A stretch of 64,000 nt of DNA from Sneathiella aquimaris (GTDB taxonomy: Bacteria > Pseudomonadota > Alphaproteobacteria > Sneathiellales > Sneathiellaceae), in assembly GCF_026409565.1 (NCBI RefSeq), contig NZ_CP112881.1, positions 682,001-746,000 on the forward strand, given 5' to 3'. Numbering within the stretch: position 1 is the first letter of the stretch; every line of letters starts with the position of its first letter. Below the pieces are notes generated by a model. That model searched no databases and had not been told where the DNA came from. It saw nothing but the letters and a program-made list of their open reading frames with translations. Position numbers and translations under genes: made by a program. Positions 1 to 64,000 of the stretch are shown piece after piece.

Positions 1-1
1 A

Positions 2-1162
2 TCCTGTTCGGATTTGCAGGCATATAGTTCGCAATGGGATGGATTTGTCGAGAAAAACGGCAGTGATATATATTTTACCATCGACTGGCTTCAAACATGG
101 CTGGAGTTCTACGGAGCAAACTCTAAAATTTACTGTTTTCTAGTATATTGTGATGACCAAGTGGTCGCGGCAGTGCCGTTGGGTGTTGATAAACTTGGTT
201 TTGGTCCATTTTCAATTCGTCTCGCTCGATTACTTGGGGCATATGGAACGATTGCGGTCTTTAATCTTGCAATTTCACCTGGTTTTGAAAAACAGGTTTT
301 AGAGAGTGTGACCGAGTATTTGACAGAAGAAAATTGTTGCGATTGCATATCTATGTCTCCGTTATCAGGGCAGTCAGGATTTAGTCAATTTTTAGCCTCA
401 GAACCAGCTCAATCCGGTCACGCATGGAAGATGGAAATATCAAATATAGGTCTTCACACTCTGTTTGAGCTTCCAGAGAGTTATGATCAATATCTTGGAT
501 CTTTGGGAAAAAGTAAGGGGAAGAAAATTCGATATGAAGAGCGCCTACTTTCCAAAAACTTTGATGTTGTAAACCGGGCCATCGACGGACCAGAGGCCAA
601 CGAATATTTTGACACATTTGTCGAGTTGCATACCAAATTATGGAATGAGCAAGGAAAACTTGGTCATTTTGGAGACTGGCCGCAAAGTTTGGAATTTAAT
701 CGAGCGTTAATTCGAAAATTCAGTCAAAAAGGAAAGGTCAAATTTTATGAGCTATCAACTGAAGGGCGCCCGCTCTCGATAGGCTATAGCTATGAGTTTG
801 GCAAAACGTCCCATAATCGGTTAACCGCGAGAGATACAGATCCAAAATTAAAAAAATTTGGTCTAGGTCGGTTAGGTTACGTCAAGATTCTACAATTGCT
901 TATTGAAGAAGGAAAACGAATAGAGGAAACAGGGCCCGGGCATTACGACTACAAAGTTTCAATTGGCGGTAAAGAGTATCAAATGATGCGTTTGCTGATT
1001 GCTCGGAATTCGATCGTTGCAAAAGCAAAAACGAAAATTTACCAAAAATTGTATGATGGTCTCAATTTTCTATATTATCGGGTTTGGTTTTTAAAAATCT
1101 CTCCCAAAATTTTTAAAAAAAATGCCCCTCTATGGTCCTTTTGGATTCGGGCTAAACTGTAA
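2..1162 (+). CDS. GNAT-fold acyltransferase of EPS locus (BioF2/CelD-like), 5' partial
   Basis: Probable acyltransferase of the Acetyltransf_6 (BioF2/CelD-like) group, often found in polysaccharide loci and thought to acylate sugars or lipid-linked intermediates. The reading frame is open to the window edge; an in-frame TTG at 14 could be a start, but the true start is probably upstream. The middle segment (KIRYEERLLSKNFDV) and the later GYSYEFGKTSHNR stretch fit the double GNAT-like fold of this family. No membrane segment is seen until a weakly hydrophobic, basic C-terminus. The stop overlaps the next start by one base (TAATG), so it is co-transcribed with the flippase. The DNA is visibly more AT-rich than most of the window, suggesting a separately acquired EPS cassette. 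The substrate cannot be told from sequence. Confidence 0.7.
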   Translation, partial: SCSDLQAYSSQWDGFVEKNGSDIYFTIDWLQTWLEFYGANSKIYCFLVYCDDQVVAAVPLGVDKLGFGPFSIRLARLLGAYGTIAVFNLAISPGFEKQVLESVTEYLTEENCCDCISMSPLSGQSGFSQFLASEPAQSGHAWKMEISNIGLHTLFELPESYDQYLGSLGKSKGKKIRYEERLLSKNFDVVNRAIDGPEANEYFDTFVELHTKLWNEQGKLGHFGDWPQSLEFNRALIRKFSQKGKVKFYELSTEGRPLSIGYSYEFGKTSHNRLTARDTDPKLKKFGLGRLGYVKILQLLIEEGKRIEETGPGHYDYKVSIGGKEYQMMRLLIARNSIVAKAKTKIYQKLYDGLNFLYYRVWFLKISPKIFKKNAPLWSFWIRAKL

Positions 1163-2646
1163 TGTCGATTGAGTCAGGAAAAGCTCTTAGTTGGTCCTTT
1201 GTGATGAATATTTCATCTCTGGGGATCAATGCAGGCTTAATGTTTGTGCTTGCCGCTATCCTTGGTCCTGAGAATTTCGGTATTGTTGCTATTGCCAGCA
1301 TATTTTTGTTTTTCTTACAGATTTTGGGCGGGCAGTTTTTTATTACTGTTCTTATTCAAAGAGACGTTCTGGAAGAAGAGCATGTCGACACGGTATTCTG
1401 GTTGAGTTCTTGTTGGTGCGTGTTGATGGCTTGCCTGGCAGCTTTAATGGCTGATTTCTGGGCGGGTGTGAACCGCACTCCTGACGTTGCGCCTGTTATT
1501 ATGGCTCTTGCCCCATTGGTCCTGATCAAAGGTTTGGCAATCGTTCCTCGAGGATTATTGTTAAGACACTTAGATTTTAAGCACACTACAATCGCTATGG
1601 TTTTGGGCTCTCTTTGTGGTGGCATTGGGGGTATTTATCTTGGATTATCAGGATACGGCGTTTGGGCACTTGTCGTTCAGCAATGGATATTAGAGATCGT
1701 TTTGCTATGCCTTGTTTGGTTTTTCTCTCGCTTCAGACCACATTTCCGATTTTCCAGAAAACATCTGATTGACGTTCTTCCCTTCGCACGGGGCGCTTTT
1801 CTCAATGAACTCGGTGGATTTGCCCAATCTCGTTCAGAAGCCATCCTGCTCGGCATTCTGTTCGGACCGGTTTTGATTGCGCTCTATCGAATTACAGACC
1901 GAATGGTTCAGATCATCACGTCTATTCTATCAAGGTCTATTGCGTCGTTTTTATTGCCGTTCGCATCCCGGCATCAGAATGATGAGGTGAAATTAAAGCA
2001 GATTATTGAGCAATGTATTCGATTGAGTACTGCACTTTCTTTTCCTGTTTTAGGAGTACTGGCGGGAAATGCGCCTCTTGTTTTGGAAGTATTGGGGCCG
2101 GAATGGGCTATTGCCTGGATCGGTTTGATGCTTTTATGCGTCGTTGGAGCTTTGCAGTCCTTTTCGCTTTTGACCCCTCATTTGTTGCAGGCAATTGGTC
2201 GTCCGGGGATCGGGGCCGCTGTTACTTGGGGCACTGCAGCGACAAGCGTCTGTTCGTTTGTTATTGTTGCTTATTATGTGCAATCTGAATCTGTTCAGTT
2301 CCAGCTGGCGGCAGTATCCGGTGCGCGAGCCCTTGTTTTTCTGCTAATTAACGTTCCAGTAAACTTATTTGTAATAATTTGGGCTGTGGGCTTTAAGGCG
2401 AGTTTTCTAGGTAAATTGTTGTTGGGGCCTCTGACGTCGTTTGTTGCGGGTACAGGTTTGGGGTATGCACTAGCGCATAACTTTGTTCCTTCAGAATGGG
2501 ACTGGATTATACGTTTCATTCTATCGGTTGGCGGGTCAGGTGCTTTGGCGATCGCTACACTGCTCATTATCGATATCAAAGTGCGCGACGTAGCAATTAG
2601 GAATTTGAAACATGTTACACATCGTTTCTTTACAAGAATCAGCTAA
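1162..2646 (+). CDS. Wzx-type polysaccharide flippase (MOP superfamily)
   Basis: Integral inner-membrane protein of 494 residues with about 12-14 hydrophobic segments spread over its whole length, as in Wzx/RfbX flippases that move undecaprenyl-linked oligosaccharides to the periplasmic side. The N-terminus (ALSWSFVMNISSLGINAGLM then LAAILGPENFG) is the characteristic first helix plus the LGPxxFG loop of this family. It overlaps the acyltransferase stop by one base and is followed 43 bases later by an Alg14-like gene. No polymerase is found next to it. AT-rich, like its left neighbour. It could be named a lipopolysaccharide/teichoic-type exporter; the family is clear, the substrate is inferred from the locus. 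Confidence 0.88.
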   Translation: MSIESGKALSWSFVMNISSLGINAGLMFVLAAILGPENFGIVAIASIFLFFLQILGGQFFITVLIQRDVLEEEHVDTVFWLSSCWCVLMACLAALMADFWAGVNRTPDVAPVIMALAPLVLIKGLAIVPRGLLLRHLDFKHTTIAMVLGSLCGGIGGIYLGLSGYGVWALVVQQWILEIVLLCLVWFFSRFRPHFRFSRKHLIDVLPFARGAFLNELGGFAQSRSEAILLGILFGPVLIALYRITDRMVQIITSILSRSIASFLLPFASRHQNDEVKLKQIIEQCIRLSTALSFPVLGVLAGNAPLVLEVLGPEWAIAWIGLMLLCVVGALQSFSLLTPHLLQAIGRPGIGAAVTWGTAATSVCSFVIVAYYVQSESVQFQLAAVSGARALVFLLINVPVNLFVIIWAVGFKASFLGKLLLGPLTSFVAGTGLGYALAHNFVPSEWDWIIRFILSVGGSGALAIATLLIIDIKVRDVAIRNLKHVTHRFFTRIS

Positions 2647-2689
2647 TGATATCTGAAAGAAAAGTTGATTGTATCGGGAGGGGTGTATT

Positions 2690-3175
2690 TTGAATAAAAA
2701 GCACGTTTTGGCTATTGCGTCAGCCGGGGGGCATTGGGTGCAGTTGCAGCGTATGCGGCCGGCTTGGGATGGGTGCCAGGTGAGCTATGTGACAACCAAA
2801 TCCGGGTATTTGGCTCAGGTGCAGGCCGATGCGAAAAAACGCCAGCAGAGTGAGCCGGGCTATTACACCGTTACCGATGCAAACCGGTGGCAGAAGTTGA
2901 GATTAATCCGTCAGATCCTGGAGATTTTCTTTTTGCTCGTTCGGTTGCGTCCGGACGTAATAATATCAACGGGCGCTGCTCCGGGTTTTTTCGCGTTGAA
3001 ATTCGGTAAGATTTTTGGTGCAAAAACTATCTGGGTGGACAGCATTGCCAATGCGGAAGAACTGTCTTTGTCTGGACAAAAAGTAAGGTCCGCCGCGGAC
3101 CTTTGGCTCACCCAATGGGAGCAGTTGTCCGGCGAAGAATCTGAAAAACCAAACTATGCCGGGAGTGTCATATGA
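2690..3175 (+). CDS. Alg14/PssD-like glycosyltransferase subunit
   Basis: About 161 residues starting at TTG 2690, chosen because a strong Shine-Dalgarno run (GGGAGGGG, 2675-2682) lies about seven bases upstream; the frame also has an earlier TTG at 2669 without such a site. The N-terminus (ASAGGHWVQLQRM) matches the Alg14/PssD motif SSGGHxxQL, and DVIISTGAAPGFFALKFGK corresponds to the conserved mid-protein GA motif. In this family the subunit anchors and assists the catalytic Alg13/PssE partner at the membrane; rhizobial PssDE is a glucuronosyltransferase acting on the lipid-linked EPS precursor. The stop overlaps the partner start (ATGA). The sugar transferred here is unknown. Confidence 0.85.
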   Translation: MNKKHVLAIASAGGHWVQLQRMRPAWDGCQVSYVTTKSGYLAQVQADAKKRQQSEPGYYTVTDANRWQKLRLIRQILEIFFLLVRLRPDVIISTGAAPGFFALKFGKIFGAKTIWVDSIANAEELSLSGQKVRSAADLWLTQWEQLSGEESEKPNYAGSVI

Positions 3176-3669
3176 TTTTCCTGACGGTTGGAACCCAGTT
3201 GCCCTTTGACCGACTTGTTCGGGCGATGGATGATTGGGCGAAACGTAATCCCCAGCAGGACGTGTTCGGGCAGATTGCAGACCCCGGGGCCGATGGATAT
3301 TATCCGCAATTCTTCGAGTGGCAAAAATTTGTTGAGCCTGATGAATTTGCAATCCGATTTGGACAATCCAAGATTGCTGTCGCCCATGCGGGTATGGGCT
3401 CTATAATTTCGGCACTGACCAACGCAAAACCGATCGTCATAATGCCGCGGTTTGCAAAATTGGGTGAGCATCGTAACGATCACCAATTAGCGACAGCAGA
3501 ACAATTTCAAAACCGGGCTGGCGTTCGTGTGGCAAAGGAAGAAAGTGCGCTTGCCAGTGCTGTTGACGCTTTGCTAAGTCTGTCATCCGACGACACAGGG
3601 GGAGAAGAGGTAAGCGAGTTTGCTGATCCGAAGCTCATTGATACCGTGCGCCACTTTATTCAGAGCTGA
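3172..3669 (+). CDS. Alg13/PssE-like glycosyltransferase catalytic subunit
   Basis: A 165-residue protein equivalent to the C-terminal half of family 28 glycosyltransferases. It begins MIFLTVGTQLPFDRL, the hallmark start of Alg13/PssE, and carries AHAGMGSIISALTNAKPIV, the UDP-sugar-binding HAGxGS motif, followed by PRFAKLGEHRNDHQ. It overlaps the Alg14-like gene by four bases, so the pair is translationally coupled and likely forms one bipartite enzyme on the cytoplasmic face of the inner membrane. The expected role is one sugar-addition step on the undecaprenyl-linked repeat unit. The family assignment is firm; donor and acceptor are inferred only by analogy. Confidence 0.88.
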   Translation: MIFLTVGTQLPFDRLVRAMDDWAKRNPQQDVFGQIADPGADGYYPQFFEWQKFVEPDEFAIRFGQSKIAVAHAGMGSIISALTNAKPIVIMPRFAKLGEHRNDHQLATAEQFQNRAGVRVAKEESALASAVDALLSLSSDDTGGEEVSEFADPKLIDTVRHFIQS

Positions 3670-3676
3670 GTAATCC

Positions 3677-4879
3677 ATGAACAGAATAGAACAGCCGTCA
3701 CCTGAGAAGAGCCCTCAAAGCACCGCCCAATTTGATGGCGTCATCTGCTTTGGTGGCGTTGACTGGTGGTATCATAATCGTGGTCACTATGATTTGCAGA
3801 TGATGCGCGAGTTCAGCCGCCGCGTCCCGGTATTGTATGTGAATTCAATTGGTATGAAGGCGCCGAAAGTTGGTGAAGGGGCTATGTTCTTAACGCGGGT
3901 TAAGCGTAAACTTAAGAGTCTCTTTCGAGGACTGGTGCCTGTCCGGGAAAATTTCTCAGTTTTTAGTCCGGCCACACTTCCCGGCGGAGGAAGCGGTTGG
4001 TTCAGTGCGCTGATCGCCAAGTGGACTTTAGCGTTGCAGGTTAAATATGCTGCGTGGCGCTCCGGTATTAAACGTCCACTTGTCTGGGTGGCTTGTCCCC
4101 CGGCTCAGATCGTTGTCGATAGTCTTAATCCTATAAAGGTCGTCTACCAAAGAACAGACCGCTTTGAGGATTTTGCAGGTGTAAATCCTCGCCGAATTAA
4201 GGAGTTTGACGTCCTTTTGAAACAAAGGGCCGATACCGTTCTATTTTGTGCGAGGGAACTTTTTGAGGCAGAGAAGACTCAGAATCCGGGATCATTATTT
4301 GTAGATCACGGTGTAGATTTTGACCATTTCGAAAAAGCCGGCGTCGCGTATGATACCTTTAAAACTGAACCTGAGGACTTAGCGGGGATCTCCCATCCGC
4401 GCGTTGGTTTTATTGGTGGGATCGATGCTCATACTTTTGATCCTCAGTTGTTTATTGATGTCGCTGTTGCGTTGCCGGACGTTTCTTTTATCATGATCGG
4501 CGCCTGCTCGTTGCCGGAAAACTGGTGTCCACTTGAAAATGTTTATTTTCTGGGCCAGAGACCTTATGAAAAGGTTGCTGAATACATGGCTGCAAGCGAC
4601 ATTTTGATTATGCCTTGGAATCAGAGTGATTGGATAAAGGCTTGCAACCCTGTTAAGATGAAAGAGTATCTGGCCGTCGGTCGACCCGTCGTTAGTACTT
4701 ATTTTCCCGAGGTTGAATTTTTCAAAGATCATATTGCCGTGGCCCGGACAGAAGCGGACTTTGTCGAAGAAGTACGTAAGTATCTGAAAGCACCTGGAGA
4801 TGCAGAGAGCCGGCGAAACAGAGTGAAAGACCATACTTGGGCGTCAAAAGCGGAACAGGTATTCCGTTCTGTAATGTGA
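3677..4879 (+). CDS. Glycosyltransferase, GT-B fold (TuaH-like)
   Basis: A 400-residue soluble protein seven bases after the PssE-like gene. The C-terminal half has GT-B features: PRVGFIGGIDAH at the start of the nucleotide-binding domain, then VYFLGQRPYEKVAEYMAASDILIMPW and NPVKMKEYLAVGRPVVST, the usual E-x7-E-like donor site region of family 1/4-type enzymes. The N-terminal domain (GVDWWYHNRGHYDLQMMREF, then VLYVNSIGM) resembles TuaH-like glycosyltransferases. No signal peptide or membrane segment. It presumably adds a sugar to the EPS repeat unit and is the last gene of the plus-strand assembly cluster. The donor sugar is not predictable. Confidence 0.82.
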   Translation: MNRIEQPSPEKSPQSTAQFDGVICFGGVDWWYHNRGHYDLQMMREFSRRVPVLYVNSIGMKAPKVGEGAMFLTRVKRKLKSLFRGLVPVRENFSVFSPATLPGGGSGWFSALIAKWTLALQVKYAAWRSGIKRPLVWVACPPAQIVVDSLNPIKVVYQRTDRFEDFAGVNPRRIKEFDVLLKQRADTVLFCARELFEAEKTQNPGSLFVDHGVDFDHFEKAGVAYDTFKTEPEDLAGISHPRVGFIGGIDAHTFDPQLFIDVAVALPDVSFIMIGACSLPENWCPLENVYFLGQRPYEKVAEYMAASDILIMPWNQSDWIKACNPVKMKEYLAVGRPVVSTYFPEVEFFKDHIAVARTEADFVEEVRKYLKAPGDAESRRNRVKDHTWASKAEQVFRSVM

Positions 4880-4989
4880 AGAAGCCCACCAACAAATAGA
4901 ATATTATCTGCTAGGAAGGGAGGATCCTGTCTCTTCTTGTGTGTAACCCGTTTTTCTTAATATCTTTTAAAGCGCATTCTCCTGTGGAT

Positions 4990-5018
4990 TTGTGTAATGT
5001 TTACGATGTCTTTATATT
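4990..5018 (+). promoter_or_regulatory. Candidate sigma-70 promoter upstream of prsT
   Basis: TTGTGT (4990-4995) and TATATT (5013-5018) are separated by 17 bases in the gap between the glycosyltransferase and the prsT lipoprotein gene. The -10 box matches five of six consensus bases, the -35 only three. It lies about 120 bases before the prsT start. This is a by-eye match and may be chance in an AT-rich gap. Confidence 0.3.
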
Positions 5019-5091
5019 ATAGTGGTTACTTAGCAGTTGATTACATGGGGAAGTTTTAGCGCAAAAGGGGTTTGCGGTAGAGCTTATTGAT

Positions 5092-5114
5092 ACTCGATAC
5101 TCGATACTCGATAC
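5092..5114 (+). repeat. Heptamer tandem repeat (ACTCGAT x3.3) in prsT leader
   Basis: Three perfect head-to-tail copies of ACTCGAT (5092-5098, 5099-5105, 5106-5112) plus a partial fourth copy (AC). The array ends 24 bases before the prsT ATG at 5139. Seven-base units do not preserve any reading frame, so copy-number change by slippage would alter spacing in the leader rather than a protein. Confidence 0.85.
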
Positions 5115-5138
5115 ACGGCTAAAAGGCGACTAGGGCAC

Positions 5139-7559
5139 ATGACCAGAATTCAAAATAAGAAACCGTTCCGTTCACTCTTGACCTCTTTACTGGTTGGCGT
5201 GGCAATGTTTGCACTTGCTGCTTGCGACTCTCCGGAGGAAAAAGCGCAATCTCACTATGAAAACGGGAAGCAGCTTTTCAAAGAAGAGAATTATGTCAAA
5301 GCGGGACTGGAGTTCCGCAATGCATTGCAATTAAACGGTAATCTCGCTGATGCCTGGTACTATCTCGGGCTTGTTGAGGAAAAAGAAGGTAAATTCCGGG
5401 AATATGCCGGTGACCTTTACAAGACGATCGAGCTGGATTCCCAGCATGTCAACGCCCATGTCCGCCTGGCAAAGATATTACTTTTCTCTGGTCGTATGGA
5501 GGAAGCAGAAACCAAAAGTGAACTGGTGTTACGCCTTGCCCCGGAAAAAGCGGATGTCTGGTCATTAAAGGCAGCAGTTCTGTTCCGTCAGAAAAAAACC
5601 GATGAGGCTGTTACTGCCGCTCGTAAGGCTTTGGAAATTGAGCCCGGGCATGTTGAAGCGACGCTGATTATTGCGGTGAACGCGATTACGGAAAATCGTC
5701 TGGATGACGCACTAGCAATTATCGACAAAAGCCTTGAGCTGAACAATGACAATATCCCTCTGCAATTGGCCAAGATGCAGGCGTTTGAGAAAAAAGGAGA
5801 TGCCGCTGGTATCGAGACCGTTTTTCGGGATCTAATTCGGGCAAATCCGGATGAAGTTAACTTTCGAAATAACCTTACCCGTTTTTATCTGAAGCAGGGA
5901 GACACGAAAAAAGCGGAAGCAGAAATCCGGGCGATTGCGGAAGAAAATCCAGAAGACGAAACGGCGAAGCTGAACATTGTTCGGTATATGCGCTCCGTTG
6001 GGGGGAGTGAGCTGGCCCGTAAAGAACTGGAGAAAATGATTGCTGAAGAGCCAGACAATTATATTTTGCAATTTGCATTGGCAGAATTATTGCTTCAGGA
6101 ACGTGATGTTGACGGGGCAAAAGCGCTGTTGCGAAACGTCATTGATAAAGCGGGTTTAGAGGATGACGGACTAAGTGGCCGTACGAAAATGGCCGAAATC
6201 CTGATGCGTGAAGGGGATCAGGCTGGCTCTATGGTGTTGGTTGAAGAGGTTCTGGCTAAAGACAATCGCAATGTGGTGGCGTTGATGTTGCGGGCGGCGA
6301 TGCGGATCGATAATGGGGACGTGGAAAATGCCATCACTGATTTGCGATCTGCCCTTCGGGAACAGCCTGACTCCGTCAAAGCAACATTGTTACTCGCGCG
6401 CGGGCATGAGTTGACAGGCGCAATTGAACTTGCCGAAGACAGGTTTGATGCTGCCTATAAAATGGCGAACGCGGCGCCTCAGGCGTCTTTACAATATGCG
6501 CAGTTCTTGAACAGGCGGACAGAATATGACCGCGCGGAAGAAATTCTTGAACGGGCGCTGAAAAGGACACCGAATAACCAGCCATTGCTGACCAATCTTG
6601 CTCAGGTGAAATTGATCAGAAAGGATTGGAAGGGGGCTGAAGAAATCGCAGAACGTCTTCGGTCAATTAATAAGGAGAATATTCTTTCCGATCAGATTTT
6701 GGCTCGCTCTTTTGCGGGACAGAATGATATGGAAAAAAGTCTGGAAGCATTTGAAAAAGCCCATAAGAATGCGCCTAATGGAGTGAATACTCTTGTTGCT
6801 TTGGTGCGGCTGCATATTAATCAGGGCAATATAGAAAAAGCGTTGTCGACGTTGAAAGAAGTGATTGCGGCGTCTCCTGAAAATGTTCCTGCTCGGCTTT
6901 TATACGCCCAGACTTTGAACGTCTCGGGGGATGAGGCGGCGGCCATTGCAGAATACAAAAAAGTTATTGCCGAAAATCCAAAAGCACAATCAGCCCACTA
7001 CATTCTTTTTACGCATTATATGCGCAAAAAGGACGTGGAGACTGCGAAATCTGTGCTTGAAGAGGGTTTAAAAGAACTGCCAGAAAGTTTCCCTCTGCAG
7101 ATGGCGCAGGCCGGTATGTTTGAGCAGGCCCAACAATATGAAGACGCGATCGCGGTTTATGAGGATGTTTTGAAACGGCTTCCTAATTCTGATGTTGTGG
7201 TGAACAATCTTGCGAGTTTGATCTCTACTGTTTATTCAGATGAAGCCAATTTACGACGGGCCTATTCCTATGCGAAGCGCTTTAGAAGCTCTCCTGTTCC
7301 GCACTTTAAGGACACGTTGGGCTGGATTCACTACCAACTGGGCGAATATGAGCTTGCCACTCCATTACTCGAAGATGCTGTAAAAGGGCTGCCGAATTTT
7401 GCGTTGATGCGCTACCATTTAGGCATGTCCTACAAGGCCGCCGGTAACAAAGGGCGCGCAATCGAAGAATTGAGCAAAGCGTTGGAGTTGACACAAGGAA
7501 ACTCGATTCCGGGAATGGAAGATGTCGACGCGCAATTGAAATCATTGAAAGCGTCCTGA
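5139..7559 (+). CDS. prsT: PrsT-like TPR lipoprotein of the exosortase/EPS system
   Basis: An 806-residue TPR protein. The N-terminus has a basic start, a hydrophobic segment and a lipobox LAAC with Cys29, so it is a lipoprotein. The rest is almost entirely tandem TPR units of about 34 residues, from the repeat beginning AQSHYENGKQLFKEENYVKA to the last one near residue 775. Length and architecture fit the XrtA/PEP-CTERM-associated TPR protein PrsT, which marks these loci. It likely scaffolds envelope components of polysaccharide export or cargo sorting. ATG 5139 is preceded by a purine-rich AGGGCAC. The next gene, an AAA ATPase, follows after 113 bases that contain a hairpin. Exact molecular function is not established for this family. 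Confidence 0.88.
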   Translation: MTRIQNKKPFRSLLTSLLVGVAMFALAACDSPEEKAQSHYENGKQLFKEENYVKAGLEFRNALQLNGNLADAWYYLGLVEEKEGKFREYAGDLYKTIELDSQHVNAHVRLAKILLFSGRMEEAETKSELVLRLAPEKADVWSLKAAVLFRQKKTDEAVTAARKALEIEPGHVEATLIIAVNAITENRLDDALAIIDKSLELNNDNIPLQLAKMQAFEKKGDAAGIETVFRDLIRANPDEVNFRNNLTRFYLKQGDTKKAEAEIRAIAEENPEDETAKLNIVRYMRSVGGSELARKELEKMIAEEPDNYILQFALAELLLQERDVDGAKALLRNVIDKAGLEDDGLSGRTKMAEILMREGDQAGSMVLVEEVLAKDNRNVVALMLRAAMRIDNGDVENAITDLRSALREQPDSVKATLLLARGHELTGAIELAEDRFDAAYKMANAAPQASLQYAQFLNRRTEYDRAEEILERALKRTPNNQPLLTNLAQVKLIRKDWKGAEEIAERLRSINKENILSDQILARSFAGQNDMEKSLEAFEKAHKNAPNGVNTLVALVRLHINQGNIEKALSTLKEVIAASPENVPARLLYAQTLNVSGDEAAAIAEYKKVIAENPKAQSAHYILFTHYMRKKDVETAKSVLEEGLKELPESFPLQMAQAGMFEQAQQYEDAIAVYEDVLKRLPNSDVVVNNLASLISTVYSDEANLRRAYSYAKRFRSSPVPHFKDTLGWIHYQLGEYELATPLLEDAVKGLPNFALMRYHLGMSYKAAGNKGRAIEELSKALELTQGNSIPGMEDVDAQLKSLKAS

Positions 7560-7605
7560 TATTGGAAACACCAGTCGTTATTTATTAACGTATGGCCTAT
7601 ATAAC

Positions 7606-7628
7606 AGGGGAGGAAAGACGCCTCCCCT
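7606..7628 (+). other. Perfect 8-bp hairpin between prsT and the ATPase gene
   Basis: AGGGGAGG (7606-7613) pairs exactly with CCTCCCCT (7621-7628) around a seven-base loop. No T-run follows on the plus strand, so it is not a standard intrinsic terminator. It may stabilise the upstream mRNA end or lower read-through into the ATPase gene. Confidence 0.5.
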
Positions 7629-7672
7629 CCGACAGGTATGTCTCGATATCAAATTGGCAAGTGGTTTAACAC

Positions 7673-8626
7673 ATGTATGAAGAGTTTTATGGGCTGGCAC
7701 AGAAGCCGTTTTCTATTCAGCCCGATCCCGATTATATCTATTGGGGCCGGACCCATTCGCTTGCCTATGCGATGCTCGAATATGGCGTGATGAACCATGC
7801 CGGTTTTACGGTTATCTCCGGAGAGATCGGATGCGGCAAGACAACTCTCATTCGACATTTACTTAATCGCTTGGATCAGGAATACAAAGTTGGGTTGGTA
7901 TCCAACATTCAAGATGGAAACCTGTTGGAATGGGTTCTTTCGGCATTTGACCAACCGTATGAGAATAAATCTCATGTGGCCCTTCACGATCAACTGCAAA
8001 AATTCCTAATTGATCAATATGCCCATGGCAAAAGAACAATCCTGATTGTGGATGAGGCCCAAAATCTGGGTCCTAAGCTGCTTGAGCAACTGCGGTTGCT
8101 TTCCAACATAAATGCGGATTGCGATCAGCTTTTACAGCTTATTCTCGTCGGACAGCCGCAGCTCAAGACCTTACTGCAAGCACCAGAGCTAACACAGTTT
8201 GCACAACGTGTAGCGTCAGATTTCCATCTGGTGCCGCTGACACAAGAGGATGTCAAAGAGTATATTAATCACCGTTTGGAAGTTGCGGGTCGGCACGAGC
8301 CCCTTTTTACGGATCTTGCTTGCGAGCGGATCTTTGAAGCCAGCCGTGGTATCCCTCGTATTATTAATATTCTCAGTGACACGAGCCTGGTTTATGGCTT
8401 CGCTCAAATGGCGGATCAAATTGATAGCGCGATTGTGGATGAGGTGATTGCAGACAAGAAAGAGCATGGGGTTTTCAAGATGGGTGAAGAACAACCTGCG
8501 CCTCCTCCTCCTAATTCGTCGATCAGTCCCAATGAACTGAGCGTAAACGATGATGGCGATGGGCCTGCCCTTGTTATTCGGGACAAAGACCTCGCCAAAT
8601 TATTGCTATCAAAATTACAGAACTGA
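7673..8626 (+). CDS. ExeA-like AAA ATPase of the exosortase/EPS locus
   Basis: A 317-residue P-loop ATPase that begins MYEEFYGLAQKPFSIQPDP, the typical start of the PEP-CTERM-locus ExeA-like ATPases. Walker A is GEIGCGKTT near residue 50, Walker B is TILIVDEAQNL near residue 127, and a sensor-like ILVGQPQLKTLL follows. RGIPRIINILSD is the conserved second-domain motif of the family. The tail after about residue 270 is proline/serine-rich and probably flexible. There is no membrane segment, in contrast to true ExeA. It sits in the same orientation as prsT. The role (energising assembly or secretion) is inferred from locus conservation only. Confidence 0.88.
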   Translation: MYEEFYGLAQKPFSIQPDPDYIYWGRTHSLAYAMLEYGVMNHAGFTVISGEIGCGKTTLIRHLLNRLDQEYKVGLVSNIQDGNLLEWVLSAFDQPYENKSHVALHDQLQKFLIDQYAHGKRTILIVDEAQNLGPKLLEQLRLLSNINADCDQLLQLILVGQPQLKTLLQAPELTQFAQRVASDFHLVPLTQEDVKEYINHRLEVAGRHEPLFTDLACERIFEASRGIPRIINILSDTSLVYGFAQMADQIDSAIVDEVIADKKEHGVFKMGEEQPAPPPPNSSISPNELSVNDDGDGPALVIRDKDLAKLLLSKLQN

Positions 8627-8660
8627 GAAATTGAGATTTATCGATGCGTAGACAATTCAG

Positions 8661-8888
8661 TTGGAAGTTTGCTTAACGCTGCCGTTGTTGGCGCCGAATT
8701 CGTTATTATCAGCTGTGTTTTTGCAGCAATTTCGTTGTTGCGCCTTTAAAAAAAATAATCGTCTAACACCTGGAAACCGGGCTATTGACGCCGGATATCC
8801 ATTTCCGGAAGTGACAGAAGATTTCTTTGGCAATCCGAGACCCTCCGGTAAAGGGGTTGACGTTGGTGCTGTGGAGTATCAGCAATAA
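8661..8888 (+). pseudogene. Remnant of a choice-of-anchor Q / parallel beta-helix protein
   Basis: A short frame whose last ~37 residues match the standard end of choice-of-anchor Q proteins: NRAIDAGYPFPEVTEDFFGN then RPSGKGVDVGAVEYQQ, i.e. the xAIDAG ... D..GxxRP ... VDVGAxEY pattern. Upstream residues do not resemble the expected beta-helix, and no usable start codon with a ribosome site is seen. I read this as the 3' end of a large secreted protein whose main body has been deleted or scrambled. Such proteins are exported and often carry an anchoring tail; none follows here. It lies between the ATPase gene and the convergent beta-barrel gene. The C-terminal motif is clear; pseudogene status is inference. 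Confidence 0.6.
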
Positions 8889-8892
8889 CGGC

Positions 8893-10383
8893 TTAGAAAT
8901 TTTTCCTGAAAGACACGGATAGGGCGTTTTCAGTGAGGTCTTCGCCCACTTTGTTGTCTCGATTGAGGAAATTGTACGAAACGTTCCCTGTAAAGCCTCT
9001 GCCGAAATCGTAGGAATAGGTGGCACCTACTTCATAGCTTATTTCGCCAGAGCCAGATGTGCGCGTGTCCAGCGTTTCTGAGTATCCCGTTGTCAGGGAC
9101 ACGTCCGCCCGAGGCGTTAAGCGACGGCCGAAATTGCCGCTGATAGACAGGGTTGTATCGTCTGTGTTGTCACTCAGGAATTCCCGCTCAATATAATTTC
9201 CTGACAACCCGTAATTATTACGACCGCGTGTGCGCGTCCAGCGGACCTCAAGGTTATTGGACTTGGTGACGTCATCGACGTAATCTGTGACTGAAAAATT
9301 TGGTTTTATTAGATCACCATTGTCATCCAGCAGGCGTGTGTTGGCCAAGCTTTGGTCAGCCGTCTGTACGCTTACCCGGTATGTAGCTGACAGCTGATCT
9401 GCGCTGGTTGGGGCGTATTGAACGTCCATATCGAAAACGGGCTCACCAAAACGGTAGCCAATTTGAAAACTGGCGTCTGTTCTGCTGCTTGGATGCAGGC
9501 GTATCCCTGCGCCTCCAAAAACGCCACTAATTTCTGCGTTGTCGATATTATCGGCATCAAAATCGTCATAGCCGACAGTCCCAATAATCGAAAAGAGGCG
9601 GTTAATTGGAAGCTGAGCTGTTCCGATGCTGGAAAAATGCTCGAAATTGTCGCCATCATCAGATTCTGATTTAATGATGCCCGTATCTGCACTCCAGCTT
9701 AGGCGGGCAAACCGCCTGCCACTGTCCAGCGTTAATCGAAATTCATTGCTGTTACGATCGGGCGTGTCCGTCGTGGACGCCCCAACATCAGGCTCTTTAA
9801 AAATGGTTTCCGAATAACTGTAGCGGGCGACACCCGTGGCCCAGCCACCAAAGTCCTGTACATAATAAGGGCTGATCTGACCATTAAATACCTGGGTGCG
9901 ATCACTGGCTTGCGTTCGGTCAGTTGCAGAGGTACTTCCCGTTTCGCCCAGATTTTCTTCGGTAAACGTAACCCGGGCGTCAACGAAAAAACTCTCGTCG
10001 ATCAACTCAATGCTTCCGCTTCCCAAAAAGTTTTGCCGATATCCGTCAAGATCGTGATTGCGAGCGTAGTAATCCTGAGAAATACTGTAAGAAGTGGTCA
10101 ATTCTGTTCTTCGTGTTTCTCCAGAAAGGGTAAAGCCCAGATCAACAGAGGTAATGAAATCACTCTCTTTATTCGTTGTTGAGCTTCTTGCATTGTCTGT
10201 AAACTGTTCGCTAACCCCAACAAAAGGTGAGAAATCCCATTCGCCAGCCAACGCTTGCGAAAAACTTGCTCCATACACCCCTACCGTCATCATCAAATAA
10301 TATGATAACCGTTTTTTGAGCCGTGCTGTCGGCATTCTATAGGGGTATCCCTTTATTCGGGCATTTTTCACAATCGAACCCAC
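8893..10383 (-). CDS. Outer-membrane beta-barrel protein, PEP-CTERM system (TIGR03016-like)
   Basis: A 496-residue protein with a signal peptide ending near SQALA-GEWDF, followed by long amphipathic strands rich in aromatic, Asp, Asn and Thr residues (for example SYSISQDYYARNHDLDGYRQ). The final residue is Phe in a strand ending SVSFRKNF, the usual signal for outer-membrane barrel insertion. The composition fits the PEP-CTERM-associated beta-barrel family found beside PrsT and exosortase genes, proposed to act at the outer membrane in EPS export. The frame opens at GTG 10383, but ATG 10335 (MPTARLKKRLS) gives a more ordinary signal peptide; neither has a strong Shine-Dalgarno site. It is followed on the same strand, upstream, by the Wza-like gene at 34 bases. 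Confidence 0.8.
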   Translation of the reverse strand: MGSIVKNARIKGYPYRMPTARLKKRLSYYLMMTVGVYGASFSQALAGEWDFSPFVGVSEQFTDNARSSTTNKESDFITSVDLGFTLSGETRRTELTTSYSISQDYYARNHDLDGYRQNFLGSGSIELIDESFFVDARVTFTEENLGETGSTSATDRTQASDRTQVFNGQISPYYVQDFGGWATGVARYSYSETIFKEPDVGASTTDTPDRNSNEFRLTLDSGRRFARLSWSADTGIIKSESDDGDNFEHFSSIGTAQLPINRLFSIIGTVGYDDFDADNIDNAEISGVFGGAGIRLHPSSRTDASFQIGYRFGEPVFDMDVQYAPTSADQLSATYRVSVQTADQSLANTRLLDDNGDLIKPNFSVTDYVDDVTKSNNLEVRWTRTRGRNNYGLSGNYIEREFLSDNTDDTTLSISGNFGRRLTPRADVSLTTGYSETLDTRTSGSGEISYEVGATYSYDFGRGFTGNVSYNFLNRDNKVGEDLTENALSVSFRKNF

Positions 10384-10416
10384 TCACTTTAATAAACTGT
10401 TTAAGTTGGGTCTATT

Positions 10417-11049
10417 CTAGAACCAGCTTTCAGGAATGATAATAATATCACCGGGGAGCAGGGGCACGTTCGCGGAGACATCGCCATCCAGCAAAAGGTC
10501 ATCGAGACGAACAGTGTAAGATTTTTCAGCACCGTTTTCTACACGAACAATAACCGAACGATTGCCCGCGGCAAACTCTGTCATGCCACCGACAGCAATC
10601 ATGGCATCCAGCAATGTCATGCGGTCATTAAAAGAAATCGCCATAGGCTGGACAGCTTGACCAACGATGCGAACCTGCTGGTTATACGGGCCGGAAAATC
10701 TTGTGACTGACACAGTCACAACAGGGTCGACAATGAACTTTTCGAGCTTAGTTGCGATATCGGCAGCCAAAACAGAAGGTGTTTTTTCAGACGCCTGAAC
10801 ATCACCAATCAGCGGCGTTGAAATTTTTCCGTCTGGCCGAACTGGCACAGTCACGGACAAGTCCGGATTTTGCCAAACAAAAATATTAAGCTCATCCCGG
10901 GCGCCAATTACATAGTCTGGTGCCGTTGTCAGTTTTTCTGGTGCGGCCCCTGATAGTTCAGGCGGGGTTGCGCAGGCAGATAAGACGGCTGCAACACTAG
11001 CGACAAGGACCCAGGTTGCCAGTCTCTTGATTGAATTACTTTTGAACAC
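10417..11049 (-). CDS. Wza-like polysaccharide export lipoprotein
   Basis: About 210 residues from GTG 11049, chosen because GGGAG lies six bases upstream and the resulting N-terminus is a normal lipoprotein signal with lipobox LSAC (Cys26). The frame runs further upstream but codes for an implausible hydrophilic leader. The mature protein has the Poly_export domain (YVIGARDELNIFVWQNPDLS ... GKISTPLIGDV), then a SLBB-like domain (VRIVGQAVQP ... LLDAMIAVGG) and ends LLPGDIIIIPESWF. It is shorter than E. coli Wza and lacks its C-terminal outer-membrane helix, as is usual for the PEP-CTERM form; the neighbouring beta-barrel may supply the outer-membrane part. It should act in periplasmic/outer-membrane translocation of EPS. 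Confidence 0.88.
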   Translation of the reverse strand: MFKSNSIKRLATWVLVASVAAVLSACATPPELSGAAPEKLTTAPDYVIGARDELNIFVWQNPDLSVTVPVRPDGKISTPLIGDVQASEKTPSVLAADIATKLEKFIVDPVVTVSVTRFSGPYNQQVRIVGQAVQPMAISFNDRMTLLDAMIAVGGMTEFAAGNRSVIVRVENGAEKSYTVRLDDLLLDGDVSANVPLLPGDIIIIPESWF

Positions 11050-11323
11050 GAGTGTCTCCCAAGGCCTTAAAAATTCCAAATTTGCGATGCATCTTAAATC
11101 TATATTCATATAGTGGCCATTATATTTGAGTTTCCGAGCAGAATAAAACACATAACGATGCCGTCGAGCGTTATTATTTGGAATAACGTTGTTAAAAGGC
11201 AACGTTTGTTTGAAAAAGAAGGTCTTTTGGTAGGGGTTTGACATGATGAGAATATGCTCTTTTCTTGTAAGTGGATTTTCGAGAGCCTCATTGCCAGTGT
11301 CCACGGTTTTAGACAGGTAAAAA

Positions 11324-13432
11324 TTGAAACAGAATCAAACATCCCTCCTTCAGGAAACCCTTAGCCGGTGTAAACGGGTATTTGTCATTGTTGCCTTGTT
11401 CGGCCTTGGCATAAATTTACTTATGCTGACAGCGCCATTGTTTATGATGCAGGTCTTCGATCGGGTCATAACAAGTCGAAATACGGATACACTTTTCATG
11501 CTTGTGCTGGTCGCGATCATCGCGCTTGTCACAATGTCGGCGCTGGAATCTGTTCGGACATTCGTGCTGGTTCGGCTAAGCAACTGGCTTGATGTGCGGA
11601 TTGGTAGCCTTGCTTTAAAGTCGAGTATTCTTTCGCCGCTTAAAAAGGGGGAAACGCCAAGCGTTCAGGGATTGCGCGATCTCAGTACCTTTCGCGGATT
11701 TCTGACAGGCGCCGGCATTTTTCCGATTTTGGATGCGCCTTTTGCGCCGGTTTTCCTGGGTATCATGTTTTTGCTTCACCCTATGCTGGGGGGCATCGCA
11801 TTGGCGGGCGCGGGCATTCTGTTTTTGCTCGCACTGTTTAATGAAATTGCGACACGCCGATTATTAAATCAGTCAGGCCAGCAGTCTATTCTGGCGATGG
11901 GACAGGCCGAAGCCGCAGCCCGCAATTCTGATGTCATCGAGGCGATGGGGATGATGCCCAATCTCATCGCGCGGTGGGAAAAAGCCAATAGTAAGGCTTT
12001 GGATATGCAGGCACGCGCCAGTGATCGCGGTGGTATCATTTCGTCCCTGTCGAAATTCTTCCGGACTACACTTCAAATCGCAGTCTCAAGTGCGGGGGCC
12101 TGGCTTGTCATCGCCGGCGATATGTCCCCGGGTGCAATGATCGCGAGTTCAATCATTATGGGGCGCGCCCTCGCCCCAGTGGAGCAGGCTATTGGTGCCT
12201 GGAAGGGTTTTTTGGGTGCCCGTTCTGCCTATGCGCGGTTAAAGGCGCGAATTGGGATGGACACGGAGGCTGAGAAAACCATGCCCCTGCCCAGACCCAG
12301 CGGCGCCATTGATGTGGAAGCGGTAAGTTATGCCCATGCTGGCAGTGCAGAACCTGTTCTAAGAAATGTCAGCTTTAAAATTAACCCGGGCGAAGTGGTG
12401 GGTCTGATCGGTCCAACTGCAGCCGGAAAATCGACATTGGCGCGGATACTGGTTGGAAACTTGATGCCCCGTAGCGGTCATGCCCGGCTTGATAATATGG
12501 ACGTGGCTGAATGGCCCGCCGATGACAGGGGCCAATATATTGGGTATCTGCCGCAGGATATTGAGTTGTTCGCAGGAACAATTCGGGAAAATATCGCGCG
12601 AATGTCGGATGGTGATCCTGACGAAGTGATTGCCGCGGCAGAAAAGGCAGGGGTTCATGAAATGATCCTGCGCATGGAAAAAGGATATGATACCCAAATC
12701 GGGGATGGAGGAGCAGCGTTGTCCGGGGGACAAAGGCAACGTATTGCGCTTGCAAGAGCCATCTATGGAAATCCTGCTTTTATGGTTTTGGATGAACCCA
12801 ATGCCAGCCTTGACAGTGTCGGTGAAAACGCATTGATGCAGGCTATGCAGACGTTACGCGATCAGGGTATGACCATTATCGTGATTGCACATCGCCCGAA
12901 TATATTGAAACATGTTGATAAAATCGTCGTTCTTCGCAACGGAATAGTGGATGACTTTGGCTGGCGTGATGAAATACTCGAAAAACTCCAGGGCCCCTCT
13001 CATCGTGCCCTGACTGGTCCGGCAGGCGAAACGGATCCTGCGCCCCGCCGGTTAAAATCTGATGCTGTCTCTGGCGATCCCGACGAGACTGGAAATGGGC
13101 AGGTCGCCGAACTTCATCAGTTTGAAGACAAGGGGCGAGCGGCACGTATCGCAAAACTCCAGGCGATGAAACGGCGGGCGGATGTGCGGGAAAAGGAAGC
13201 CCTTGCCAAAAGCACCCAACGTCCCGAGCCGGCAGAAGACGGATCCAGGCCTGAAGTGAGTGATGCCCCCGCGCCACAGGCTGCGATTGCGCCGATTTCA
13301 GATAAAGTCCGTGCGGAAATACTGTCGCTTGCGGACCGGAGCCTTACTGAAACAGAAGTGCAGGAAATCTACACATTGTATTCGGCGGGCGACAAACAAA
13401 AAATGTTGGAAAAATTAAAAGGTGTTGGCTGA
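11324..13432 (+). CDS. Type I secretion ABC transporter (PrtD/PrsD-like) with long C-terminal extension
   Basis: A 702-residue exporter with a TTG start at 11324 (AGG about seven bases upstream). Residues ~15-300 form the six-helix membrane domain; the nucleotide-binding domain has Walker A GPTAAGKST (363-371), signature LSGGQ (466-470), Walker B FMVLDE (486-491) and the switch His523. This is the PrtD/PrsD type that exports proteins with C-terminal uncleaved signals across both membranes together with a HlyD-type adaptor and TolC. From about residue 556 it continues with ~145 extra residues: a charged, proline-containing linker with a helical RIAKLQAMKRRADVREKEAL stretch and a final helical module (LTETEVQEIYTLYSAGDKQK). 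Ordinary PrtD proteins end near 570-580 residues. The adaptor gene follows directly; no outer-membrane TolC is present. Confidence 0.88.
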   Translation: MKQNQTSLLQETLSRCKRVFVIVALFGLGINLLMLTAPLFMMQVFDRVITSRNTDTLFMLVLVAIIALVTMSALESVRTFVLVRLSNWLDVRIGSLALKSSILSPLKKGETPSVQGLRDLSTFRGFLTGAGIFPILDAPFAPVFLGIMFLLHPMLGGIALAGAGILFLLALFNEIATRRLLNQSGQQSILAMGQAEAAARNSDVIEAMGMMPNLIARWEKANSKALDMQARASDRGGIISSLSKFFRTTLQIAVSSAGAWLVIAGDMSPGAMIASSIIMGRALAPVEQAIGAWKGFLGARSAYARLKARIGMDTEAEKTMPLPRPSGAIDVEAVSYAHAGSAEPVLRNVSFKINPGEVVGLIGPTAAGKSTLARILVGNLMPRSGHARLDNMDVAEWPADDRGQYIGYLPQDIELFAGTIRENIARMSDGDPDEVIAAAEKAGVHEMILRMEKGYDTQIGDGGAALSGGQRQRIALARAIYGNPAFMVLDEPNASLDSVGENALMQAMQTLRDQGMTIIVIAHRPNILKHVDKIVVLRNGIVDDFGWRDEILEKLQGPSHRALTGPAGETDPAPRRLKSDAVSGDPDETGNGQVAELHQFEDKGRAARIAKLQAMKRRADVREKEALAKSTQRPEPAEDGSRPEVSDAPAPQAAIAPISDKVRAEILSLADRSLTETEVQEIYTLYSAGDKQKMLEKLKGVG

Positions 13433-13453
13433 TTATCCAACGAAAGCATAGAA

Positions 13454-14776
13454 GTGACCTTATTGATGAATAATGCAGAACAGACGAAAGATCAGATGGG
13501 TGTCGGCAAGCCTATACTGGCAGGTGTAGTAATCCTTCTGCTTTTTTTTGGTGGATTTATGGGATGGGCCGCATTTGCTCCGCTAGATAGCGCGGCGCTG
13601 GCATCTGGCGTCATTAGCGTTGAAGGCAACCGAAAGACCATTCAACATTTCGAAGGTGGCATTGTTCAGGATATTCTGGTCAAAGATGGTGATCTGGTTC
13701 AGAAAAACCAGGTCCTGTTGACATTGGACGAGACGCAGGCGGAGGCTTCGCTAAAGCTGATTCAAGGGCGTAAGATGGTGGCATTGGCCGAGATGGCCCG
13801 TCTTACCGCAGAGCGAGATAATCTGGAGAATATTACGTTTCCAAAATGGCTCGAAGATCGCCGTTCCAATGAAAATGTTGCCAAGACGATGGATGGACAG
13901 GTGAGTATCTTCAACGCAAGGCGTCTTGCTCGGAAGGGTCAAATAACGATCCTTGAGCAAAAAATTGCGCAGCTCGAAGAAGAAATGAAGGGTTTGCAAG
14001 GCCAGATACGGGCGGGCGATACGCAGTTGAAACTCATCCGGGAAGAATTGGCAGATGTGCAACAACTGGTCGATAAAAAGCTGGCAAAACGGAGCCGGTT
14101 AAGGGCTTTGCAGAGAACAGCGTCAGAGTTAGCCGGGAACCGCGGTCAGAATGTGGCTCGAATTGCACAATCCAAGCAGGCAATAGGCGAGATTAGACTT
14201 CAGATTACAGAAATTCAAAATGCGGTCCTCAATGAAGCGGTTGCAGAGTTGAAAAATGTCCAATCCATGCTGTTTGATCTTGAAGAGCAGGAGCGGGCGT
14301 CTATCGACGTGATGGGTAGAACCGAGGTTCGCGCACCGAATACCGGCCTTGTCGTCAATCTGACAGTGTTTACCAAAGGGGCCGTTATTTCTTCCGGACA
14401 GCCACTAATGGATATCGTGCCCGTGGATCAGAAGTTAATAGTAGAAGCACAGGTTGATCCAACAGACATTGATATTGTGCATGTTGGAGCTACCGCTCAT
14501 ATCCGCTTTCCCGCCTTCAGCCAAAGGACGTCCAAACCGGTTGAAGGTACAATTATCGGGGTGTCGGCGGACAGTATCCAAAACGAGCGGACCGGGGCGT
14601 TTTACTATCAGGCCCTCGTTCGGATCGATAACATTGAGCAAAGCAATCTATCGATGGATCAGCTTCGTCCTGGGATGCAGGCTGATGTCATGATTGCAAC
14701 CGGTGAACGGACTGCGCTGGATTATTTCCTGAACCCTATTCTGCTTAGTTTTAACCGGGCGATGACAGAACAATAA
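13454..14776 (+). CDS. HlyD-family type I secretion adaptor (PrtE/PrsE-like)
   Basis: A 440-residue membrane-fusion protein. A single transmembrane helix (ILAGVVILLLFFGGFMGWAA, residues ~21-40) is followed by a split lipoyl/barrel-sandwich domain (GNRKTIQHFEGGIVQDILV ... RAPNTGLVVNL), a long alpha-helical coiled-coil hairpin (~100-275) and a beta-barrel with the family motif DIDIVHVGATAHIRFPAF. It bridges the ABC transporter to a TolC-like outer-membrane channel. Start GTG 13454 or ATG 13466; neither has an obvious ribosome site, and only four residues differ. It is 21 bases downstream of the ABC gene, so they form an operon. The PhzF gene converges on it. Confidence 0.88.
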   Translation: MTLLMNNAEQTKDQMGVGKPILAGVVILLLFFGGFMGWAAFAPLDSAALASGVISVEGNRKTIQHFEGGIVQDILVKDGDLVQKNQVLLTLDETQAEASLKLIQGRKMVALAEMARLTAERDNLENITFPKWLEDRRSNENVAKTMDGQVSIFNARRLARKGQITILEQKIAQLEEEMKGLQGQIRAGDTQLKLIREELADVQQLVDKKLAKRSRLRALQRTASELAGNRGQNVARIAQSKQAIGEIRLQITEIQNAVLNEAVAELKNVQSMLFDLEEQERASIDVMGRTEVRAPNTGLVVNLTVFTKGAVISSGQPLMDIVPVDQKLIVEAQVDPTDIDIVHVGATAHIRFPAFSQRTSKPVEGTIIGVSADSIQNERTGAFYYQALVRIDNIEQSNLSMDQLRPGMQADVMIATGERTALDYFLNPILLSFNRAMTEQ

Positions 14777-14789
14777 AGTAAGGCACGGT

Positions 14790-15626
14790 TTATTCAATAA
14801 CACGGGTTTCGCCCGACACTGTTACCGATTGCCCTTTGTCTTTATCGATACGGACTTGAAGAAGTGAGGGGCTGCCCATGTCAACGCCCTGATGAACGGT
14901 TATGGCTGTTTCTTTTTTGATAAAACTGACGTCCCTTAAATAGCCACCCAAAGCCGCGGCGGCGGCACCTGTTGCAGGGTCTTCGTAAACCCCGCCAAAC
15001 GCAAAGGGGTTTCGGCTATGGAAAACGGTGTCACTTTCACAATAGAAAAGGTTCAACGTTGTCAAATCGCGTTCAATCATGATGTTTTTAATAATATCAA
15101 AATTATAGGACATGGTTTTGAGTTGTTCGTGGTCTGCGAGGCCGATCATGAGATGGCGTGCTCCGGCCCCTGCCACAGCAAGAGGGAAACGAGCGTCCAT
15201 ATCCGCGGGTGTGATCCTAAAGTTTTCCAACACCGTTTTAAACTCATCGAACGAGACCAATGTCGACCAGGTCGGCGGACTATTTAAGGAGGCCGACCAT
15301 TCGCCGGTCTTTGATTTGAAAGCTTCAACCGAGATCTGTGCATCATTTAGATGAAGAAGATAGGAGCCCGCACCATAACGCCGTCCCAATTCGGCGGCAC
15401 TGGCGATGGTTGCGTGACCGCAAAAGGCAACCTCCTGTTCGGGGGCAAAATACCGAATGCGCCATCCCTCTGCCAGAGGTTCAAGAAAGGCGGTTTCCGA
15501 ATAACCGATTTCCGCCGCTATTTTTTGCATTTCCATAGCGTCGGGCAGTGTTTCAAACATTGCCACTCCTGCCGGGTTGCCGCCATTATTGTGGGAGGAG
15601 AATGCTGCAATCCGGGTGACATCCAT
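14790..15626 (-). CDS. PhzF-family isomerase/epimerase-like protein
   Basis: About 278 residues from ATG 15626, preferred over the upstream TTG because AGGGAG lies six bases before it. The PhzF fold is supported by MDVTRIAAFSSHNNGGNPAG, the catalytic-Glu region IGYSETAF (Glu ~45), AFCGHATIASAAE and the second-domain DPATGAAAAALGGYL. Family members include phenazine biosynthesis isomerase PhzF and many cytoplasmic enzymes of unknown substrate; phenazine production is not implied. It follows the exosortase gene by 11 bases on the same strand and probably shares its transcript, an odd partner for an envelope locus. It is convergent with the HlyD-like gene, with a 13-base gap. Confidence 0.85.
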   Translation of the reverse strand: MDVTRIAAFSSHNNGGNPAGVAMFETLPDAMEMQKIAAEIGYSETAFLEPLAEGWRIRYFAPEQEVAFCGHATIASAAELGRRYGAGSYLLHLNDAQISVEAFKSKTGEWSASLNSPPTWSTLVSFDEFKTVLENFRITPADMDARFPLAVAGAGARHLMIGLADHEQLKTMSYNFDIIKNIMIERDLTTLNLFYCESDTVFHSRNPFAFGGVYEDPATGAAAAALGGYLRDVSFIKKETAITVHQGVDMGSPSLLQVRIDKDKGQSVTVSGETRVIE

Positions 15627-15637
15627 TATTTTCTCCC

Positions 15638-17191
15638 TCAAGAATCAGGTATATATTTCGGCAGAACCGGGAATAAACTTTTCGAAAACTCTTCCAGGCG
15701 TTTATCCGCGACAATCTCAGACATCGTTGATGAGATCGGCATTGATAGTCGCACGAGCGCACCATCTGTTCGAGAGGAGGTTAATCCGCCTAGTAAAAGA
15801 TTGAATTTTGCAGCATATTCGTTGGCAATAAATTTTCCACGTTGCTGGAACCAGTAATAGACGAGAAGCTTTTGTTCCCCTTTGCCAATCAAAACCCGAT
15901 TAACAGGGACAGGGCTGCCATCCTTCATTAATTCGATTGTCTGAAGGTCTCGGATTTCCCAGCCTCCGGACGGAATGCAGACCCGCGGAGAGTGCGGTGT
16001 GCGCCCTGCTGATTGTTGATCATAATAACCAATAAAGAGTGAAATGGCCGGAAGGTTTGCTTCCCGGTAATGGCCCAGAAAATAATCACTCATTTGCAGA
16101 ACTTCTGCTTCGATGCCCGGGATTTGATCTTCTTCGGCTATCAGGTCTCCGATCTTCAAGGGGAAACTTGCGAAGCTGGTGCGCTCAGGAATGGTTGGCT
16201 CAAGGTTTCTCAGGTAAATCGTAAGCGGGACCAATGCAATACATAAAATAACAGCGCCATAAATAGGGGCCGTTAGTTTTGGTTCTTCAGAAGGCTTTCT
16301 GATATTGCGAACATTCAGAACACCATTTCCGACCGTTGATTTTTCCTTTTTTGTCAGGGTCAGCCAGCACGCTCCCAGAACGAGGACAAAAGAAATCAGG
16401 AAGAAGACCCATCCTTCAAACAGATGGAAAAAGCCTTCAGAAACGCCCATATCCGTAAATTCAACGAAAGCGCCGGTCAGGAAAATTCGAACACTGTTCA
16501 TAACGATCGATATGGCGGCGGCAAGAACAAGAAAAAGTCCTCTTTTCCAAAGTGCAATATCGAACAGCATGCCAGAAAGAGCCCCCAACCCTACCATAGG
16601 GTAGAGGTAGCGCAACCCGCTGCACGCCTCGGCGACTTCCAATTTCATTTCACCCAGATCAATGATATTGCCATCTTGAAAGACGGTCACCCCAATGGCA
16701 CGGAGTGAAAAGACACTGACATCTGTTGAAAACAGCTGAAGTCCATAGGAAAGATTTGAGTTCAGGAAGCTGGGGGGCGGAACAACGAATGGCAGAAGAA
16801 TAAGGGCTGGAAAAACATAGCGGGCGTAATTAAAGCCGCCAAATGTGAGAAATAAACCAAACAAAAGCGCCAGAATACTCAAGTGACGGGCATTTTGAAT
16901 GCCAGCCTTGATTGCCAGGCCATAAATGACAATCGAGAAGAAAACAATTGCCACCCCTACGAAGCGACCTTTGTTATCCGGCGTATTTAATAACTCCTTA
17001 CGTTTCCACAAAAGAAACAAAGAAACAACCAGCATTAGAGGTCCGTGACTGAACTCTTCCAATTCCATCCACGAAGTCCAAAGCAATTCCGCATCTGGAG
17101 CGTAAAAGGCGAGAGCCAGAAGCACAGTAAGTGCCAACAGAATTTTGGGTATATCAAACCGCATTGAGCTCGCTTCCACAATATTTGTCAC
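15638..17191 (-). CDS. Exosortase fused to EpsI domain (XrtA/XrtD class)
   Basis: A 517-residue two-domain protein. Residues ~10-280 are the multi-pass exosortase with the conserved triad: Cys190 in AEACSGLRYLYP, Arg235 in MNSVRIF and His256 in GFFHLFEGW. After a further membrane helix, residues ~330-517 are a periplasmic EpsI domain with the motif HSPRVCIPSGGW (His400, Cys405). Exosortases cleave and re-anchor proteins carrying PEP-CTERM-like tails at the inner membrane. The locus genes resemble the XrtA type, but the fused EpsI and the VPLPPA tail of the nearby cargo also fit the XrtD type. GTG 17191 or ATG 17164 may be the start. PhzF follows downstream; the tyrosine kinase gene lies 90 bases upstream. 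Confidence 0.9.
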   Translation of the reverse strand: MTNIVEASSMRFDIPKILLALTVLLALAFYAPDAELLWTSWMELEEFSHGPLMLVVSLFLLWKRKELLNTPDNKGRFVGVAIVFFSIVIYGLAIKAGIQNARHLSILALLFGLFLTFGGFNYARYVFPALILLPFVVPPPSFLNSNLSYGLQLFSTDVSVFSLRAIGVTVFQDGNIIDLGEMKLEVAEACSGLRYLYPMVGLGALSGMLFDIALWKRGLFLVLAAAISIVMNSVRIFLTGAFVEFTDMGVSEGFFHLFEGWVFFLISFVLVLGACWLTLTKKEKSTVGNGVLNVRNIRKPSEEPKLTAPIYGAVILCIALVPLTIYLRNLEPTIPERTSFASFPLKIGDLIAEEDQIPGIEAEVLQMSDYFLGHYREANLPAISLFIGYYDQQSAGRTPHSPRVCIPSGGWEIRDLQTIELMKDGSPVPVNRVLIGKGEQKLLVYYWFQQRGKFIANEYAAKFNLLLGGLTSSRTDGALVRLSMPISSTMSEIVADKRLEEFSKSLFPVLPKYIPDS

Positions 17192-17281
17192 AGCCGTTTG
17201 CCTTCCAATAATGACGGGTACGCCATGCTACACTATTATTTTGGCAGGATAAATCTTCTGATTGTAATTTTGTCCCGCTTG

Positions 17282-18091
17282 TTAATAGTAGTGAGATTGT
17301 TTTTCGTGAGATTTATTTAAGACAACACCAATCAAATTAGACGATTGCAGTTGTCGTCTACTTTCTTTGACCTCGGCAGGCGTTGACTCGTCACTTGCCA
17401 CAATCAAAAGAACGCAATCAACCTGCGGGAGAAACGCCATCGCGTCGTCAGCTGCCATGAGCGGGGGAAGGTCAAAAATGATAACCCGGCTTTCATATCG
17501 ATCTCTTAAATCTGTCACCATGGATTTTATTCGGCGAGACGTAAGCGTTTCCGCTGCATTTCTGACAGGCGTTGTGTTTGGTAAAACAACCAATCTTGGC
17601 AGGCCCGGATTTACCAGTATGTCTTTTATTTCAGCCTTGTTTTCCAGAAAATCGAATAGGGACTTACCGGGAGGTAGCCCTAGATATTGAGATATGCGCG
17701 GTTTGCGAAGGTCAAAATCAACGATGAGGGCTGTATGCTCGGTTTGTTTGGCGATGCTCATGGCAAGGTTAAGCGCAACAACTGTTTTCCCGCATTCCGG
17801 TGTCGGGCTGGTGATTGCCAGCGTGCGCCAGTTGTTTTCTTTCATCTTGGTCAGGACCTGAGTACGCAGAATATCGAAGGCAACGGAGTCTGGATCTTCA
17901 CTGTCAAAGGTGACGATCCGGTTGTTCTCAAGATGCTTGGTGTCCAATTGGACAATCTTTGTTTCCTGATACGTTATCTCATCGTTGTTGAAGTCATCGC
18001 GATGAATATCGACCTGGGCCCGACTTTTGATTTGATCTTTCAGGCCTTGTGAATTTCGGGCCTTTGAAATTGCTTCTTTGATGCGTTCCAT
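17282..18091 (-). CDS. CpsD/CapB-type tyrosine autokinase of EPS locus
   Basis: A 269-residue cytoplasmic BY-kinase domain without its own membrane part. Walker A is ITSPTPECGKT (~93-103), Walker A' VDFDLRKP (124-131), Walker B VIIFDLPP (203-210). The protein ends HYY, a minimal C-terminal tyrosine cluster for autophosphorylation. FDILRTQVLTKMKENNWRTL is the usual segment before Walker A. In these systems the kinase works with a separate Wzz-like membrane protein to regulate polymerisation and export of the polysaccharide; that partner is the gene immediately upstream, nine bases away. The Walker A has Pro-Glu-Cys instead of the enterobacterial Pro-Gly-Glu; similar variants occur in alphaproteobacterial relatives, so activity is still expected. 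Confidence 0.87.
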   Translation of the reverse strand: MERIKEAISKARNSQGLKDQIKSRAQVDIHRDDFNNDEITYQETKIVQLDTKHLENNRIVTFDSEDPDSVAFDILRTQVLTKMKENNWRTLAITSPTPECGKTVVALNLAMSIAKQTEHTALIVDFDLRKPRISQYLGLPPGKSLFDFLENKAEIKDILVNPGLPRLVVLPNTTPVRNAAETLTSRRIKSMVTDLRDRYESRVIIFDLPPLMAADDAMAFLPQVDCVLLIVASDESTPAEVKESRRQLQSSNLIGVVLNKSHEKQSHYY

Positions 18092-18100
18092 TGCGGCCTC

Positions 18101-19762
18101 TTAAAATGGCAAAAGGTTAAGTTTTTCAAGATAAACCCAAACGCGATAAAACAGTACGTCTAAAGGTTTGTACAAAACATGTATGGCGGCCAAGACACCA
18201 AGTCCCATCAATGTGGGAACCAGCAGGACCATGCCATATCGATATCGTTTTTTCTGAACGTCCCGATGGGTCTGAATATAAGGGATTGAAACCAGAGGAG
18301 GGCGCTTTAACAGCGTCTCCAATTCAGACGCTGTTCTTATTCGCTTGTCTACCAGTTCGACCAATAGTGCTGTACCAATCCCGCTCGCGATTGCCAAGAA
18401 GCCGCCGATACCAAATATCTTTAGTCTATCAGGCCAAACGGGCTCAGTCGGTGTAACTGGAGGTTCTAAAAGGATAAAACGCTCAGCCTTTTTTTCTTCT
18501 TCCAGGTTTTGGGCGAGTTGGGCTTTGCCTTGTTTCGCCTGAAGCTCGGTATATTTTTCAAAGATTTCGCGGTGATTACGAGCGAGCGTGATGAGCTCTC
18601 TTTCCACTTCAGGGGTTTTCAGAACGCGTTCTTCTATTTCCGATGCTTTGGCTCTTAATTCCGCCAAGTCCTTTTCAAATTTTTGAATACTTGCTGTGTT
18701 ACTTGATATCCGAATTTGTAGTCTGTCCAGCAACCGCTGAATTTTGGGATTCGTGGATTTAGCAGTTTTTCGATCTATGTCATTGTCTTCTTGACTGGCG
18801 GAGAGTTCATCTTCAAGTTTCTTTTCAAGCATCCCAATCCGACGTTTCAGTGCTTTAATATCCGGATGTGCGTCGGTCAATTTTACCGACGCTGTTGTAA
18901 GAGCATCCTTAAGAAGATTTAGTTCTTTTTCTGTGTCGCTGACGACTGATTGTGAGTCAGCTGAGGGGTCTTCTCCCGCTTCAGCGCTCGCCATTTCAAC
19001 GTCCAGATATCGGCGCTCTTCTCTCAAATTGATCAATTGTTGTTCTAAAGCTTTGATTTCAGCTTGAATTCTTTCCAGACGACTAAGGCGCAGATTCAGG
19101 TGCTCTGGTAAATTATCTCTATGTAATTGCTTGTAGTTTGAGATGGCGGCTTCAGCGATTATCATTTGCTCTTTTAGTTTCTGAGCCTCTTGTTCCAGGA
19201 ATTCTGTAGTTTCACTTGCTCTTTCCGTGCGGGTTTTAACGTTTTCGCTCAGAAATAATGTTACCAGTTCGTTTGCGACTTTTGTGGCGGTTTGAGGATT
19301 CTCATGCTGAAAAGAGAGACGGAAGGCAATGGTTGTTGCTCCTCGTCGTCCTTGACCATTTTCAGCGGTTATGACGTCAACACTAACCAAGCGTTGCATT
19401 TCCTCAATTAATTTGGTGACCGATAGCCTTTTCCGCTCTTCAGCAAAAACATTATATTTGTCAACAATTCTGAGTAAGTTTGTACGTGTCATAACCCGTT
19501 GTTTTATTACGGTGATGCGCTGATTAGGATCTGACGTAACAGTAGATTGAACAAACTCGACGGGAATCTGTTGAGACTCGACAAGGACCGTGGCATAGGA
19601 TTCGTACCTTGGTGGCAGTAGAAAGGCGATTGCCACAACGATGCTTCCTGCAATTACCACAGGGATTAGAAAGTAAAAGAAGCGACGCTTTGCAATTGCT
19701 AGAATTTGGTTTAGATCTAGCGGAGAAGCTTGTTCTTCTTGATCGTAAGTATCAGTTGTCAT
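18101..19762 (-). CDS. Wzz-like chain-length determinant (PEP-CTERM system)
   Basis: About 553 residues from ATG 19762 (MTTDTYDQEEQ); the frame extends 25 codons upstream but that part looks untranslated. The protein has an N-terminal transmembrane helix (FFYFLIPVVIAGSIVVAIAF), a Wzz domain (RYESYATVLVESQQIPVEFV), a very long periplasmic coiled-coil region (~200-410, rich in Glu, Leu, Lys), the P-rich motif LEPPVTPTEPVWPDRLKI and the second transmembrane helix (FGIGGFLAIASGIGTALLVE). An extra hydrophobic C-terminal helix (GMVLLVPTLMGLGVLAAIHV) follows. This matches the PEP-CTERM-type chain-length determinant, which controls EPS polymer size with the kinase encoded next. No strong ribosome site is visible. 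Confidence 0.87.
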   Translation of the reverse strand: MTTDTYDQEEQASPLDLNQILAIAKRRFFYFLIPVVIAGSIVVAIAFLLPPRYESYATVLVESQQIPVEFVQSTVTSDPNQRITVIKQRVMTRTNLLRIVDKYNVFAEERKRLSVTKLIEEMQRLVSVDVITAENGQGRRGATTIAFRLSFQHENPQTATKVANELVTLFLSENVKTRTERASETTEFLEQEAQKLKEQMIIAEAAISNYKQLHRDNLPEHLNLRLSRLERIQAEIKALEQQLINLREERRYLDVEMASAEAGEDPSADSQSVVSDTEKELNLLKDALTTASVKLTDAHPDIKALKRRIGMLEKKLEDELSASQEDNDIDRKTAKSTNPKIQRLLDRLQIRISSNTASIQKFEKDLAELRAKASEIEERVLKTPEVERELITLARNHREIFEKYTELQAKQGKAQLAQNLEEEKKAERFILLEPPVTPTEPVWPDRLKIFGIGGFLAIASGIGTALLVELVDKRIRTASELETLLKRPPLVSIPYIQTHRDVQKKRYRYGMVLLVPTLMGLGVLAAIHVLYKPLDVLFYRVWVYLEKLNLLPF

Positions 19763-20004
19763 GCCTGATTTTCTAACTGTTATTAATGGTTGTTTTTTTG
19801 AAGCACTCAATGTTTCGATATAGCGTCTATAACGCAATCAATAACCAAAACAAAACGACTATCAGCCTAATGACCCCACATAAAATAACTTTATGAATAA
19901 TCAGAGTTTTTAGCCGAAAACGAATAAACGTAATAACGCACAATACACGTTCTCAAATTAAACCCGCAATAGTAAAGAAAAAGTGCACAATCAGGCTGAA
20001 AAAT
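19763..20004. other. Gene-free gap upstream of chain-length gene
   Basis: Together with the terminator this forms a 318-base gap between the cargo gene stop and the chain-length start. It is AT-rich with several A-runs and should contain the promoter of the minus-strand Wzz-kinase-exosortase operon. I could not settle on convincing -35/-10 boxes, and I see no RNA gene. Confidence 0.4.
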
Positions 20005-20032
20005 AAAAGGCCTCGAAAAATCGAGGCCTTTT
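20005..20032 (-). terminator. Intrinsic terminator after the sorting-signal protein gene
   Basis: Perfect 12-bp stem AAAAGGCCTCGA / TCGAGGCCTTTT around an AAAA loop. On the minus strand it is followed by TTTTATTT, giving a textbook terminator about 50 bases past the stop of the cargo gene at 20081. It separates that gene from the Wzz operon downstream. Confidence 0.88.
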
Positions 20033-20080
20033 ATTCGAACCATTGTAGGTTTTCAGTTTAAGAGAAGGTTTTCCTCTCTC

Positions 20081-20710
20081 TTAAGATTGTTTTCTTCTGC
20101 GGCCAATCCACCCAAGTCCTGCAAGGGCAGCACCAAATAGCAGGAGGGCAGGTGGGAGCGGAACGGCACTCACAGTGATCGCTTCAAGATAGAATTGAGT
20201 GTCCACGTATGAAAACTCAAAAACTGTACCTGTCAGACCTGCGAACAAGCCCCAGTCGGCAGGATCAAGAGACATGCCACCCAGGATTGGGGAGCCATCG
20301 ATTGTGAGGGCAAGGACGCCACCGACGAGACCGGCTGTACCGTGAACACTGTCAGCAAAGGCGATTGAATCGATCGTTACGATTTTATTGAATGTGAGTT
20401 CCAAAGTTTCGTCTGTCGTTACATTGTCGTCACTTGAATCAACACATTGAAGGGTTCCTGTTAGCCCTGTACTGCAGACGCCCATTCCGGCGCTTCCGGA
20501 ATCCAAATATGCATAGGCTGGTGCGCCTGATAAATAACCTCTTGCTTCAACTGTGACACCACCATCACTGTGAATCAAAGGTTGTCCGCCCATCTCGCCT
20601 GGAGGGGCATCAGCGATTGCGGCATAGTCAAATGTGGCAGCATTGGCCATTCCAATGCTAAATAAGCCGGCGAACGTACTTATGAGTGTTAATCTTAAAA
20701 ATTTTTTCAT
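20081..20710 (-). CDS. Secreted protein with VPLPPA-type (PEP-CTERM-like) sorting signal
   Basis: A 209-residue secreted protein. It has a signal peptide ending GMANA-ATFDY and a C-terminal tripartite sorting tail: VPLPPA (183-188), a hydrophobic helix (LLLFGAALAGLGWIG) and a basic end RRRKQS. The tail is the VPLPA-CTERM variant of PEP-CTERM. The body is small and beta-rich with two Cys residues (79 and 89) near each other, similar to many PEP-CTERM cargo proteins of unknown function. It is the only exosortase substrate in the window and sits between the Wzz operon and the WcaJ-like gene, with its own terminator and a 400-base upstream region, so it is an independent transcript. ATG 20710 is a clear start. 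Confidence 0.88.
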   Translation of the reverse strand: MKKFLRLTLISTFAGLFSIGMANAATFDYAAIADAPPGEMGGQPLIHSDGGVTVEARGYLSGAPAYAYLDSGSAGMGVCSTGLTGTLQCVDSSDDNVTTDETLELTFNKIVTIDSIAFADSVHGTAGLVGGVLALTIDGSPILGGMSLDPADWGLFAGLTGTVFEFSYVDTQFYLEAITVSAVPLPPALLLFGAALAGLGWIGRRRKQS

Positions 20711-20747
20711 TCTGCTTACTCCTGCTCAGTCTTGTGATTGAATTAAT

Positions 20748-20762
20748 CCTGCACAATGCAGG
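20748..20762. promoter_or_regulatory. Inverted repeat CCTGCA-CAA-TGCAGG upstream of cargo gene
   Basis: Six-base perfect arms with a three-base spacer, centred about 45 bases upstream of the cargo gene ATG. The size suits a dimeric repressor or activator site overlapping the promoter or leader. No matching second copy was noticed. Confidence 0.35.
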
Positions 20763-20856
20763 AAGTCATTCACTGGTTGGTGCAGGCCTTCTGTTGAGCT
20801 GCTTTTGTATCCTGGGGAGTGGCATCAGTTGTCTTAAATTTTTTGGCCCCTCACCA

Positions 20857-20876
20857 AACCGATGTAATATTCGGTT
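20857..20876. promoter_or_regulatory. Inverted repeat AACCGA-N8-TCGGTT upstream of cargo gene
   Basis: Six-base arms with an eight-base AT-rich spacer, about 155 bases before the cargo gene start. It could be an operator in the upstream region or a chance palindrome. Confidence 0.25.
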
Positions 20877-21111
20877 CTATTAATTTACGCCTATAGAGGG
20901 CGTCCGCCCAGCAAAAACGTTAATAAGAAGTAAATAAATAGCTAAATTTGTCTGTGAAATCGGGCTGTTAAGGTTAATTTTCTCTTTTTTTCACCGAAAG
21001 TTAAAAAATATAATCGCCAAGCGAGTGAAGACGGTGTGAATGGCAACTAAAATTGTCGAAAAAAGAATCAATTTGTTGATAATCTAGTCGATAGACCCGT
21101 TTTTCTTATGC

Positions 21112-22566
21112 TTAATACGCATTTTTATTAATAAACCCAACGAAGGCAGTCATTATCAAGATCTGGACATCAAACAGTAAAGACCAATGCTCACAATAGT
21201 AGGTATCGTGTTCTACGCGCGCTTCCATTTTTTCCAGGGTATCGGTTTCACCACGCAACCCGTTTACTTGTGCCCAACCTGTAATACCGGGTTTAACTTT
21301 GTGGCGGGTAAAGTAACCATCAATAAGAACCGAATATTCTTCATTGTGATCGATCGCATGAGGGCGGGGGCCTACCAGAGACATTGTGCCAAGAAAGACG
21401 TTCAATAATTGGGGTAACTCATCCAGACTGGTTCGCCGGATAAAACGACCCACCTTGGTAATGCGAGGATCATTTTTGGTGGCCTGTTGTGTAACGTCCG
21501 GTGTTTGTTCTTCTACATACATAGAGCGAAATTTATAAATTTCGAATATCTGATTGTTGTAGCCGTATCGTTTTTGTTTAAACAACACCGGACCTTTGCT
21601 TTCCAGTTTTATGGCAACGGCGATGCAAATAAGGACTGGCATGAAGATTAACAGGAGAAGACTGCTCAAAATTCGGTCTTCAAGCCATTTCAGGACGCTT
21701 CCCCAACCAGAGACGGGAGAGTCAATCACTTCAATCATCGGTATATTGCCAAAATGAGCAGGGGACGGTTTGTTGGGAAAACGAAACCCGACCAAATCTG
21801 AAACCAGGTGAACATGGCAGGGAAGCTCACGCAATTGTTGTACGATACCTACCTGCCGATCATCCGCATTCCACGGGAGGGCAACAATAACATCATCCAC
21901 GTCCTGCTGGCGGACGAGTTTTTTCAGATCCTTCATGTTTCCTGAAATAGTATATCCCTCGCCCAGATCACCTGTTCTGGTTTGTCGGTCGTCGAAAACT
22001 CCGATAATCCTGTAAAAATTATGCTGGCCTTGACTTAGTTGTTTGATCAACCGTGAAGCCTGTTCACCGGACCCAAAAATAACAACATTGCGGTTAAAGC
22101 GACCGTGCTGGACATTCGAAGAAAGAATGAACGCTGCCAAGAGGCGATAGGCAAAGACGAAAGAGAAGGCCATAGCGGTGAAGCTATAAAGCCAGATGCG
22201 AGAGTAGCTATCAGAAATCCTGAGCGTAAAAGCTATTGCGAGAAGAAGAAGGAAAACCGTCAAACAAGTCACGCCAAGCTTGGAGGCATTTCTAAAAGGG
22301 TTCAAAAGGGCGGCAAAAGAATAAATCCCTGCAAAACGGCCAACAAAAAAATAGGCAAGGCCGATAAACGCAATAGCAAACGAATAGATCTCTCTCATAT
22401 AAAGAGGATTTCCAACAATCCACTTATACGCGAGGGCGCCTGCGAGGATCAAAAAGAAGATATCCAGAAAACTGAACAATCCACTTAAGACCGGTGCTGA
22501 AACAGGATAGCCTGCTACAGGAGCGTCATATTTGTTAGTTGCTGCAAGTTTTTCTGGTCTATTCAT
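21112..22566 (-). CDS. Undecaprenyl-phosphate sugar-1-phosphate transferase (WcaJ-like)
   Basis: A 484-residue polyprenol-phosphate glycosyl-phosphotransferase that starts EPS synthesis by placing the first sugar-phosphate on undecaprenyl phosphate. Four to five N-terminal membrane helices (~25-160) are followed by a CoA-binding-like Rossmann domain ([19 protein letters not shown] ... [10 protein letters not shown]), another hydrophobic hairpin ([20 protein letters not shown]) and the catalytic PssY/WbaP-type domain with [33 protein letters not shown] and [10 protein letters not shown]. This layout is typical of WcaJ. ATG 22566 is the clear start. It faces away from the VanZ gene and lies upstream of the cargo gene. 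The sugar is likely glucose or galactose, by family only. Confidence 0.9.
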
Positions 22567-22771
22567 TTCTGGCCGTATTCTTCGCTCATTTACACAATCG
22601 GTAGATCACGGAGGTCCGCTCATTCGCATCTTGGACAAAAGAATGATGCTTCCCCCTATATGTACCGGTATAAGAAGCCTAACCAAATTATATGCACTAA
22701 CGGTTAACGATGATAAGAAATGTGTGGCAATGTCACAACAGGTATTCAGGAACGGACTCGGATATACACCT

Positions 22772-23131
22772 ATGAAAATCACTGGCTTCATTTGTTGGTG
22801 CGGATTGGCCCTGACGATTATTATTGGATCCTTGATCCCGGTGCAGGCCGTTGAACAGGTTCCTTCCATTTTATCCGACAAAGTTCAGCATTTTATTGGT
22901 TATGCGGTGTTATCCATTGCGGCCGTCAGTGCGGGCAGAGCATGGCAACAAAAAGGAATGATGATTTTCCTGTCCTTTCTTATGGGGATCGCCATTGAAT
23001 TCATACAGCCAATGACCGGCCGGTATTTTGAGACAGGTGATATTATTGCAAACAGTGTCGGCCTGGTGGCTGGTGTCTTAATATTTTTTCTGTCCTCCAG
23101 TGCGCTGGACCACTGGGCCCGAAAAGCATAG
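22772..23131 (+). CDS. VanZ-family membrane protein
   Basis: About 119 residues from ATG 22772. Four hydrophobic segments and the VanZ-like motifs LSDKVQHFIGYAVLSIAA and YFETGDIIANSVGLVAG are visible. Upstream in-frame ATGs exist (for example 22730), and no start has a good ribosome site; this one gives the normal family length. VanZ-like proteins are small envelope proteins of unclear function and recur beside exosortase/EPS loci. Divergent from the WcaJ-like gene, about 205 bases away. Confidence 0.72.
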   Translation: MKITGFICWCGLALTIIIGSLIPVQAVEQVPSILSDKVQHFIGYAVLSIAAVSAGRAWQQKGMMIFLSFLMGIAIEFIQPMTGRYFETGDIIANSVGLVAGVLIFFLSSSALDHWARKA

Positions 23132-23160
23132 CCTTGCATGATATTACAATCGTTTAAGTT

Positions 23161-23181
23161 GATTTAATATTGAATTAAATC
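23161..23181. promoter_or_regulatory. AT-rich palindrome GATTTAAT-N5-ATTAAATC
   Basis: Perfect eight-base arms with a five-base spacer (ATTGA), 53 bases before the AsmA-like gene start and 29 bases after the VanZ stop. The symmetry suits binding of a homodimeric regulator; it lacks the GC content and T-run of a terminator. Confidence 0.4.
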
Positions 23182-23234
23182 CCTCAATCTCCACATCGTG
23201 ACAATCAATGATGTTAAAGGGAGTGAGAAGGCAG

Positions 23235-23876
23235 ATGAATTCAAAAAAATGGTTGGTTTTATCGGGCAGTGCCGTTCTGGGCATTTCTATGTTGATCGCC
23301 GGTGCGTTTTACGCAAACGAAGTGGTGACCCAAGAGCTACAGGAGAGCGTGGCTAAAACGGGCGGCGGGGCCTCGGGTAGTGCCGTTTCAATCCGCGAGA
23401 CCTCATTGAATATTGCGAAGGGGGTCGGGATAATTGAGGGGTTTGTTTTGCAAACCTCGGCCAACACGCCCCTTTTTGAAGTCGAAAAAGTGACATTTCA
23501 ATATGATCCGCTCAGTGTTTTGTCCGGCCCACTGATTATCAAGTCATTGGATATAGGCCCCTACAAAATGTTTGTTGAGAGCAATGGAAAGAAACTCAGC
23601 ACATCAGCATTGGTTTCAACAGCCGTTGCCTATGTGGCATCTGCTGGGAAAATGCCAAGCGGGCGCAAGTTGATTGTCAATAAGGTTTCGATTGCCAAAG
23701 GCAGTACAACGCTTCAAATGACATTGTTTGGTAAAAGGACACTGCGTCGCGGAACCGTTCCTGAAATACGGATGGCTGCGCTGGGAAATAAGACCAATCC
23801 CCTTTCCGCAGCGGACTTCGCTGGAATCCTGATAAAAGAAGTATCCAAGCGAGTGGTAAAAAATACTGTAAAATAG
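23235..23876 (+). CDS. Small AsmA-like secreted/anchored protein
   Basis: About 213 residues from ATG 23235, placed after GAAGGCAG; two upstream ATGs at 23208/23211 have no ribosome site. A single N-terminal hydrophobic segment (WLVLSGSAVLGISMLIAGAF) serves as signal anchor, followed by a periplasmic beta-rich part with the AsmA-type pattern ... LFEVEKVTFQYDPLSVLSGP then LIIKSLDIGPYKMFVE. It resembles the N-terminal repeat of AsmA/DUF748 proteins, which act in outer-membrane lipid homeostasis, but is far shorter than those. No enzymatic motif. The palindrome at 23161 may control it. Function unknown. Confidence 0.6.
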   Translation: MNSKKWLVLSGSAVLGISMLIAGAFYANEVVTQELQESVAKTGGGASGSAVSIRETSLNIAKGVGIIEGFVLQTSANTPLFEVEKVTFQYDPLSVLSGPLIIKSLDIGPYKMFVESNGKKLSTSALVSTAVAYVASAGKMPSGRKLIVNKVSIAKGSTTLQMTLFGKRTLRRGTVPEIRMAALGNKTNPLSAADFAGILIKEVSKRVVKNTVK

Positions 23877-23997
23877 GATTTAATCCGTCCAGATTACCCT
23901 ACGGTCAATATTTTGAGGCAATATGGTGAGACTTGTCTTGCTCTCCCCTGCAGGGACGACTAAATGTAGGGGAGTTCTTATCAAGCAAGGTAGAAAT

Positions 23998-24282
23998 ATG
24001 GCTTCAGTCGTCACTCTCGTAAGCACGATTATACAGATATTTATCTGGCTCCTTATCGCCAATGCGATTTTAAGCTGGCTTGTTGCATTCAACGTTGTAA
24101 ATGCCCGCAATCAGTTTGTCGCAACTGTCGGCGAATTCCTCTATAAAATAACAGAGCCTGTTTTGCGCCCCATCCGCAGGGTAATTCCAGCGTTCGGCGG
24201 TATTGATATTTCTACGATTGTGCTGATTTTGCTGCTCTTTTTTCTGCAGAATCTGATGTATGAGTTTTTTGTCTACGGTTGA
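23998..24282 (+). CDS. yggT: YggT-family membrane protein
   Basis: A 94-residue membrane protein from ATG 23998 (AAGG six to seven bases upstream). Two hydrophobic stretches flank the family motif TEPVLRPIRRVIPAFGGIDIS, which is diagnostic of YggT/YlmG proteins. These proteins are linked to cell-envelope and osmotic functions; none has a proven activity. The downstream DUF167 gene overlaps its 3' end by 23 bases, a pairing conserved in many proteobacteria. Confidence 0.85.
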   Translation: MASVVTLVSTIIQIFIWLLIANAILSWLVAFNVVNARNQFVATVGEFLYKITEPVLRPIRRVIPAFGGIDISTIVLILLLFFLQNLMYEFFVYG

Positions 24283-24601
24283 TGAAAAAGCATGGTTCCG
24301 TCATGCCGATGGGCTGAATTTGCGCGTCCGGTTAACCCCGAGCGCTTCCGCCAATCGAATGCAGGGGGTCGAAAAGTCCGGAGATGGACTGACGCGAGCA
24401 AAAGTAGCTGTGACAGTTGTTCCTGAAAAAGGAAAGGCTAACAAAGCTCTCATTAAAATCTTGAGTAAACATCTGGGCGTAGCACAGCGTGACATCGACT
24501 TGGTGTCCGGGGCAACTGACAGAAACAAAACACTTCTTCTTAAAGGCGATGCGGACAGCCTGGAGAAGACATTGAAGCGATTGTTCGCACCCGTTCAATG
24601 A
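24260..24601 (+). CDS. yggU: DUF167 (YggU-family) protein
   Basis: A 113-residue cytoplasmic protein starting inside the yggT gene. The motifs [38 protein letters not shown] and [17 protein letters not shown] are the hallmarks of DUF167/YggU. No biochemical role is established. It is translated from a frame that overlaps yggT, so the two are coupled; folD follows after 13 bases. Confidence 0.88.
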
Positions 24602-24614
24602 AAGAAACAGGACT

Positions 24615-25499
24615 ATGACGGCCGAAATCATTGATGGCAAATTATTTGCCGAAAAAGTACGGGCGAAGGTCGCTCGACAAACCGAATATCTGAAAGCGAA
24701 TGCGGGATTGACGCCTGGTCTGGCGGTCGTTCTTGTGGGCGAAGATCCGGCAAGTCATGTCTACGTTCGCAACAAAAACAAAGCGACGATTGAAGCCGGC
24801 ATGAAATCTGAAGAAATTCGGCTACCGGACACGACTTCTCAGGATGAGGTTCTGACTGTGGTCAATCGTCTGAATGATGACCCTGCCATTCACGGTATTC
24901 TGGTGCAATTACCTTTACCGGATCAAGTGGACGAAACAGCTGTTCTGGACGCCATAGATCCCGAAAAAGACGTGGATGGATTTCATGTGATCAATACAGG
25001 GCGTCAGGCCGTCGGATTGCCGGCTATGGTTCCCTGTACGCCGCTTGGCTGCATCATGATGTTGAAAGATCGATTGGGTGACCTCTCGGGGCTAAATGCC
25101 GTTGTTGTGGGCCGCTCTAATATCGTCGGCAAGCCTATGGCCAGTTTATTGCTGGCAGAAAACTGTACGGTTACAATTGCCCATTCGCGAACCCGAAACC
25201 TGGAAGAGGTCTGCCGAGGCGCAGATATCCTGGTTGCCGCCGTGGGGCGTCCGAAAATGATCCAAGGCAATTGGGTTAAGCCCGGTGCCACAGTCATCGA
25301 TGTTGGTATTAATAGAATCGCAAAAGACGATGGTAAAACCCGACTTGTGGGGGATGTGGATTTTGATGCCGCGAAAGAAGTGGCTGGCGCGATTACACCA
25401 GTCCCCGGTGGGGTTGGTCCCATGACGATCGCCTGCTTATTGGCAAATACGATTACGGCTGCCTGCCGGATCGCAAATGTCGATGTCCCTGAAGTGTAA
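24615..25499 (+). CDS. folD: Methylenetetrahydrofolate dehydrogenase/cyclohydrolase FolD
   Basis: A 294-residue bifunctional enzyme interconverting 5,10-methylene-THF, methenyl-THF and 10-formyl-THF, feeding purine and fMet-tRNA synthesis. Visible signatures are YVRNKNKA with the catalytic Lys, [19 protein letters not shown], the NADP-binding [14 protein letters not shown] and [11 protein letters not shown]. Full family length, clean ATG start after AGGACT. It closes a short YggT-DUF167-FolD run and is followed 11 bases later by a small membrane protein. Confidence 0.97.
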
Positions 25500-25510
25500 A
25501 GGGGATACAG

Positions 25511-25813
25511 GTGCGCTTTAGTCCTGAATTAATCGCCCAATTTTCCAAATCAGTTGGATTGGGAGCATTGACCGGGATTGTTTTGGCAATTGTCTTTATT
25601 GCAATGCCGGGGGCGGCGATCCTTTTTGTTGTGGGTGTCTTTAACCTGTCCTGGGATTTAAGCTGGTTTCCTGACGCCATCACCGTTTTAGTGTTCGGCG
25701 CGCTTGCAGGCGGTTGCTTTGCAGGCATTCTTTTTATCAAGGACCGCTACATTCCATATGTGGAAGAAGTGCAGGATTTCGAAGAGGACCCGGATGATCC
25801 TTTTGGACGCTAA
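25511..25813 (+). CDS. Small hypothetical membrane protein
   Basis: A 100-residue protein from GTG 25511 (GGGGATACAG just upstream). Two clear membrane helices (TGIVLAIVFIAMPGAAILFVV and ITVLVFGALAGGCFAGILFI) and an acidic tail EEVQDFEEDPDDPFGR. I do not recognise a family. It is probably co-transcribed with folD and ends at a shared terminator. Confidence 0.6.
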   Translation: MRFSPELIAQFSKSVGLGALTGIVLAIVFIAMPGAAILFVVGVFNLSWDLSWFPDAITVLVFGALAGGCFAGILFIKDRYIPYVEEVQDFEEDPDDPFGR

Positions 25814-25826
25814 AGCAAGATATAAA

Positions 25827-25854
25827 AAAGGCGGCTGAAATATCAGCCGCCTTT
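25827..25854. terminator. Bidirectional terminator between folD operon and argG
   Basis: Perfect 12-bp stem AAAGGCGGCTGA / TCAGCCGCCTTT with an AATA loop, followed by ATTTTT on the plus strand and by TTTT on the minus strand. It lies between the convergent small membrane protein gene and argG and can serve both. Confidence 0.9.
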
Positions 25855-25874
25855 ATTTTTAATCGCTGGCAGGA

Positions 25875-27083
25875 TCAGCCTTTTTGCCGATGGAGCAAAC
25901 GCAGGCGCAAGGCATTCAGTTTAATAAAGCCTTCTGCATCCCGCTGATCATAAACGGTGTCTTCTTCAAACGTGACATGTTCCATGGAGTAAAGAGAGTA
26001 TTTACTCTTTCTTCCAACAACACTGACGCGCCCTTTAAAGAGTTTAAGGCGAACCACACCACTTACTTTTTCCTGGCTCTTATCGATCAAAGCCTGAAGC
26101 ATTTCCCGCTCTGGAGAGAACCAAAGCCCATTATAGATCAATTCGGCATAGCGCGGCATGATGTCATCTTTCAGATGCATGGCGCCGCGGTCCAGTGTGA
26201 TTTGTTCGATACCGCGATGGGCTTCGAGCATAATGGTCCCGCCGGGCGTTTCATAGATACCGCGAGATTTCATGCCAACAAACCGGCCCTCAACAAGGTC
26301 AAGGCGTCCAATGCCGTTGTCACCCGCAAGTTTATTCAAGGCTGTCAGCAAAGTCGCCGGGCTAAGGCGCTTTCCGTCCAGGCCAACCGGATCGCCTTTT
26401 TCATATTCAATTTCGATATAAGTCGGCGTGTCTGGCGCGTCTTCAGGAGCAACTGTCCGAGTGTAGACATATTCAGCGGCTTCTTCCCATGGATCTTCCA
26501 GTGCTTTTCCTTCAGCAGAAATATGCAGCAGGTTGGCATCAACCGAGAAAGGAGCTTCGCCGCGTTTGTCTTTTGGAATAGGGATCTGGTTCTTTTCAGC
26601 AAAGTCAATCAGCTTGGTTCTGGAATTCAAGTCCCATTCACGCCAAGGAGAAATTACTTTGATATCCGGGTTCAGGGCATAATATCCCAATTCGAAGCGA
26701 ACCTGATCATTGCCTTTTCCTGTGGCGCCATGCGCAACGGCATCCGCACCAACTTCCCGGGCAATTTCGATCTGGCGTTTTGAAATCAGGGGGCGGGCGA
26801 TTGACGTGCCGAGCAGATACTGACCTTCATAGACAGCGTTGGCACGGAACATAGGAAAAACGAAGTCACGGACAAATTCTTCTCGAAGATCATCGATAAA
26901 GATGTCTTTGATACCAAGAAGCTCGGCTTTCTGGCGGGCAGGTTCAAGTTCTTCACCCTGCCCCAGATCGGCAGTAAAAGTAACAACTTCACAGTTATAA
27001 GTTGTCTGTAACCATTTCAGGATTACAGAGGTGTCCAGGCCTCCAGAATAGGCCAATACGACTTTCTTGATGTCTTGTGACAT
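25875..27083 (-). CDS. argG: Argininosuccinate synthase
   Basis: A 402-residue enzyme joining citrulline and aspartate with ATP to form argininosuccinate, the penultimate step of arginine synthesis. The N-terminal P-loop [16 protein letters not shown], the citrulline/aspartate-binding region [19 protein letters not shown] and the later ISPWREWDL are all present. Start ATG 27083 is supported by GAAGG eight bases upstream; the longer frame to 27161 is not needed. The gene stands alone between two terminators. Confidence 0.97.
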
Positions 27084-27142
27084 GACGCGTACCTTCGGTG
27101 GAAATCTATTTTGATAATTATCAGAAGCGCGCAAAATAGGCG

Positions 27143-27186
27143 AAAAATCCCCCTCTCGCAAGGGAAAGAGGAGAGGGGTGTTTTTT
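27143..27186 (-). terminator. Intrinsic terminator after rlmN
   Basis: On the minus strand CCCCTCTC (27178-27171 side) pairs with GAGAGGGG across a 13-base loop (arms at 27050-region are 27150-27157 and 27171-27178), followed by GATTTTT. It directly follows the rlmN stop and precedes argG, which separates the two transcripts. A T-run also follows the stem on the plus strand. Confidence 0.72.
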
Positions 27187-28336
27187 ACGCGTTTGCTGTG
27201 CGTCTTGCAGAGGCGCGTTCCTTGGTGCTTGCGGATTTAAGCTGACCGCAGGCAGCCATGATGTCCTGACCCCGCGAGACGCGAACAGGGGAAGAATAGC
27301 CGGCATCATTTACGATTTTTGCAAAGCGGTGAATAGCATTGTTGCTGGAACAGATATAGTTACTACCCGGCCATGGATTGAACGGGATCAGGTTTACCTT
27401 TGCCGGTATCCCCTTCAGCAGGCGAACAAGTTCACGCGCATCCGCCGGGCTGTCATTAATGCCGTTCAACATCACATATTCAAAAGTGATCCTGCGGGCG
27501 TTGTTGCTGGCGGGATAGTCGCGGCAGGCCTGAAGCAGTTCCTTGATCGGGTAGCGTTTGTTGATCGGAACAAGAATATCGCGAACATCGTCGGTTACCG
27601 CGTGCAGCGATATCGCTAAATTCACGCCCAGTTCTTCGCCGCACTGATGTATCTTAGGGACGACGCCGGATGTCGAAAGCGTGATGCGGCGCTTGGATAA
27701 GGATATCCCTTCGCCGTCCATGACAATATTCAGAGCCTTGGCCACATTTTCATAGTTCAGTAGCGGCTCACCCATGCCCATCATGACAATATTGGAAATC
27801 ATCCGGTTGCCCTTCGGGCTGGGCCATTCCCCCAATGTGTCGCGGGCAATCATCATCTGCGACACGATTTCACCGGCCGTCAAATTACGGACAAGCTTCA
27901 TGGTTCCCGTGTGGCAAAAACTACAGGTCAGGGTACATCCAACCTGACTGGACACACATAATGCACCGCGATCCTCTTCAGGGATATGAACTGATTCGAC
28001 TTCCTGACCGTCTGGAAACTTGACCAGCCACTTGCGTGTGCCGTCGACAGATTCCTGTAAATTGGTAATTTCAGGGCGATCTACAGTGAAATGCTCCGGC
28101 AGTTTCGCCCGCAATTCTTTCGAGATGGATGTCATGTCATCGAAGTTGTCTGCACCCCGATAATAGAGCCAGTGAAACAACTGTCGAGCCCGCATTTTGG
28201 CGGCTTTCTCGGCTTCTCCAGCTTCAACGAGGGCAGCCGCAATTTCCTTGCGGGTCATGCCGACCAGGTTTTTACGGATGGCAAGAAGCTCGGGCTGTCG
28301 GTCAACAGCCTCTACATCCGGAATCAAATGTTCCAT
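27185..28336 (-). CDS. rlmN: Dual-specificity RNA methyltransferase RlmN
   Basis: A 383-residue radical-SAM enzyme that methylates C2 of A2503 in 23S rRNA and of A37 in some tRNAs. The 4Fe-4S cysteines form CTLTCSFC (Cys134, Cys138, Cys141). Family motifs [30 protein letters not shown] and the C-terminal methyl-carrier Cys in DIMAACGQL are present. ATG 28336 is the clear start and the length is typical, slightly extended at both ends. Its neighbour upstream is an IalB-family gene in the same direction, 46 bases away. Confidence 0.96.
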
Positions 28337-28382
28337 AGCTCTACAATACTTCTAAAAAATAGGGGCGAATGCTCAGCCCACT

Positions 28383-28910
28383 TTAACTGCAGCTTTTTCT
28401 AATCTGCTTATGCGCAGCTGTAAAGCCCTGCAGTGAATAACTGTCTGTGGTCTGTGTCCCGCGGGAGGAACGACCTTTTACAATAACCTTGGCCCCTCTT
28501 CGCATGGCGGAGATCAGTTTGGCGTCGCTTTCGCCTTCAGGGACCCATGCGACATCGGCATCAGTCGCCAGTTTGAATTTACGGTTTCCAATGGTTAGTT
28601 CTACAGTGGAACGGTTTTTGTAGGTGTATCCGGTGACGTGGCTGACTTCTTCTTTGGAGCGGGATTTGGGTCGGTAGGTGACCATCAGGTAAATATCCCC
28701 ACGCTTAACATTTTGCGGCAACGATTTGTTAGGCCGGGAAAGCATGTAACACACCTTTTTCCCACCTTCGAGCCATGTGTATGCCTGCCAATCTTTAAAA
28801 GTACCAAGGGCCCTTGGGTCTGTACTTTGTGCCTGTGCACTCAGCGTTGTCAAGGAAATGACCAAGAATGCGGCCAGCGGAGACAGTATATGCAAATTTA
28901 GTTTAATCAT
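28383..28910 (-). CDS. IalB-family (invasion-associated locus B) periplasmic protein
   Basis: About 175 residues from ATG 28910 (MIKLNLHILSP), which gives a normal signal peptide cleaved near SAQAQ. The mature part has FKDWQAYTWLEGGKKVCYML and KRGDIYLMVTYRP, matching the IalB family, with a conserved Cys in CYML and a terminal Cys likely paired with it. Despite the name, these proteins are widespread in free-living alphaproteobacteria and have no agreed function. No strong ribosome site was seen. Confidence 0.78.
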   Translation of the reverse strand: MIKLNLHILSPLAAFLVISLTTLSAQAQSTDPRALGTFKDWQAYTWLEGGKKVCYMLSRPNKSLPQNVKRGDIYLMVTYRPKSRSKEEVSHVTGYTYKNRSTVELTIGNRKFKLATDADVAWVPEGESDAKLISAMRRGAKVIVKGRSSRGTQTTDSYSLQGFTAAHKQIRKSCS

Positions 28911-29022
28911 GACGTCAGGATAAGGCCCTTTATCAGTTTTTTCCAGCAATGTTGCAAAACGGTTTTATCCGCTTGCTCTGTTCCCTTTGAATGATCGTCC
29001 CATAAGGGACATTTCATTCCTT

Positions 29023-29559
29023 CTAGGTGTCGATCGTCCTTTGGATCGGTCTGCCCTGTACATGGTCCGGCAATTCAATTGCCTTTCCGAGTTCGCCTGT
29101 CGGGCGTTGTGCAAATCGCCCATGCGTGACAATCCTGTCATACATAACGATGGCGCCGGCAGTTGCAACATTCAAACAGAATTTTGTCGGAATTTTGATG
29201 AAATAGTCACATTTTTCCTGCATGGCCGGTGAAAGAGATCCTCTTTCTCGTCCCAAGATATAGGCTGCGTTGATAGGGTGAAAAAAGCTGGGTAATTCTT
29301 CTGCATCGTCTAATAATTCCACACCGACAATCTTACAAAGGCGCGGTAACTTCATATCTTCGATGGTATCAAAGTCATACCAGGGAATGCTTTTCGGAGC
29401 GACACTTGTGTCGGACTTGGCTTTGCGAACAGAATATTCGGCACCAACTGTAAAAACAAAACTGCCGCCAAACGCATTGGCTGTTCGAAACAGGTTTCCT
29501 GCGTTCATTGGTTTGCTGACACCTTCAATGCCAATGCCAAAATAGCCTCTTGCGCTCAT
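29023..29559 (-). CDS. SpoU/TrmH-family RNA methyltransferase
   Basis: About 178 residues from ATG 29559 (MSARGYFGIGIEG); the longer frame overlaps the asparaginase leader and is rejected. The SPOUT knot motifs are visible: motif 1 SKPMNAGNLFRTANAFG, motif 2 AAYILGRERGSLS and motif 3 CDYFIKIPTKFCLNVATAGAIV. The arrangement fits 2'-O-ribose methyltransferases; the target RNA is not clear. Motif 3 carries Cys where most relatives have Ser (SLNV). Divergent from the asparaginase gene, with 73 bases between start codons. Confidence 0.85.
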   Translation of the reverse strand: MSARGYFGIGIEGVSKPMNAGNLFRTANAFGGSFVFTVGAEYSVRKAKSDTSVAPKSIPWYDFDTIEDMKLPRLCKIVGVELLDDAEELPSFFHPINAAYILGRERGSLSPAMQEKCDYFIKIPTKFCLNVATAGAIVMYDRIVTHGRFAQRPTGELGKAIELPDHVQGRPIQRTIDT

Positions 29560-29632
29560 GATTTTCTTCACTCCAACCCCAAAAGTGGATACTGTGCTGC
29601 TCTTGGTATTACGTCTATTCAGGATTATCCAG

Positions 29633-30658
29633 ATGAAAAAGCACACTGCAACAGTTTCTACCCGTTCTCCAATTGTGGTCAACGTTTATCGGGGTCCAAT
29701 GGTTGAGTGTCAGCATAGGGTAAATGCTGTTGTATCCGATGCTTCAGGAAACATCTTGAAACAGTGGGGTGATATTGAGAAACCCGTCTATTTACGATCA
29801 GCGATAAAATTACTGCAGGCTTTGCCATTAATTGAAACGGGGGCGGCGGATGCATTCGCTCTCTCCGACAAGGAATTGTCTTTATCTTGTGCGTCCCATA
29901 CTGGTGAACCAGTTCATGTTGCTGCGGTGACCGCCTGGTTGGAAAGAATGGGCCTGACCTTGGACGCGCTGGAATGCGGTGCGCACTGGCCAACATTTCC
30001 GGCTGCGGCGTATGCTCTTGCTGCAGACGGAAAAAAACCCACGGCGGCCCATAATAACTGTTCCGGGAAACATGCGGGTTTTCTGGCAACGGCGCTTCAC
30101 CTGGGGGAAGACTTGAAGGGATATATCCATCTGGACCATCCTGTGCAAAAACGCCTTGTAAAAATTCTGGAAGATTTTACCGATCTGGATTTGACGGAGG
30201 CTCCGGTCGGTATTGACGGGTGTTCCATTCCAACGCTTGGAATTCCATTGTCCGGAGCTGCTCTTGCTATCGCCCGCTTTGCCAATCCAGAAAGCCTGTC
30301 GGATGAGCGCGCGGCAGCTTGTCGCCGATTGCAGAATGCAATCGCAACGGAACCGGAAATGATCGCCGGTTCAGACCGCCTTTGTACGGCTCTTAATCGA
30401 TCAGCCAAAGGGGCGGTCGTTGCAAAGACAGGGGCAGAAGGTGTGTATTTGGCAGCCCTCCCCAATCTTGGGTTGGGTGTTGCCGTGAAAAATATAGACG
30501 GTACAACACGGGGTGCTGAAGTTGCGCTTGGCCAGATTTTGCAGGATCTGGGCGTTATGACTGAGGAAATGCACCGGGAGATTGACGCTTTTGTTCAGCC
30601 CGTCCAGAAAAACTGGAACAATATAACTGTGGGTCATATGAACGTTCAGGCCGACTGA
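29633..30658 (+). CDS. Asparaginase (AsnII/PF06089 family)
   Basis: A 341-residue cytoplasmic protein of the asparaginase II-type family common in alphaproteobacteria and unrelated to E. coli AnsA/AnsB. Start ATG 29633 follows AGGATTATCC. Recognisable blocks are VYRGPMVECQHRV, KPVYLRSAIKLLQALP, LSCASHTGEPVHV, NNCSGKHAGFLA and the C-terminal KTGAEGVYLAALP. Expected reaction: hydrolysis of L-asparagine to aspartate and ammonia. Confidence 0.87.
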   Translation: MKKHTATVSTRSPIVVNVYRGPMVECQHRVNAVVSDASGNILKQWGDIEKPVYLRSAIKLLQALPLIETGAADAFALSDKELSLSCASHTGEPVHVAAVTAWLERMGLTLDALECGAHWPTFPAAAYALAADGKKPTAAHNNCSGKHAGFLATALHLGEDLKGYIHLDHPVQKRLVKILEDFTDLDLTEAPVGIDGCSIPTLGIPLSGAALAIARFANPESLSDERAAACRRLQNAIATEPEMIAGSDRLCTALNRSAKGAVVAKTGAEGVYLAALPNLGLGVAVKNIDGTTRGAEVALGQILQDLGVMTEEMHREIDAFVQPVQKNWNNITVGHMNVQAD

Positions 30659-30759
30659 CAAAAAGGTTCGAATTGACCTTGATATCAGTTAACGGTTAAT
30701 TTGTTTGCAGCGCAATAAACCCCCGACTTCTTTGTCGGCATAAAAAAAATGGGAAAACG

Positions 30760-31740
30760 ATGAAAGCACTTGTTTGTAAAGAATTTGGCGAACCAGACAT
30801 ATTGGTGATGGAGGATATCGCTGAACCGACAGTTTCAGCCGGAACGGTAAAAATTCAGATTCATTCTGTTGGATTGAATTTCCCTGATACGCTTATGATT
30901 GCAGGTAAATATCAGTTCAAGCCCGCTTTTCCGTTCTCTCCGGGGATGGAATCTTCCGGTGTCGTAACGGAGGTCGGTGAAGGCGTGACCAGCATCAAAG
31001 TCGGTGATCGCGTGATGGCTAATCATGGCTTTGGCGGTTTCGCAGAATATGTTGTTGCCCCTGAAGACGGTACATATGTCATTCCAGACAGTATGCCATT
31101 TGATCAGGCCGCAGGCTTTCCTGTTACTTATGGCACAACCTATCACGGACTGGTGGACCGGGCGCAGATTAAGCCGGGTGAGGTTTTGCTTGTTCATGGC
31201 GCCGCTGGCGGTGTTGGCTTGAACGCAGTCGAACTGGGCAAGGCACTGGGTGCCACGGTGATCGGAACCGTTGGTTCTGACGAAAAAATGGATATCGTCC
31301 GTCAATATGGTGCGGATCATGTCATTAATTATTCAACAGAAAGCATCAAGGATCGTGTCAAGGAATTGACAGACGGCAAAGGTGCTGACGTAATTTATGA
31401 TCCTGTTGGCGGTGATGCGTTTGATCAGTCCATGCGCTGCATTAACTGGGAAGGTCGCCTTTTGGTGATTGGATTTGCGTCCGGTCGGATTGCTGAGCTG
31501 AAAACAAATCTGGCATTGCTGAAGGGATGTTCTGTGATGGGTGTCTTCTGGGGCGAGTTTGCGCGCCGGACACCAGAGAAAAACAGGGCCAATTTCAATG
31601 CAATGCTGAAAATGGTGGAAGAAGGCAAAATCAAGCCGCACGTTTCCACGCATTTCCCGTTGGAGCAAGGCGCGGACGCCATGAAAGCTTTGTTGTCACG
31701 CAAGACAACGGGTAAAGTGATTATTACAGTAAAGGACTGA
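30760..31740 (+). CDS. NADPH:quinone oxidoreductase (zinc-independent MDR family)
   Basis: A 326-residue medium-chain reductase. The N-terminal GroES-like domain (GLNFPDTLMIAGKYQFKPAF, PFSPGMESSGVVTEVG) is followed by a Rossmann domain with LVHGAAGGVGLNAVELGKAL. No zinc-binding Cys cluster, as expected for quinone reductases and crotonyl-CoA-type relatives. The gene has its own 100-base upstream region and is followed five bases later by a methyltransferase gene, so both may be one transcript. Confidence 0.88.
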   Translation: MKALVCKEFGEPDILVMEDIAEPTVSAGTVKIQIHSVGLNFPDTLMIAGKYQFKPAFPFSPGMESSGVVTEVGEGVTSIKVGDRVMANHGFGGFAEYVVAPEDGTYVIPDSMPFDQAAGFPVTYGTTYHGLVDRAQIKPGEVLLVHGAAGGVGLNAVELGKALGATVIGTVGSDEKMDIVRQYGADHVINYSTESIKDRVKELTDGKGADVIYDPVGGDAFDQSMRCINWEGRLLVIGFASGRIAELKTNLALLKGCSVMGVFWGEFARRTPEKNRANFNAMLKMVEEGKIKPHVSTHFPLEQGADAMKALLSRKTTGKVIITVKD

Positions 31741-31745
31741 GTACC

Positions 31746-32990
31746 GTGAGCAAGGGGAGGACACGCAGGGATAAGGCTGTAAAGCAGCAGTACGAACAAT
31801 TGCCCTATCCTCCCCGCGATCCCGAAGAGGAACGCACACGACTGATCACAGGTAGCCCCAGCCAACTTGTGGAAGTGAATCATTACCTGTTTAATGGGGC
31901 ACGGGATTTTTCCAAACCCTTTCGGGCTCTTGTTGCTGGTGGCGGAACCGGAGACGCCGTGATCATGCTGGCACAACAGCTCGCTGATTATGGCCCGCAC
32001 GGCACTGTAACCTATATTGATTTGTCATCGGCGAGCCGGGCGGTGGTGGAAAAACGGGCCGAAGTTCGTGGCCTTGATAATATCGAATATCACACAGCCT
32101 CACTTCTTGATTTGCCTGAAATGGGCCTAGAGCCGTTTGACTATATTGACTGTTGCGGGGTTCTGCATCATTTGGAACATCCGGAGGAGGGACTTGCGGC
32201 CCTGACTTCTGTTCTGAAAGAAGGCGGCGGCATGGGCCTGATGCTGTATGCGACTTTGGGACGGACCGGTGTGTATCATGTTCAGCGGGCTCTGAAGGCC
32301 CTTGTTGGCGATCAAGACCTTACGGAGCAGCTTTCGATCGGTAAAAAACTGGTCGCGGGCTTACCGAAAACCAATTGGTTGGTACGCAATCCGTTCGTGG
32401 GCGATCATAAGATGGGCGCGGATGCCGCTTTTTTTGATCTTTTGCTGCATCCGCGGGATCGAAGCTATCTGGTGCCGGAAATTGAAGAATTTCTGACTTC
32501 GGCTGATCTGGAACCCGTCGCGTTCATCGAGCCGTTGAAATATGATCCGGCAAACTTTATCAAAGACAAAGATGTTCTGAAACGGATCAAAACCTTAACA
32601 ACAATGCAAAAGGCTGCGCTCGCAGAAAATCTGAGCGGGAGCCTAAAAACCCATATTTTCTATGTTAAGAAACGATCGGCAGGGGCTTCAACCATTGCAA
32701 CCATAGCGCCATCGATGGTTCCTGTTCTGGCAGATCGGGTGCCCCCTAAAGTGTTTGCCCAGACGTTAAAAAGCAAGAAAGAGTTCGCTATCAGTTTTGA
32801 TGGGGAAGAAGTTTTATTGCCTGTTCCGTTAAAAGCAGATCAAATCGTGGCAATGATCGATGGGGAAAAGACACTGGCCCAAATTCAGCAAGAAATGTCC
32901 CTGCCGTGGGATCAGTTTCGCTCGGTTTTTGCGCCTTGTTTCAAGTTTTTAAGTTCATTGAATATTCTTTGGTTACGCCAAGGGTCTTGA
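31746..32990 (+). CDS. SAM-dependent methyltransferase with extra C-terminal domain
   Basis: A 414-residue protein from GTG 31746. The N-terminal half is a class I methyltransferase: motif I ALVAGGGTGDAV (~61-71), an acidic residue in VTYIDLS for SAM ribose binding, and FDYIDCCGVLHHLEHPEEGL. Residues ~335-414 form a separate module, FDGEEVLLPVPLKADQIVA, MIDGEKTLAQIQQEM and a final hydrophobic strand, reminiscent of PqqD/winged-helix peptide-binding domains. N-terminal KQQYEQLPYPPRDPEEE is a typical motif of these proteins. The substrate is unknown. Confidence 0.75.
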   Translation: MSKGRTRRDKAVKQQYEQLPYPPRDPEEERTRLITGSPSQLVEVNHYLFNGARDFSKPFRALVAGGGTGDAVIMLAQQLADYGPHGTVTYIDLSSASRAVVEKRAEVRGLDNIEYHTASLLDLPEMGLEPFDYIDCCGVLHHLEHPEEGLAALTSVLKEGGGMGLMLYATLGRTGVYHVQRALKALVGDQDLTEQLSIGKKLVAGLPKTNWLVRNPFVGDHKMGADAAFFDLLLHPRDRSYLVPEIEEFLTSADLEPVAFIEPLKYDPANFIKDKDVLKRIKTLTTMQKAALAENLSGSLKTHIFYVKKRSAGASTIATIAPSMVPVLADRVPPKVFAQTLKSKKEFAISFDGEEVLLPVPLKADQIVAMIDGEKTLAQIQQEMSLPWDQFRSVFAPCFKFLSSLNILWLRQGS

Positions 32991-33195
32991 AATTCCTCGA
33001 AATTTTTGTGCAGTTGCGAAAAAAATGATTTTTCCGTTGCTGCCGGGCCGTTTTTGAGTTTTCAGGCCCAGACATTCTGTCTATGATCAGCCCGGAATTC
33101 AAGGTCTGCCAGAATAACGAATGGTAGGTTAAACGACCTTGCCGGTTTTTTTAACTGGTACCTCTTTTATACAGGGAAAGGGTAGGGTGCATTTA

Positions 33196-33894
33196 ATGGC
33201 ACAGAAACAATATGCAGATGCAGGTTCGGCGCTGGAAGGATTGCTGTTTGATGGGATGACCATTGCAGCGGGCGGTTTTGGACTTTGTGGTATTCCAGAA
33301 AACCTGATCGCGGCCATCCGTGATGCAGGCGTCAAAAATCTGACCATCTATTCGAATAATGCCGGTGTCGACGATTTTGGTCTCGGTGTCCTGTTACAGA
33401 CCAAACAGGTGAAAAAAATGGTCTCTTCTTACGTTGGTGAAAACGCAGAATTTATGCGTCAGTATCTTTCTGGTGAATTGGAGCTTGAGTTTAATCCCCA
33501 AGGAACGCTTGCAGAAAGAATGCGCGCTGGTGGCGCTGGTATTCCGGGTTTCTATACGAAAACGGGCGTCGGCACACAGGTTGCTGAAGGCAAGGAACTG
33601 AAAGAATTTGACGGTGTTACCTATGTTCTGGAACGGGGTATTGTTGCCGACCTTGCGATCGTAAAAGCCTGGAAAGGGGACGAGCAGGGTAATCTTGTAT
33701 ACCGCAAAACAGCGCGGAACTTTAACCCTCTTGCGGCGACCTGCGGGAAAGTCACGGTTGCTGAAGTAGAAGAGCTGCTGCCGGTCGGTTCATTGGATCC
33801 GGATAACATTCATACGCCAAGTGTTTACGTTCAGCGGTTGCTGAAAGGGGAACATGAAAAACGGATTGAACAACGCACCACACGGGTTGCCTGA
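33196..33894 (+). CDS. scoA: 3-oxoacid CoA-transferase subunit A
   Basis: A 232-residue subunit of succinyl-CoA:3-ketoacid (or related) CoA-transferase, used to activate acetoacetate in ketone-body and PHB-derived carbon use. Motifs [29 protein letters not shown] and [13 protein letters not shown] are characteristic. Start ATG 33196 (MAQKQYADA) gives the family length; the frame continues 19 codons upstream without support. The beta subunit gene follows after 14 bases. Confidence 0.94.
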
Positions 33895-33908
33895 GAGGAG
33901 AACGAATA

Positions 33909-34538
33909 ATGCCTTGGGATCGTAATCAAATGGCTGAGCGGGCCGCTCAGGAACTCGAAGATGGCACCTATGTTAATTTGGGGATCGGTATTCCGACCCT
34001 CGTCTCAAACTATATTCCGGAAGGTGTGGATGTCACCCTTCAGTCAGAAAATGGCATGCTTGGCATGGGCCCTTTTCCGACGGAGGATGAAATTGACGCT
34101 GACTTGATCAATGCGGGCAAGCAAACCATTACAGAAATGGACCGTACGAGTTACTTCAACTCCGCCGATAGCTTTGCCATGATCCGCGGTGGCCATATTG
34201 CCTTGTCTATTCTGGGCGCCATGGAAGTCTCTGAAACAGGTGATCTGGCAAACTGGATGATACCGGGCAAACTGGTAAAAGGTATGGGCGGCGCGATGGA
34301 TCTGGTCGCCGGTGTCCAGCGGGTTGTAATTATCATGGATCACGCGAACAAAGCGGGTGAATCCAAATTGTTGAAATCCTGCACATTGCCTCTTACCGGG
34401 CAGGCTGTTGTTGACCGGATTATCACTGGACTGGGTGTTTTCGATGTCGTCGAGGGCGGTCTGAAAGTGGTTGAACTTGCACCGGATGTCACGATGGACG
34501 AGGTTCGGGAAAAAACCGAAGCCACACTGGTTGCATAA
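33909..34538 (+). CDS. scoB: 3-oxoacid CoA-transferase subunit B
   Basis: A 209-residue partner of ScoA. It carries the [13 protein letters not shown] motif and the catalytic glutamate Glu47 in [10 protein letters not shown], which forms the CoA-thioester intermediate, plus [17 protein letters not shown] and GGAMDLV. The start follows GAGGAG. The operon ends at an intrinsic terminator just downstream. Confidence 0.95.
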
Positions 34539-34555
34539 CTCTATTACGAAACTGC

Positions 34556-34584
34556 AAAAAGGGTCGCTTTTGCGGCCCTTTTTT
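34556..34584 (+). terminator. Intrinsic terminator of scoAB
   Basis: GGGTCGC (34561-34567) pairs with GCGGCCC (34572-34578) with one G-U pair and a TTTT loop; flanking A5 and T6 runs extend the stem and supply the U-tract. It starts 18 bases after the scoB stop. Confidence 0.88.
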
Positions 34585-34651
34585 ATGGGTGCAGGGCAGG
34601 GTTGCAAAGTTTGCACTTTAAGTTGGTACGCATGCGAACTATTATGGGAAA

Positions 34652-35611
34652 ATGTTTTCGTTCCCCCTTCTGAGGCCCTTTCGCGAGGCGCCGGCAGCCA
34701 TACAGGCTGCTTTTTTAATGATTATCGGTTGTGTGTTCCTTTCCATCTTGGGGGGATTGATCAAATCACTTTCAACAAGTGGTATGCCGGTTTTTGAGAT
34801 TGTTTTCCTTAGAAATATGGCGGGCCTGATTGCGCTTGCACCGTGGTTCCTGAAATATGGCGTTTCCGGATTGAAGACCGGCAGACCCGGATTGTTCCTG
34901 GTGCGCGGCATTTTCGGGTTTGTCTCCATGGTTGCCTGGTTCTACGCCGTAACGGTTATTCCGCTTGCAGAAGCGGTCGCGCTTAATTTTACCGCGCCGA
35001 TCTTTGGCACGCTGCTTGCGATCGTCGTCCTTCAAGAAGTTGTTCGGTTTCGCCGCTGGATGGCTATTCTGGTTGGTTTTGTCGGTGCAATGATCATTCT
35101 TCGGCCGGGTGTGATTGATATGAGCACCGGCGCCTATGCAGCCCTGTTGGCCGCCGCGACGATGGCTTGTTCTGTCACCTGTGTGAAAATGCTTTCCGGG
35201 ACTGAAAGTACGCCGTCTATTGTTGCCTGGACACAGATCATCATTTTGCCGATGTCTTTTATCCCGGCAATGCTTGTCTGGGTAACACCAAGCTGGGATC
35301 AGTTGATGCTGGTGGCGGGCATGGGCCTGAGTGCGACACTGGGGCATCTGTTTTTTACCCGCTCATTTGCCGTAGCAGACGCAACCTATGTTCTGCCATT
35401 TGATTTCTTCCGCCTGGTTTTCTCAGCCATTATCGGAGCTTTGTTTTTTGCGCAGGATCCAAGTATCTATGTTTGGGTCGGTGCCTCGATTATTTTTGCA
35501 TCGTCGGTTTATATTGCCATGCGTGAAGCACGGTTAAGCGGGGCGACTGGAAACCCGAAAAGTGTTCAGAACGCGAAGGATGCGGCTAGTAAAGTCGGGG
35601 AGAGCCAATGA
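34652..35611 (+). CDS. EamA/DMT-family transporter (first of tandem pair)
   Basis: A 319-residue ten-helix transporter of the drug/metabolite superfamily with two EamA repeats; the first ends near LVGFVGAMIILRPG, the second near YVWVGASIIFASSVYIAMRE. Family members export metabolites or amino acids. The stop overlaps the next start by four bases (ATGA), and the next gene is a paralogue. The substrate is not predictable. Confidence 0.87.
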   Translation: MFSFPLLRPFREAPAAIQAAFLMIIGCVFLSILGGLIKSLSTSGMPVFEIVFLRNMAGLIALAPWFLKYGVSGLKTGRPGLFLVRGIFGFVSMVAWFYAVTVIPLAEAVALNFTAPIFGTLLAIVVLQEVVRFRRWMAILVGFVGAMIILRPGVIDMSTGAYAALLAAATMACSVTCVKMLSGTESTPSIVAWTQIIILPMSFIPAMLVWVTPSWDQLMLVAGMGLSATLGHLFFTRSFAVADATYVLPFDFFRLVFSAIIGALFFAQDPSIYVWVGASIIFASSVYIAMREARLSGATGNPKSVQNAKDAASKVGESQ

Positions 35612-36546
35612 ATTTTGCAGCGTCCCAGCGACTGAGGTGGTTGGGGATATGGGAGACCATCCCCGCAAATGCCCAAGGGGCCTTGTGGATGCTGCTTGGC
35701 GGGTTTTGTTTTTCCATCATGAGCCTGGTCATTAAGTATCTCGGTCAAGAGCTGGACAGCTTTCAACTTGGCTTCATCCGCGCTGTCTTCGGGGTGATCG
35801 TCGTACTGCCTTTTGTTTTTAAAAGAGGGATAGGCTCTCTTCGTACAAAGGTTTTCAAACTTCATTTCTTTCGCGCTGTCGTTGGTATTTCCGGGATGCT
35901 GAGCATCTTTTATGCGGTGACGCATTTACCCCTGGCGGATGCTGTGGCATTGACCTTCACCAGACCGCTCTTTCTTATTTTGCTGGCTGTTCTTTTTCTG
36001 GGTGAGATCATTCGCTGGCGTCGCTGGTTGGCGACAGGGGTTGGGTTTTTAGGCGTTCTTGTCATGGTGCAGGCGGACGGTGAGTTCAGTCATGCGTCCT
36101 TTGTCGCCCTGTTCGGCGCTTTTATGGTGGCCCTTGTGTCGGTTTTTCTTAAAAAACTGAGCCGCACTGAAGATCCAATTACAATGATGTTTTACTTCGG
36201 GGTAATCGGGGCCAGTATTGCATTTGTTCCCGCACTGTTTGTTTGGCAAACGCCAACCTGGCAACAACTGGCCATACTGGGTGGCGGTGCGTTGTTTGGT
36301 TCCGGGGCAAATTATTGTGCAATCCGGGCGTTTAGTGTGGCCGAAGCGACCGCCGTGGCCCCCTTTGATTACATGCGGCTGGTATTTTCTGGTCTCTTTG
36401 GCTTTCTGGTTTTCAGTGAAATCCCGACTTTATGGATGCTCACTGGTGCGAGCATCATTGTTGCCTCAAGCCTGTATATCGTCCGCCGTGAAGCGGGCCT
36501 GAAGAAAGCTCAAAAGCAGCCGTTAGAACAATCGGTTGAGCCCTAG
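35608..36546 (+). CDS. EamA/DMT-family transporter (second of tandem pair)
   Basis: A 312-residue paralogue of the preceding protein with the same layout: ten hydrophobic segments, ARG-like MLSIFYAVTHLPLADAVALT in repeat one and EATAVAPFDYMRLVFSGLFG in repeat two. Translational coupling through the ATGA overlap suggests joint production. Its 3' end overlaps the convergent DUF1232 gene by four bases. Confidence 0.87.
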   Translation: MNFAASQRLRWLGIWETIPANAQGALWMLLGGFCFSIMSLVIKYLGQELDSFQLGFIRAVFGVIVVLPFVFKRGIGSLRTKVFKLHFFRAVVGISGMLSIFYAVTHLPLADAVALTFTRPLFLILLAVLFLGEIIRWRRWLATGVGFLGVLVMVQADGEFSHASFVALFGAFMVALVSVFLKKLSRTEDPITMMFYFGVIGASIAFVPALFVWQTPTWQQLAILGGGALFGSGANYCAIRAFSVAEATAVAPFDYMRLVFSGLFGFLVFSEIPTLWMLTGASIIVASSLYIVRREAGLKKAQKQPLEQSVEP

Positions 36547-36929
36547 TCTTCGGCAGGTTCCGGGCGGGGTTGTTTTTCCAAAAAGGCCAACGCTTTTTCC
36601 CGATGGTCAGGCGCAATGTGACTCTTTACCGTTTTCATCGCGGCAAGCAGAACACTGGCATCATCCGTGTAACCCAAGGCCGCAATAAAATCAGGGATAA
36701 CGTCTGCTGGCATAATGAAGTAGGCAAGGGCGCCAAATAAAACGGCTTTTACAAATGCGGGACTTTTGCTGTCCATGGCACAATAGAAGGAGGCCGTCAC
36801 ATCTTCGGCAAACGGGATCTTTCCTAGATTGCTGCGCAGCTTCTGAGCAAACTCCCGCATGACGAGGCGTTTGTCACTCTGCATTTTATCCGCATCAAAC
36901 GCGGAGATATCATCATCAGGCTTTTGCAT
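36543..36929 (-). CDS. DUF1232 (YkvA-like) protein
   Basis: About 128 residues from ATG 36929 (MQKPDDDISAF). The DUF1232 core is clear: LAYFIMPADVIPDFIAALGY followed by TDDASVLLAAMKTV. The family consists of small membrane-associated proteins of unknown role. The GGAG before the ATG is unusually close (about one base), so the start could lie elsewhere; a frame extends to 37004. It is divergent from the SDR gene. Confidence 0.78.
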   Translation of the reverse strand: MQKPDDDISAFDADKMQSDKRLVMREFAQKLRSNLGKIPFAEDVTASFYCAMDSKSPAFVKAVLFGALAYFIMPADVIPDFIAALGYTDDASVLLAAMKTVKSHIAPDHREKALAFLEKQPRPEPAED

Positions 36930-37051
36930 GCTCCTGTATATGATGCTCGTGCCCTGATTTGCAACAGAGGGTTCTTTCCTTTTTGCCAAGAGACGTGTAT
37001 TCAAGAGGCATATTTTTGAAAAACAAACGTTAGATTATCGGGAGACGGATA

Positions 37052-37813
37052 ATGGATATCAGCGGAAAAGCTGCTATTGTAACAGGCGGTGCATCTGGTT
37101 TGGGAGCGGCGACAGCGACAGCACTGGCTGAAGCGGGTGCAAAAGTTGCTATTTTCGATTTGAATACTGAGGCTGCCGAAGCAATGGCGGAAAAAATTGG
37201 TGGATCAGCGTTCACAGTAAATGTGGCAGAGGATGCGTCAGTTGAAGCCGGCTTTGAAGCTGCTCGCGCGGCACACGGTCCTGCGCGTATTCTGGTCAAT
37301 TGCGCGGGTATCGGTCCTGCTGCAAAAACAGTATCAAGCCGCGGAATGCATCCCTTGGACAAGTTCCAGCAGGTACTGAATATCAATCTGATCGGAACCT
37401 TCAATTGTATTCGCCGGGCGGCTGACGACATGGTCAAGCTGGATCCAATGGAAAGCGGCGAGCGCGGCGTTTGCATTAATACGGCATCTGTGGCTGCCTA
37501 TGATGGTCAAATTGGTCAGGCTGCCTATGCGGCGTCCAAAGGGGGTATCGTTGGTATGACGCTTCCGATTGCCCGTGATCTATCCAATGTTGGTGTCCGG
37601 GTCATGACGATTGCCCCTGGTATTTTCGGAACACCACTGCTTATGAGTCTCCCTCAGGATGTGCAAGACTCGCTTGGAGCCAGTGTTCCTTTCCCCAGTC
37701 GTTTGGGTAATCCAGCAGAATTTGCGTCCCTGGCAAAGCATATCTGTGAGAACCAGATGCTTAATGGTGAAGTGATCCGTCTTGACGGCGCGATCCGTAT
37801 GGCGCCGAAATAA
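37052..37813 (+). CDS. SDR dehydrogenase (3-hydroxyacyl-CoA dehydrogenase type II-like)
   Basis: A 253-residue short-chain dehydrogenase. The NAD site is TGGASGLG (11-18), followed by NCAGI, catalytic Ser146 in NTASVAAYDGQIG, Tyr159 and Lys163 in YAASK. The insert-free length and the TIAPGIFGTPLLMSLPQDVQ segment resemble HSD17B10-type 3-hydroxy-2-methylbutyryl/3-hydroxyacyl-CoA dehydrogenases of beta-oxidation and isoleucine breakdown. That role is consistent with the ScoAB and hotdog enzymes nearby but not proven. ATG 37052 follows CGGGAGACGGATA. Confidence 0.88.
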   Translation: MDISGKAAIVTGGASGLGAATATALAEAGAKVAIFDLNTEAAEAMAEKIGGSAFTVNVAEDASVEAGFEAARAAHGPARILVNCAGIGPAAKTVSSRGMHPLDKFQQVLNINLIGTFNCIRRAADDMVKLDPMESGERGVCINTASVAAYDGQIGQAAYAASKGGIVGMTLPIARDLSNVGVRVMTIAPGIFGTPLLMSLPQDVQDSLGASVPFPSRLGNPAEFASLAKHICENQMLNGEVIRLDGAIRMAPK

Positions 37814-37834
37814 AGACGTTTTAAGGGCGGCGGC

Positions 37835-38128
37835 TTACGGGTCGCCTACCTTGTCCATAAATGCGGCAAGCTTTATATCCTTTTCGCTGACACCGTCTGC
37901 GTCGTGGGTTGTCAACGTTACATCAACACGATTGTAAACGTTGAACCATTCTGGATGATGGTCTATTTTTTCTGCCGTCAATGCAACGCGTGTCATAAAG
38001 GCAAAAGCCTCATTGAACGATTTAAATCGAAAGCTTTTCTCAATCGCATCGCGCCCTGATTGAGCTTTCCATCCTTTTAAAGTCGCGATTTTCTGATCTC
38101 GTTCAGTTTTTTCAAGTTTCCCTGCCAT
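37835..38128 (-). CDS. phhB: Pterin-4a-carbinolamine dehydratase
   Basis: A 97-residue enzyme that dehydrates 4a-hydroxytetrahydrobiopterin and recycles the pterin cofactor of aromatic amino-acid hydroxylases. The catalytic signature EKIDHHPEW (His57, His58) and His75 in LTTHDADG match the [DE]KxxHHP...H pattern. No phenylalanine hydroxylase is in the window. Convergent with the SDR gene and divergent from the phosphatase. Confidence 0.93.
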
Positions 38129-38200
38129 TTCTATCTTCGCACCTCCATCGTTACCCTGTATATGTTCCCTAACCGTGGCCTGCCAAGGATAGAGGGTAGT

Positions 38201-38677
38201 ATGATACAGGTTTTGTTTGTCTGTCTTGGGAATATTTGTAGATCACCGTCCGCGGAAGCGGTGTTTCGGGACATGGTCGCGGCGAAAAATCTTGAGAACA
38301 GGATTATAACGGATAGCGCCGGAACCGGGGCTTGGCATGTTGGTAATCCACCGGACGAACGGGCGCAGTTAATTGGCAAAACCAGAAATATTCAAATGTC
38401 GGATTTACGGGCCCGTCAGGTGCGAAGCTCAGATTTTGAGCAGTTTCAGTATATCCTTGCAATGGACAATGATAATTACGCCAATCTGTCACGCATGAAG
38501 CCTGATCATTTTAACGGCCGACTTTGTAAAATGCTGGATTTTGGTGCAAGCGAGGAAACCGAAGTGCCGGATCCATATTACGGTGATTTGTCCGATTATG
38601 AGTATGTTTTTGATTTGCTGAAGCCAGCATCAGAAGCATTGCTCAAGCACATTATTGAGAACGACCTGGATCGTTGA
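38201..38677 (+). CDS. Low-molecular-weight protein-tyrosine phosphatase
   Basis: A 158-residue phosphatase from ATG 38201, with AGAGGG nine bases before. The P-loop is CLGNICRS (Cys8, Arg14) and the general acid Asp124 sits in DPYYGD. Such enzymes can dephosphorylate BY-kinases of polysaccharide systems, but this gene is 20 kb from the EPS kinase and sits next to speE, so the link is only possible. It is followed nine bases later by speE. Confidence 0.92.
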
Positions 38678-38686
38678 GAAAGTATT

Positions 38687-39574
38687 ATGACCAAAATTAG
38701 TGAAATTAGCCGTACTTGGTGGCACGAAGAAACGGAAGGCGTCGCCTTTACCCATGCGCTCGATATGAAAAAGCTGCATGAAGAGCAAAGCCCCTACCAG
38801 AAAATCGAAATTTTTGACCATGAGACATTCGGTCGGATTTTGACATTGGATGGTTTGGTGCAGGCGTCGGAAGCCGATGAATTCATGTATCATGAGATGG
38901 CTGTTCATGTGCCGCTATTGGGGCGCGTGCGTGAAAATGCGAGTGTTCTGATCGTCGGTGGTGGCGATGGTGGCATTCTTCGTGAAGTGTTACTGCATGA
39001 TTTCGTATCCCGCGTTGTCATGGTTGAAATCGATGAGCGGGTCGTTGAATTGTCAAAGGAATATCTTGGCATTCATGGAAATTATGATGATCCAAGGGTT
39101 CAGCTAATCATTGGTGATGCTGCCGATTACATGAAAAAGGCGCGTGCATCGGGGGATAAGTTCGACCTGATCATTCTTGACCTGAGTGAGCCGGTCGGGC
39201 CATCGGCCACTGTCTTCACAGAAGAATTCTGCCAGAATTTTTCAGCCTGCATTACGGATACCGGGGTTGTTCTGGACAGCGATAGTATTTTTGTTGGCAA
39301 AGAGCGCGCCTATTTCCTGCAGGAGCTTTGCGGAGATAAAGACCAAAATCTTGTCAGCATCATGCAGAAAAAACATCTTCTGCCTCATGTCTCAGGATAT
39401 CGGTCAATCGTGCAATTATATCCGGCTGCAGAATTTGGGTTTTTCCTCTATAGCCGTGATGGTTACGATTATTCAAACCCGGTTAAAGCCCATGAAGGGC
39501 GCCACTATAATGAAGCCCTTCATAAAGCCTCTTTTGCTTTACCGACCTGGTGGAAAACCAATTTAGGATTTTAG
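38687..39574 (+). CDS. speE: Spermidine synthase
   Basis: A 295-residue aminopropyltransferase making spermidine from putrescine and decarboxylated SAM. Visible motifs are YQKIEIFDHETFGRILTLDG, LVQASEADEFMYHEM, VLIVGGGDGGILREVL, VVMVEIDERVVEL and the catalytic region DLIILDLSEPVGP, where many relatives read DSTDP. The length is normal. Operon with the phosphatase; a GC-rich terminator follows. Confidence 0.9.
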   Translation: MTKISEISRTWWHEETEGVAFTHALDMKKLHEEQSPYQKIEIFDHETFGRILTLDGLVQASEADEFMYHEMAVHVPLLGRVRENASVLIVGGGDGGILREVLLHDFVSRVVMVEIDERVVELSKEYLGIHGNYDDPRVQLIIGDAADYMKKARASGDKFDLIILDLSEPVGPSATVFTEEFCQNFSACITDTGVVLDSDSIFVGKERAYFLQELCGDKDQNLVSIMQKKHLLPHVSGYRSIVQLYPAAEFGFFLYSRDGYDYSNPVKAHEGRHYNEALHKASFALPTWWKTNLGF

Positions 39575-39589
39575 CATCCGCTGAATGAC

Positions 39590-39615
39590 GCGCCGCACTT
39601 TGGCGGCGCCTTTTC
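39590..39615 (+). terminator. GC-rich terminator after speE
   Basis: GCGCCGC (39590-39596) pairs with GCGGCGC (39603-39609) across a six-base loop and is followed by CTTTTC. It lies 16 bases after the speE stop. A second GC-rich run follows and could serve the convergent thpR gene. Confidence 0.6.
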
Positions 39616-39649
39616 GGCGGCGCGGCGCGACCCAAACCGATAGGTTAGG

Positions 39650-40234
39650 TCATTCGCCTGACATGCTTGCCAGTGAGGATTGCTCGGCGGTCGCAGGGGC
39701 GTTGATCAAGTCGAAATACATCTCTTCGGTATAAATGGCGCCGGTATGGGCAAGGTGGCTGGAGAATAATGTGAAGTGATCGACCTGAACGGGAGGAATT
39801 CGAAACAGGGCGTTATCGGACAGATATTGCCGGACTTTTTCGTAAGGCGACATATGGATCCGGGCAAGTGTTATATGTGGCTTGAAACGCCGGTCCTCTA
39901 GTTTGAAACCAGCCAGTGCCAGGTTCTTCACTACTTTTTGTTGGAGGCTCATCAGGTCAGGGCTGGATTTGATGCCGGCCCAAAGAATACGGGGGCGCCT
40001 GGAATTTCCAAACACCCCCACATTTTCAATTGTCACGTCAAATGCGGCGTGTGAGATTCTGCTTAACGCCATTCCGATATCCAGTATTTCGGCTTCCGGA
40101 ACTTCTCCGAGGAAGGAAAGCGTCAAATGCGCATTTTCACTGGATATCCATCGCGCATCTGGAATACCACCGCGCAATGTTTCAATTCGTCGCTTAACGT
40201 CTTCGGGTAAGGAAAGAGCAACGAATAACCGCAT
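39650..40234 (-). CDS. thpR: RNA 2',3'-cyclic phosphodiesterase ThpR
   Basis: A 194-residue 2H phosphoesterase. It starts MRLFVALSLPEDVKRRI and carries the two active-site motifs HLTL (36-39) and HITL (120-123), which hydrolyse 2',3'-cyclic phosphates at RNA ends. The 3' tail after ~175 is low complexity. It follows an aldo/keto reductase gene by 12 bases and likely belongs to one transcript with it and the esterase gene. Confidence 0.93.
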   Translation of the reverse strand: MRLFVALSLPEDVKRRIETLRGGIPDARWISSENAHLTLSFLGEVPEAEILDIGMALSRISHAAFDVTIENVGVFGNSRRPRILWAGIKSSPDLMSLQQKVVKNLALAGFKLEDRRFKPHITLARIHMSPYEKVRQYLSDNALFRIPPVQVDHFTLFSSHLAHTGAIYTEEMYFDLINAPATAEQSSLASMSGE

Positions 40235-40246
40235 TTCAGAACCTCC

Positions 40247-41290
40247 TTAAGGACAAGGATAAGGATGCTGACTATGAATATCCTCTATTTTTGTGAGAAT
40301 GTCGTCTGAAAGTTTAATGTCAATACTGCCAATGTTGGTTTTAAGCTGCTCCAGATTGGTTGCGCCGATAATATTGGACGTCACAAAGCGCCGTGAATTG
40401 ATATAGGCCAGTGCCATCTGAGACGGGTCCAGCCCATTTTCGTTGGCAAGGGCTACATACTGGTCTGTCATCTTGTGGGCAATTTCAGTGGAGTAACGAA
40501 CAAACCGCGTAAATAGAGAAAAACGGGACCCTTCGGGCTTTTGACCCCCTTGATATTTCCCGCTCAGCATACCCATCGCAAGCGGAGAATAAGCCAGCAA
40601 TCCGCATTGTTCGCGGATCGAGATTTCAGCCAGACCCACTTCGTAAGATCGGTTCAGAAGATTGTAAGGGTTCTGGACAGAAACCATTCTTGGCAGGTCG
40701 TATTTATCGCTAAGATGCAGATACCGCATGGTCCCCCATGCACTTTCATTGGATAGTCCGACATGCCGTATCTTGCCACTTTTAACAAGGGCGTCCAGGG
40801 CTTCCAGTGTTTCAAGAATCTCGACAGCATCCTCTTCTTCTTCATGGACATAGCCCAGTTTGCCAAAATAATTGGTACTGCGCTCTGGCCAGTGAAGTTG
40901 GTATAAGTCGATATAGTCTGTTTGAAGTCGCGTCAGGCTTTTATCAACGGCATCATTGATATGGCGTGCATGAAGGCGGCTAATCTCTCCGTTTCCGCGA
41001 AAATACGTATTATCGGATTTTCCAACCACTTTGGTGGCCAGAATGACATCATCCCGCTTCCCGCGATTTTTGATCCAGCTTCCAATAAACTTTTCCGTCA
41101 AACCCTGAGTTTCTTCTTTAGGCGGGACAGGATACAGTTCAGCTGTATCAATAAAATTGATGCCGCTCGCCACTGCCATTTCAAGTTGTTGGTGGGCTTC
41201 TTCTTCTGTATTTTGTTCGCCCCAAGTCATGGTTCCAAGGCAGATAGCGCTTACGTCCAGATCTGTTTGACCCAGTTTTCTATATTCCAT
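40247..41290 (-). CDS. Aldo/keto reductase (Tas-like)
   Basis: A 347-residue NADPH-dependent reductase with TIM-barrel motifs MEYRKLGQTDLDVSAICLGT, active-site Asp48 and Tyr53 in DTAELYPVPPKEE, ILATKVVG with the catalytic Lys, LYQLHWPERS with the catalytic His, and a C-terminal SNIIGATNLEQLKTNI for cofactor binding. The insert with VPPKEETQG and the size resemble E. coli Tas. Substrate unknown. Middle gene of a probable esterase-AKR-thpR operon. Confidence 0.9.
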   Translation of the reverse strand: MEYRKLGQTDLDVSAICLGTMTWGEQNTEEEAHQQLEMAVASGINFIDTAELYPVPPKEETQGLTEKFIGSWIKNRGKRDDVILATKVVGKSDNTYFRGNGEISRLHARHINDAVDKSLTRLQTDYIDLYQLHWPERSTNYFGKLGYVHEEEEDAVEILETLEALDALVKSGKIRHVGLSNESAWGTMRYLHLSDKYDLPRMVSVQNPYNLLNRSYEVGLAEISIREQCGLLAYSPLAMGMLSGKYQGGQKPEGSRFSLFTRFVRYSTEIAHKMTDQYVALANENGLDPSQMALAYINSRRFVTSNIIGATNLEQLKTNIGSIDIKLSDDILTKIEDIHSQHPYPCP

Positions 41291-41331
41291 AATTTGTCCT
41301 GTAAATTTTTTGCGGGTGCGCCCCAGATTAC

Positions 41332-41997
41332 TCAGTGGTTGGATACAAATTCGACAAGGGATGGCGTCATTTTTTCCACAATTAACGCAACGCCCTCTTT
41401 GTTCGGGTGGATGGCGTCCTCCTGATTCAGATCGGGAATGGACGCAACACCTTCCAAGAAGAAAGGATAAAAGGCGATCTTGTACTTTTTTGCAAGCTCA
41501 GGATAGATCCGATCAAATTCTTCCTGATATTCAGGGCCCATATTGGGCGGAGCTTTCATACCTGCCAGCATAACAGGAATGTCTTTTTCCTGAAGTTTTT
41601 CAATTATCTTCATAAGGCTTTTCCGCGTGACGGAAGGTTCAATTCCCCGCAATGCATCATTGGCGCCAAGTTCCAGCAGGACGAAGTCCGCACCATTGCC
41701 GATCGCCCAGTCCAGACGTTGAAGGCCTCCGGTCGAGGTGTCCCCAGAAACACCCGCATTTTCAACCTTTATATCCAGCCCCGCCTTTTGAAGCGCGGCT
41801 TCCAGCTGGACCGTAAAGGCTTCGGTTTGTGGAAGGCCATATCCCGCCGTCAGGCTATCCCCAAAAGCGACAAGGCGGCGGGTCTCGTTTGCAGTTACAC
41901 TCTGAATTTGAAGAAAAAAGAGGGCAACGACGGCAAATATGTTGAAAAAACGAGTAAATTTGCCATATGCCAAGAAATCATGTTTTTGTTTTTGCAT
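41332..41997 (-). CDS. tesA: TesA-like GDSL arylesterase/thioesterase
   Basis: About 221 residues from ATG 41997 with a signal peptide (FFNIFAVVALFFLQIQSVTA). The SGNH blocks are complete: FGDSLTAGYG (nucleophile Ser), GVSGDTSTGG, LLELGANDAL and DAIHPN (catalytic Asp and His). The protein is periplasmic, like E. coli TesA (thioesterase I/lysophospholipase L1). It faces the YbbA/YbbP-like ABC transporter; the same three-gene neighbourhood occurs in E. coli. The frame continues to 42273 but that would overlap most of the ATPase gene and is rejected. Confidence 0.9.
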   Translation of the reverse strand: MQKQKHDFLAYGKFTRFFNIFAVVALFFLQIQSVTANETRRLVAFGDSLTAGYGLPQTEAFTVQLEAALQKAGLDIKVENAGVSGDTSTGGLQRLDWAIGNGADFVLLELGANDALRGIEPSVTRKSLMKIIEKLQEKDIPVMLAGMKAPPNMGPEYQEEFDRIYPELAKKYKIAFYPFFLEGVASIPDLNQEDAIHPNKEGVALIVEKMTPSLVEFVSNH

Positions 41998-42001
41998 TGG
42001 A

Positions 42002-42724
42002 ATGAACGTGCCCCACTCGCCGATCGTCAGTTTAAATTCTATACATCTCACACTTAATTCAGATGCGGGCCCTGTCAATATCCTGCGTGGTATAAACCTG
42101 TCAGTACAGGCCGGAGAGACTGTTGGTATTGTTGGACCGTCCGGGTCTGGAAAGTCAACCTTGATGTCCATAATGGCGGGGCTGGAGACGCCAACCGAGG
42201 GAACGGTTGAGGTCGCAGGGAACCAGCTTGACAAGATGGATGAAGATGCATTGGCGCGGTTTCGGCGTGACAATGTGGGTATTGTATTTCAGTCCTTTCA
42301 TCTGGTGCCAACCATGACCGCGCAGGAAAATGTGGCCATCCCGCTTGAACTTGCTGGACGTAAAGACGCGTTTGAGGTGGCGAGGCAGAAACTCGAAGCC
42401 GTTGGGCTGGGGGCACGCGCCACACACTATCCATCCCAGCTTTCAGGGGGAGAACAACAACGGGTCGCTTTGGCACGGGCCGTTTGTACGGAGCCGAAGA
42501 TTTTTCTTGCAGATGAGCCAACCGGAAATCTGGATGGGAAAACCGGTGAATTGATTGTCGATCTGATGTTTGAATTGCATGATGCCCACGATACAACAAT
42601 GATCCTTATCACGCATGACGATCAACTGGCTGCGAAATGTGATCGGGTGATCCGGGTGGAAGATGGCCGGGTTGTCGAAATGCCAGCGGATCAGCTGCGG
42701 CCGGTGGAAGCACAGCCATTATGA
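42002..42724 (+). CDS. YbbA/LolD-type ABC transporter ATPase
   Basis: A 240-residue ATP-binding subunit from ATG 42002. Walker [11 protein letters not shown]-loop [17 protein letters not shown], signature [14 protein letters not shown], Walker [14 protein letters not shown] and H-loop ITHDD are intact. Its sequence and partner permease fit the YbbA-YbbP/MacB-like MacEL class of mechanotransmission exporters. The start is only four bases from the divergent esterase start. The stop overlaps the permease start by four bases. Confidence 0.9.
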
Positions 42725-45270
42725 GAAAAACCGGTTCTGATGAAAGCCTGATGCTTGCCCTGAGATATACATTTCGGGAATTGCGGGGCGGTCTTAAAGG
42801 GTTTCGAATTTTTATTGCCTGTCTGGTGTTAGGGGTCGCCGCCATTGCCGGGGTCGGTACTTTGTCCAGTTCAATTTCTGAAGGCTTACGGTCGAACGGC
42901 AAGCTTATCCTGGGTGGTGATGTGGACGTTCGGTTGACGTCTCGGCCGGCCAGTGGGGACGAATTGACGTGGCTGCGATCACAGGGAAAAGTGAGTGAAA
43001 CGCAGATCCTTCGTGCCATGGTTCGAGCGGAAAAAACCGACAAACGGTTGCTTAGTGAATTAAAGGCGGTGGATGACCTTTACCCGTTATTCGGGGCATT
43101 GACAGTTTCTGAGAAAAGCAACACAGAGCGTTCTGAGCAGGAACTTCTGCGCCCGGAAGGGGGCAACTATGGTGCCATGGTCGAGCCGATTTTACTGGAC
43201 AGGCTGGGTGTGACGGTTGGCGACTCTTTGAAAATAGGGACGTTGTCTTTCATCGTTCGTGGGATTATCGAAAATGAACCTGACAAAGCCAGTCAGGGAA
43301 TGAGTCTGGGACCCCGTGTTATTATTTCCACCCAGGCGCTGGAAAAATCCGGATTGATCCAGCCCGGCAGTCTTATCCGGTATCACTATCGACTGGATCT
43401 GGCGCCTGATACTGGTATCCCTGATTTCCGAAATGCCGTGAAGGTCGCGCAACCAGATGCAGGGTGGCGGATCACGGACAGTTCCAACGGTGCCCCCGGA
43501 ATAAAACGGTTTGTTGATCGGGTGGCCATGTTCCTGACACTGGTCGGGCTGACCGCCCTGATCGTTGGCGGGGTTGGTGTGGGGAATGCAATTCGCGCCT
43601 ATTTGGATGGTAAAATTGAAACGATCGCGACCTTGAAATGTCTCGGGGCGAGCAGTCGGTTTATCTTCCGTGTTCACTATTTTCAAGTGATGATACTGGC
43701 ATTTGTCGGGTCGGTTACCGGATTGGTGATCGGGTTTGGCGGTGCATGGGTTGCGTCGCAGTTTCTGGCAACGGCCTTACCGGTACCTGCTGTCGTAACG
43801 TTACAGGCAGGCCCCCTGATTTTGGCCGCCGCGTACGGATTGCTCACGGCAACATTGTTTGCGATCTGGCCGCTTGCGAGGGCACGGGAAACACCTGCAG
43901 CGTCGCTTTTTAGGGATGTGGTGTCCGTACGGCGCTGGCCGCGCCCCCGTTACCTTCTCCTTATCGGCGTGACCTTTATGTCCTTGGTGGCATTGTCGAT
44001 CCTGACGGTGGAAGAAAAAATATTTGCGATCGGTTTTGTGGTCGCAGCCTTATTGATTTTCAGCATTTTGATGGCAGTCGGATTTATCGTCCAATGGCTG
44101 GCCCGTCATGCCCCAAGAGCCAGTATTCCTGTTTTGCGACTGGCGATTGCCAATCTCCATCGCCCGGGTGCCGCAACGGCAAGCGTGATTTTGTCGATGG
44201 GATTGGGTTTGACCCTTTTTGTCACGGTGGCCTTGATTGAAGGGAACTTAAGGGCGCAGGTCCAGGATCAATTGCCGGAAAATGCACCTGCGTTTTTCTT
44301 CATCGATATTCAGAACAGACAGCTTGATCAATTCGTCGACCGTGCCAGTGCAATTGAAGGCGTGAGTGATGTAAACTATCTGCCAAATCTGCGCGGACGC
44401 ATTGTCGCTGTCGACGGTGTCCCCGCGGCACAAGTCAAAGTTGCCAGTGACGTGAAATGGGTGCTTCGCGGTGATCGCGGGCTTACCTATTCCCAGAAAA
44501 TTCCGGCGAATGCAACGGTTGTTGAAGGGGATTGGTGGCCCGAGGATTATCAGGGAAAACCGCTGATCAGTATGGATCAGGAAGCCGCGGTCGGAATGGG
44601 AATTGGAATTGGTGACACGCTAACCGTGAATGTTATGGGCCGTGAAATTACAGCCGAGATCGCAAATTTACGCGAAATTGACTGGAGTACGCTTGCGATT
44701 AACTTTGTGATCGTCTTCGACCATAATACTTTGGCTGCGGCCCCGCATAGCCTGCTCGCGACGGCAAAAGCGCAGGATCAGGCGGAAACCACATTGTTTC
44801 GAACGATCACGACTGAATTTCCCAATATTTCGGTTGTTCGGATGAAGGAAGCACTGCAGACCATTTCCAAAATCCTTGAGCAGTTGTCGTCTGCTGTGAC
44901 GGCAACGGCATCCATTACATTGGTTGCGGGTATTCTGGTTTTGGCAGGGGCTTTTGCCGCAGGGCATCGCAAGCGTGTGTATGACGCAGTCATTTTGAAA
45001 GTTCTGGGTGCAACAAGACGCGATATTTTCAAAACTTTTTTGCTGGAGTATGCCCTGTTGGGGCTGGTGACGTCCTGCATTGCAGCGTTTGCCGGATGGG
45101 CCGCTGCCTATCTGGTTATCACCGATGTACTTGAAGCAAAATGGACAAGCTTACCGGGAACGCTGGTCGGGACAATCGTCGTGAGTGTCGGTATTACGGT
45201 TCTGTTTGGATTGCTTGGCTCCTGGCGGGCGCTTGGTGAAAAAGTAGCACCGGTTCTTCGATCTGATTAA
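42721..45270 (+). CDS. YbbP-like FtsX-family ABC permease
   Basis: An 849-residue permease with an N-terminal helix (GFRIFIACLVLGVAAIAGVG), a large periplasmic MacB-PCD-like part, a block of helices (~260-480) and a second FtsX core at the C-terminus (~700-849). The repeats carry the FtsX pattern DGKIETIATLKCLGASSRFI and RVYDAVILKVLGATRRDIF. Ten or so helices and the size match E. coli YbbP. It pairs with the ATPase by ATGA overlap. The substrate is unknown; lipid or lipoprotein export is plausible. Confidence 0.9.
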   Translation: MRKTGSDESLMLALRYTFRELRGGLKGFRIFIACLVLGVAAIAGVGTLSSSISEGLRSNGKLILGGDVDVRLTSRPASGDELTWLRSQGKVSETQILRAMVRAEKTDKRLLSELKAVDDLYPLFGALTVSEKSNTERSEQELLRPEGGNYGAMVEPILLDRLGVTVGDSLKIGTLSFIVRGIIENEPDKASQGMSLGPRVIISTQALEKSGLIQPGSLIRYHYRLDLAPDTGIPDFRNAVKVAQPDAGWRITDSSNGAPGIKRFVDRVAMFLTLVGLTALIVGGVGVGNAIRAYLDGKIETIATLKCLGASSRFIFRVHYFQVMILAFVGSVTGLVIGFGGAWVASQFLATALPVPAVVTLQAGPLILAAAYGLLTATLFAIWPLARARETPAASLFRDVVSVRRWPRPRYLLLIGVTFMSLVALSILTVEEKIFAIGFVVAALLIFSILMAVGFIVQWLARHAPRASIPVLRLAIANLHRPGAATASVILSMGLGLTLFVTVALIEGNLRAQVQDQLPENAPAFFFIDIQNRQLDQFVDRASAIEGVSDVNYLPNLRGRIVAVDGVPAAQVKVASDVKWVLRGDRGLTYSQKIPANATVVEGDWWPEDYQGKPLISMDQEAAVGMGIGIGDTLTVNVMGREITAEIANLREIDWSTLAINFVIVFDHNTLAAAPHSLLATAKAQDQAETTLFRTITTEFPNISVVRMKEALQTISKILEQLSSAVTATASITLVAGILVLAGAFAAGHRKRVYDAVILKVLGATRRDIFKTFLLEYALLGLVTSCIAAFAGWAAAYLVITDVLEAKWTSLPGTLVGTIVVSVGITVLFGLLGSWRALGEKVAPVLRSD

Positions 45271-45349
45271 ACACGATTATTTTCCTTGAATTTTATGGTA
45301 ACTACTCCAATATCTAGCCTAAGTTAAATTCCTTAGAGGGTAAGGGTAT

Positions 45350-46057
45350 ATGGCAACCGAATATACAAGAATGAAAACAGCACAAACCAGCGCAGCCGAA
45401 CAAGCTGTGATGGATGAAGGCCTTCGCGCCTATATGCTGAAAGTTTATAATTACGTGGCCTCTGGCCTCGCACTCAGTGGCGCTGCCGCCGCATTTACAG
45501 CAAATACACCTGTTGTTTATAACGCTGTCTTTGGAACACCATTGCAGTGGGTTGTTATGTTGGCGCCATTGGGCATGTTGTTCATCATGGGACGCGGAAG
45601 TGTTCAGACAACAAAGATCATGTATTGGTTGATGGTCGCTACCTTCGGTGTTTCCATCTCTTACATCTTCCATGTCTATACATCAGAAAGCGTTGTCCGG
45701 GTTTTCTTTATCACGGCTGTGACATTTGGCTCCATGAGCTTGTGGGGCTACACGACGAAGCGTGATCTGTCGGGTATGGGCTCGTTTCTGATTATGGGTC
45801 TTGTTGGCATCCTGATTGCATCTGTCGTCAATATCTTCCTGGGATCTTCCATGCTTCAGTTCGTCGTATCTGTGCTTGGTGTTCTGATCTTCACTGGTCT
45901 GACAGCGTATGATACACAGCGGATCAAGTCTGAATATTACCACGGACATGACAATGAGATTCTTGAGAAAGGCGCCATTATGGGGGCTGTTTCTCTTTAC
46001 CTGAATTTCCTGAACCTGTTCATGATGCTGCTGAGCCTGCTCGGCAATCGCGAATAG
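45350..46057 (+). CDS. Bax inhibitor-1/YccA-family membrane protein
   Basis: A 235-residue, seven-helix inner-membrane protein. The family signature is seen in LRAYMLKVYNYVASGLALSG near the N-terminus, FGSMSLWGYTTKRDLSGMGS in the middle and TAYDTQRIKSEYYHG near the end. E. coli YccA modulates FtsH; other members act as pH-dependent calcium leak channels. Single-gene transcript with a ribosome site (AGAGGG/AAGGG) and its own terminator. Confidence 0.92.
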   Translation: MATEYTRMKTAQTSAAEQAVMDEGLRAYMLKVYNYVASGLALSGAAAAFTANTPVVYNAVFGTPLQWVVMLAPLGMLFIMGRGSVQTTKIMYWLMVATFGVSISYIFHVYTSESVVRVFFITAVTFGSMSLWGYTTKRDLSGMGSFLIMGLVGILIASVVNIFLGSSMLQFVVSVLGVLIFTGLTAYDTQRIKSEYYHGHDNEILEKGAIMGAVSLYLNFLNLFMMLLSLLGNRE

Positions 46058-46076
46058 AGTGTTCGAAAATCTGAAG

Positions 46077-46107
46077 AAAAGCCCGGTTTAATCCGGGCTT
46101 TTTTTAT
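46077..46107 (+). terminator. Intrinsic terminator of the BI-1 gene
   Basis: Stem AAAAGCCCGG / CCGGGCTTTT with a six-base TTTAAT loop, followed by a further T-run (TTTTT). It begins about 20 bases after the stop. Confidence 0.92.
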
Positions 46108-46194
46108 GGCCGCTCTCCGCCCGAATTTTTATCTTGGCAGAGGCGATCAAGCTGTTAAGATAGTTTGAAAGCAAACATAGTATTTTAACGGAAT

Positions 46195-47682
46195 GTGAGC
46201 CAGATGCGTATTCTCATCGCGATGATGAAACATGAAACAAACACTTTCTCTCCAATTGTTGCTGACTGGAAGCGATTTCAGGACTGGGGCGCGCACCTTG
46301 GGGAAGACGCATTAAAGGCCTATGAAGGAACCGCGATGCCCATGGGGGCCTATATTGAACTTGCCCGTTCAATTGATGCGGAAATTGTTACGCCTGTTGC
46401 TGCTGAAGCGATGCCTGCGGGGCTGGTAACCAAAGAAGCCTATAATAACCTTGTCGAGCCGATTTTGGAGGCTGTGCGAAATGGGGTGGATGCCGCGATG
46501 CTGGACCTGCATGGCGCGATGGTCTCGGAAGTAACACCTGACGGTGAAGGTACTCTGCTTGAGCGTATCCGAGAAATTGATCCTGAGTTACCGATTGCTG
46601 TCACTCTGGACTTGCATTGTAACCTGACAGACAGGATGGTGCGGAACTGCACAACCCTGATCGGTTACAAGACCTATCCTCATGTTGATATGTATGAAGT
46701 GGGTATGCAGATTGGTCAGGCACTGCTGGATAGTATGGCGGGCAAGATTGATCCCGTTATGTCCTGGGGAAATGTTCCTGTTCTAAGCCAGACCCTGTGT
46801 CAGGGGACCGATGATGAACCAATGGCAACTTTGATCCGACTGTGTAAAGAAGCGGAGCAGGAAAAAGGCGTCATTGCCGCAACGGCCTTTGGCGGTTTTG
46901 CTCTGGCTGATATGAAAGATTCCGGTAACTCCGTCATTGTTGTCACCGATGGTGATCAGGTAAAGGCCGATGCTATTAGAGACCGGATTCTTGCCAAAGC
47001 TTGGGCACTTCGGGAGGATTTTGTCTACAAACACGCGCCGCTTGAAGAAAAGGTCGCCGAAGCCAAATCCATGACAGAGGGGCCAATTCTGTTGCTGGAT
47101 CACGCGGATAACTGCGGGTCTGGTGCGACGCAGGATGTGATGACCGTGATTGCAGAAATCATGCGGCAGGGCTTGGAAGACGTCGCCGTTGGTGCGGTTT
47201 GGGACCCAGTTGCCGTACAGGAAATGCAAAAAGCCGGTGTGGGCAATACTGTGACGCTCAAACTTGGCGGTAAAACGGATATGCCGTCAATTAACGAGGT
47301 GGGCGAGCCGCTTGAAATTACTGGAACGGTTAAGGTCATCAGCAATGGTGAATGGACTGTCAGGGGGCCGATGTATACAGGTGTGAAAGTCTATATGGGA
47401 CCAACCGCGGTTCTGGATACGGGCAACATGGAAATCGTGATTGTGTCCAATCACCACGAACCCTGGGATCAGGGAGTGTTTACGTCTGTTGGTATCCAGC
47501 CAGAGCACAAACGGTATGTGGTTCTGAAAAGCCGTATTCATTACCGGGCTGGGTTCGCTCCGATTGCAAAAGCAACTTTGCGTTTGGACGGGAAAGGGGT
47601 CACGACCTCGGATAACAAGCTGCTTGAATATAAGAATGTGCGCCGGCCGATTTATCCGCTGGATTTAATTAACGAGGCATGA
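46195..47682 (+). CDS. M81-family metallopeptidase (MlrC-like)
   Basis: A 495-residue protein of the microcystinase C-type M81 family. N-terminal MKHETNTFSP, then MLDLHGAMV, VTLDLHCNLTDRM, IGYKTYPHVDMYEVG and LLLDHADNCGSGATQDVM give the conserved His/Asp zinc ligands. The expected activity is hydrolysis of small linear peptides or amide bonds; microcystin breakdown is not implied. Start GTG 46195 or ATG 46204 (MRILIAMM), both poorly marked. The stop overlaps the next gene (ATGA), so it works with a TTC38-like TPR protein. Confidence 0.87.
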   Translation: MSQMRILIAMMKHETNTFSPIVADWKRFQDWGAHLGEDALKAYEGTAMPMGAYIELARSIDAEIVTPVAAEAMPAGLVTKEAYNNLVEPILEAVRNGVDAAMLDLHGAMVSEVTPDGEGTLLERIREIDPELPIAVTLDLHCNLTDRMVRNCTTLIGYKTYPHVDMYEVGMQIGQALLDSMAGKIDPVMSWGNVPVLSQTLCQGTDDEPMATLIRLCKEAEQEKGVIAATAFGGFALADMKDSGNSVIVVTDGDQVKADAIRDRILAKAWALREDFVYKHAPLEEKVAEAKSMTEGPILLLDHADNCGSGATQDVMTVIAEIMRQGLEDVAVGAVWDPVAVQEMQKAGVGNTVTLKLGGKTDMPSINEVGEPLEITGTVKVISNGEWTVRGPMYTGVKVYMGPTAVLDTGNMEIVIVSNHHEPWDQGVFTSVGIQPEHKRYVVLKSRIHYRAGFAPIAKATLRLDGKGVTTSDNKLLEYKNVRRPIYPLDLINEA

Positions 47683-49007
47683 TGATGCAGGACGGGTTTG
47701 GCAATACTGTTTCAACGACGTCAGAAGGAACCATCGACGCGATTGATCGGTTTTCGAACAGTTTGATCGGGTATGGTACAGACTTCGCTGTTGTCTTTGA
47801 GCAGTCAGATGCGGACCCGGAATGTGCTGTTTTGGCTGCGTTGGCGACCCAGTTGGGGTTGTTCATGGAAAGCCCCGATCGCCTTGCAATAGCAGATAAG
47901 TATCTTACCCGCGCTGTCGAGGCCGCGCCCCGAGCCACCCTTCGTGAACAGCTTTTTGTTGAAGCGATGCTGGCCCATCGAAACGCCGATTATACAAAGG
48001 CAATCTCCTGCCACCGCAGGCTGGCCGCCGAATTTCCTGAAGATCTTTTGTCAGCTAAAATCGGGCAGACCCTTTATTTCAATCTTGGAAATGATGAAGG
48101 TATGCTGTGGCTTGCGGATCAAGTGCTGGACGCTCATCAGGGCAACGCCTATGTTCATGGGATGCGGGCCTTCGGACTTGAACAGATGAGCCGATTGGAA
48201 GAAGCCGAAGAAGAAGGACGAAGAGCCACCGAGATGAAACGGTGTGAGCCTTGGGCACATCACGCGGTTGCCCATGTGATGATCACTCAGGGACGTCTGG
48301 ACGACGGTATTCAGTGGATGCAAACGCTCAGTGATGAATGGGGCGGATGTAATTCATTTATGTATACCCACAATTGGTGGCATCTGGCGCTTTTCCACTT
48401 GGAAAAAGAAGAATTTGATGAAGCTTTGGCTCTTTATGATCGCAGTGTCTGGGGCCGGGAAAAAACCTATAGTCAGGATCAGATAAACGCCATTTCCTTG
48501 TTATGGCGTCTAGAACTTGCCGGTGTCGATGTTGGTGATCGCTGGATGGATGTTGCCAATTATGTCGCCGATCGTAGTTTCAATAATGATCAGCCATTTT
48601 TGGATATGCAGTATATTTTCGCGCTGGCCCGCGGCGGAAAAGAAGAGGCGGTTACGGGGCTGCTGGCGGGCATGAATAAGCAAGCGAAAGAAGGTCCTGC
48701 AATGACCCGCACAGTCTGGAGGGATGTCGCTGTTCCTGCGGCTGAAGCGTTCGTCGCATATGCAAAAGGTGAGTTTGGTAAGGTGATCGATTTGCTGGGC
48801 CCCGCGCGTGTCAGAATGCAAAGCATCGGTGGGAGCCATGCTCAACGGGATTTATTCGAGCAGGTCTGGATTGATAGTCTTCTTAAAGTCAGGGACTTTG
48901 AAACCGTTATGCCATTGATCGAGAAACGCCTTGAATTCCGCCGTCCCGTGAAATTGGACCAAACCCTGATGATGAGAGCCAGAAACGCACAGTCTGCTTA
49001 TTCTTGA
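47679..49007 (+). CDS. TTC38-like tetratricopeptide repeat protein
   Basis: A 442-residue soluble protein starting with three Met codons. The composition and segments such as YVHGMRAFGLEQMSRLEEAE, EEGRRATEMKRCEPWAHHAV, AHVMITQGRLDDGIQWMQT and MYTHNWWHLALFHLEKEEFD, followed by EALALYDRSVWG, match the TTC38 family shared by bacteria and eukaryotes. No catalytic site is known. Translational coupling to the M81 peptidase suggests a functional pair. Converges on the DUF2794 gene with one base between. Confidence 0.86.
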   Translation: MMMQDGFGNTVSTTSEGTIDAIDRFSNSLIGYGTDFAVVFEQSDADPECAVLAALATQLGLFMESPDRLAIADKYLTRAVEAAPRATLREQLFVEAMLAHRNADYTKAISCHRRLAAEFPEDLLSAKIGQTLYFNLGNDEGMLWLADQVLDAHQGNAYVHGMRAFGLEQMSRLEEAEEEGRRATEMKRCEPWAHHAVAHVMITQGRLDDGIQWMQTLSDEWGGCNSFMYTHNWWHLALFHLEKEEFDEALALYDRSVWGREKTYSQDQINAISLLWRLELAGVDVGDRWMDVANYVADRSFNNDQPFLDMQYIFALARGGKEEAVTGLLAGMNKQAKEGPAMTRTVWRDVAVPAAEAFVAYAKGEFGKVIDLLGPARVRMQSIGGSHAQRDLFEQVWIDSLLKVRDFETVMPLIEKRLEFRRPVKLDQTLMMRARNAQSAYS

Positions 49008-49008
49008 G

Positions 49009-49395
49009 CTATTCGACCGTGTCAAAACGCTTGCGGTCAAAAACCTTCAAAACCTGAGACAGAGACTGTCCCCGCTTCAAGGTTCGGCCATTCTGAGCCT
49101 GAACGGAGTAGGCACCCTGTTTTTTTGCCAGTTTTGGCTCTTTAAAGATCCGATAGACAGGTTTTTCCGTGGTTCGGTGGAAAATGGCAAACACGCAAAG
49201 ATGTTTCTCTTGGCCGATCGCATAATCCCGCCATTCTGATTTGGCGACCATTTGTCCGTAAACTTGAAGGATTTGAGCGAGTTCTCTTCGGTCAAAAAAC
49301 ACAGGAGGGGATGTCAATTGCGCTCTTGGGCCCGGCCGCTGGGTGGTCCCAGACCGGGCCTGATAGTGATCGTTGAAACTAACAACCTCGCTCAT
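49009..49395 (-). CDS. DUF2794 protein
   Basis: A 128-residue cytoplasmic protein with the alphaproteobacterial DUF2794 pattern: FDRRELAQILQVYGQMVA, SEWRDYAIG, YRIFKEPKLAKKQGAYSVQA and GQSLSQVLKVF. Function unknown. It stands alone, convergent with the TTC38-like gene and divergent from msrB. Confidence 0.85.
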   Translation of the reverse strand: MSEVVSFNDHYQARSGTTQRPGPRAQLTSPPVFFDRRELAQILQVYGQMVAKSEWRDYAIGQEKHLCVFAIFHRTTEKPVYRIFKEPKLAKKQGAYSVQAQNGRTLKRGQSLSQVLKVFDRKRFDTVE

Positions 49396-49525
49396 TGGCG
49401 CTCCTATCTTGCTTTAATTCGATTTTTCCTTAAATACACAGGTTCGTCAAGTATTGTGAGGCGAAATTCCGTATCTTTTCCTATATATAGGGGGGAGGTG
49501 CCAGTTATTGGAGGAAAGTCATACC

Positions 49526-49927
49526 ATGGTAGACAAGATTGTAAAAAGTGATGCGGAATGGCGCGAACAACTCTCCAAAGAGCAATTTAAGGTTGCTCGT
49601 AAAAAGGGGACAGAACGCGCCTTTACTGGTATTTATCATGATAACAAGGAAGTTGGCATTTATGAGTGCCTTTGCTGCGGTGAGCCTCTGTTTTCATCTG
49701 AAACCAAATATGATTCCGGCACCGGTTGGCCCAGTTTCTGGCAGCCTTTAAATCCCGAAATGGTTGGGGAAGTTCCAGATCGCAGCCTTTTTATGCGCCG
49801 GACCGAAGTTGTTTGCAATAAATGCGATGCGCATCTGGGGCACGTTTTCCCGGATGGCCCTGCCCCAACAGGGCAACGATATTGCCTGAATTCGGCGGCG
49901 TTGGATTTCAAGAAAAAAGAAGATTAA
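49526..49927 (+). CDS. msrB: Peptide-methionine (R)-S-oxide reductase MsrB
   Basis: A 133-residue repair enzyme reducing methionine-R-sulfoxide in proteins. Start ATG 49526 after GGAGGAAA. The two zinc CxxC pairs (CLCC and CNKC), the GTGWPSFWQPL substrate pocket, HLGHVFPDGP and the catalytic Cys in RYCLNSAAL are present. Cytoplasmic, no signal peptide. The stop abuts the convergent transporter gene. Confidence 0.96.
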   Translation: MVDKIVKSDAEWREQLSKEQFKVARKKGTERAFTGIYHDNKEVGIYECLCCGEPLFSSETKYDSGTGWPSFWQPLNPEMVGEVPDRSLFMRRTEVVCNKCDAHLGHVFPDGPAPTGQRYCLNSAALDFKKKED

Positions 49928-50917
49928 TCAGCCAGCCTGATTGAGCAGATCATCGGAGAAATGGCAGGCGGCCAAATGGTCGCTTTCCACTTTCCGCAGT
50001 TTGGGTGCTTCTTCCTTGCACCGATTTGTTGCCATCGGGCAGCGATCCTGAAAAGAACAGCCGATCCGTCTTTCAGTCTGACCTGTCACATTTCCAGAAA
50101 GCCGGATACGGTTTCTTTTATTGCCGGCTGCTGGTTTGGGCACTGCGTCCAGCAGGATCCGTGTGTAAGGGTGTGCGGGACGGGCAAACAAGTCTTCGGT
50201 CCGACCTTTTTCAACAATTGATCCCAAATACATGACAGCAACTTCGTCACATAGATATTCAACAACAGCCAGATCGTGACTGATGAACATATAGGTCACG
50301 CCGAAACTATCCTGAAGATCCCGCAGCAGGTTCAGGACCTGTGCCTGAACAGAAACGTCCAGCGCCGAGACCGGTTCATCCGCAACGATCAACGCAGGGC
50401 GCGTAATAAGAGCACGTGCAATCGCAATACGCTGGCGTTGTCCGCCGGAAAATTCATGGGGATATTTTTCTGTATCGGTGGCTTTCAGGCCAACCGACAT
50501 CAAGACTTCCTTTACACGGTCGCTTTTTTCCTGAGTACTGAGCGGTGCAAGGGCGGCCAGTGGTTCCGCGACAATGCGGCCAACCGTGTGATGCGGGTCC
50601 AACGATCCATAAGGGTCCTGAAACACCATTTGAAAATGTTGGCGCATTGGTCGAAGTTCGTTGAAGTTTTTTCCAACAACCTCATCTCCAAGAATTTTAA
50701 CCGATCCGGAATCGGTTTCTTCCAGAGCCATAACATTGCGCGCCAATGTTGATTTGCCGCAGCCACTTTCCCCCACAATGCCAAAGCTTTTACCTTCTTT
50801 TATCTGAAAGCTGACGCCGTTCAGGGCATAAACAAACCGTGGTTTGGCAAACAGGCTTTCTTTTGGTAGGGGGTAATGGCGGACCAGGTCGGTGACCTCA
50901 AGTACAGTTTTACTCAT
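49928..50917 (-). CDS. Peptide/nickel-type ABC transporter ATPase (DppF/OppF-like)
   Basis: A 329-residue ATPase from ATG 50917, which overlaps the preceding DppD-like stop (ATGA). Walker [10 protein letters not shown], signature FSGGQRQRIAIARAL, Walker B ALIVADEPVSALD and the oligopeptide C-terminal motif CSFQDRCPMATNRC (three or four Cys) identify the DppF/OppF class. Last gene of a four-gene import operon: permease, permease, ATPase, ATPase. Confidence 0.93.
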   Translation of the reverse strand: MSKTVLEVTDLVRHYPLPKESLFAKPRFVYALNGVSFQIKEGKSFGIVGESGCGKSTLARNVMALEETDSGSVKILGDEVVGKNFNELRPMRQHFQMVFQDPYGSLDPHHTVGRIVAEPLAALAPLSTQEKSDRVKEVLMSVGLKATDTEKYPHEFSGGQRQRIAIARALITRPALIVADEPVSALDVSVQAQVLNLLRDLQDSFGVTYMFISHDLAVVEYLCDEVAVMYLGSIVEKGRTEDLFARPAHPYTRILLDAVPKPAAGNKRNRIRLSGNVTGQTERRIGCSFQDRCPMATNRCKEEAPKLRKVESDHLAACHFSDDLLNQAG

Positions 50918-51912
50918 TGATACAGTCCTGTCGTTCTGGCCTGAATAGCTTGTTCCATGTTGTGACAAACGACCTTATGACCACTGCCCAGATCTGTTTC
51001 TGACGGAACAGTCATACCGCAGCCAGAGGATGCAATCGGGCAGCGATCGGTAAATGTGCAGCCTTTGGGAAGGTTGATCAGGTCTGGAACCGTGCCGGGA
51101 ATGGTTGTTAATCGTTTTTGTCGCCCCATACCGATTTTTGGCATGGCTGCAAATAGTCCTTGAGTATAGGGGTGGGTCAATTCGTCAAAAATATTATCGG
51201 TTGTTCCGCTTTCAACAACCGTTCCCCCGTACATAACCATTACTTTTTGCGTATTTTCCGCAATAACCCCTAGATCATGGGATATGAGGATTAGGGCCAT
51301 CCCCTCTTCAGCCACAAGGGTCTGTATAAGTTCGAGGATTTGATCCTGAATGGTCACATCCAGCGCTGTCGTTGGCTCATCCGCAATCAGGATGTCGGGG
51401 GAGCAGGACAGGGCCAGAGCAATCATAACCCGTTGGCGTTGACCACCAGAGAGCTGGTGAGGATGGTTGTGGATCCGCTCTGACGGGTTTGGAATGCCGA
51501 CGCGATCCATAAGCCGCAAAGCTTCTTCAAAAGCTTCTGCTTTGGATAAACCGCGATGCAGCCTTAAGGGCTCCATGATCTGGCGCCCAACCGTATGAAC
51601 CGGGTTCAGGGACGTCATGGGTTCCTGAAAAATCATCGCCATCTGGTTTCCGCGGATATGGCACATTTGTTTTTCAGATTTCTGAAGCAGGTTTTCCCCG
51701 TTCAGCAGCAATTCGCCTGTTGTTACTGCATTTTCCGGCAATAACCCCATCAATGCGAGGGCTGTCATGGATTTACCACAGCCGCTTTCACCGACGATCC
51801 CAAGTGTTTCCCCTTTTTCAAGGTGAATGTTCAGGTTTCGAACGGCAGGGGCCAGCCCTGAGGCAGTATTCAGCATGACGGTCAGGTTGCGAACATCAAG
51901 TAAACTCATCAC
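50914..51912 (-). CDS. Peptide/nickel-type ABC transporter ATPase (DppD/OppD-like)
   Basis: A 332-residue ATPase. Start GTG 51912 or ATG 51909; AGGAAG lies five and eight bases upstream respectively. Walker [10 protein letters not shown], signature [15 protein letters not shown], Walker [14 protein letters not shown] and the C-terminal [15 protein letters not shown] cluster assign it to DppD/OppD. The start overlaps the permease stop by one base. Confidence 0.93.
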
Positions 51913-52763
51913 TAACGCTTCCTGCTTAGACGTGGATCAAGGACATCTCTTAGGCCATCTCCCAACAGGTTCAGCCCAAAGACGGCAATGGCGATGGCGG
52001 CCCCGGGATAGATAGCCTGCATTGGCTGTAAGAACATAAGGGTCTGGGCTTCATTGAGCATACGGCCCCAAGAAGGGTGCGGTGGCTGTGTGCCAAGGCC
52101 AAGATAGGACAGTGCAGCCTCTGCCAGGATCGCAATCGCGAACTGAATGGTTGCCTGAACAATGACGATAGACAGAATGTTCGGCAATACATGCTCAATG
52201 GTAATTCTGAACTTGCCTTTACCGGATGCGCGGGCGGCCATTACATATTCGCGGGCCCAAATGGAATTGGCTGTACCGCGGGTCAGGCGGGCGAAGACCG
52301 GGACATTGTAGATACCAATGGCGATGATTGAATTGACCCCGCCTGGACCCAGAATAGCGGTGATCATGATGGCTGACAAAATAGCCGGAAATGCGAACGA
52401 GAAATCACTCATTCGCATAATAATTTCTTCGGTCCAGCCGCGCTTGGCTGACGCCAGCAATCCAAAACCAACACCAGCAAACAAGCCAATCGAAACGGCG
52501 ACAATACCGACTGTGATCGAATTTTGAGTGCCCGTCATAAGCATCGACATGACATCCCGACCAAATTGATCTGTTCCGAGCCAGTGGTCAGCAGAAGGGG
52601 GTAAGAAGCGGTCAGAAATGACAATGTCATATACTTCGCCGGGGGTCCAAAACAATGAAACCAGTGCGCACAGCAATAAGAACCCTGTCAGCAATCCACC
52701 GACGAGAAAGCTGCGACTTTGCAGGCAACGGCTAAAAAACGACTGGGAGGCAGAACTACTCAT
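51912..52763 (-). CDS. Peptide/nickel-type ABC permease (DppC-like)
   Basis: A 283-residue inner-membrane permease with an N-terminal helix (SFLVGGLLTGFLLLCALVSL), then WLGTDQFGRDVMSMLMTGTQ, the DppC/OppC hallmark, and an EAA loop (EYVMAARASGKGKFRITIEH) before AALSYLGLGTQPPHPSWGRM. About six helices. It overlaps the upstream permease gene by four bases. Confidence 0.93.
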   Translation of the reverse strand: MSSSASQSFFSRCLQSRSFLVGGLLTGFLLLCALVSLFWTPGEVYDIVISDRFLPPSADHWLGTDQFGRDVMSMLMTGTQNSITVGIVAVSIGLFAGVGFGLLASAKRGWTEEIIMRMSDFSFAFPAILSAIMITAILGPGGVNSIIAIGIYNVPVFARLTRGTANSIWAREYVMAARASGKGKFRITIEHVLPNILSIVIVQATIQFAIAILAEAALSYLGLGTQPPHPSWGRMLNEAQTLMFLQPMQAIYPGAAIAIAVFGLNLLGDGLRDVLDPRLSRKR

Positions 52764-53710
52764 ATATCGTGGGCTTTCAATCTTGGGTCGATAACCGCGT
52801 ATAACATATCAACGACAAAATTCGTGACGACAACCATGCCAGCCAACATCAGAACAACGTTTTCAACAACAATTGTATCGCGATTGTTGATGGCTTTCAG
52901 GACAGTTGATCCCAGACCGGGCAGGTGGAAGACATTCTCAACGACGACGGTTCCAGCAAGAAGATTGGCAAATTGAAGACCGGTGACGGTAAGGACCGGT
53001 ATCATTGCGTTGCGCAACACATGCAGCCACAGTGTTTTTCTTTGGCTTAGGCCTTTTGCCCGGGCTGTGCGGACATAATCTTCACGGAATACTTCCAGGA
53101 CGGAAGAGCGGGTAATTCGGGCAAGGATCGCGCCCTGAACAGTCGCGAGCGCAATCGCGGGCAGAAGCAAGGCCCTGAAGCAAGCCCAAAAGCCTTCTTC
53201 CCATCCCGGAAAACCACCCGGTGGAAGCCAGCGCAGTTTGACCGCAAAGAAAAGAATAAGCAGAACCGCAAGCCAGAAGTTAGGGACAGAAATTCCTAAT
53301 TGGCTCACACCCATCAGGGAAATATCACTGGCTTTATTGTGGTTGGCAGCCGCATAAAGGCCGATTACCAAAGCAATGACGACACTTAAACTCATGGACA
53401 GGATGGCCAAGGGAACGGTGATTTTAAGGGCCCCTTCTACCAGTTCCCAGACCGGAACCCGATAGGCGTAGCTGTTCCCCAGTTCACCTTGCAGAATCCC
53501 AAAAATCCAGTCGAAATATCGTTCCATTACAGGACGGTCGAGCCCAAGCTCCTTGGTCAGTGCGAGGATTGCTTCATCGGTAGCATCGACCCCAAGGATA
53601 ACCAATGCGGGGTCCCCGGGCAGAATTTCCATTACAGTAAAAATGACAATTGATGCGCCAACGAGAGTCGCAAGAAGTGTCATAAAACGTTTTGCGAAAA
53701 AAACACTCAT
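52760..53710 (-). CDS. Peptide/nickel-type ABC permease (DppB-like)
   Basis: About 316 residues from ATG 53710 (MSVFFAKRFMTLLATLVGAS), the usual N-terminus of DppB-like permeases; the frame extends to ATG 53797 but adds a hydrophilic, Lys/Asn-rich leader. Neither start has a good ribosome site. VMEILPGDPALVILG, ISVPNFWLAVLLILFF and the EAA loop DYVRTARAKGLSQRKTLWLH define the family. First gene of the operon; the cognate substrate-binding protein is absent from this window. Confidence 0.9.
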   Translation of the reverse strand: MSVFFAKRFMTLLATLVGASIVIFTVMEILPGDPALVILGVDATDEAILALTKELGLDRPVMERYFDWIFGILQGELGNSYAYRVPVWELVEGALKITVPLAILSMSLSVVIALVIGLYAAANHNKASDISLMGVSQLGISVPNFWLAVLLILFFAVKLRWLPPGGFPGWEEGFWACFRALLLPAIALATVQGAILARITRSSVLEVFREDYVRTARAKGLSQRKTLWLHVLRNAMIPVLTVTGLQFANLLAGTVVVENVFHLPGLGSTVLKAINNRDTIVVENVVLMLAGMVVVTNFVVDMLYAVIDPRLKAHDI

Positions 53711-53982
53711 GAATTTTGTAAGACCGCCCTTGCCCAGTTTAACGTACGCATTTTTGTTATCAGCCGCATTATTGTAGCACTTTTTTACGACCGTCATCTA
53801 AATTCCCACACTAGCCTTAGAATTGTTTGTCGTCAATCATTCTTGAAGACGCTGGATGCATAGGCAGGATTAGCTTTTATGATGTATTACAGTTTGTTCT
53901 GACTTTAAGGAAACAGGGAGCAAATTGTCGCAGGCGGGAGTTTGGTATTGTCGGGGTATTGGAGTTGATCTAATGTCCCGCC

Positions 53983-54414
53983 ATGTTTTTAGGCATAAAC
54001 CAGAAAAGAGGAAATATACGCTTTGGCGTCAGGGGGCATCGCCTTCTGGGGACATTTGCTGTCGTGTCTGTTCTTCTGAATTTTCTGGTTCCTGTAACGC
54101 ATGGTTTTCTTTACTCGGCGCAGGCAGGAATGCTTGTGGAAATGTGTACGCCCTCGGGCATTCAATTGGTTCGGGTTGATGCAGGAGAGGGCGTAGAGAA
54201 TTTTGAGGCCGATAATTCTGACTGCAGAGCCTGTGCAGATTGTCCGTTTTATTCATTAAATCTGTTGAAAGCTGCGATGCTTTCAAGCAATAAGCAAATT
54301 GCGTTTGATTTTCGAAACGGTATATCCCTCGCGGTTTTGTCTCAAAAAACATCGGATAAAGACCCCCCGTGGATGCGACCAGCTCAACGGGCACCGCCTG
54401 TCACCTTGATCTGA
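53983..54414 (+). CDS. DUF2946-like secreted protein of copper operon
   Basis: A 143-residue exported protein with an N-terminal hydrophobic segment (LLGTFAVVSVLLNFLVPVTH). The mature part has a Cys in VEMCTPSG and the cluster CRACADC (three Cys), followed by a small hydrophobic stretch, as in DUF2946 proteins that sit beside copper genes. A metal-binding role is inferred from these residues and from the SCO1 and PCu(A)C genes that follow. Start ATG 53983 is reasonable but not proven. Confidence 0.6.
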   Translation: MFLGINQKRGNIRFGVRGHRLLGTFAVVSVLLNFLVPVTHGFLYSAQAGMLVEMCTPSGIQLVRVDAGEGVENFEADNSDCRACADCPFYSLNLLKAAMLSSNKQIAFDFRNGISLAVLSQKTSDKDPPWMRPAQRAPPVTLI

Positions 54415-54497
54415 TTAATCCCGTCTTCTTCAGTGCAAGACGTTCTACTTAACAGATATTCCGGTTTCTTCCGGTGTTCAGTTTCAAGGTGAAATAA

Positions 54498-55109
54498 ATG
54501 AACAAAATCTTTACCTATTCAGTCGCCGCTCTTGTTGTTGCAGGCTTTACAATTGCCGTCCTATTTTTCACGGGTCTTATTCCCGGATCCCGTGGTACCA
54601 GTCAGGGATCAGGCATTATTGCTGGGGCTCCGCAAATTGGCGGGGCGTTTGAGCTCGTCGATAACAAAGGTAACACTGTTACCGACAAGACCTTCCATGG
54701 GAAGATGTCTCTGATTTTCTTCGGTTATACTTTCTGTCCCGATGTATGCCCGACGGAAATGCAGACCTTTGCTCAAGTAATGGAAGCTCTTGGAGACGAC
54801 GCAGAGCAGGTAACACCCATCTTCATTACTGTTGATCCGTCCCGTGATACAGTCGAAGTTGTCGATGAGTTTGTTCAGTCCTTTCATCCGGCGATTGTCG
54901 GATTGACAGGCAGTGAAGCGCAGGTCGAGACAGTGAAAAAAATGTATCGTGCCTATAGTCAGAAGCAGGAAGATGGGGATCCGGAATACTACTTGGTGGA
55001 TCACACATCTTTCACATATCTGATGGGCCCGGATGGCCAGCTTTCAACAGTATTTCGTTATGGAACAACACCGGAAGAAATCACCACTCACATAAAAGAA
55101 CAACTCTAG
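54498..55109 (+). CDS. SCO1/SenC-family copper chaperone
   Basis: A 203-residue inner-membrane-anchored thioredoxin-fold protein. A single helix (SVAALVVAGFTIAVLFFTG) precedes the periplasmic domain with the copper motif CPDVCP (Cys80, Cys84) and the distal His169 in VDHTSF. It delivers copper to, or reduces, the CuA site of cytochrome c oxidase. The PCu(A)C gene follows after 14 bases. Confidence 0.94.
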   Translation: MNKIFTYSVAALVVAGFTIAVLFFTGLIPGSRGTSQGSGIIAGAPQIGGAFELVDNKGNTVTDKTFHGKMSLIFFGYTFCPDVCPTEMQTFAQVMEALGDDAEQVTPIFITVDPSRDTVEVVDEFVQSFHPAIVGLTGSEAQVETVKKMYRAYSQKQEDGDPEYYLVDHTSFTYLMGPDGQLSTVFRYGTTPEEITTHIKEQL

Positions 55110-55123
55110 TTGAAAGAAATATC

Positions 55124-55642
55124 ATGAAATTCTTTAAATTTGGAATTGCAACCGCTGTTGCTGTCACTCTTATGTCCGGTTTGTTCGCTACTCCGTCTTA
55201 TGCAGATGGAATGATGATGGCAAAAGACGGATGGGCCCGGTCCCGCACGGCATCTGCGAAGGTTGCAGGCGCGTTCGTAACGCTTCACAATATGGGCAAG
55301 GAAGATGACCGTTTGATCGGCGCGACATCCAAAATTGCAAAACGGACGGAAATTCACACGACCAAAATGACAGACGGTGTGATGAAGATGATCCAGGTGG
55401 AAGAGGGCATTGCGATCAAGGCCGGTGAAACCGTTCAGATGAAGCCGGGTAGCTATCATATCATGTTTATGGGGCTGACAGAGGTGCTTGCAGAAGGAAA
55501 GGAAATTCCGGTGACCTTGAAATTTGAAAAAGCCGGTGACGTGGATATTCTGGTCTCTGTCAAGAAAGCGGGTTCCATGGGTCACGGTGGCCATGGTGGC
55601 ATGAAGAAAATGGATCATGGATCCATGAAAAAAACCAACTAA
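55124..55642 (+). CDS. PCu(A)C copper chaperone
   Basis: A 172-residue periplasmic protein with a signal peptide ending SYA-DGMMM. The copper site pattern H-x3-M ... M ... H-x-M is seen in HTTKMTDGVMKM and GSYHIMFMGL. The C-terminus is rich in His, Met and Gly (HGGHGGMKKMDHGSMKK), which may give extra copper binding. With SCO1 it loads the CuA centre of cytochrome oxidase. It ends at a terminator. Confidence 0.93.
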   Translation: MKFFKFGIATAVAVTLMSGLFATPSYADGMMMAKDGWARSRTASAKVAGAFVTLHNMGKEDDRLIGATSKIAKRTEIHTTKMTDGVMKMIQVEEGIAIKAGETVQMKPGSYHIMFMGLTEVLAEGKEIPVTLKFEKAGDVDILVSVKKAGSMGHGGHGGMKKMDHGSMKKTN

Positions 55643-55650
55643 GTCTTTAG

Positions 55651-55677
55651 GGGAGGCAATTTGTTGCCTCCCTTTTC
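55651..55677. terminator. Terminator between PCu(A)C and the hotdog gene
   Basis: GGGAGGCAA (55651-55659) pairs with TTGCCTCCC (55664-55672) over a TTTG loop, followed by TTTTCT on the plus strand. The convergent dehydratase gene stops at 55679, so it may use the same hairpin. Confidence 0.8.
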
Positions 55678-55678
55678 T

Positions 55679-56518
55679 CTAAAATTGCGCCGTTGCTGAA
55701 ACTGCCAGTTCCCCCTCTGGACCCATGGCCCAGACACTGCACAGGCTGTCGTCGATTTTTTTTCCGCAAATCTTAAAGGGGGCAATGTCAAAGATCGGAT
55801 TGAAATTCCTGAATTCAAAGTTTTTCAGGCTTTTCCCTTCCATATGGTCGGATGCAAGTTGCATCAAATAGGTTCCGATCAATGGCCCGTGGACGATGAG
55901 ACCCGGATATCCCTCTACACCGGTCACATATTCTCGGTCATAATGAATGCGGTGCCCGTTAAAAGTTAAAGCAGAATAACGGAATAACATGACCGGGTCC
56001 GGAACGATGGTCTGATGCCAGTCATAGTCGGTTGATGCTTTTTCGGGGTTTTTCTTTGGAGCATTTACCTGTGGGTCATCTCGATAAACAATATCATGTT
56101 CTTCCATGATATAGCGGCCGTTTTCCCCTTTGAGTTCATGTTCCACTGTTACAAAAACCAGGCGGCCCGTGCGTCCGTTCTTTTCAACGATAGATTTGAC
56201 CGTCGAAACCTTCTCGATGACATCTCCCGCCTTTATGGGGCGATTGAAGGTAAGCCTTCCGCCGGCCCACATCCGTCTTGGAAGGTCAACCGGGGGCAGG
56301 AAACCTCCCTTATAACTATGCCCATCCCGTGCCAGATTGGATTGCTTGTCCGTTGGCAGGAAATACATCCAATGACCGCCCGATGGAACATAGGGTGATG
56401 CTGGGGTCTCCTGATCCATGAAAGCGGCAAAACCATCAAGGGACTGCTGATGAATGATTTCAGTTCGCTTTTCCTGATTGCCGATCCAATCGGACAGTTC
56501 TATCTTATTCTCAGTCAT
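55679..56518 (-). CDS. Hotdog-fold dehydratase (FAS1-like / mesaconyl-C4-CoA hydratase-like)
   Basis: About 279 residues from ATG 56518 (MTENKIELSDW). Two hotdog halves: an N-terminal FAS1-like dehydratase part (LPRRMWAGGRLTFNRPIKAG) and a C-terminal MaoC-like part with catalytic FNGHRIHYDREY and GYPGLIVHGPLIGTYL. This layout matches HTD2-like enzymes and mesaconyl-C4-CoA hydratase. AGGAG lies 13 bases before the ATG, longer than ideal; an upstream ATG at 56554 is possible. Substrate likely an acyl-CoA, not determined. Confidence 0.85.
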   Translation of the reverse strand: MTENKIELSDWIGNQEKRTEIIHQQSLDGFAAFMDQETPASPYVPSGGHWMYFLPTDKQSNLARDGHSYKGGFLPPVDLPRRMWAGGRLTFNRPIKAGDVIEKVSTVKSIVEKNGRTGRLVFVTVEHELKGENGRYIMEEHDIVYRDDPQVNAPKKNPEKASTDYDWHQTIVPDPVMLFRYSALTFNGHRIHYDREYVTGVEGYPGLIVHGPLIGTYLMQLASDHMEGKSLKNFEFRNFNPIFDIAPFKICGKKIDDSLCSVWAMGPEGELAVSATAQF

Positions 56519-56580
56519 GGTGGGTAAGCAGCTCCTGTTTTTTGGCTGTAGCATAAAAGAATAAATACAGGTCGTAAATA

Positions 56581-57564
56581 ATGGTCACTGAAAAACGTGC
56601 AGATGCAGGCAATGATCGACCGGAGGACGCGTATAAATTGCCGCCCCTGGATCTGCGCGATGCAACCACTGTCGAAGCCGCCGCCCGGCTTATTTTTAAA
56701 GAATGTTCCGTTCATCTTAGGACAAATTTTGAACGTTTTGTGGCTTATGAAGACGAACCTTCTTTAATGCAGATCAGAATTGGGATGCGCCGCACAAGGG
56801 TCGCGATGCGGGTTTTCCGTCAAATCATTCATCCAGAAGTTTTGAAAAATTTTTCCCGAGAATACAAATATTTTGGCAGGCTTTTAGGCGAAGCGCGGGA
56901 CATGGATGTGTTTCTGCGAGGGATTTTGAGCGAAGATTGCCCGCTGGATGGTCAGGAAGATGCCTACGAAGAGTTGCGCCATCATGCCCTCATTATGCGC
57001 GAAAAGGAATACAAACTTATCGCTGTAGAAATTCGGGGTGGCCGGTTTGCGATGCAACTGGAGAATTTTGACAACTGGCGAAAGGAAGACTGGTCAAAAC
57101 GACTGGGTCGGACAGGCCAGAAAATTCTGAACGCGTCTGCACGGGAATTTGCTCTTGAAGTGATCGAGGATGGCCGTCAGGAGATGCTTAGCCAAGGTGC
57201 GTCCATTGAGGAGCTGTCCACACAGGAGCTGCATAAAGTCCGTAAATTTATAAAGCGCTCTCGTTATCATCTGAGGTTTTTTGCGTCTTTGATTGCCGCG
57301 GAAAAGCGACATCAGGGGTATGATATTCTTGTGAAAATGCAGGATAGCCTGGGGCACGTAAATGATGTGAAAGAGGCCTTACGCCTGATGGGGATTCTCG
57401 GGGGCGAGGTGAGAGCGGATCACATTGCGAATATCCTGTTGTTGATCGCCGAAAAAATTTCGGTGGCGGGAGAAGAAGTGCAGCAGCATTTGTCAGAGTT
57501 CACAACTCACTGGCACCACTATGAGGAATTCGTCATCACTCAGGATGATTTGTTGCCCAGTTGA
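56581..57564 (+). CDS. CHAD-domain protein
   Basis: A 327-residue all-helical protein with the CHAD pattern: RIGMRRTRVAMRVFRQI, FGRLLGEARDMDVF, the basic HKVRKFIKRSRYHLRFFASL and DSLGHVNDVKEAL. Conserved Arg, Lys and His residues form a basic surface that binds polyphosphate in characterised members. It lacks the CYTH phosphatase domain often fused to it. Convergent overlap of 25 bases with the sterol desaturase-family gene. Confidence 0.9.
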   Translation: MVTEKRADAGNDRPEDAYKLPPLDLRDATTVEAAARLIFKECSVHLRTNFERFVAYEDEPSLMQIRIGMRRTRVAMRVFRQIIHPEVLKNFSREYKYFGRLLGEARDMDVFLRGILSEDCPLDGQEDAYEELRHHALIMREKEYKLIAVEIRGGRFAMQLENFDNWRKEDWSKRLGRTGQKILNASAREFALEVIEDGRQEMLSQGASIEELSTQELHKVRKFIKRSRYHLRFFASLIAAEKRHQGYDILVKMQDSLGHVNDVKEALRLMGILGGEVRADHIANILLLIAEKISVAGEEVQQHLSEFTTHWHHYEEFVITQDDLLPS

Positions 57565-58370
57565 GCTTTTTCTTTGCGAAACGGCAGTAGAATCATCCAG
57601 AAAAACGATTGGCGTTCTGCTTTTTGATAGCTGGACAAACCGATTGTCATCCCCTGCTGTCCTTTTTGAGGGGCGGCTTGATAGGTCCGGAACAGCCTGT
57701 CCCAGATCGCCAGATTGAACCCAAAATTTCGGTTCAATTCTGGGATCAGAATAGAATGGTGCACCCGATGCATATCTGGCGTCACAACAAACAGCCGTAA
57801 AATTCCATCAACCGGTTTTGGCAAGCTGGCATTGGCATGGTTGAACATGGCCATGGAACTGAGAATGACTTCAAACAGAATGACGCTAAGCACAGGGGGT
57901 CCGAGAAGAAGAATGACGCCTAACTTAATTCCCATTGAAAGGGCGATTTCGACAGGATGAAAACGGGCTCCGGTTGTCACATCATAGTCTATATCGGCAT
58001 GATGAACCTTGTGGAGGCGCCAAAGAACAGGGACATGGTGGAAGGCCACATGTTGTCCATAAATAACTAAATCCTGAACAATAATGGCGATAATAACCGA
58101 TAACCAAAGGGGCAGAGAGACCATATTCAATAGTCCCCAGCCATTTTCCTGGGCGATAAGGGCCATGCTAACCGCCAGAATTGGAAACACTAAACGTAAA
58201 AGCAGAGAATTAAAGAATGTAAGCCCCAGATTCTGGGTCCACCGCCACAGTTTTGGGGCGCGGAGTTTTCGTGTTGGACTTAAAAATTCCCACACCCCAA
58301 CAAGTAAAAGGCTGCCAAAGAAGAAACCGAGGCGGATGGTCGGTTCGTTCTGTAAAATAAAATCAGACAT
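57540..58370 (-). CDS. Sterol desaturase/fatty-acid hydroxylase family protein
   Basis: A 276-residue membrane protein with the di-iron His boxes of the family: HVAFHHVPVLWRLHKVHHAD, FNHAN and DMHRVHHS. Four or five hydrophobic segments. Such enzymes hydroxylate or desaturate lipids such as fatty acids or ornithine lipids. The substrate is unknown. Start ATG 58370. Confidence 0.9.
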   Translation of the reverse strand: MSDFILQNEPTIRLGFFFGSLLLVGVWEFLSPTRKLRAPKLWRWTQNLGLTFFNSLLLRLVFPILAVSMALIAQENGWGLLNMVSLPLWLSVIIAIIVQDLVIYGQHVAFHHVPVLWRLHKVHHADIDYDVTTGARFHPVEIALSMGIKLGVILLLGPPVLSVILFEVILSSMAMFNHANASLPKPVDGILRLFVVTPDMHRVHHSILIPELNRNFGFNLAIWDRLFRTYQAAPQKGQQGMTIGLSSYQKAERQSFFWMILLPFRKEKAQLGNKSS

Positions 58371-58473
58371 TTTACTTCTTCTATTGCTGTTGATCTTTCT
58401 TCTATATAGGAATTCTGAAGAGTGAAACGATCAAAATTAAGTTATCCCATTTTTACAGTGAAAAGAGTAACGG

Positions 58474-59076
58474 ATGTATCTGGAAAACGGTAACGTGAAT
58501 TCTAAAACAAAACTTATTCTGGCACATGGTGCGGGCGCCCCAATGGATAGCCCGTTTATGGACTATTTTGCTGAAAAACTGGCGGGGGATGATCTTCACG
58601 TAATCCGGTTCGAGTTTCCCTATATGCAGGAGCGGCGGGAAAATGGGAAAAAGCGCCCGCCGAACAAGCAGGATATTCTCTTGGCCTGTTGGCGCCAGCT
58701 AATCGCAGATTTCGCGGGGGCAGACCGCTTGTTCATTGGCGGAAAGTCAATGGGGGGACGCATGGCGTCGTTGGTCGCCGATGAGGGCGGCGTTTCAGGC
58801 CTGGTTTGTCTGGGCTACCCTTTTTACGCCATCGGTAAGCTGGATAAACCACGGATTGAACATTTGAAGACCCTGAAATGCCCAACGCTTGTTGTTCAGG
58901 GCGAGCGCGATAGCATGGGAAATCGGGACGCCGTTGAACGGTATGATCTGTCCGATAACGTTAAGGTCTATTGGACAGAAGACGGGGATCACAGCTTTAA
59001 GCCGCGTAAAGCGTCCGGCCGGACCGAGATAGAAAATTGGGACGCGGCTATTGATGCTGTGAAGCAGTTTATATAA
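58474..59076 (+). CDS. Alpha/beta hydrolase (KANL3/Tex30-like)
   Basis: A 200-residue hydrolase with LILAHGAGAPMDSPFMDYFA (oxyanion region), nucleophile Ser in GGKSMGGRMAS, Asp in VVQGERDSMGN and His in EDGDHSFKP. This order matches the dienelactone-hydrolase-related KANL3/Tex30 family. Cytoplasmic. No known substrate. Confidence 0.88.
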   Translation: MYLENGNVNSKTKLILAHGAGAPMDSPFMDYFAEKLAGDDLHVIRFEFPYMQERRENGKKRPPNKQDILLACWRQLIADFAGADRLFIGGKSMGGRMASLVADEGGVSGLVCLGYPFYAIGKLDKPRIEHLKTLKCPTLVVQGERDSMGNRDAVERYDLSDNVKVYWTEDGDHSFKPRKASGRTEIENWDAAIDAVKQFI

Positions 59077-59102
59077 CTGGCCGTTGTGACGTGAAGCGGT
59101 CC

Positions 59103-59615
59103 TTAATTATCCACCCGGCTGATGGATTTACCAAGGCAGTTCAAGATCGGTAAGGCAAGAGTATATTCATTGTCAGACGCGGACGCCTGAATTTCCAAAT
59201 CACCGCTAGCAACCTTGCTTTCGTCAGCAGAAATAGGAGCACTAATCCAGATGGCCCCTTTTTCCTGCGCGGCTTTCTTGTATTCTTTGGATACATCCGG
59301 ATCGCCAGCACCCATATCGATGACAAGCGTTCCTGATGTGAGATGTTCTAAAAACGAATTTTCCCCTTCCATCATGGCGGATAATTGTTTCTGATCAGAA
59401 TGTGTCAGTATGATTGCCCCGCCTGAGGTTTTGTCAGCAACCTCTGCAGGTGACTCGCATAAATTAATGCCTTCCCGTGCGAAATCATATCGGGTGGCTG
59501 GTATATTGTGAAAGGCATAAGTCTTAGCACCAGCTGTACGGATCCGTTTCGCTAACGGTTTTCCAAGATGATCAGTGCCGACAAAGCCGACAATTTTTCC
59601 ATCGAGTACTCCCAT
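59103..59615 (-). CDS. Solitary NAD-binding domain of 6PGDH/3-HIBADH-like family
   Basis: A 170-residue protein equivalent only to the N-terminal Rossmann domain of 3-hydroxyisobutyrate/6-phosphogluconate dehydrogenase-like enzymes: GKIVGFVGTDHLGKPLAKRI, AIILTHSDQKQLSAMM, TSGTLVIDMGAGDP and AIWISAPISA. The GxGxxG loop is altered to GFVGTDHLG, and the C-terminal helical domain with the catalytic Lys is absent. It may be a decayed dehydrogenase or a small nucleotide-binding protein. The start is preceded by GAGGAGG. Confidence 0.7.
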   Translation of the reverse strand: MGVLDGKIVGFVGTDHLGKPLAKRIRTAGAKTYAFHNIPATRYDFAREGINLCESPAEVADKTSGGAIILTHSDQKQLSAMMEGENSFLEHLTSGTLVIDMGAGDPDVSKEYKKAAQEKGAIWISAPISADESKVASGDLEIQASASDNEYTLALPILNCLGKSISRVDN

Positions 59616-59704
59616 TCATTTCCTCCTCATGAGTTTTTTCTTATAAAGAAAAATATTATAGAAAAGAAAAAAGAAAGCAATCGATCGTTGTCCGGTGAAA
59701 CAGC

Positions 59705-59731
59705 AAAAAAATGGCCACCGTTAGGTGACCA
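59705..59731 (-). terminator. Intrinsic terminator after terB
   Basis: On the minus strand TGGTCACC pairs with GGTGGCCA (one G-U pair) across a four-base loop, followed by seven Ts (the A-run at 59705-59711). It lies about 24 bases after the stop of the TerB gene at 59755. Confidence 0.8.
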
Positions 59732-59754
59732 CTTATTTCCGGTGTTGGTCCGTA

Positions 59755-60162
59755 TTACAGGCGGACAAAGCGAATAGCAGCCCCACGCTCAATAGCCGCG
59801 GCCGTCAGTCGGTCAACGTTCAATCCATGTCTGAGAATTTCCAGCAGGCGCAATTCTTCCTGGCTAAGCTGACCATCACAAACAGCAATGTCACAGGCCA
59901 GAGCATAGGCTGTGTCATGTAATTTCTTCGGCAAGACAGCCTTGATTTTGGACACCATGCTGTTCAGGTCGCCTTCACCACTTAACATGTCCATGGAAGC
60001 GCGGGCATCCTCGACCAGGTGATCCTGATTATATTCAGAGAATACCGGAAGCGTTTTGACAATTTCACCGATCGTATTAAATTCCCGGTCTGTCATGTCT
60101 CCGTCAGCCGCGGAAACGATCACCATTGTTGAGATCAATGCGGTGTGAAGCGTAAGTGACAT
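59755..60162 (-). CDS. TerB-family protein
   Basis: A 135-residue all-helical protein. SAADGDMTDREFNTIGEIV and CDIAVCDGQLSQEELRLLEI are the paired acidic, metal-binding-like motifs of TerB-like proteins. Many such proteins have no link to tellurite. Start ATG 60162, preceded by AAGGAGA. Confidence 0.85.
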   Translation of the reverse strand: MSLTLHTALISTMVIVSAADGDMTDREFNTIGEIVKTLPVFSEYNQDHLVEDARASMDMLSGEGDLNSMVSKIKAVLPKKLHDTAYALACDIAVCDGQLSQEELRLLEILRHGLNVDRLTAAAIERGAAIRFVRL

Positions 60163-60209
60163 GAACCTGTATCTCCTTGTAATAATTTTGTCTCTTCAGG
60201 ATATGGGGA

Positions 60210-62999
60210 TCATCCCTGTTTATCCAACGAAATATTTTTAATTTCATTTTCTTTTTGAGCAATAAAATTTCGCGTTAGCCCAATTGCGTCTTTTAATCCT
60301 AGGCGTTCGATCTCAACACCCGGTGGAAAGGCCGAGGTCAAACGGCTGGGCATCATGCTATCCAGCATCACAAACACGCCAAAGTCGGTTTCGCGGCGAA
60401 GCAATCGGCCATAGGCCTGTTTCAACTTCAATCGGGTTAGCATGTCATCATAGCGGCTGCCCCCAAAAGCCGACCGTCTGGCTTTGTGCTTGATATCGGA
60501 TCGTGGCCATGGAACACGGTCAAAAACCAATAGACGTAACGATCTGCCGGGAACATCCACCCCGTCGCGGACCGCATCTGTACCCAGCAGTACGGAGTTT
60601 TCTTCTTCGCGAAAAATATCAACAAGGGTTGAGGTGTCCAATGCGTCCTGATGTTGGGCAAAAAGGTCAATGCCTGCTTTCGCCAGTGCCGGGGCTATTT
60701 TTTCGTGAACCGCCCGCAGGCGCCATATGGCGGTAAAAAGGCCTAATCCACCGCCACCGGCGGCAAGAAACAATTCCCGATAGGCGCTGGCAACTTCGGC
60801 CATGTGGTCCCGGCGGACATCAGTGACCACAATGATTTTGGTTCGTTCCCCGAAATCAAAGGGGGACATATGGGTTGTTCGCTTGGGGGGTAAGATCAGT
60901 TGATGTGCGCCCGTTCTCAAATCTGCGGCTTGCCACCCTTCTTCCGCTTCCGCGGAATCTTTCAATGTGGCGGATGTTATGACGGCACCGTGAGAAGGCT
61001 TCAGCAGGGTTGTTGCAAAGGGCACAGTTGGGTCGATCCAGCTGCGATAATATCCCATATCAAAGTCACGCCCGCCAATCCGTTCAATCGACAGCCAGTC
61101 AACAAACATGTCTGGCGTGGGCTCGTTTATGTCCGATAGCATCGCCTGCCAGGGTTTGATCATTGTATTTGTACGGCGGGATAAACCCTGCACAGCGGCT
61201 TCGATACGAAGTCGGGTTGCGGTATCCAGATCTTCTGCTTCTTCATCCAGCCGTTTGATCAGGGCCTTGGCCAGATCGGCGAGCGGTTTGGATAACCCGG
61301 CAAGGGCTTTTTCCAAAACAAAGGCAGTTTCATCCAGTCCCGGGACAAATTCAACGGCGCTGCATTCGATAGAATAAGGGCTGTCAGGCTGGCCGGAGCG
61401 GGCCAGGACCTGTTGTTTGACATAGACAAGGAATTGTTCGGCAGGGCCAGCAGGCAGGCCATCATTCAGACGTTTTAACCAGCCGTCTGAGGGAAGTTGA
61501 CGGGCCGCCTGAATTGCTGATTGCAGGGCATCATGTCCGGCTTCACTTTCGCCCAGCAAGTCGGAAATGCGTTTTTCCAGACCCCGCATCCGCCCTTTTC
61601 TGCCGCCGTCACTTCCGGCCACCCAGCGACGCAACTCGCTTGTTTCCAGCCCCGTAAGATGGGCCGAGAACGCACTGTCCGCCGCGTCAAAAAGATGGTG
61701 CCCTTCGTCAAAGACATATCGTTTTGGCAGGCCCGGATCATCTGGCCTGGAGGCCGCGTTAATCATCACGAGCGCATGATTGGCGATAACGATATCTGCC
61801 TTTCTGGCTTTGCGGGTGGATTTCTCGATGAAACATTTTCGGTAATGGGGACAGGCGGAATAAATACATTCACCGCGTCGGTCGGCAAGTCTCATAACGC
61901 GGCCTGCACCGGTAAGTTCATGCAGCCAACCGGGAAAATCACCTCCCATATCGCCGTCTCGCGTTGCAAGAACCCAGCGGGCAACAATGCCAAGAATGAT
62001 CAGGTCTGGCCCGCGTGCGGCCCCGCCTTGAAGTGCTTCTTCAAAATTTAGGAGACAAAGATAGTTTTCCCGGCCCTTGCGAACGACGGCTTTAACCGCT
62101 TTGACATCGGGTTCAGGATAGAGCCGGTCCAATTCATCATCGATCTGCCGTTGCAGGTTTTTGGTATAGGTTGAAAGCCAGACAGCCCCTCCATTTTTTT
62201 CCGCCCAGACACTGGCCGGTGCAATATAGCCGAGGGTTTTCCCGGTTCCGGTTCCCGCTTCGGCGAGAACAACATGAGGCGCATCTTCCTGATCTCGGGG
62301 AGTGAAGGCGTGGGAGGCTGCGGCACTGAAATCCGCCTGCTGAGGTCGCGGCTCGGCGCTGCTATGTAATAACTCTTTCAGGCGGTCCCGGGCTTCCTGT
62401 TCGGAAATTGAAACATCGTCGGGAGGCGGTTCAGGTGCAAAATCGGGCCATTCTTTAACATGTTTCCAGACATCCAGCCCACCTAACGGCCCTGCGTTCT
62501 CTGTTTGCCCAAGGGCTGAAAGAACGAAGGGGGCCCAGTTCCACCCCGCACGGCCCATGGTGGCCGCAATGCGAGAGGCCTGTTTATTTGCCTCGGGCCC
62601 AAGTTTCATCAGATGATTGAGGAGAAAATTCACGGCTTCGTATAACGAAAGGGCTTGCTCCTCCAGCGTATCGCCCGTATGAATTTTTAGGGATTTTGCT
62701 ATTCCCTTGGGGGTTGGCAAGGCCAACTTTGCTGGGAAGGTAAAAGCGAATAGTTCCAGAATATCAAAGGCGGTAAATGGATTAAGGCCCAGCCGACGGG
62801 CCACCGCCAATCGGTGTACTAACAAAGGCGGACATTCTTCAATTCGAGCTTGTGCGGATGAAATCGATTCTTCCTCGATTTCCCCGTCAGCGGTCAGCCA
62901 AACTGTTTTTTCACCGGATAACACCAGAACCGGGACATCGGGCAGCCTGATCTCTTGCTTTTTGTCTGAATTTCCCTGCTGTTGTTCAGTTTCTGACAT
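60210..62999 (-). CDS. DinG/XPD-like Fe-S DNA helicase
   Basis: A 929-residue superfamily 2 helicase from ATG 62999 (AAGG about six bases before). Residues 1-~225 are an alphaproteobacterial N-terminal extension. Walker A EAGTGTGKT, four Fe-S cysteines (NYLCLL then CIYSACPHYRKC), the DEGH box in VFDEGHHLFDAADS, VITSATLKD (motif III) and the C-terminal QAYGRLLRRETD motif VI identify a DinG/YoaA-type helicase. It probably unwinds damaged or stalled DNA structures. Divergent from lysS with 85 bases between. Confidence 0.9.
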   Translation of the reverse strand: MSETEQQQGNSDKKQEIRLPDVPVLVLSGEKTVWLTADGEIEEESISSAQARIEECPPLLVHRLAVARRLGLNPFTAFDILELFAFTFPAKLALPTPKGIAKSLKIHTGDTLEEQALSLYEAVNFLLNHLMKLGPEANKQASRIAATMGRAGWNWAPFVLSALGQTENAGPLGGLDVWKHVKEWPDFAPEPPPDDVSISEQEARDRLKELLHSSAEPRPQQADFSAAASHAFTPRDQEDAPHVVLAEAGTGTGKTLGYIAPASVWAEKNGGAVWLSTYTKNLQRQIDDELDRLYPEPDVKAVKAVVRKGRENYLCLLNFEEALQGGAARGPDLIILGIVARWVLATRDGDMGGDFPGWLHELTGAGRVMRLADRRGECIYSACPHYRKCFIEKSTRKARKADIVIANHALVMINAASRPDDPGLPKRYVFDEGHHLFDAADSAFSAHLTGLETSELRRWVAGSDGGRKGRMRGLEKRISDLLGESEAGHDALQSAIQAARQLPSDGWLKRLNDGLPAGPAEQFLVYVKQQVLARSGQPDSPYSIECSAVEFVPGLDETAFVLEKALAGLSKPLADLAKALIKRLDEEAEDLDTATRLRIEAAVQGLSRRTNTMIKPWQAMLSDINEPTPDMFVDWLSIERIGGRDFDMGYYRSWIDPTVPFATTLLKPSHGAVITSATLKDSAEAEEGWQAADLRTGAHQLILPPKRTTHMSPFDFGERTKIIVVTDVRRDHMAEVASAYRELFLAAGGGGLGLFTAIWRLRAVHEKIAPALAKAGIDLFAQHQDALDTSTLVDIFREEENSVLLGTDAVRDGVDVPGRSLRLLVFDRVPWPRSDIKHKARRSAFGGSRYDDMLTRLKLKQAYGRLLRRETDFGVFVMLDSMMPSRLTSAFPPGVEIERLGLKDAIGLTRNFIAQKENEIKNISLDKQG

Positions 63000-63084
63000 A
63001 TAGGCCTTGAAAATCATTTGCGGACGTTGACGTTATGACTTTGTACGCCTAAATTCCGCCGACCACAAATATGGAGATTAAAAA

Positions 63085-64000
63085 ATGTCATCGGATGCCG
63101 AAATCGCACTGTCTAGCAACTCCTGGGCGTTTGTCGAGGCAAAGAAACTTGCAGACCGTTATGCGAAGGAAGCACCCAAGAAGGGCTACGTGCTGTTTGA
63201 AACTGGCTACGGACCTTCAGGGCTGCCCCATCTGGGGACATTTGGAGAGGTTGCGCGTACGTCTTGGGTGCGTCATGCTTTCTCGCTTCTGTCCGATATT
63301 CCAACGCGTCTGATCGCCTTTTCAGATGATATGGATGGTTTGCGAAAAGTACCGGACAATGTGCCGAACAAAGAGATGCTAACGGATGCCCTTGATAAGC
63401 CTCTGACACAGGTGCCGGATCCATTTGGTACCCATAACAGTTTTGGCGAACATAATAATGCGCGGCTTCAAGCTTTTCTCGATCAGTTTGGCTTTGAGTA
63501 TGAGTTCCGCTCGTCCACTGAATGCTATAAATCCGGCGAATTTGATGAAACCCTGAAGCTGGTTCTGGAAAAGTATGACGATGTTATCAATGTCATTCTG
63601 CCGACACTCGGCCCTGAACGCCGGGCGACCTATTCACCGTTCCTGCCAATTTGTCCGCGGACTGGGAAAGTCCTGCAGGTTCCGATCATTGAACGGGATG
63701 TTGAGGCTGCAACGGTCACTTACAATGACCCTGAAACAGGTGACGCCGTAACGGTTCCTGTAACAGGTGGTCATTGCAAATTGCAGTGGAAAGTCGATTG
63801 GGCCATGCGCTGGCATGCCTTGGAAGTTGATTATGAAATGGCGGGCAAGGACTTGATCGATAGTGTTACGCTGTCGAGTAAAATTGTCCGTATTCTGGGT
63901 AAAAAACCACCAGAAGGGTTTAACTATGAACTCTTTCTCGACCAAGAGGGTAAGAAAATATCCAAGTCCAAGGGGAACGGGATTACCATTGAAGAATGGT
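63085..64000 (+). CDS. lysS: Class I lysyl-tRNA synthetase (3' partial)
   Basis: The first 305 residues of lysine-tRNA ligase; the frame runs off the window. The start ATG 63085 follows GGAG by nine bases. The class I HIGH-like motif is [10 protein letters not shown] and the KMSKS-like motif is KISKSKG near the window end; [11 protein letters not shown] and [16 protein letters not shown] are family blocks. This is the archaeal/alphaproteobacterial class I enzyme, not the common class II LysS, and it supports the taxonomic assignment. It charges tRNA-Lys in the cytoplasm. Confidence 0.95.

Follow-up and report, generated by a model that had tools for sequence, protein, structure and literature searches.

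A conserved C-terminal module on the PrtD-type exporter of an exosortase XrtD locus in Sneathiella

What does a type I secretion pump do with 147 residues that follow its nucleotide-binding domain? The question is raised by a 702-residue ABC exporter encoded at positions 11324-13432 (forward strand) of a 64,000-nucleotide stretch of the Sneathiella aquimaris genome (contig NZ_CP112881.1 of RefSeq assembly GCF_026409565.1, positions 682,001 to 746,000; hereafter the window). A preliminary description of this DNA had proposed that the nucleotide-binding domain ends near residue 555 and is followed by a charged linker and a separate helical module that usual PrtD-like proteins lack. In the literature searched by full text we found no description of a PrtD-type exporter with such a C-terminal extension, and as far as sampled the tail is restricted to the genus. 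With a conserved, removable module, a candidate cargo and a defined locus in a genus that includes named species, the system offers a simple way to ask how a pump recruits its partner, and it suits the question of whether protein and polymer export are coordinated.

The exporter core and its tail

Judged by its sequence, the protein is a PrtD-type type I secretion ABC exporter and a full-length member of TIGR01842 (type_I_sec_PrtD); its residues 13-555 score 698.7 bits (cut-off 510.15) across model positions 1-544 of 544. PF00664 and PF00005 (ABC membrane and ATPase domains) both score over their cut-offs, Walker A GPTAAGKS and LSGGQ can be read in the sequence, and phmmer aligns residues 2-555 to the solved Aquifex aeolicus PrtD (AaPrtD, 5l22). 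Reading that alignment also reveals FxT (F126-T128) and W293, features described for AaPrtD in PMC8277102. The family match begins at residue 13, and an N-terminal C39-like domain is absent. At the other end it stops exactly at residue 555, as anticipated in the preliminary description, which is where the nucleotide-binding domain closes (residues 320-555, 12281-12988, forward; pLDDT 80-96 in most 10-residue blocks). Unlike AaPrtD, the Sneathiella exporter then continues for 147 residues (556-702), encoded by 12989-13429 plus the stop codon; the earlier figure of about 145 residues at 12990-13432 was close in length and one base out of frame at its start.

The tail is predicted to consist of a disordered linker and a compact three-helix module, which agrees with the linker and separate helical module proposed before. 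In a full-length AF2 model built from a 25-sequence alignment, the variable linker (residues 556-655, 12989-13288, forward) is mostly disordered, with pLDDT below 50 at 563-570, 578-600 and 628-652. A basic helix with the motif RAARIAKLQAMKRR is predicted within it at low confidence (residues 600-628, 13121-13207, forward; pLDDT blocks 51-66), and motifs resembling it are seen by eye in the type-1 orthologues (the subtypes are defined below). Membrane binding by this helix was considered and dropped, its amphipathicity being no higher than that of its own shuffles in seven of seven type-1 sequences. The terminal module (residues 656-702, 13289-13429, forward) is modelled confidently, with helices at 660-669, 676-687 and 691-699 and pLDDT of 92, 91, 93 and 88 in the blocks within 661-700. 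Prediction of the tail alone from 14 sequences, a check that the preliminary description had suggested, reproduced these helices with less confidence (blocks 75-91).

Tails that carry the module span 119-195 residues and are strongly divergent apart from their end, where the last ~45 residues can be aligned over the 18 rows used. Two subtypes (type 1 and type 2) are distinguished, and positions I18, L21, L26, I34 and G41 (query-row numbering) are invariant. For the codon comparison we used 14 orthologues, 4 of type 1 and 10 of type 2. Among the type-2 sequences the median dN/dS is 0.041 for the module (20 of 45 pairs usable), 0.032 for the TMD (37/45) and 0.022 for the NBD (34/45), against a rough value of 0.259 for the poorly aligned linker (16/45), in which mean amino acid identity is 0.41. 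Saturation affects 5 or 6 of the 6 type-1 pairs, for which identity alone can be given: 0.63 in the module and 0.26 in the linker. Between the subtypes identity is 0.73 in the NBD, 0.32 in the module and 0.14 in the linker, the last again a rough value from a poor alignment. The terminal module is thus under purifying selection. Because 19 of the 24 genus genomes retain the tail, and because dN/dS is low in the module relative to the linker, the tail is not a product of chance or an artefact of read-through. The preliminary description had also allowed for an unconserved low-complexity tail; this applies to the linker in so far as it is unconserved, but not to the terminal ~45 residues.

In Pfam, NCBIfam, the PDB and Foldseek the module matched neither a family nor a fold for which a partner is known. 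Scans of the tail against Pfam and NCBIfam gave no match, and scans of 18 modules gave nothing reliable: the weak matches were to GAE_BBS1 (6/18 rows, best E 0.04) and HTH_38 (2/18, best E 0.017), with the C39 family not among them. Foldseek against the PDB produced no module match at E <= 0.001; its rows include a CUE domain at E 8.5 and Z 2.4. A second structural comparison over 63 chains reached Z values up to 4.0, to a primase domain, which is uninformative for a small helical bundle, and the best PDB sequence match (E 0.0085) is a designed protein. A UBA/CUE-like or HTH-like reading would be based on pattern only and was not adopted.

Distribution of the module and its locus

A profile of the module finds one place only in its own genome at E <= 10. 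Across the genus it matches strongly (E <= 4.1e-24) in 19 of 24 genomes, at one place each, and in 19/19 carriers this place is the C-terminus of the exporter encoded in the exosortase XrtD/polysaccharide locus. Second matches within the genus, at E 0.0117 and worse, were disregarded as weak. An order-level search returned the same 19 carriers among 25 genomes, the module not being found in the one genome searched from the order's other genus, and among 385 genomes of the class strong matches occur only in the five Sneathiella genomes sampled. Matches in six class genomes at E 7e-4 to 8e-3 were judged to be chance, the best-matching ORFs lacking LSGGQ, and a plasmid search with the tail gave three records, at E 0.1 or worse and within a transaminase-family gene, which were rejected. 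As far as sampled, the module therefore appears restricted to Sneathiella. In Sneathiella glossodoripedis JCM 23214 the exporter (L043:9698-12090) lies in two frames, split near query residue 153, which is either a sequencing error or a broken gene.

PrtD proteins themselves are frequent in the class (at least 112/385 genomes at E <= 1e-150). We read tails in 50 rows among the PrtD matches listed for the class, namely the best 30 loci and the 20 other rows with the longest open frames (>=663; genus rows and L162 set aside), as well as at 11 loci of genus paralogues and at a further two in the S. aquimaris genome. The best 30 loci have tails of 15-62 residues and the 11 genus paralogue loci tails of 10-48, one truncated by a contig end. 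Among the 20 long-frame rows, five carry tails of 117-266 residues, mostly low-complexity and without the module. Altogether, the tail in the 69 other PrtD-like proteins compared is at most 62 residues in 60, 78-98 in 4 and 117-266 in 5, with a median of 26. A tail of this kind is hence not common to all PrtD proteins, the module being absent from all 69. Its view that usual PrtD-like proteins lack the extra part stands for the module and needs amending for long tails as such. Several PrtD-like paralogues of about 775-840 residues (G000:C1:3245612-3247243 and similar places in the genus) have short C-termini and are extended at the N-terminus by about 200-259 residues, which may form a C39-like domain.

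In a tree of 89 cores, with module leaves assigned by profile, the 20 leaves with the module, from 19 genomes with the query counted twice, form one clade with support 1.0 and no module-less member; the sister branch is weakly supported (0.193). Because the carriers form a single clade, the module was probably gained once.

The exporter belongs to an XrtD exosortase locus, in which TIGR04152 is accompanied by TIGR03027, TIGR03016 and TIGR02917, all over cut-off. Beside it lies its partner, a HlyD-type periplasmic adaptor (13454-14776, forward; TIGR01843, 378.4 bits, cut-off 208.65), followed by a gene at 14790-15641 (reverse) that we take to be PhzF-like and by exosortase XrtD of the VPLPA-CTERM type (15638-17191, reverse; TIGR04152, 448.4 bits, cut-off 400). 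In two other loci (L035 and L043) XrtD comes directly after HlyD, within about 30 bases. Next to XrtD are a tyrosine-kinase-like ATPase of the polysaccharide locus (17282-18091, reverse; TIGR03018, 170.5 bits, below the cut-off of 230.65), a polysaccharide chain-length protein (18101-19837, reverse; TIGR03007, 240.5 bits, below the cut-off of 278.85) and a small putative exosortase substrate (20081-20710, reverse), whose translation has a VPLPPALLLFGAALAGLGWIGRRRKQS C-terminus and ends VPLPPALLLFGAALAGLGW...RRRKQS. This protein is a likely XrtD substrate. On the other side of the exporter are a polysaccharide export protein of the XrtA/PEP-CTERM type (10417-11304, reverse; TIGR03027, 231.8 bits, cut-off 180), a PEP-CTERM-associated outer membrane protein (8893-10383, reverse; TIGR03016, 170.5 bits, cut-off 90.85), an ExeA-like ATPase (7673-8626, forward; TIGR03015, 284.2 bits, below the cut-off of 324.5) and the TPR protein PrsT (5139-7559, forward; TIGR02917, 317.3 bits, cut-off 312.2). 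The exporter's neighbours thus match models of the XrtA/PEP-CTERM system and resemble the PEP-CTERM/EpsH exosortase-exopolysaccharide clusters described in PMC1569441.

These neighbours are constant in the loci of the genus, contigs permitting, with PrsT, the ExeA-like ATPase and the outer membrane and export proteins on one side, and HlyD beside the exporter in every locus where the contig reaches. Of the 24 genus genomes, 16 have XrtD over its cut-off and one more has it split across two contigs. Counting any match, XrtD is present in 16/19 module genomes vs 1/5 others (Fisher p 0.0145 with each genome counted as independent); the three carriers that lack it are draft assemblies, 56-94% complete. 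In seven type-2 genomes XrtD and the exporter share a contig at a distance of ~20-32 kb. One such locus (L149/L150), in which the exporter block is rearranged, has XrtD and the kinase-like and chain-length genes ~20 kb away on the PrsT side, not adjoining HlyD, with ORFs between that resemble glycosyltransferases and other polysaccharide genes by eye. Outside the genus, XrtD-like matches occur in 7/385 class genomes, 5 of them over cut-off. Unlike the Sneathiella locus, six of these seven loci (G364 was left out) have no PrtD relative in the stretches examined, up to ~20 kb either side, contig permitting.

A candidate cargo in the same cluster

A 905-residue LamG protein of one type-2 locus, with a beta-helix-like front (NosD match far below cut-off), has relatives in 18/24 genus genomes, some via the LamG part only. 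In S. aquimaris the candidate is a protein of 2044 residues whose gene belongs to this polysaccharide cluster and lies about 11 kb ahead of the window start (G000:C1:664892-671044; L209:893-7045). It contains nine Cadherin_4, three Laminin_G_3 and three Beta_helix domains and two RTX stretches, and an N-terminal signal is not obvious by eye. Its C-terminus reads ...LVGVSLQDLDNSDFLI, ending ...LDNSDFLI, and an acidic-hydrophobic C-terminal signature is common to many of the relatives. These domain and C-terminal traits are traits of type I substrates. Among the 19 module genomes, a cargo relative lies on the exporter's contig within ~29 kb in 15, on another contig in 2 and is not found in 2; co-occurrence with the module gives a Fisher p of 0.0065, with the 24 genomes treated as independent although related.

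Some observations count against the assignment. S. aquimaris itself encodes two further PrtD-like pumps, and RTX repeats are present in five further open frames of its genome. In the G002 genome, a 91%-complete assembly in which 20 of the 37 kb of the XrtD contig were read, XrtD and a cargo-like gene are present and a module exporter was not found. The closest tail-less PrtD relatives among the matches listed (L045-L051) have HlyD and no match to the other locus genes in the stretches examined. By motif count, ORFs with RTX-type repeats adjoin the exporter in at least three of six of these loci (L045, L047 and L048), one of them ending ...DADDFLF, closely like the Sneathiella cargo end. Therefore the module seems not to be needed for the export of RTX cargo in general.

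What the module may do

Docking domains are commonly built as a small, conserved, folded end on a long variable tether. We propose, tentatively and with rather less than even confidence, that the exporter belongs to a type I system of the XrtD cluster that exports a giant cargo, and that its tail is a tethered docking domain whose likeliest partner is that cargo. The ABC exporter and HlyD adaptor would form a type I system recruited into the Sneathiella exosortase-XrtD polysaccharide cluster, with the outer-membrane channel assumed to be encoded elsewhere. The pump would probably move the cluster's own very large protein, which is calcium-binding and carbohydrate-binding-like in character. On its ~100 flexible residues the three-helix module could sweep the cytoplasm around the pump for a protein partner to capture, most likely the cargo or a factor attached to it, which would be held near the channel entrance. 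Cargo is our first choice because a cargo relative and HlyD accompany the exporter and because PrtD pumps are without a C39-like domain.

Polymer and polymer-binding protein might then arrive jointly at the surface, in the manner of Rhizobium PrsDE and the Rap proteins. Polysaccharide-binding proteins are among the substrates of PrsDE. The system serves the exopolysaccharide matrix and exports cadherin-like RTX and beta-helix proteins (PMC9298526 and PMC2275737). The Sneathiella system is similar to PrsDE with Rap/Ply in that an exporter and adaptor are linked to polysaccharide and the putative cargo has cadherin-like, LamG, beta-helix and RTX domains, and differs in that exporter, adaptor and putative cargo all lie in one exosortase XrtD cluster. 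An accessory domain on a type I exporter also has a parallel in HlyB, whose cytoplasmic, N-terminal C39-like domain (CLD) is predicted to aid cargo positioning (PMC8277102). Unlike the CLD, the Sneathiella module is at the opposite end of the chain, as a ~45-residue three-helix unit on a flexible tether, with no sequence relation found between the two.

Docking to the cargo has to be weighed against other jobs for the module. It might instead dock the exporter to the polysaccharide machinery, whether the kinase-like ATPase, the chain-length protein, the ExeA-like ATPase or another cytoplasmic part, and so co-place or time protein and polymer export. Such coupling fits the restriction to the locus about as well as cargo docking: the tail accompanies the XrtD/polysaccharide locus, the three carriers without XrtD are drafts, the tail-less relatives show no locus gene but HlyD in the stretches examined, and linkage on one contig is kept in the seven type-2 genomes despite the distance to XrtD. 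Linkage alone, however, is also expected from a function in cargo export, and a partner showing a corresponding change confined to the genus was not found. The six XrtD-like loci without the exporter retain the chain-length gene in 6/6, the kinase-like ATPase in 5/6 and the ExeA-like ATPase in 4/6, which neither proves nor excludes these proteins as partners. We consider docking to the machinery possible, if somewhat unlikely. A broader picture, in which the pump is coupled via the once-gained module to exosortase/polysaccharide export so that polymer and giant binding protein are exported at one place and time, strikes us as rather unlikely.

The module could also act on the pump itself, packing on the nucleotide-binding domains or on the module of the other protomer and tuning ATPase activity or the stability of the dimer. 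In favour are its place on the same polypeptide, a linker with enough length to fold back, and the shortness and invariant hydrophobic positions of the module. But a conserved module behind a linker of variable length and sequence is easier to reconcile with a remote partner than with a fixed site within the molecule, and we regard this role as rather unlikely. The fast evolution of the linker and the long low-complexity tails of other PrtD proteins would be compatible with a neutral add-on without function; presence of the module in all 19 genomes of its clade and its low dN/dS make that very improbable.

Cargo docking, the reading that we prefer, is itself weakened by the 15/19 carriers with a cargo relative near the exporter, fewer than all, and by the G002 genome. 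In two other PrtD proteins (L186 and L188) the tails are Pro/Ala-rich and 242-266 residues long; by eye they have the short motifs SPT.PGRL and FTPR..RKE in common at their ends, a further case of a tether whose terminus is conserved.
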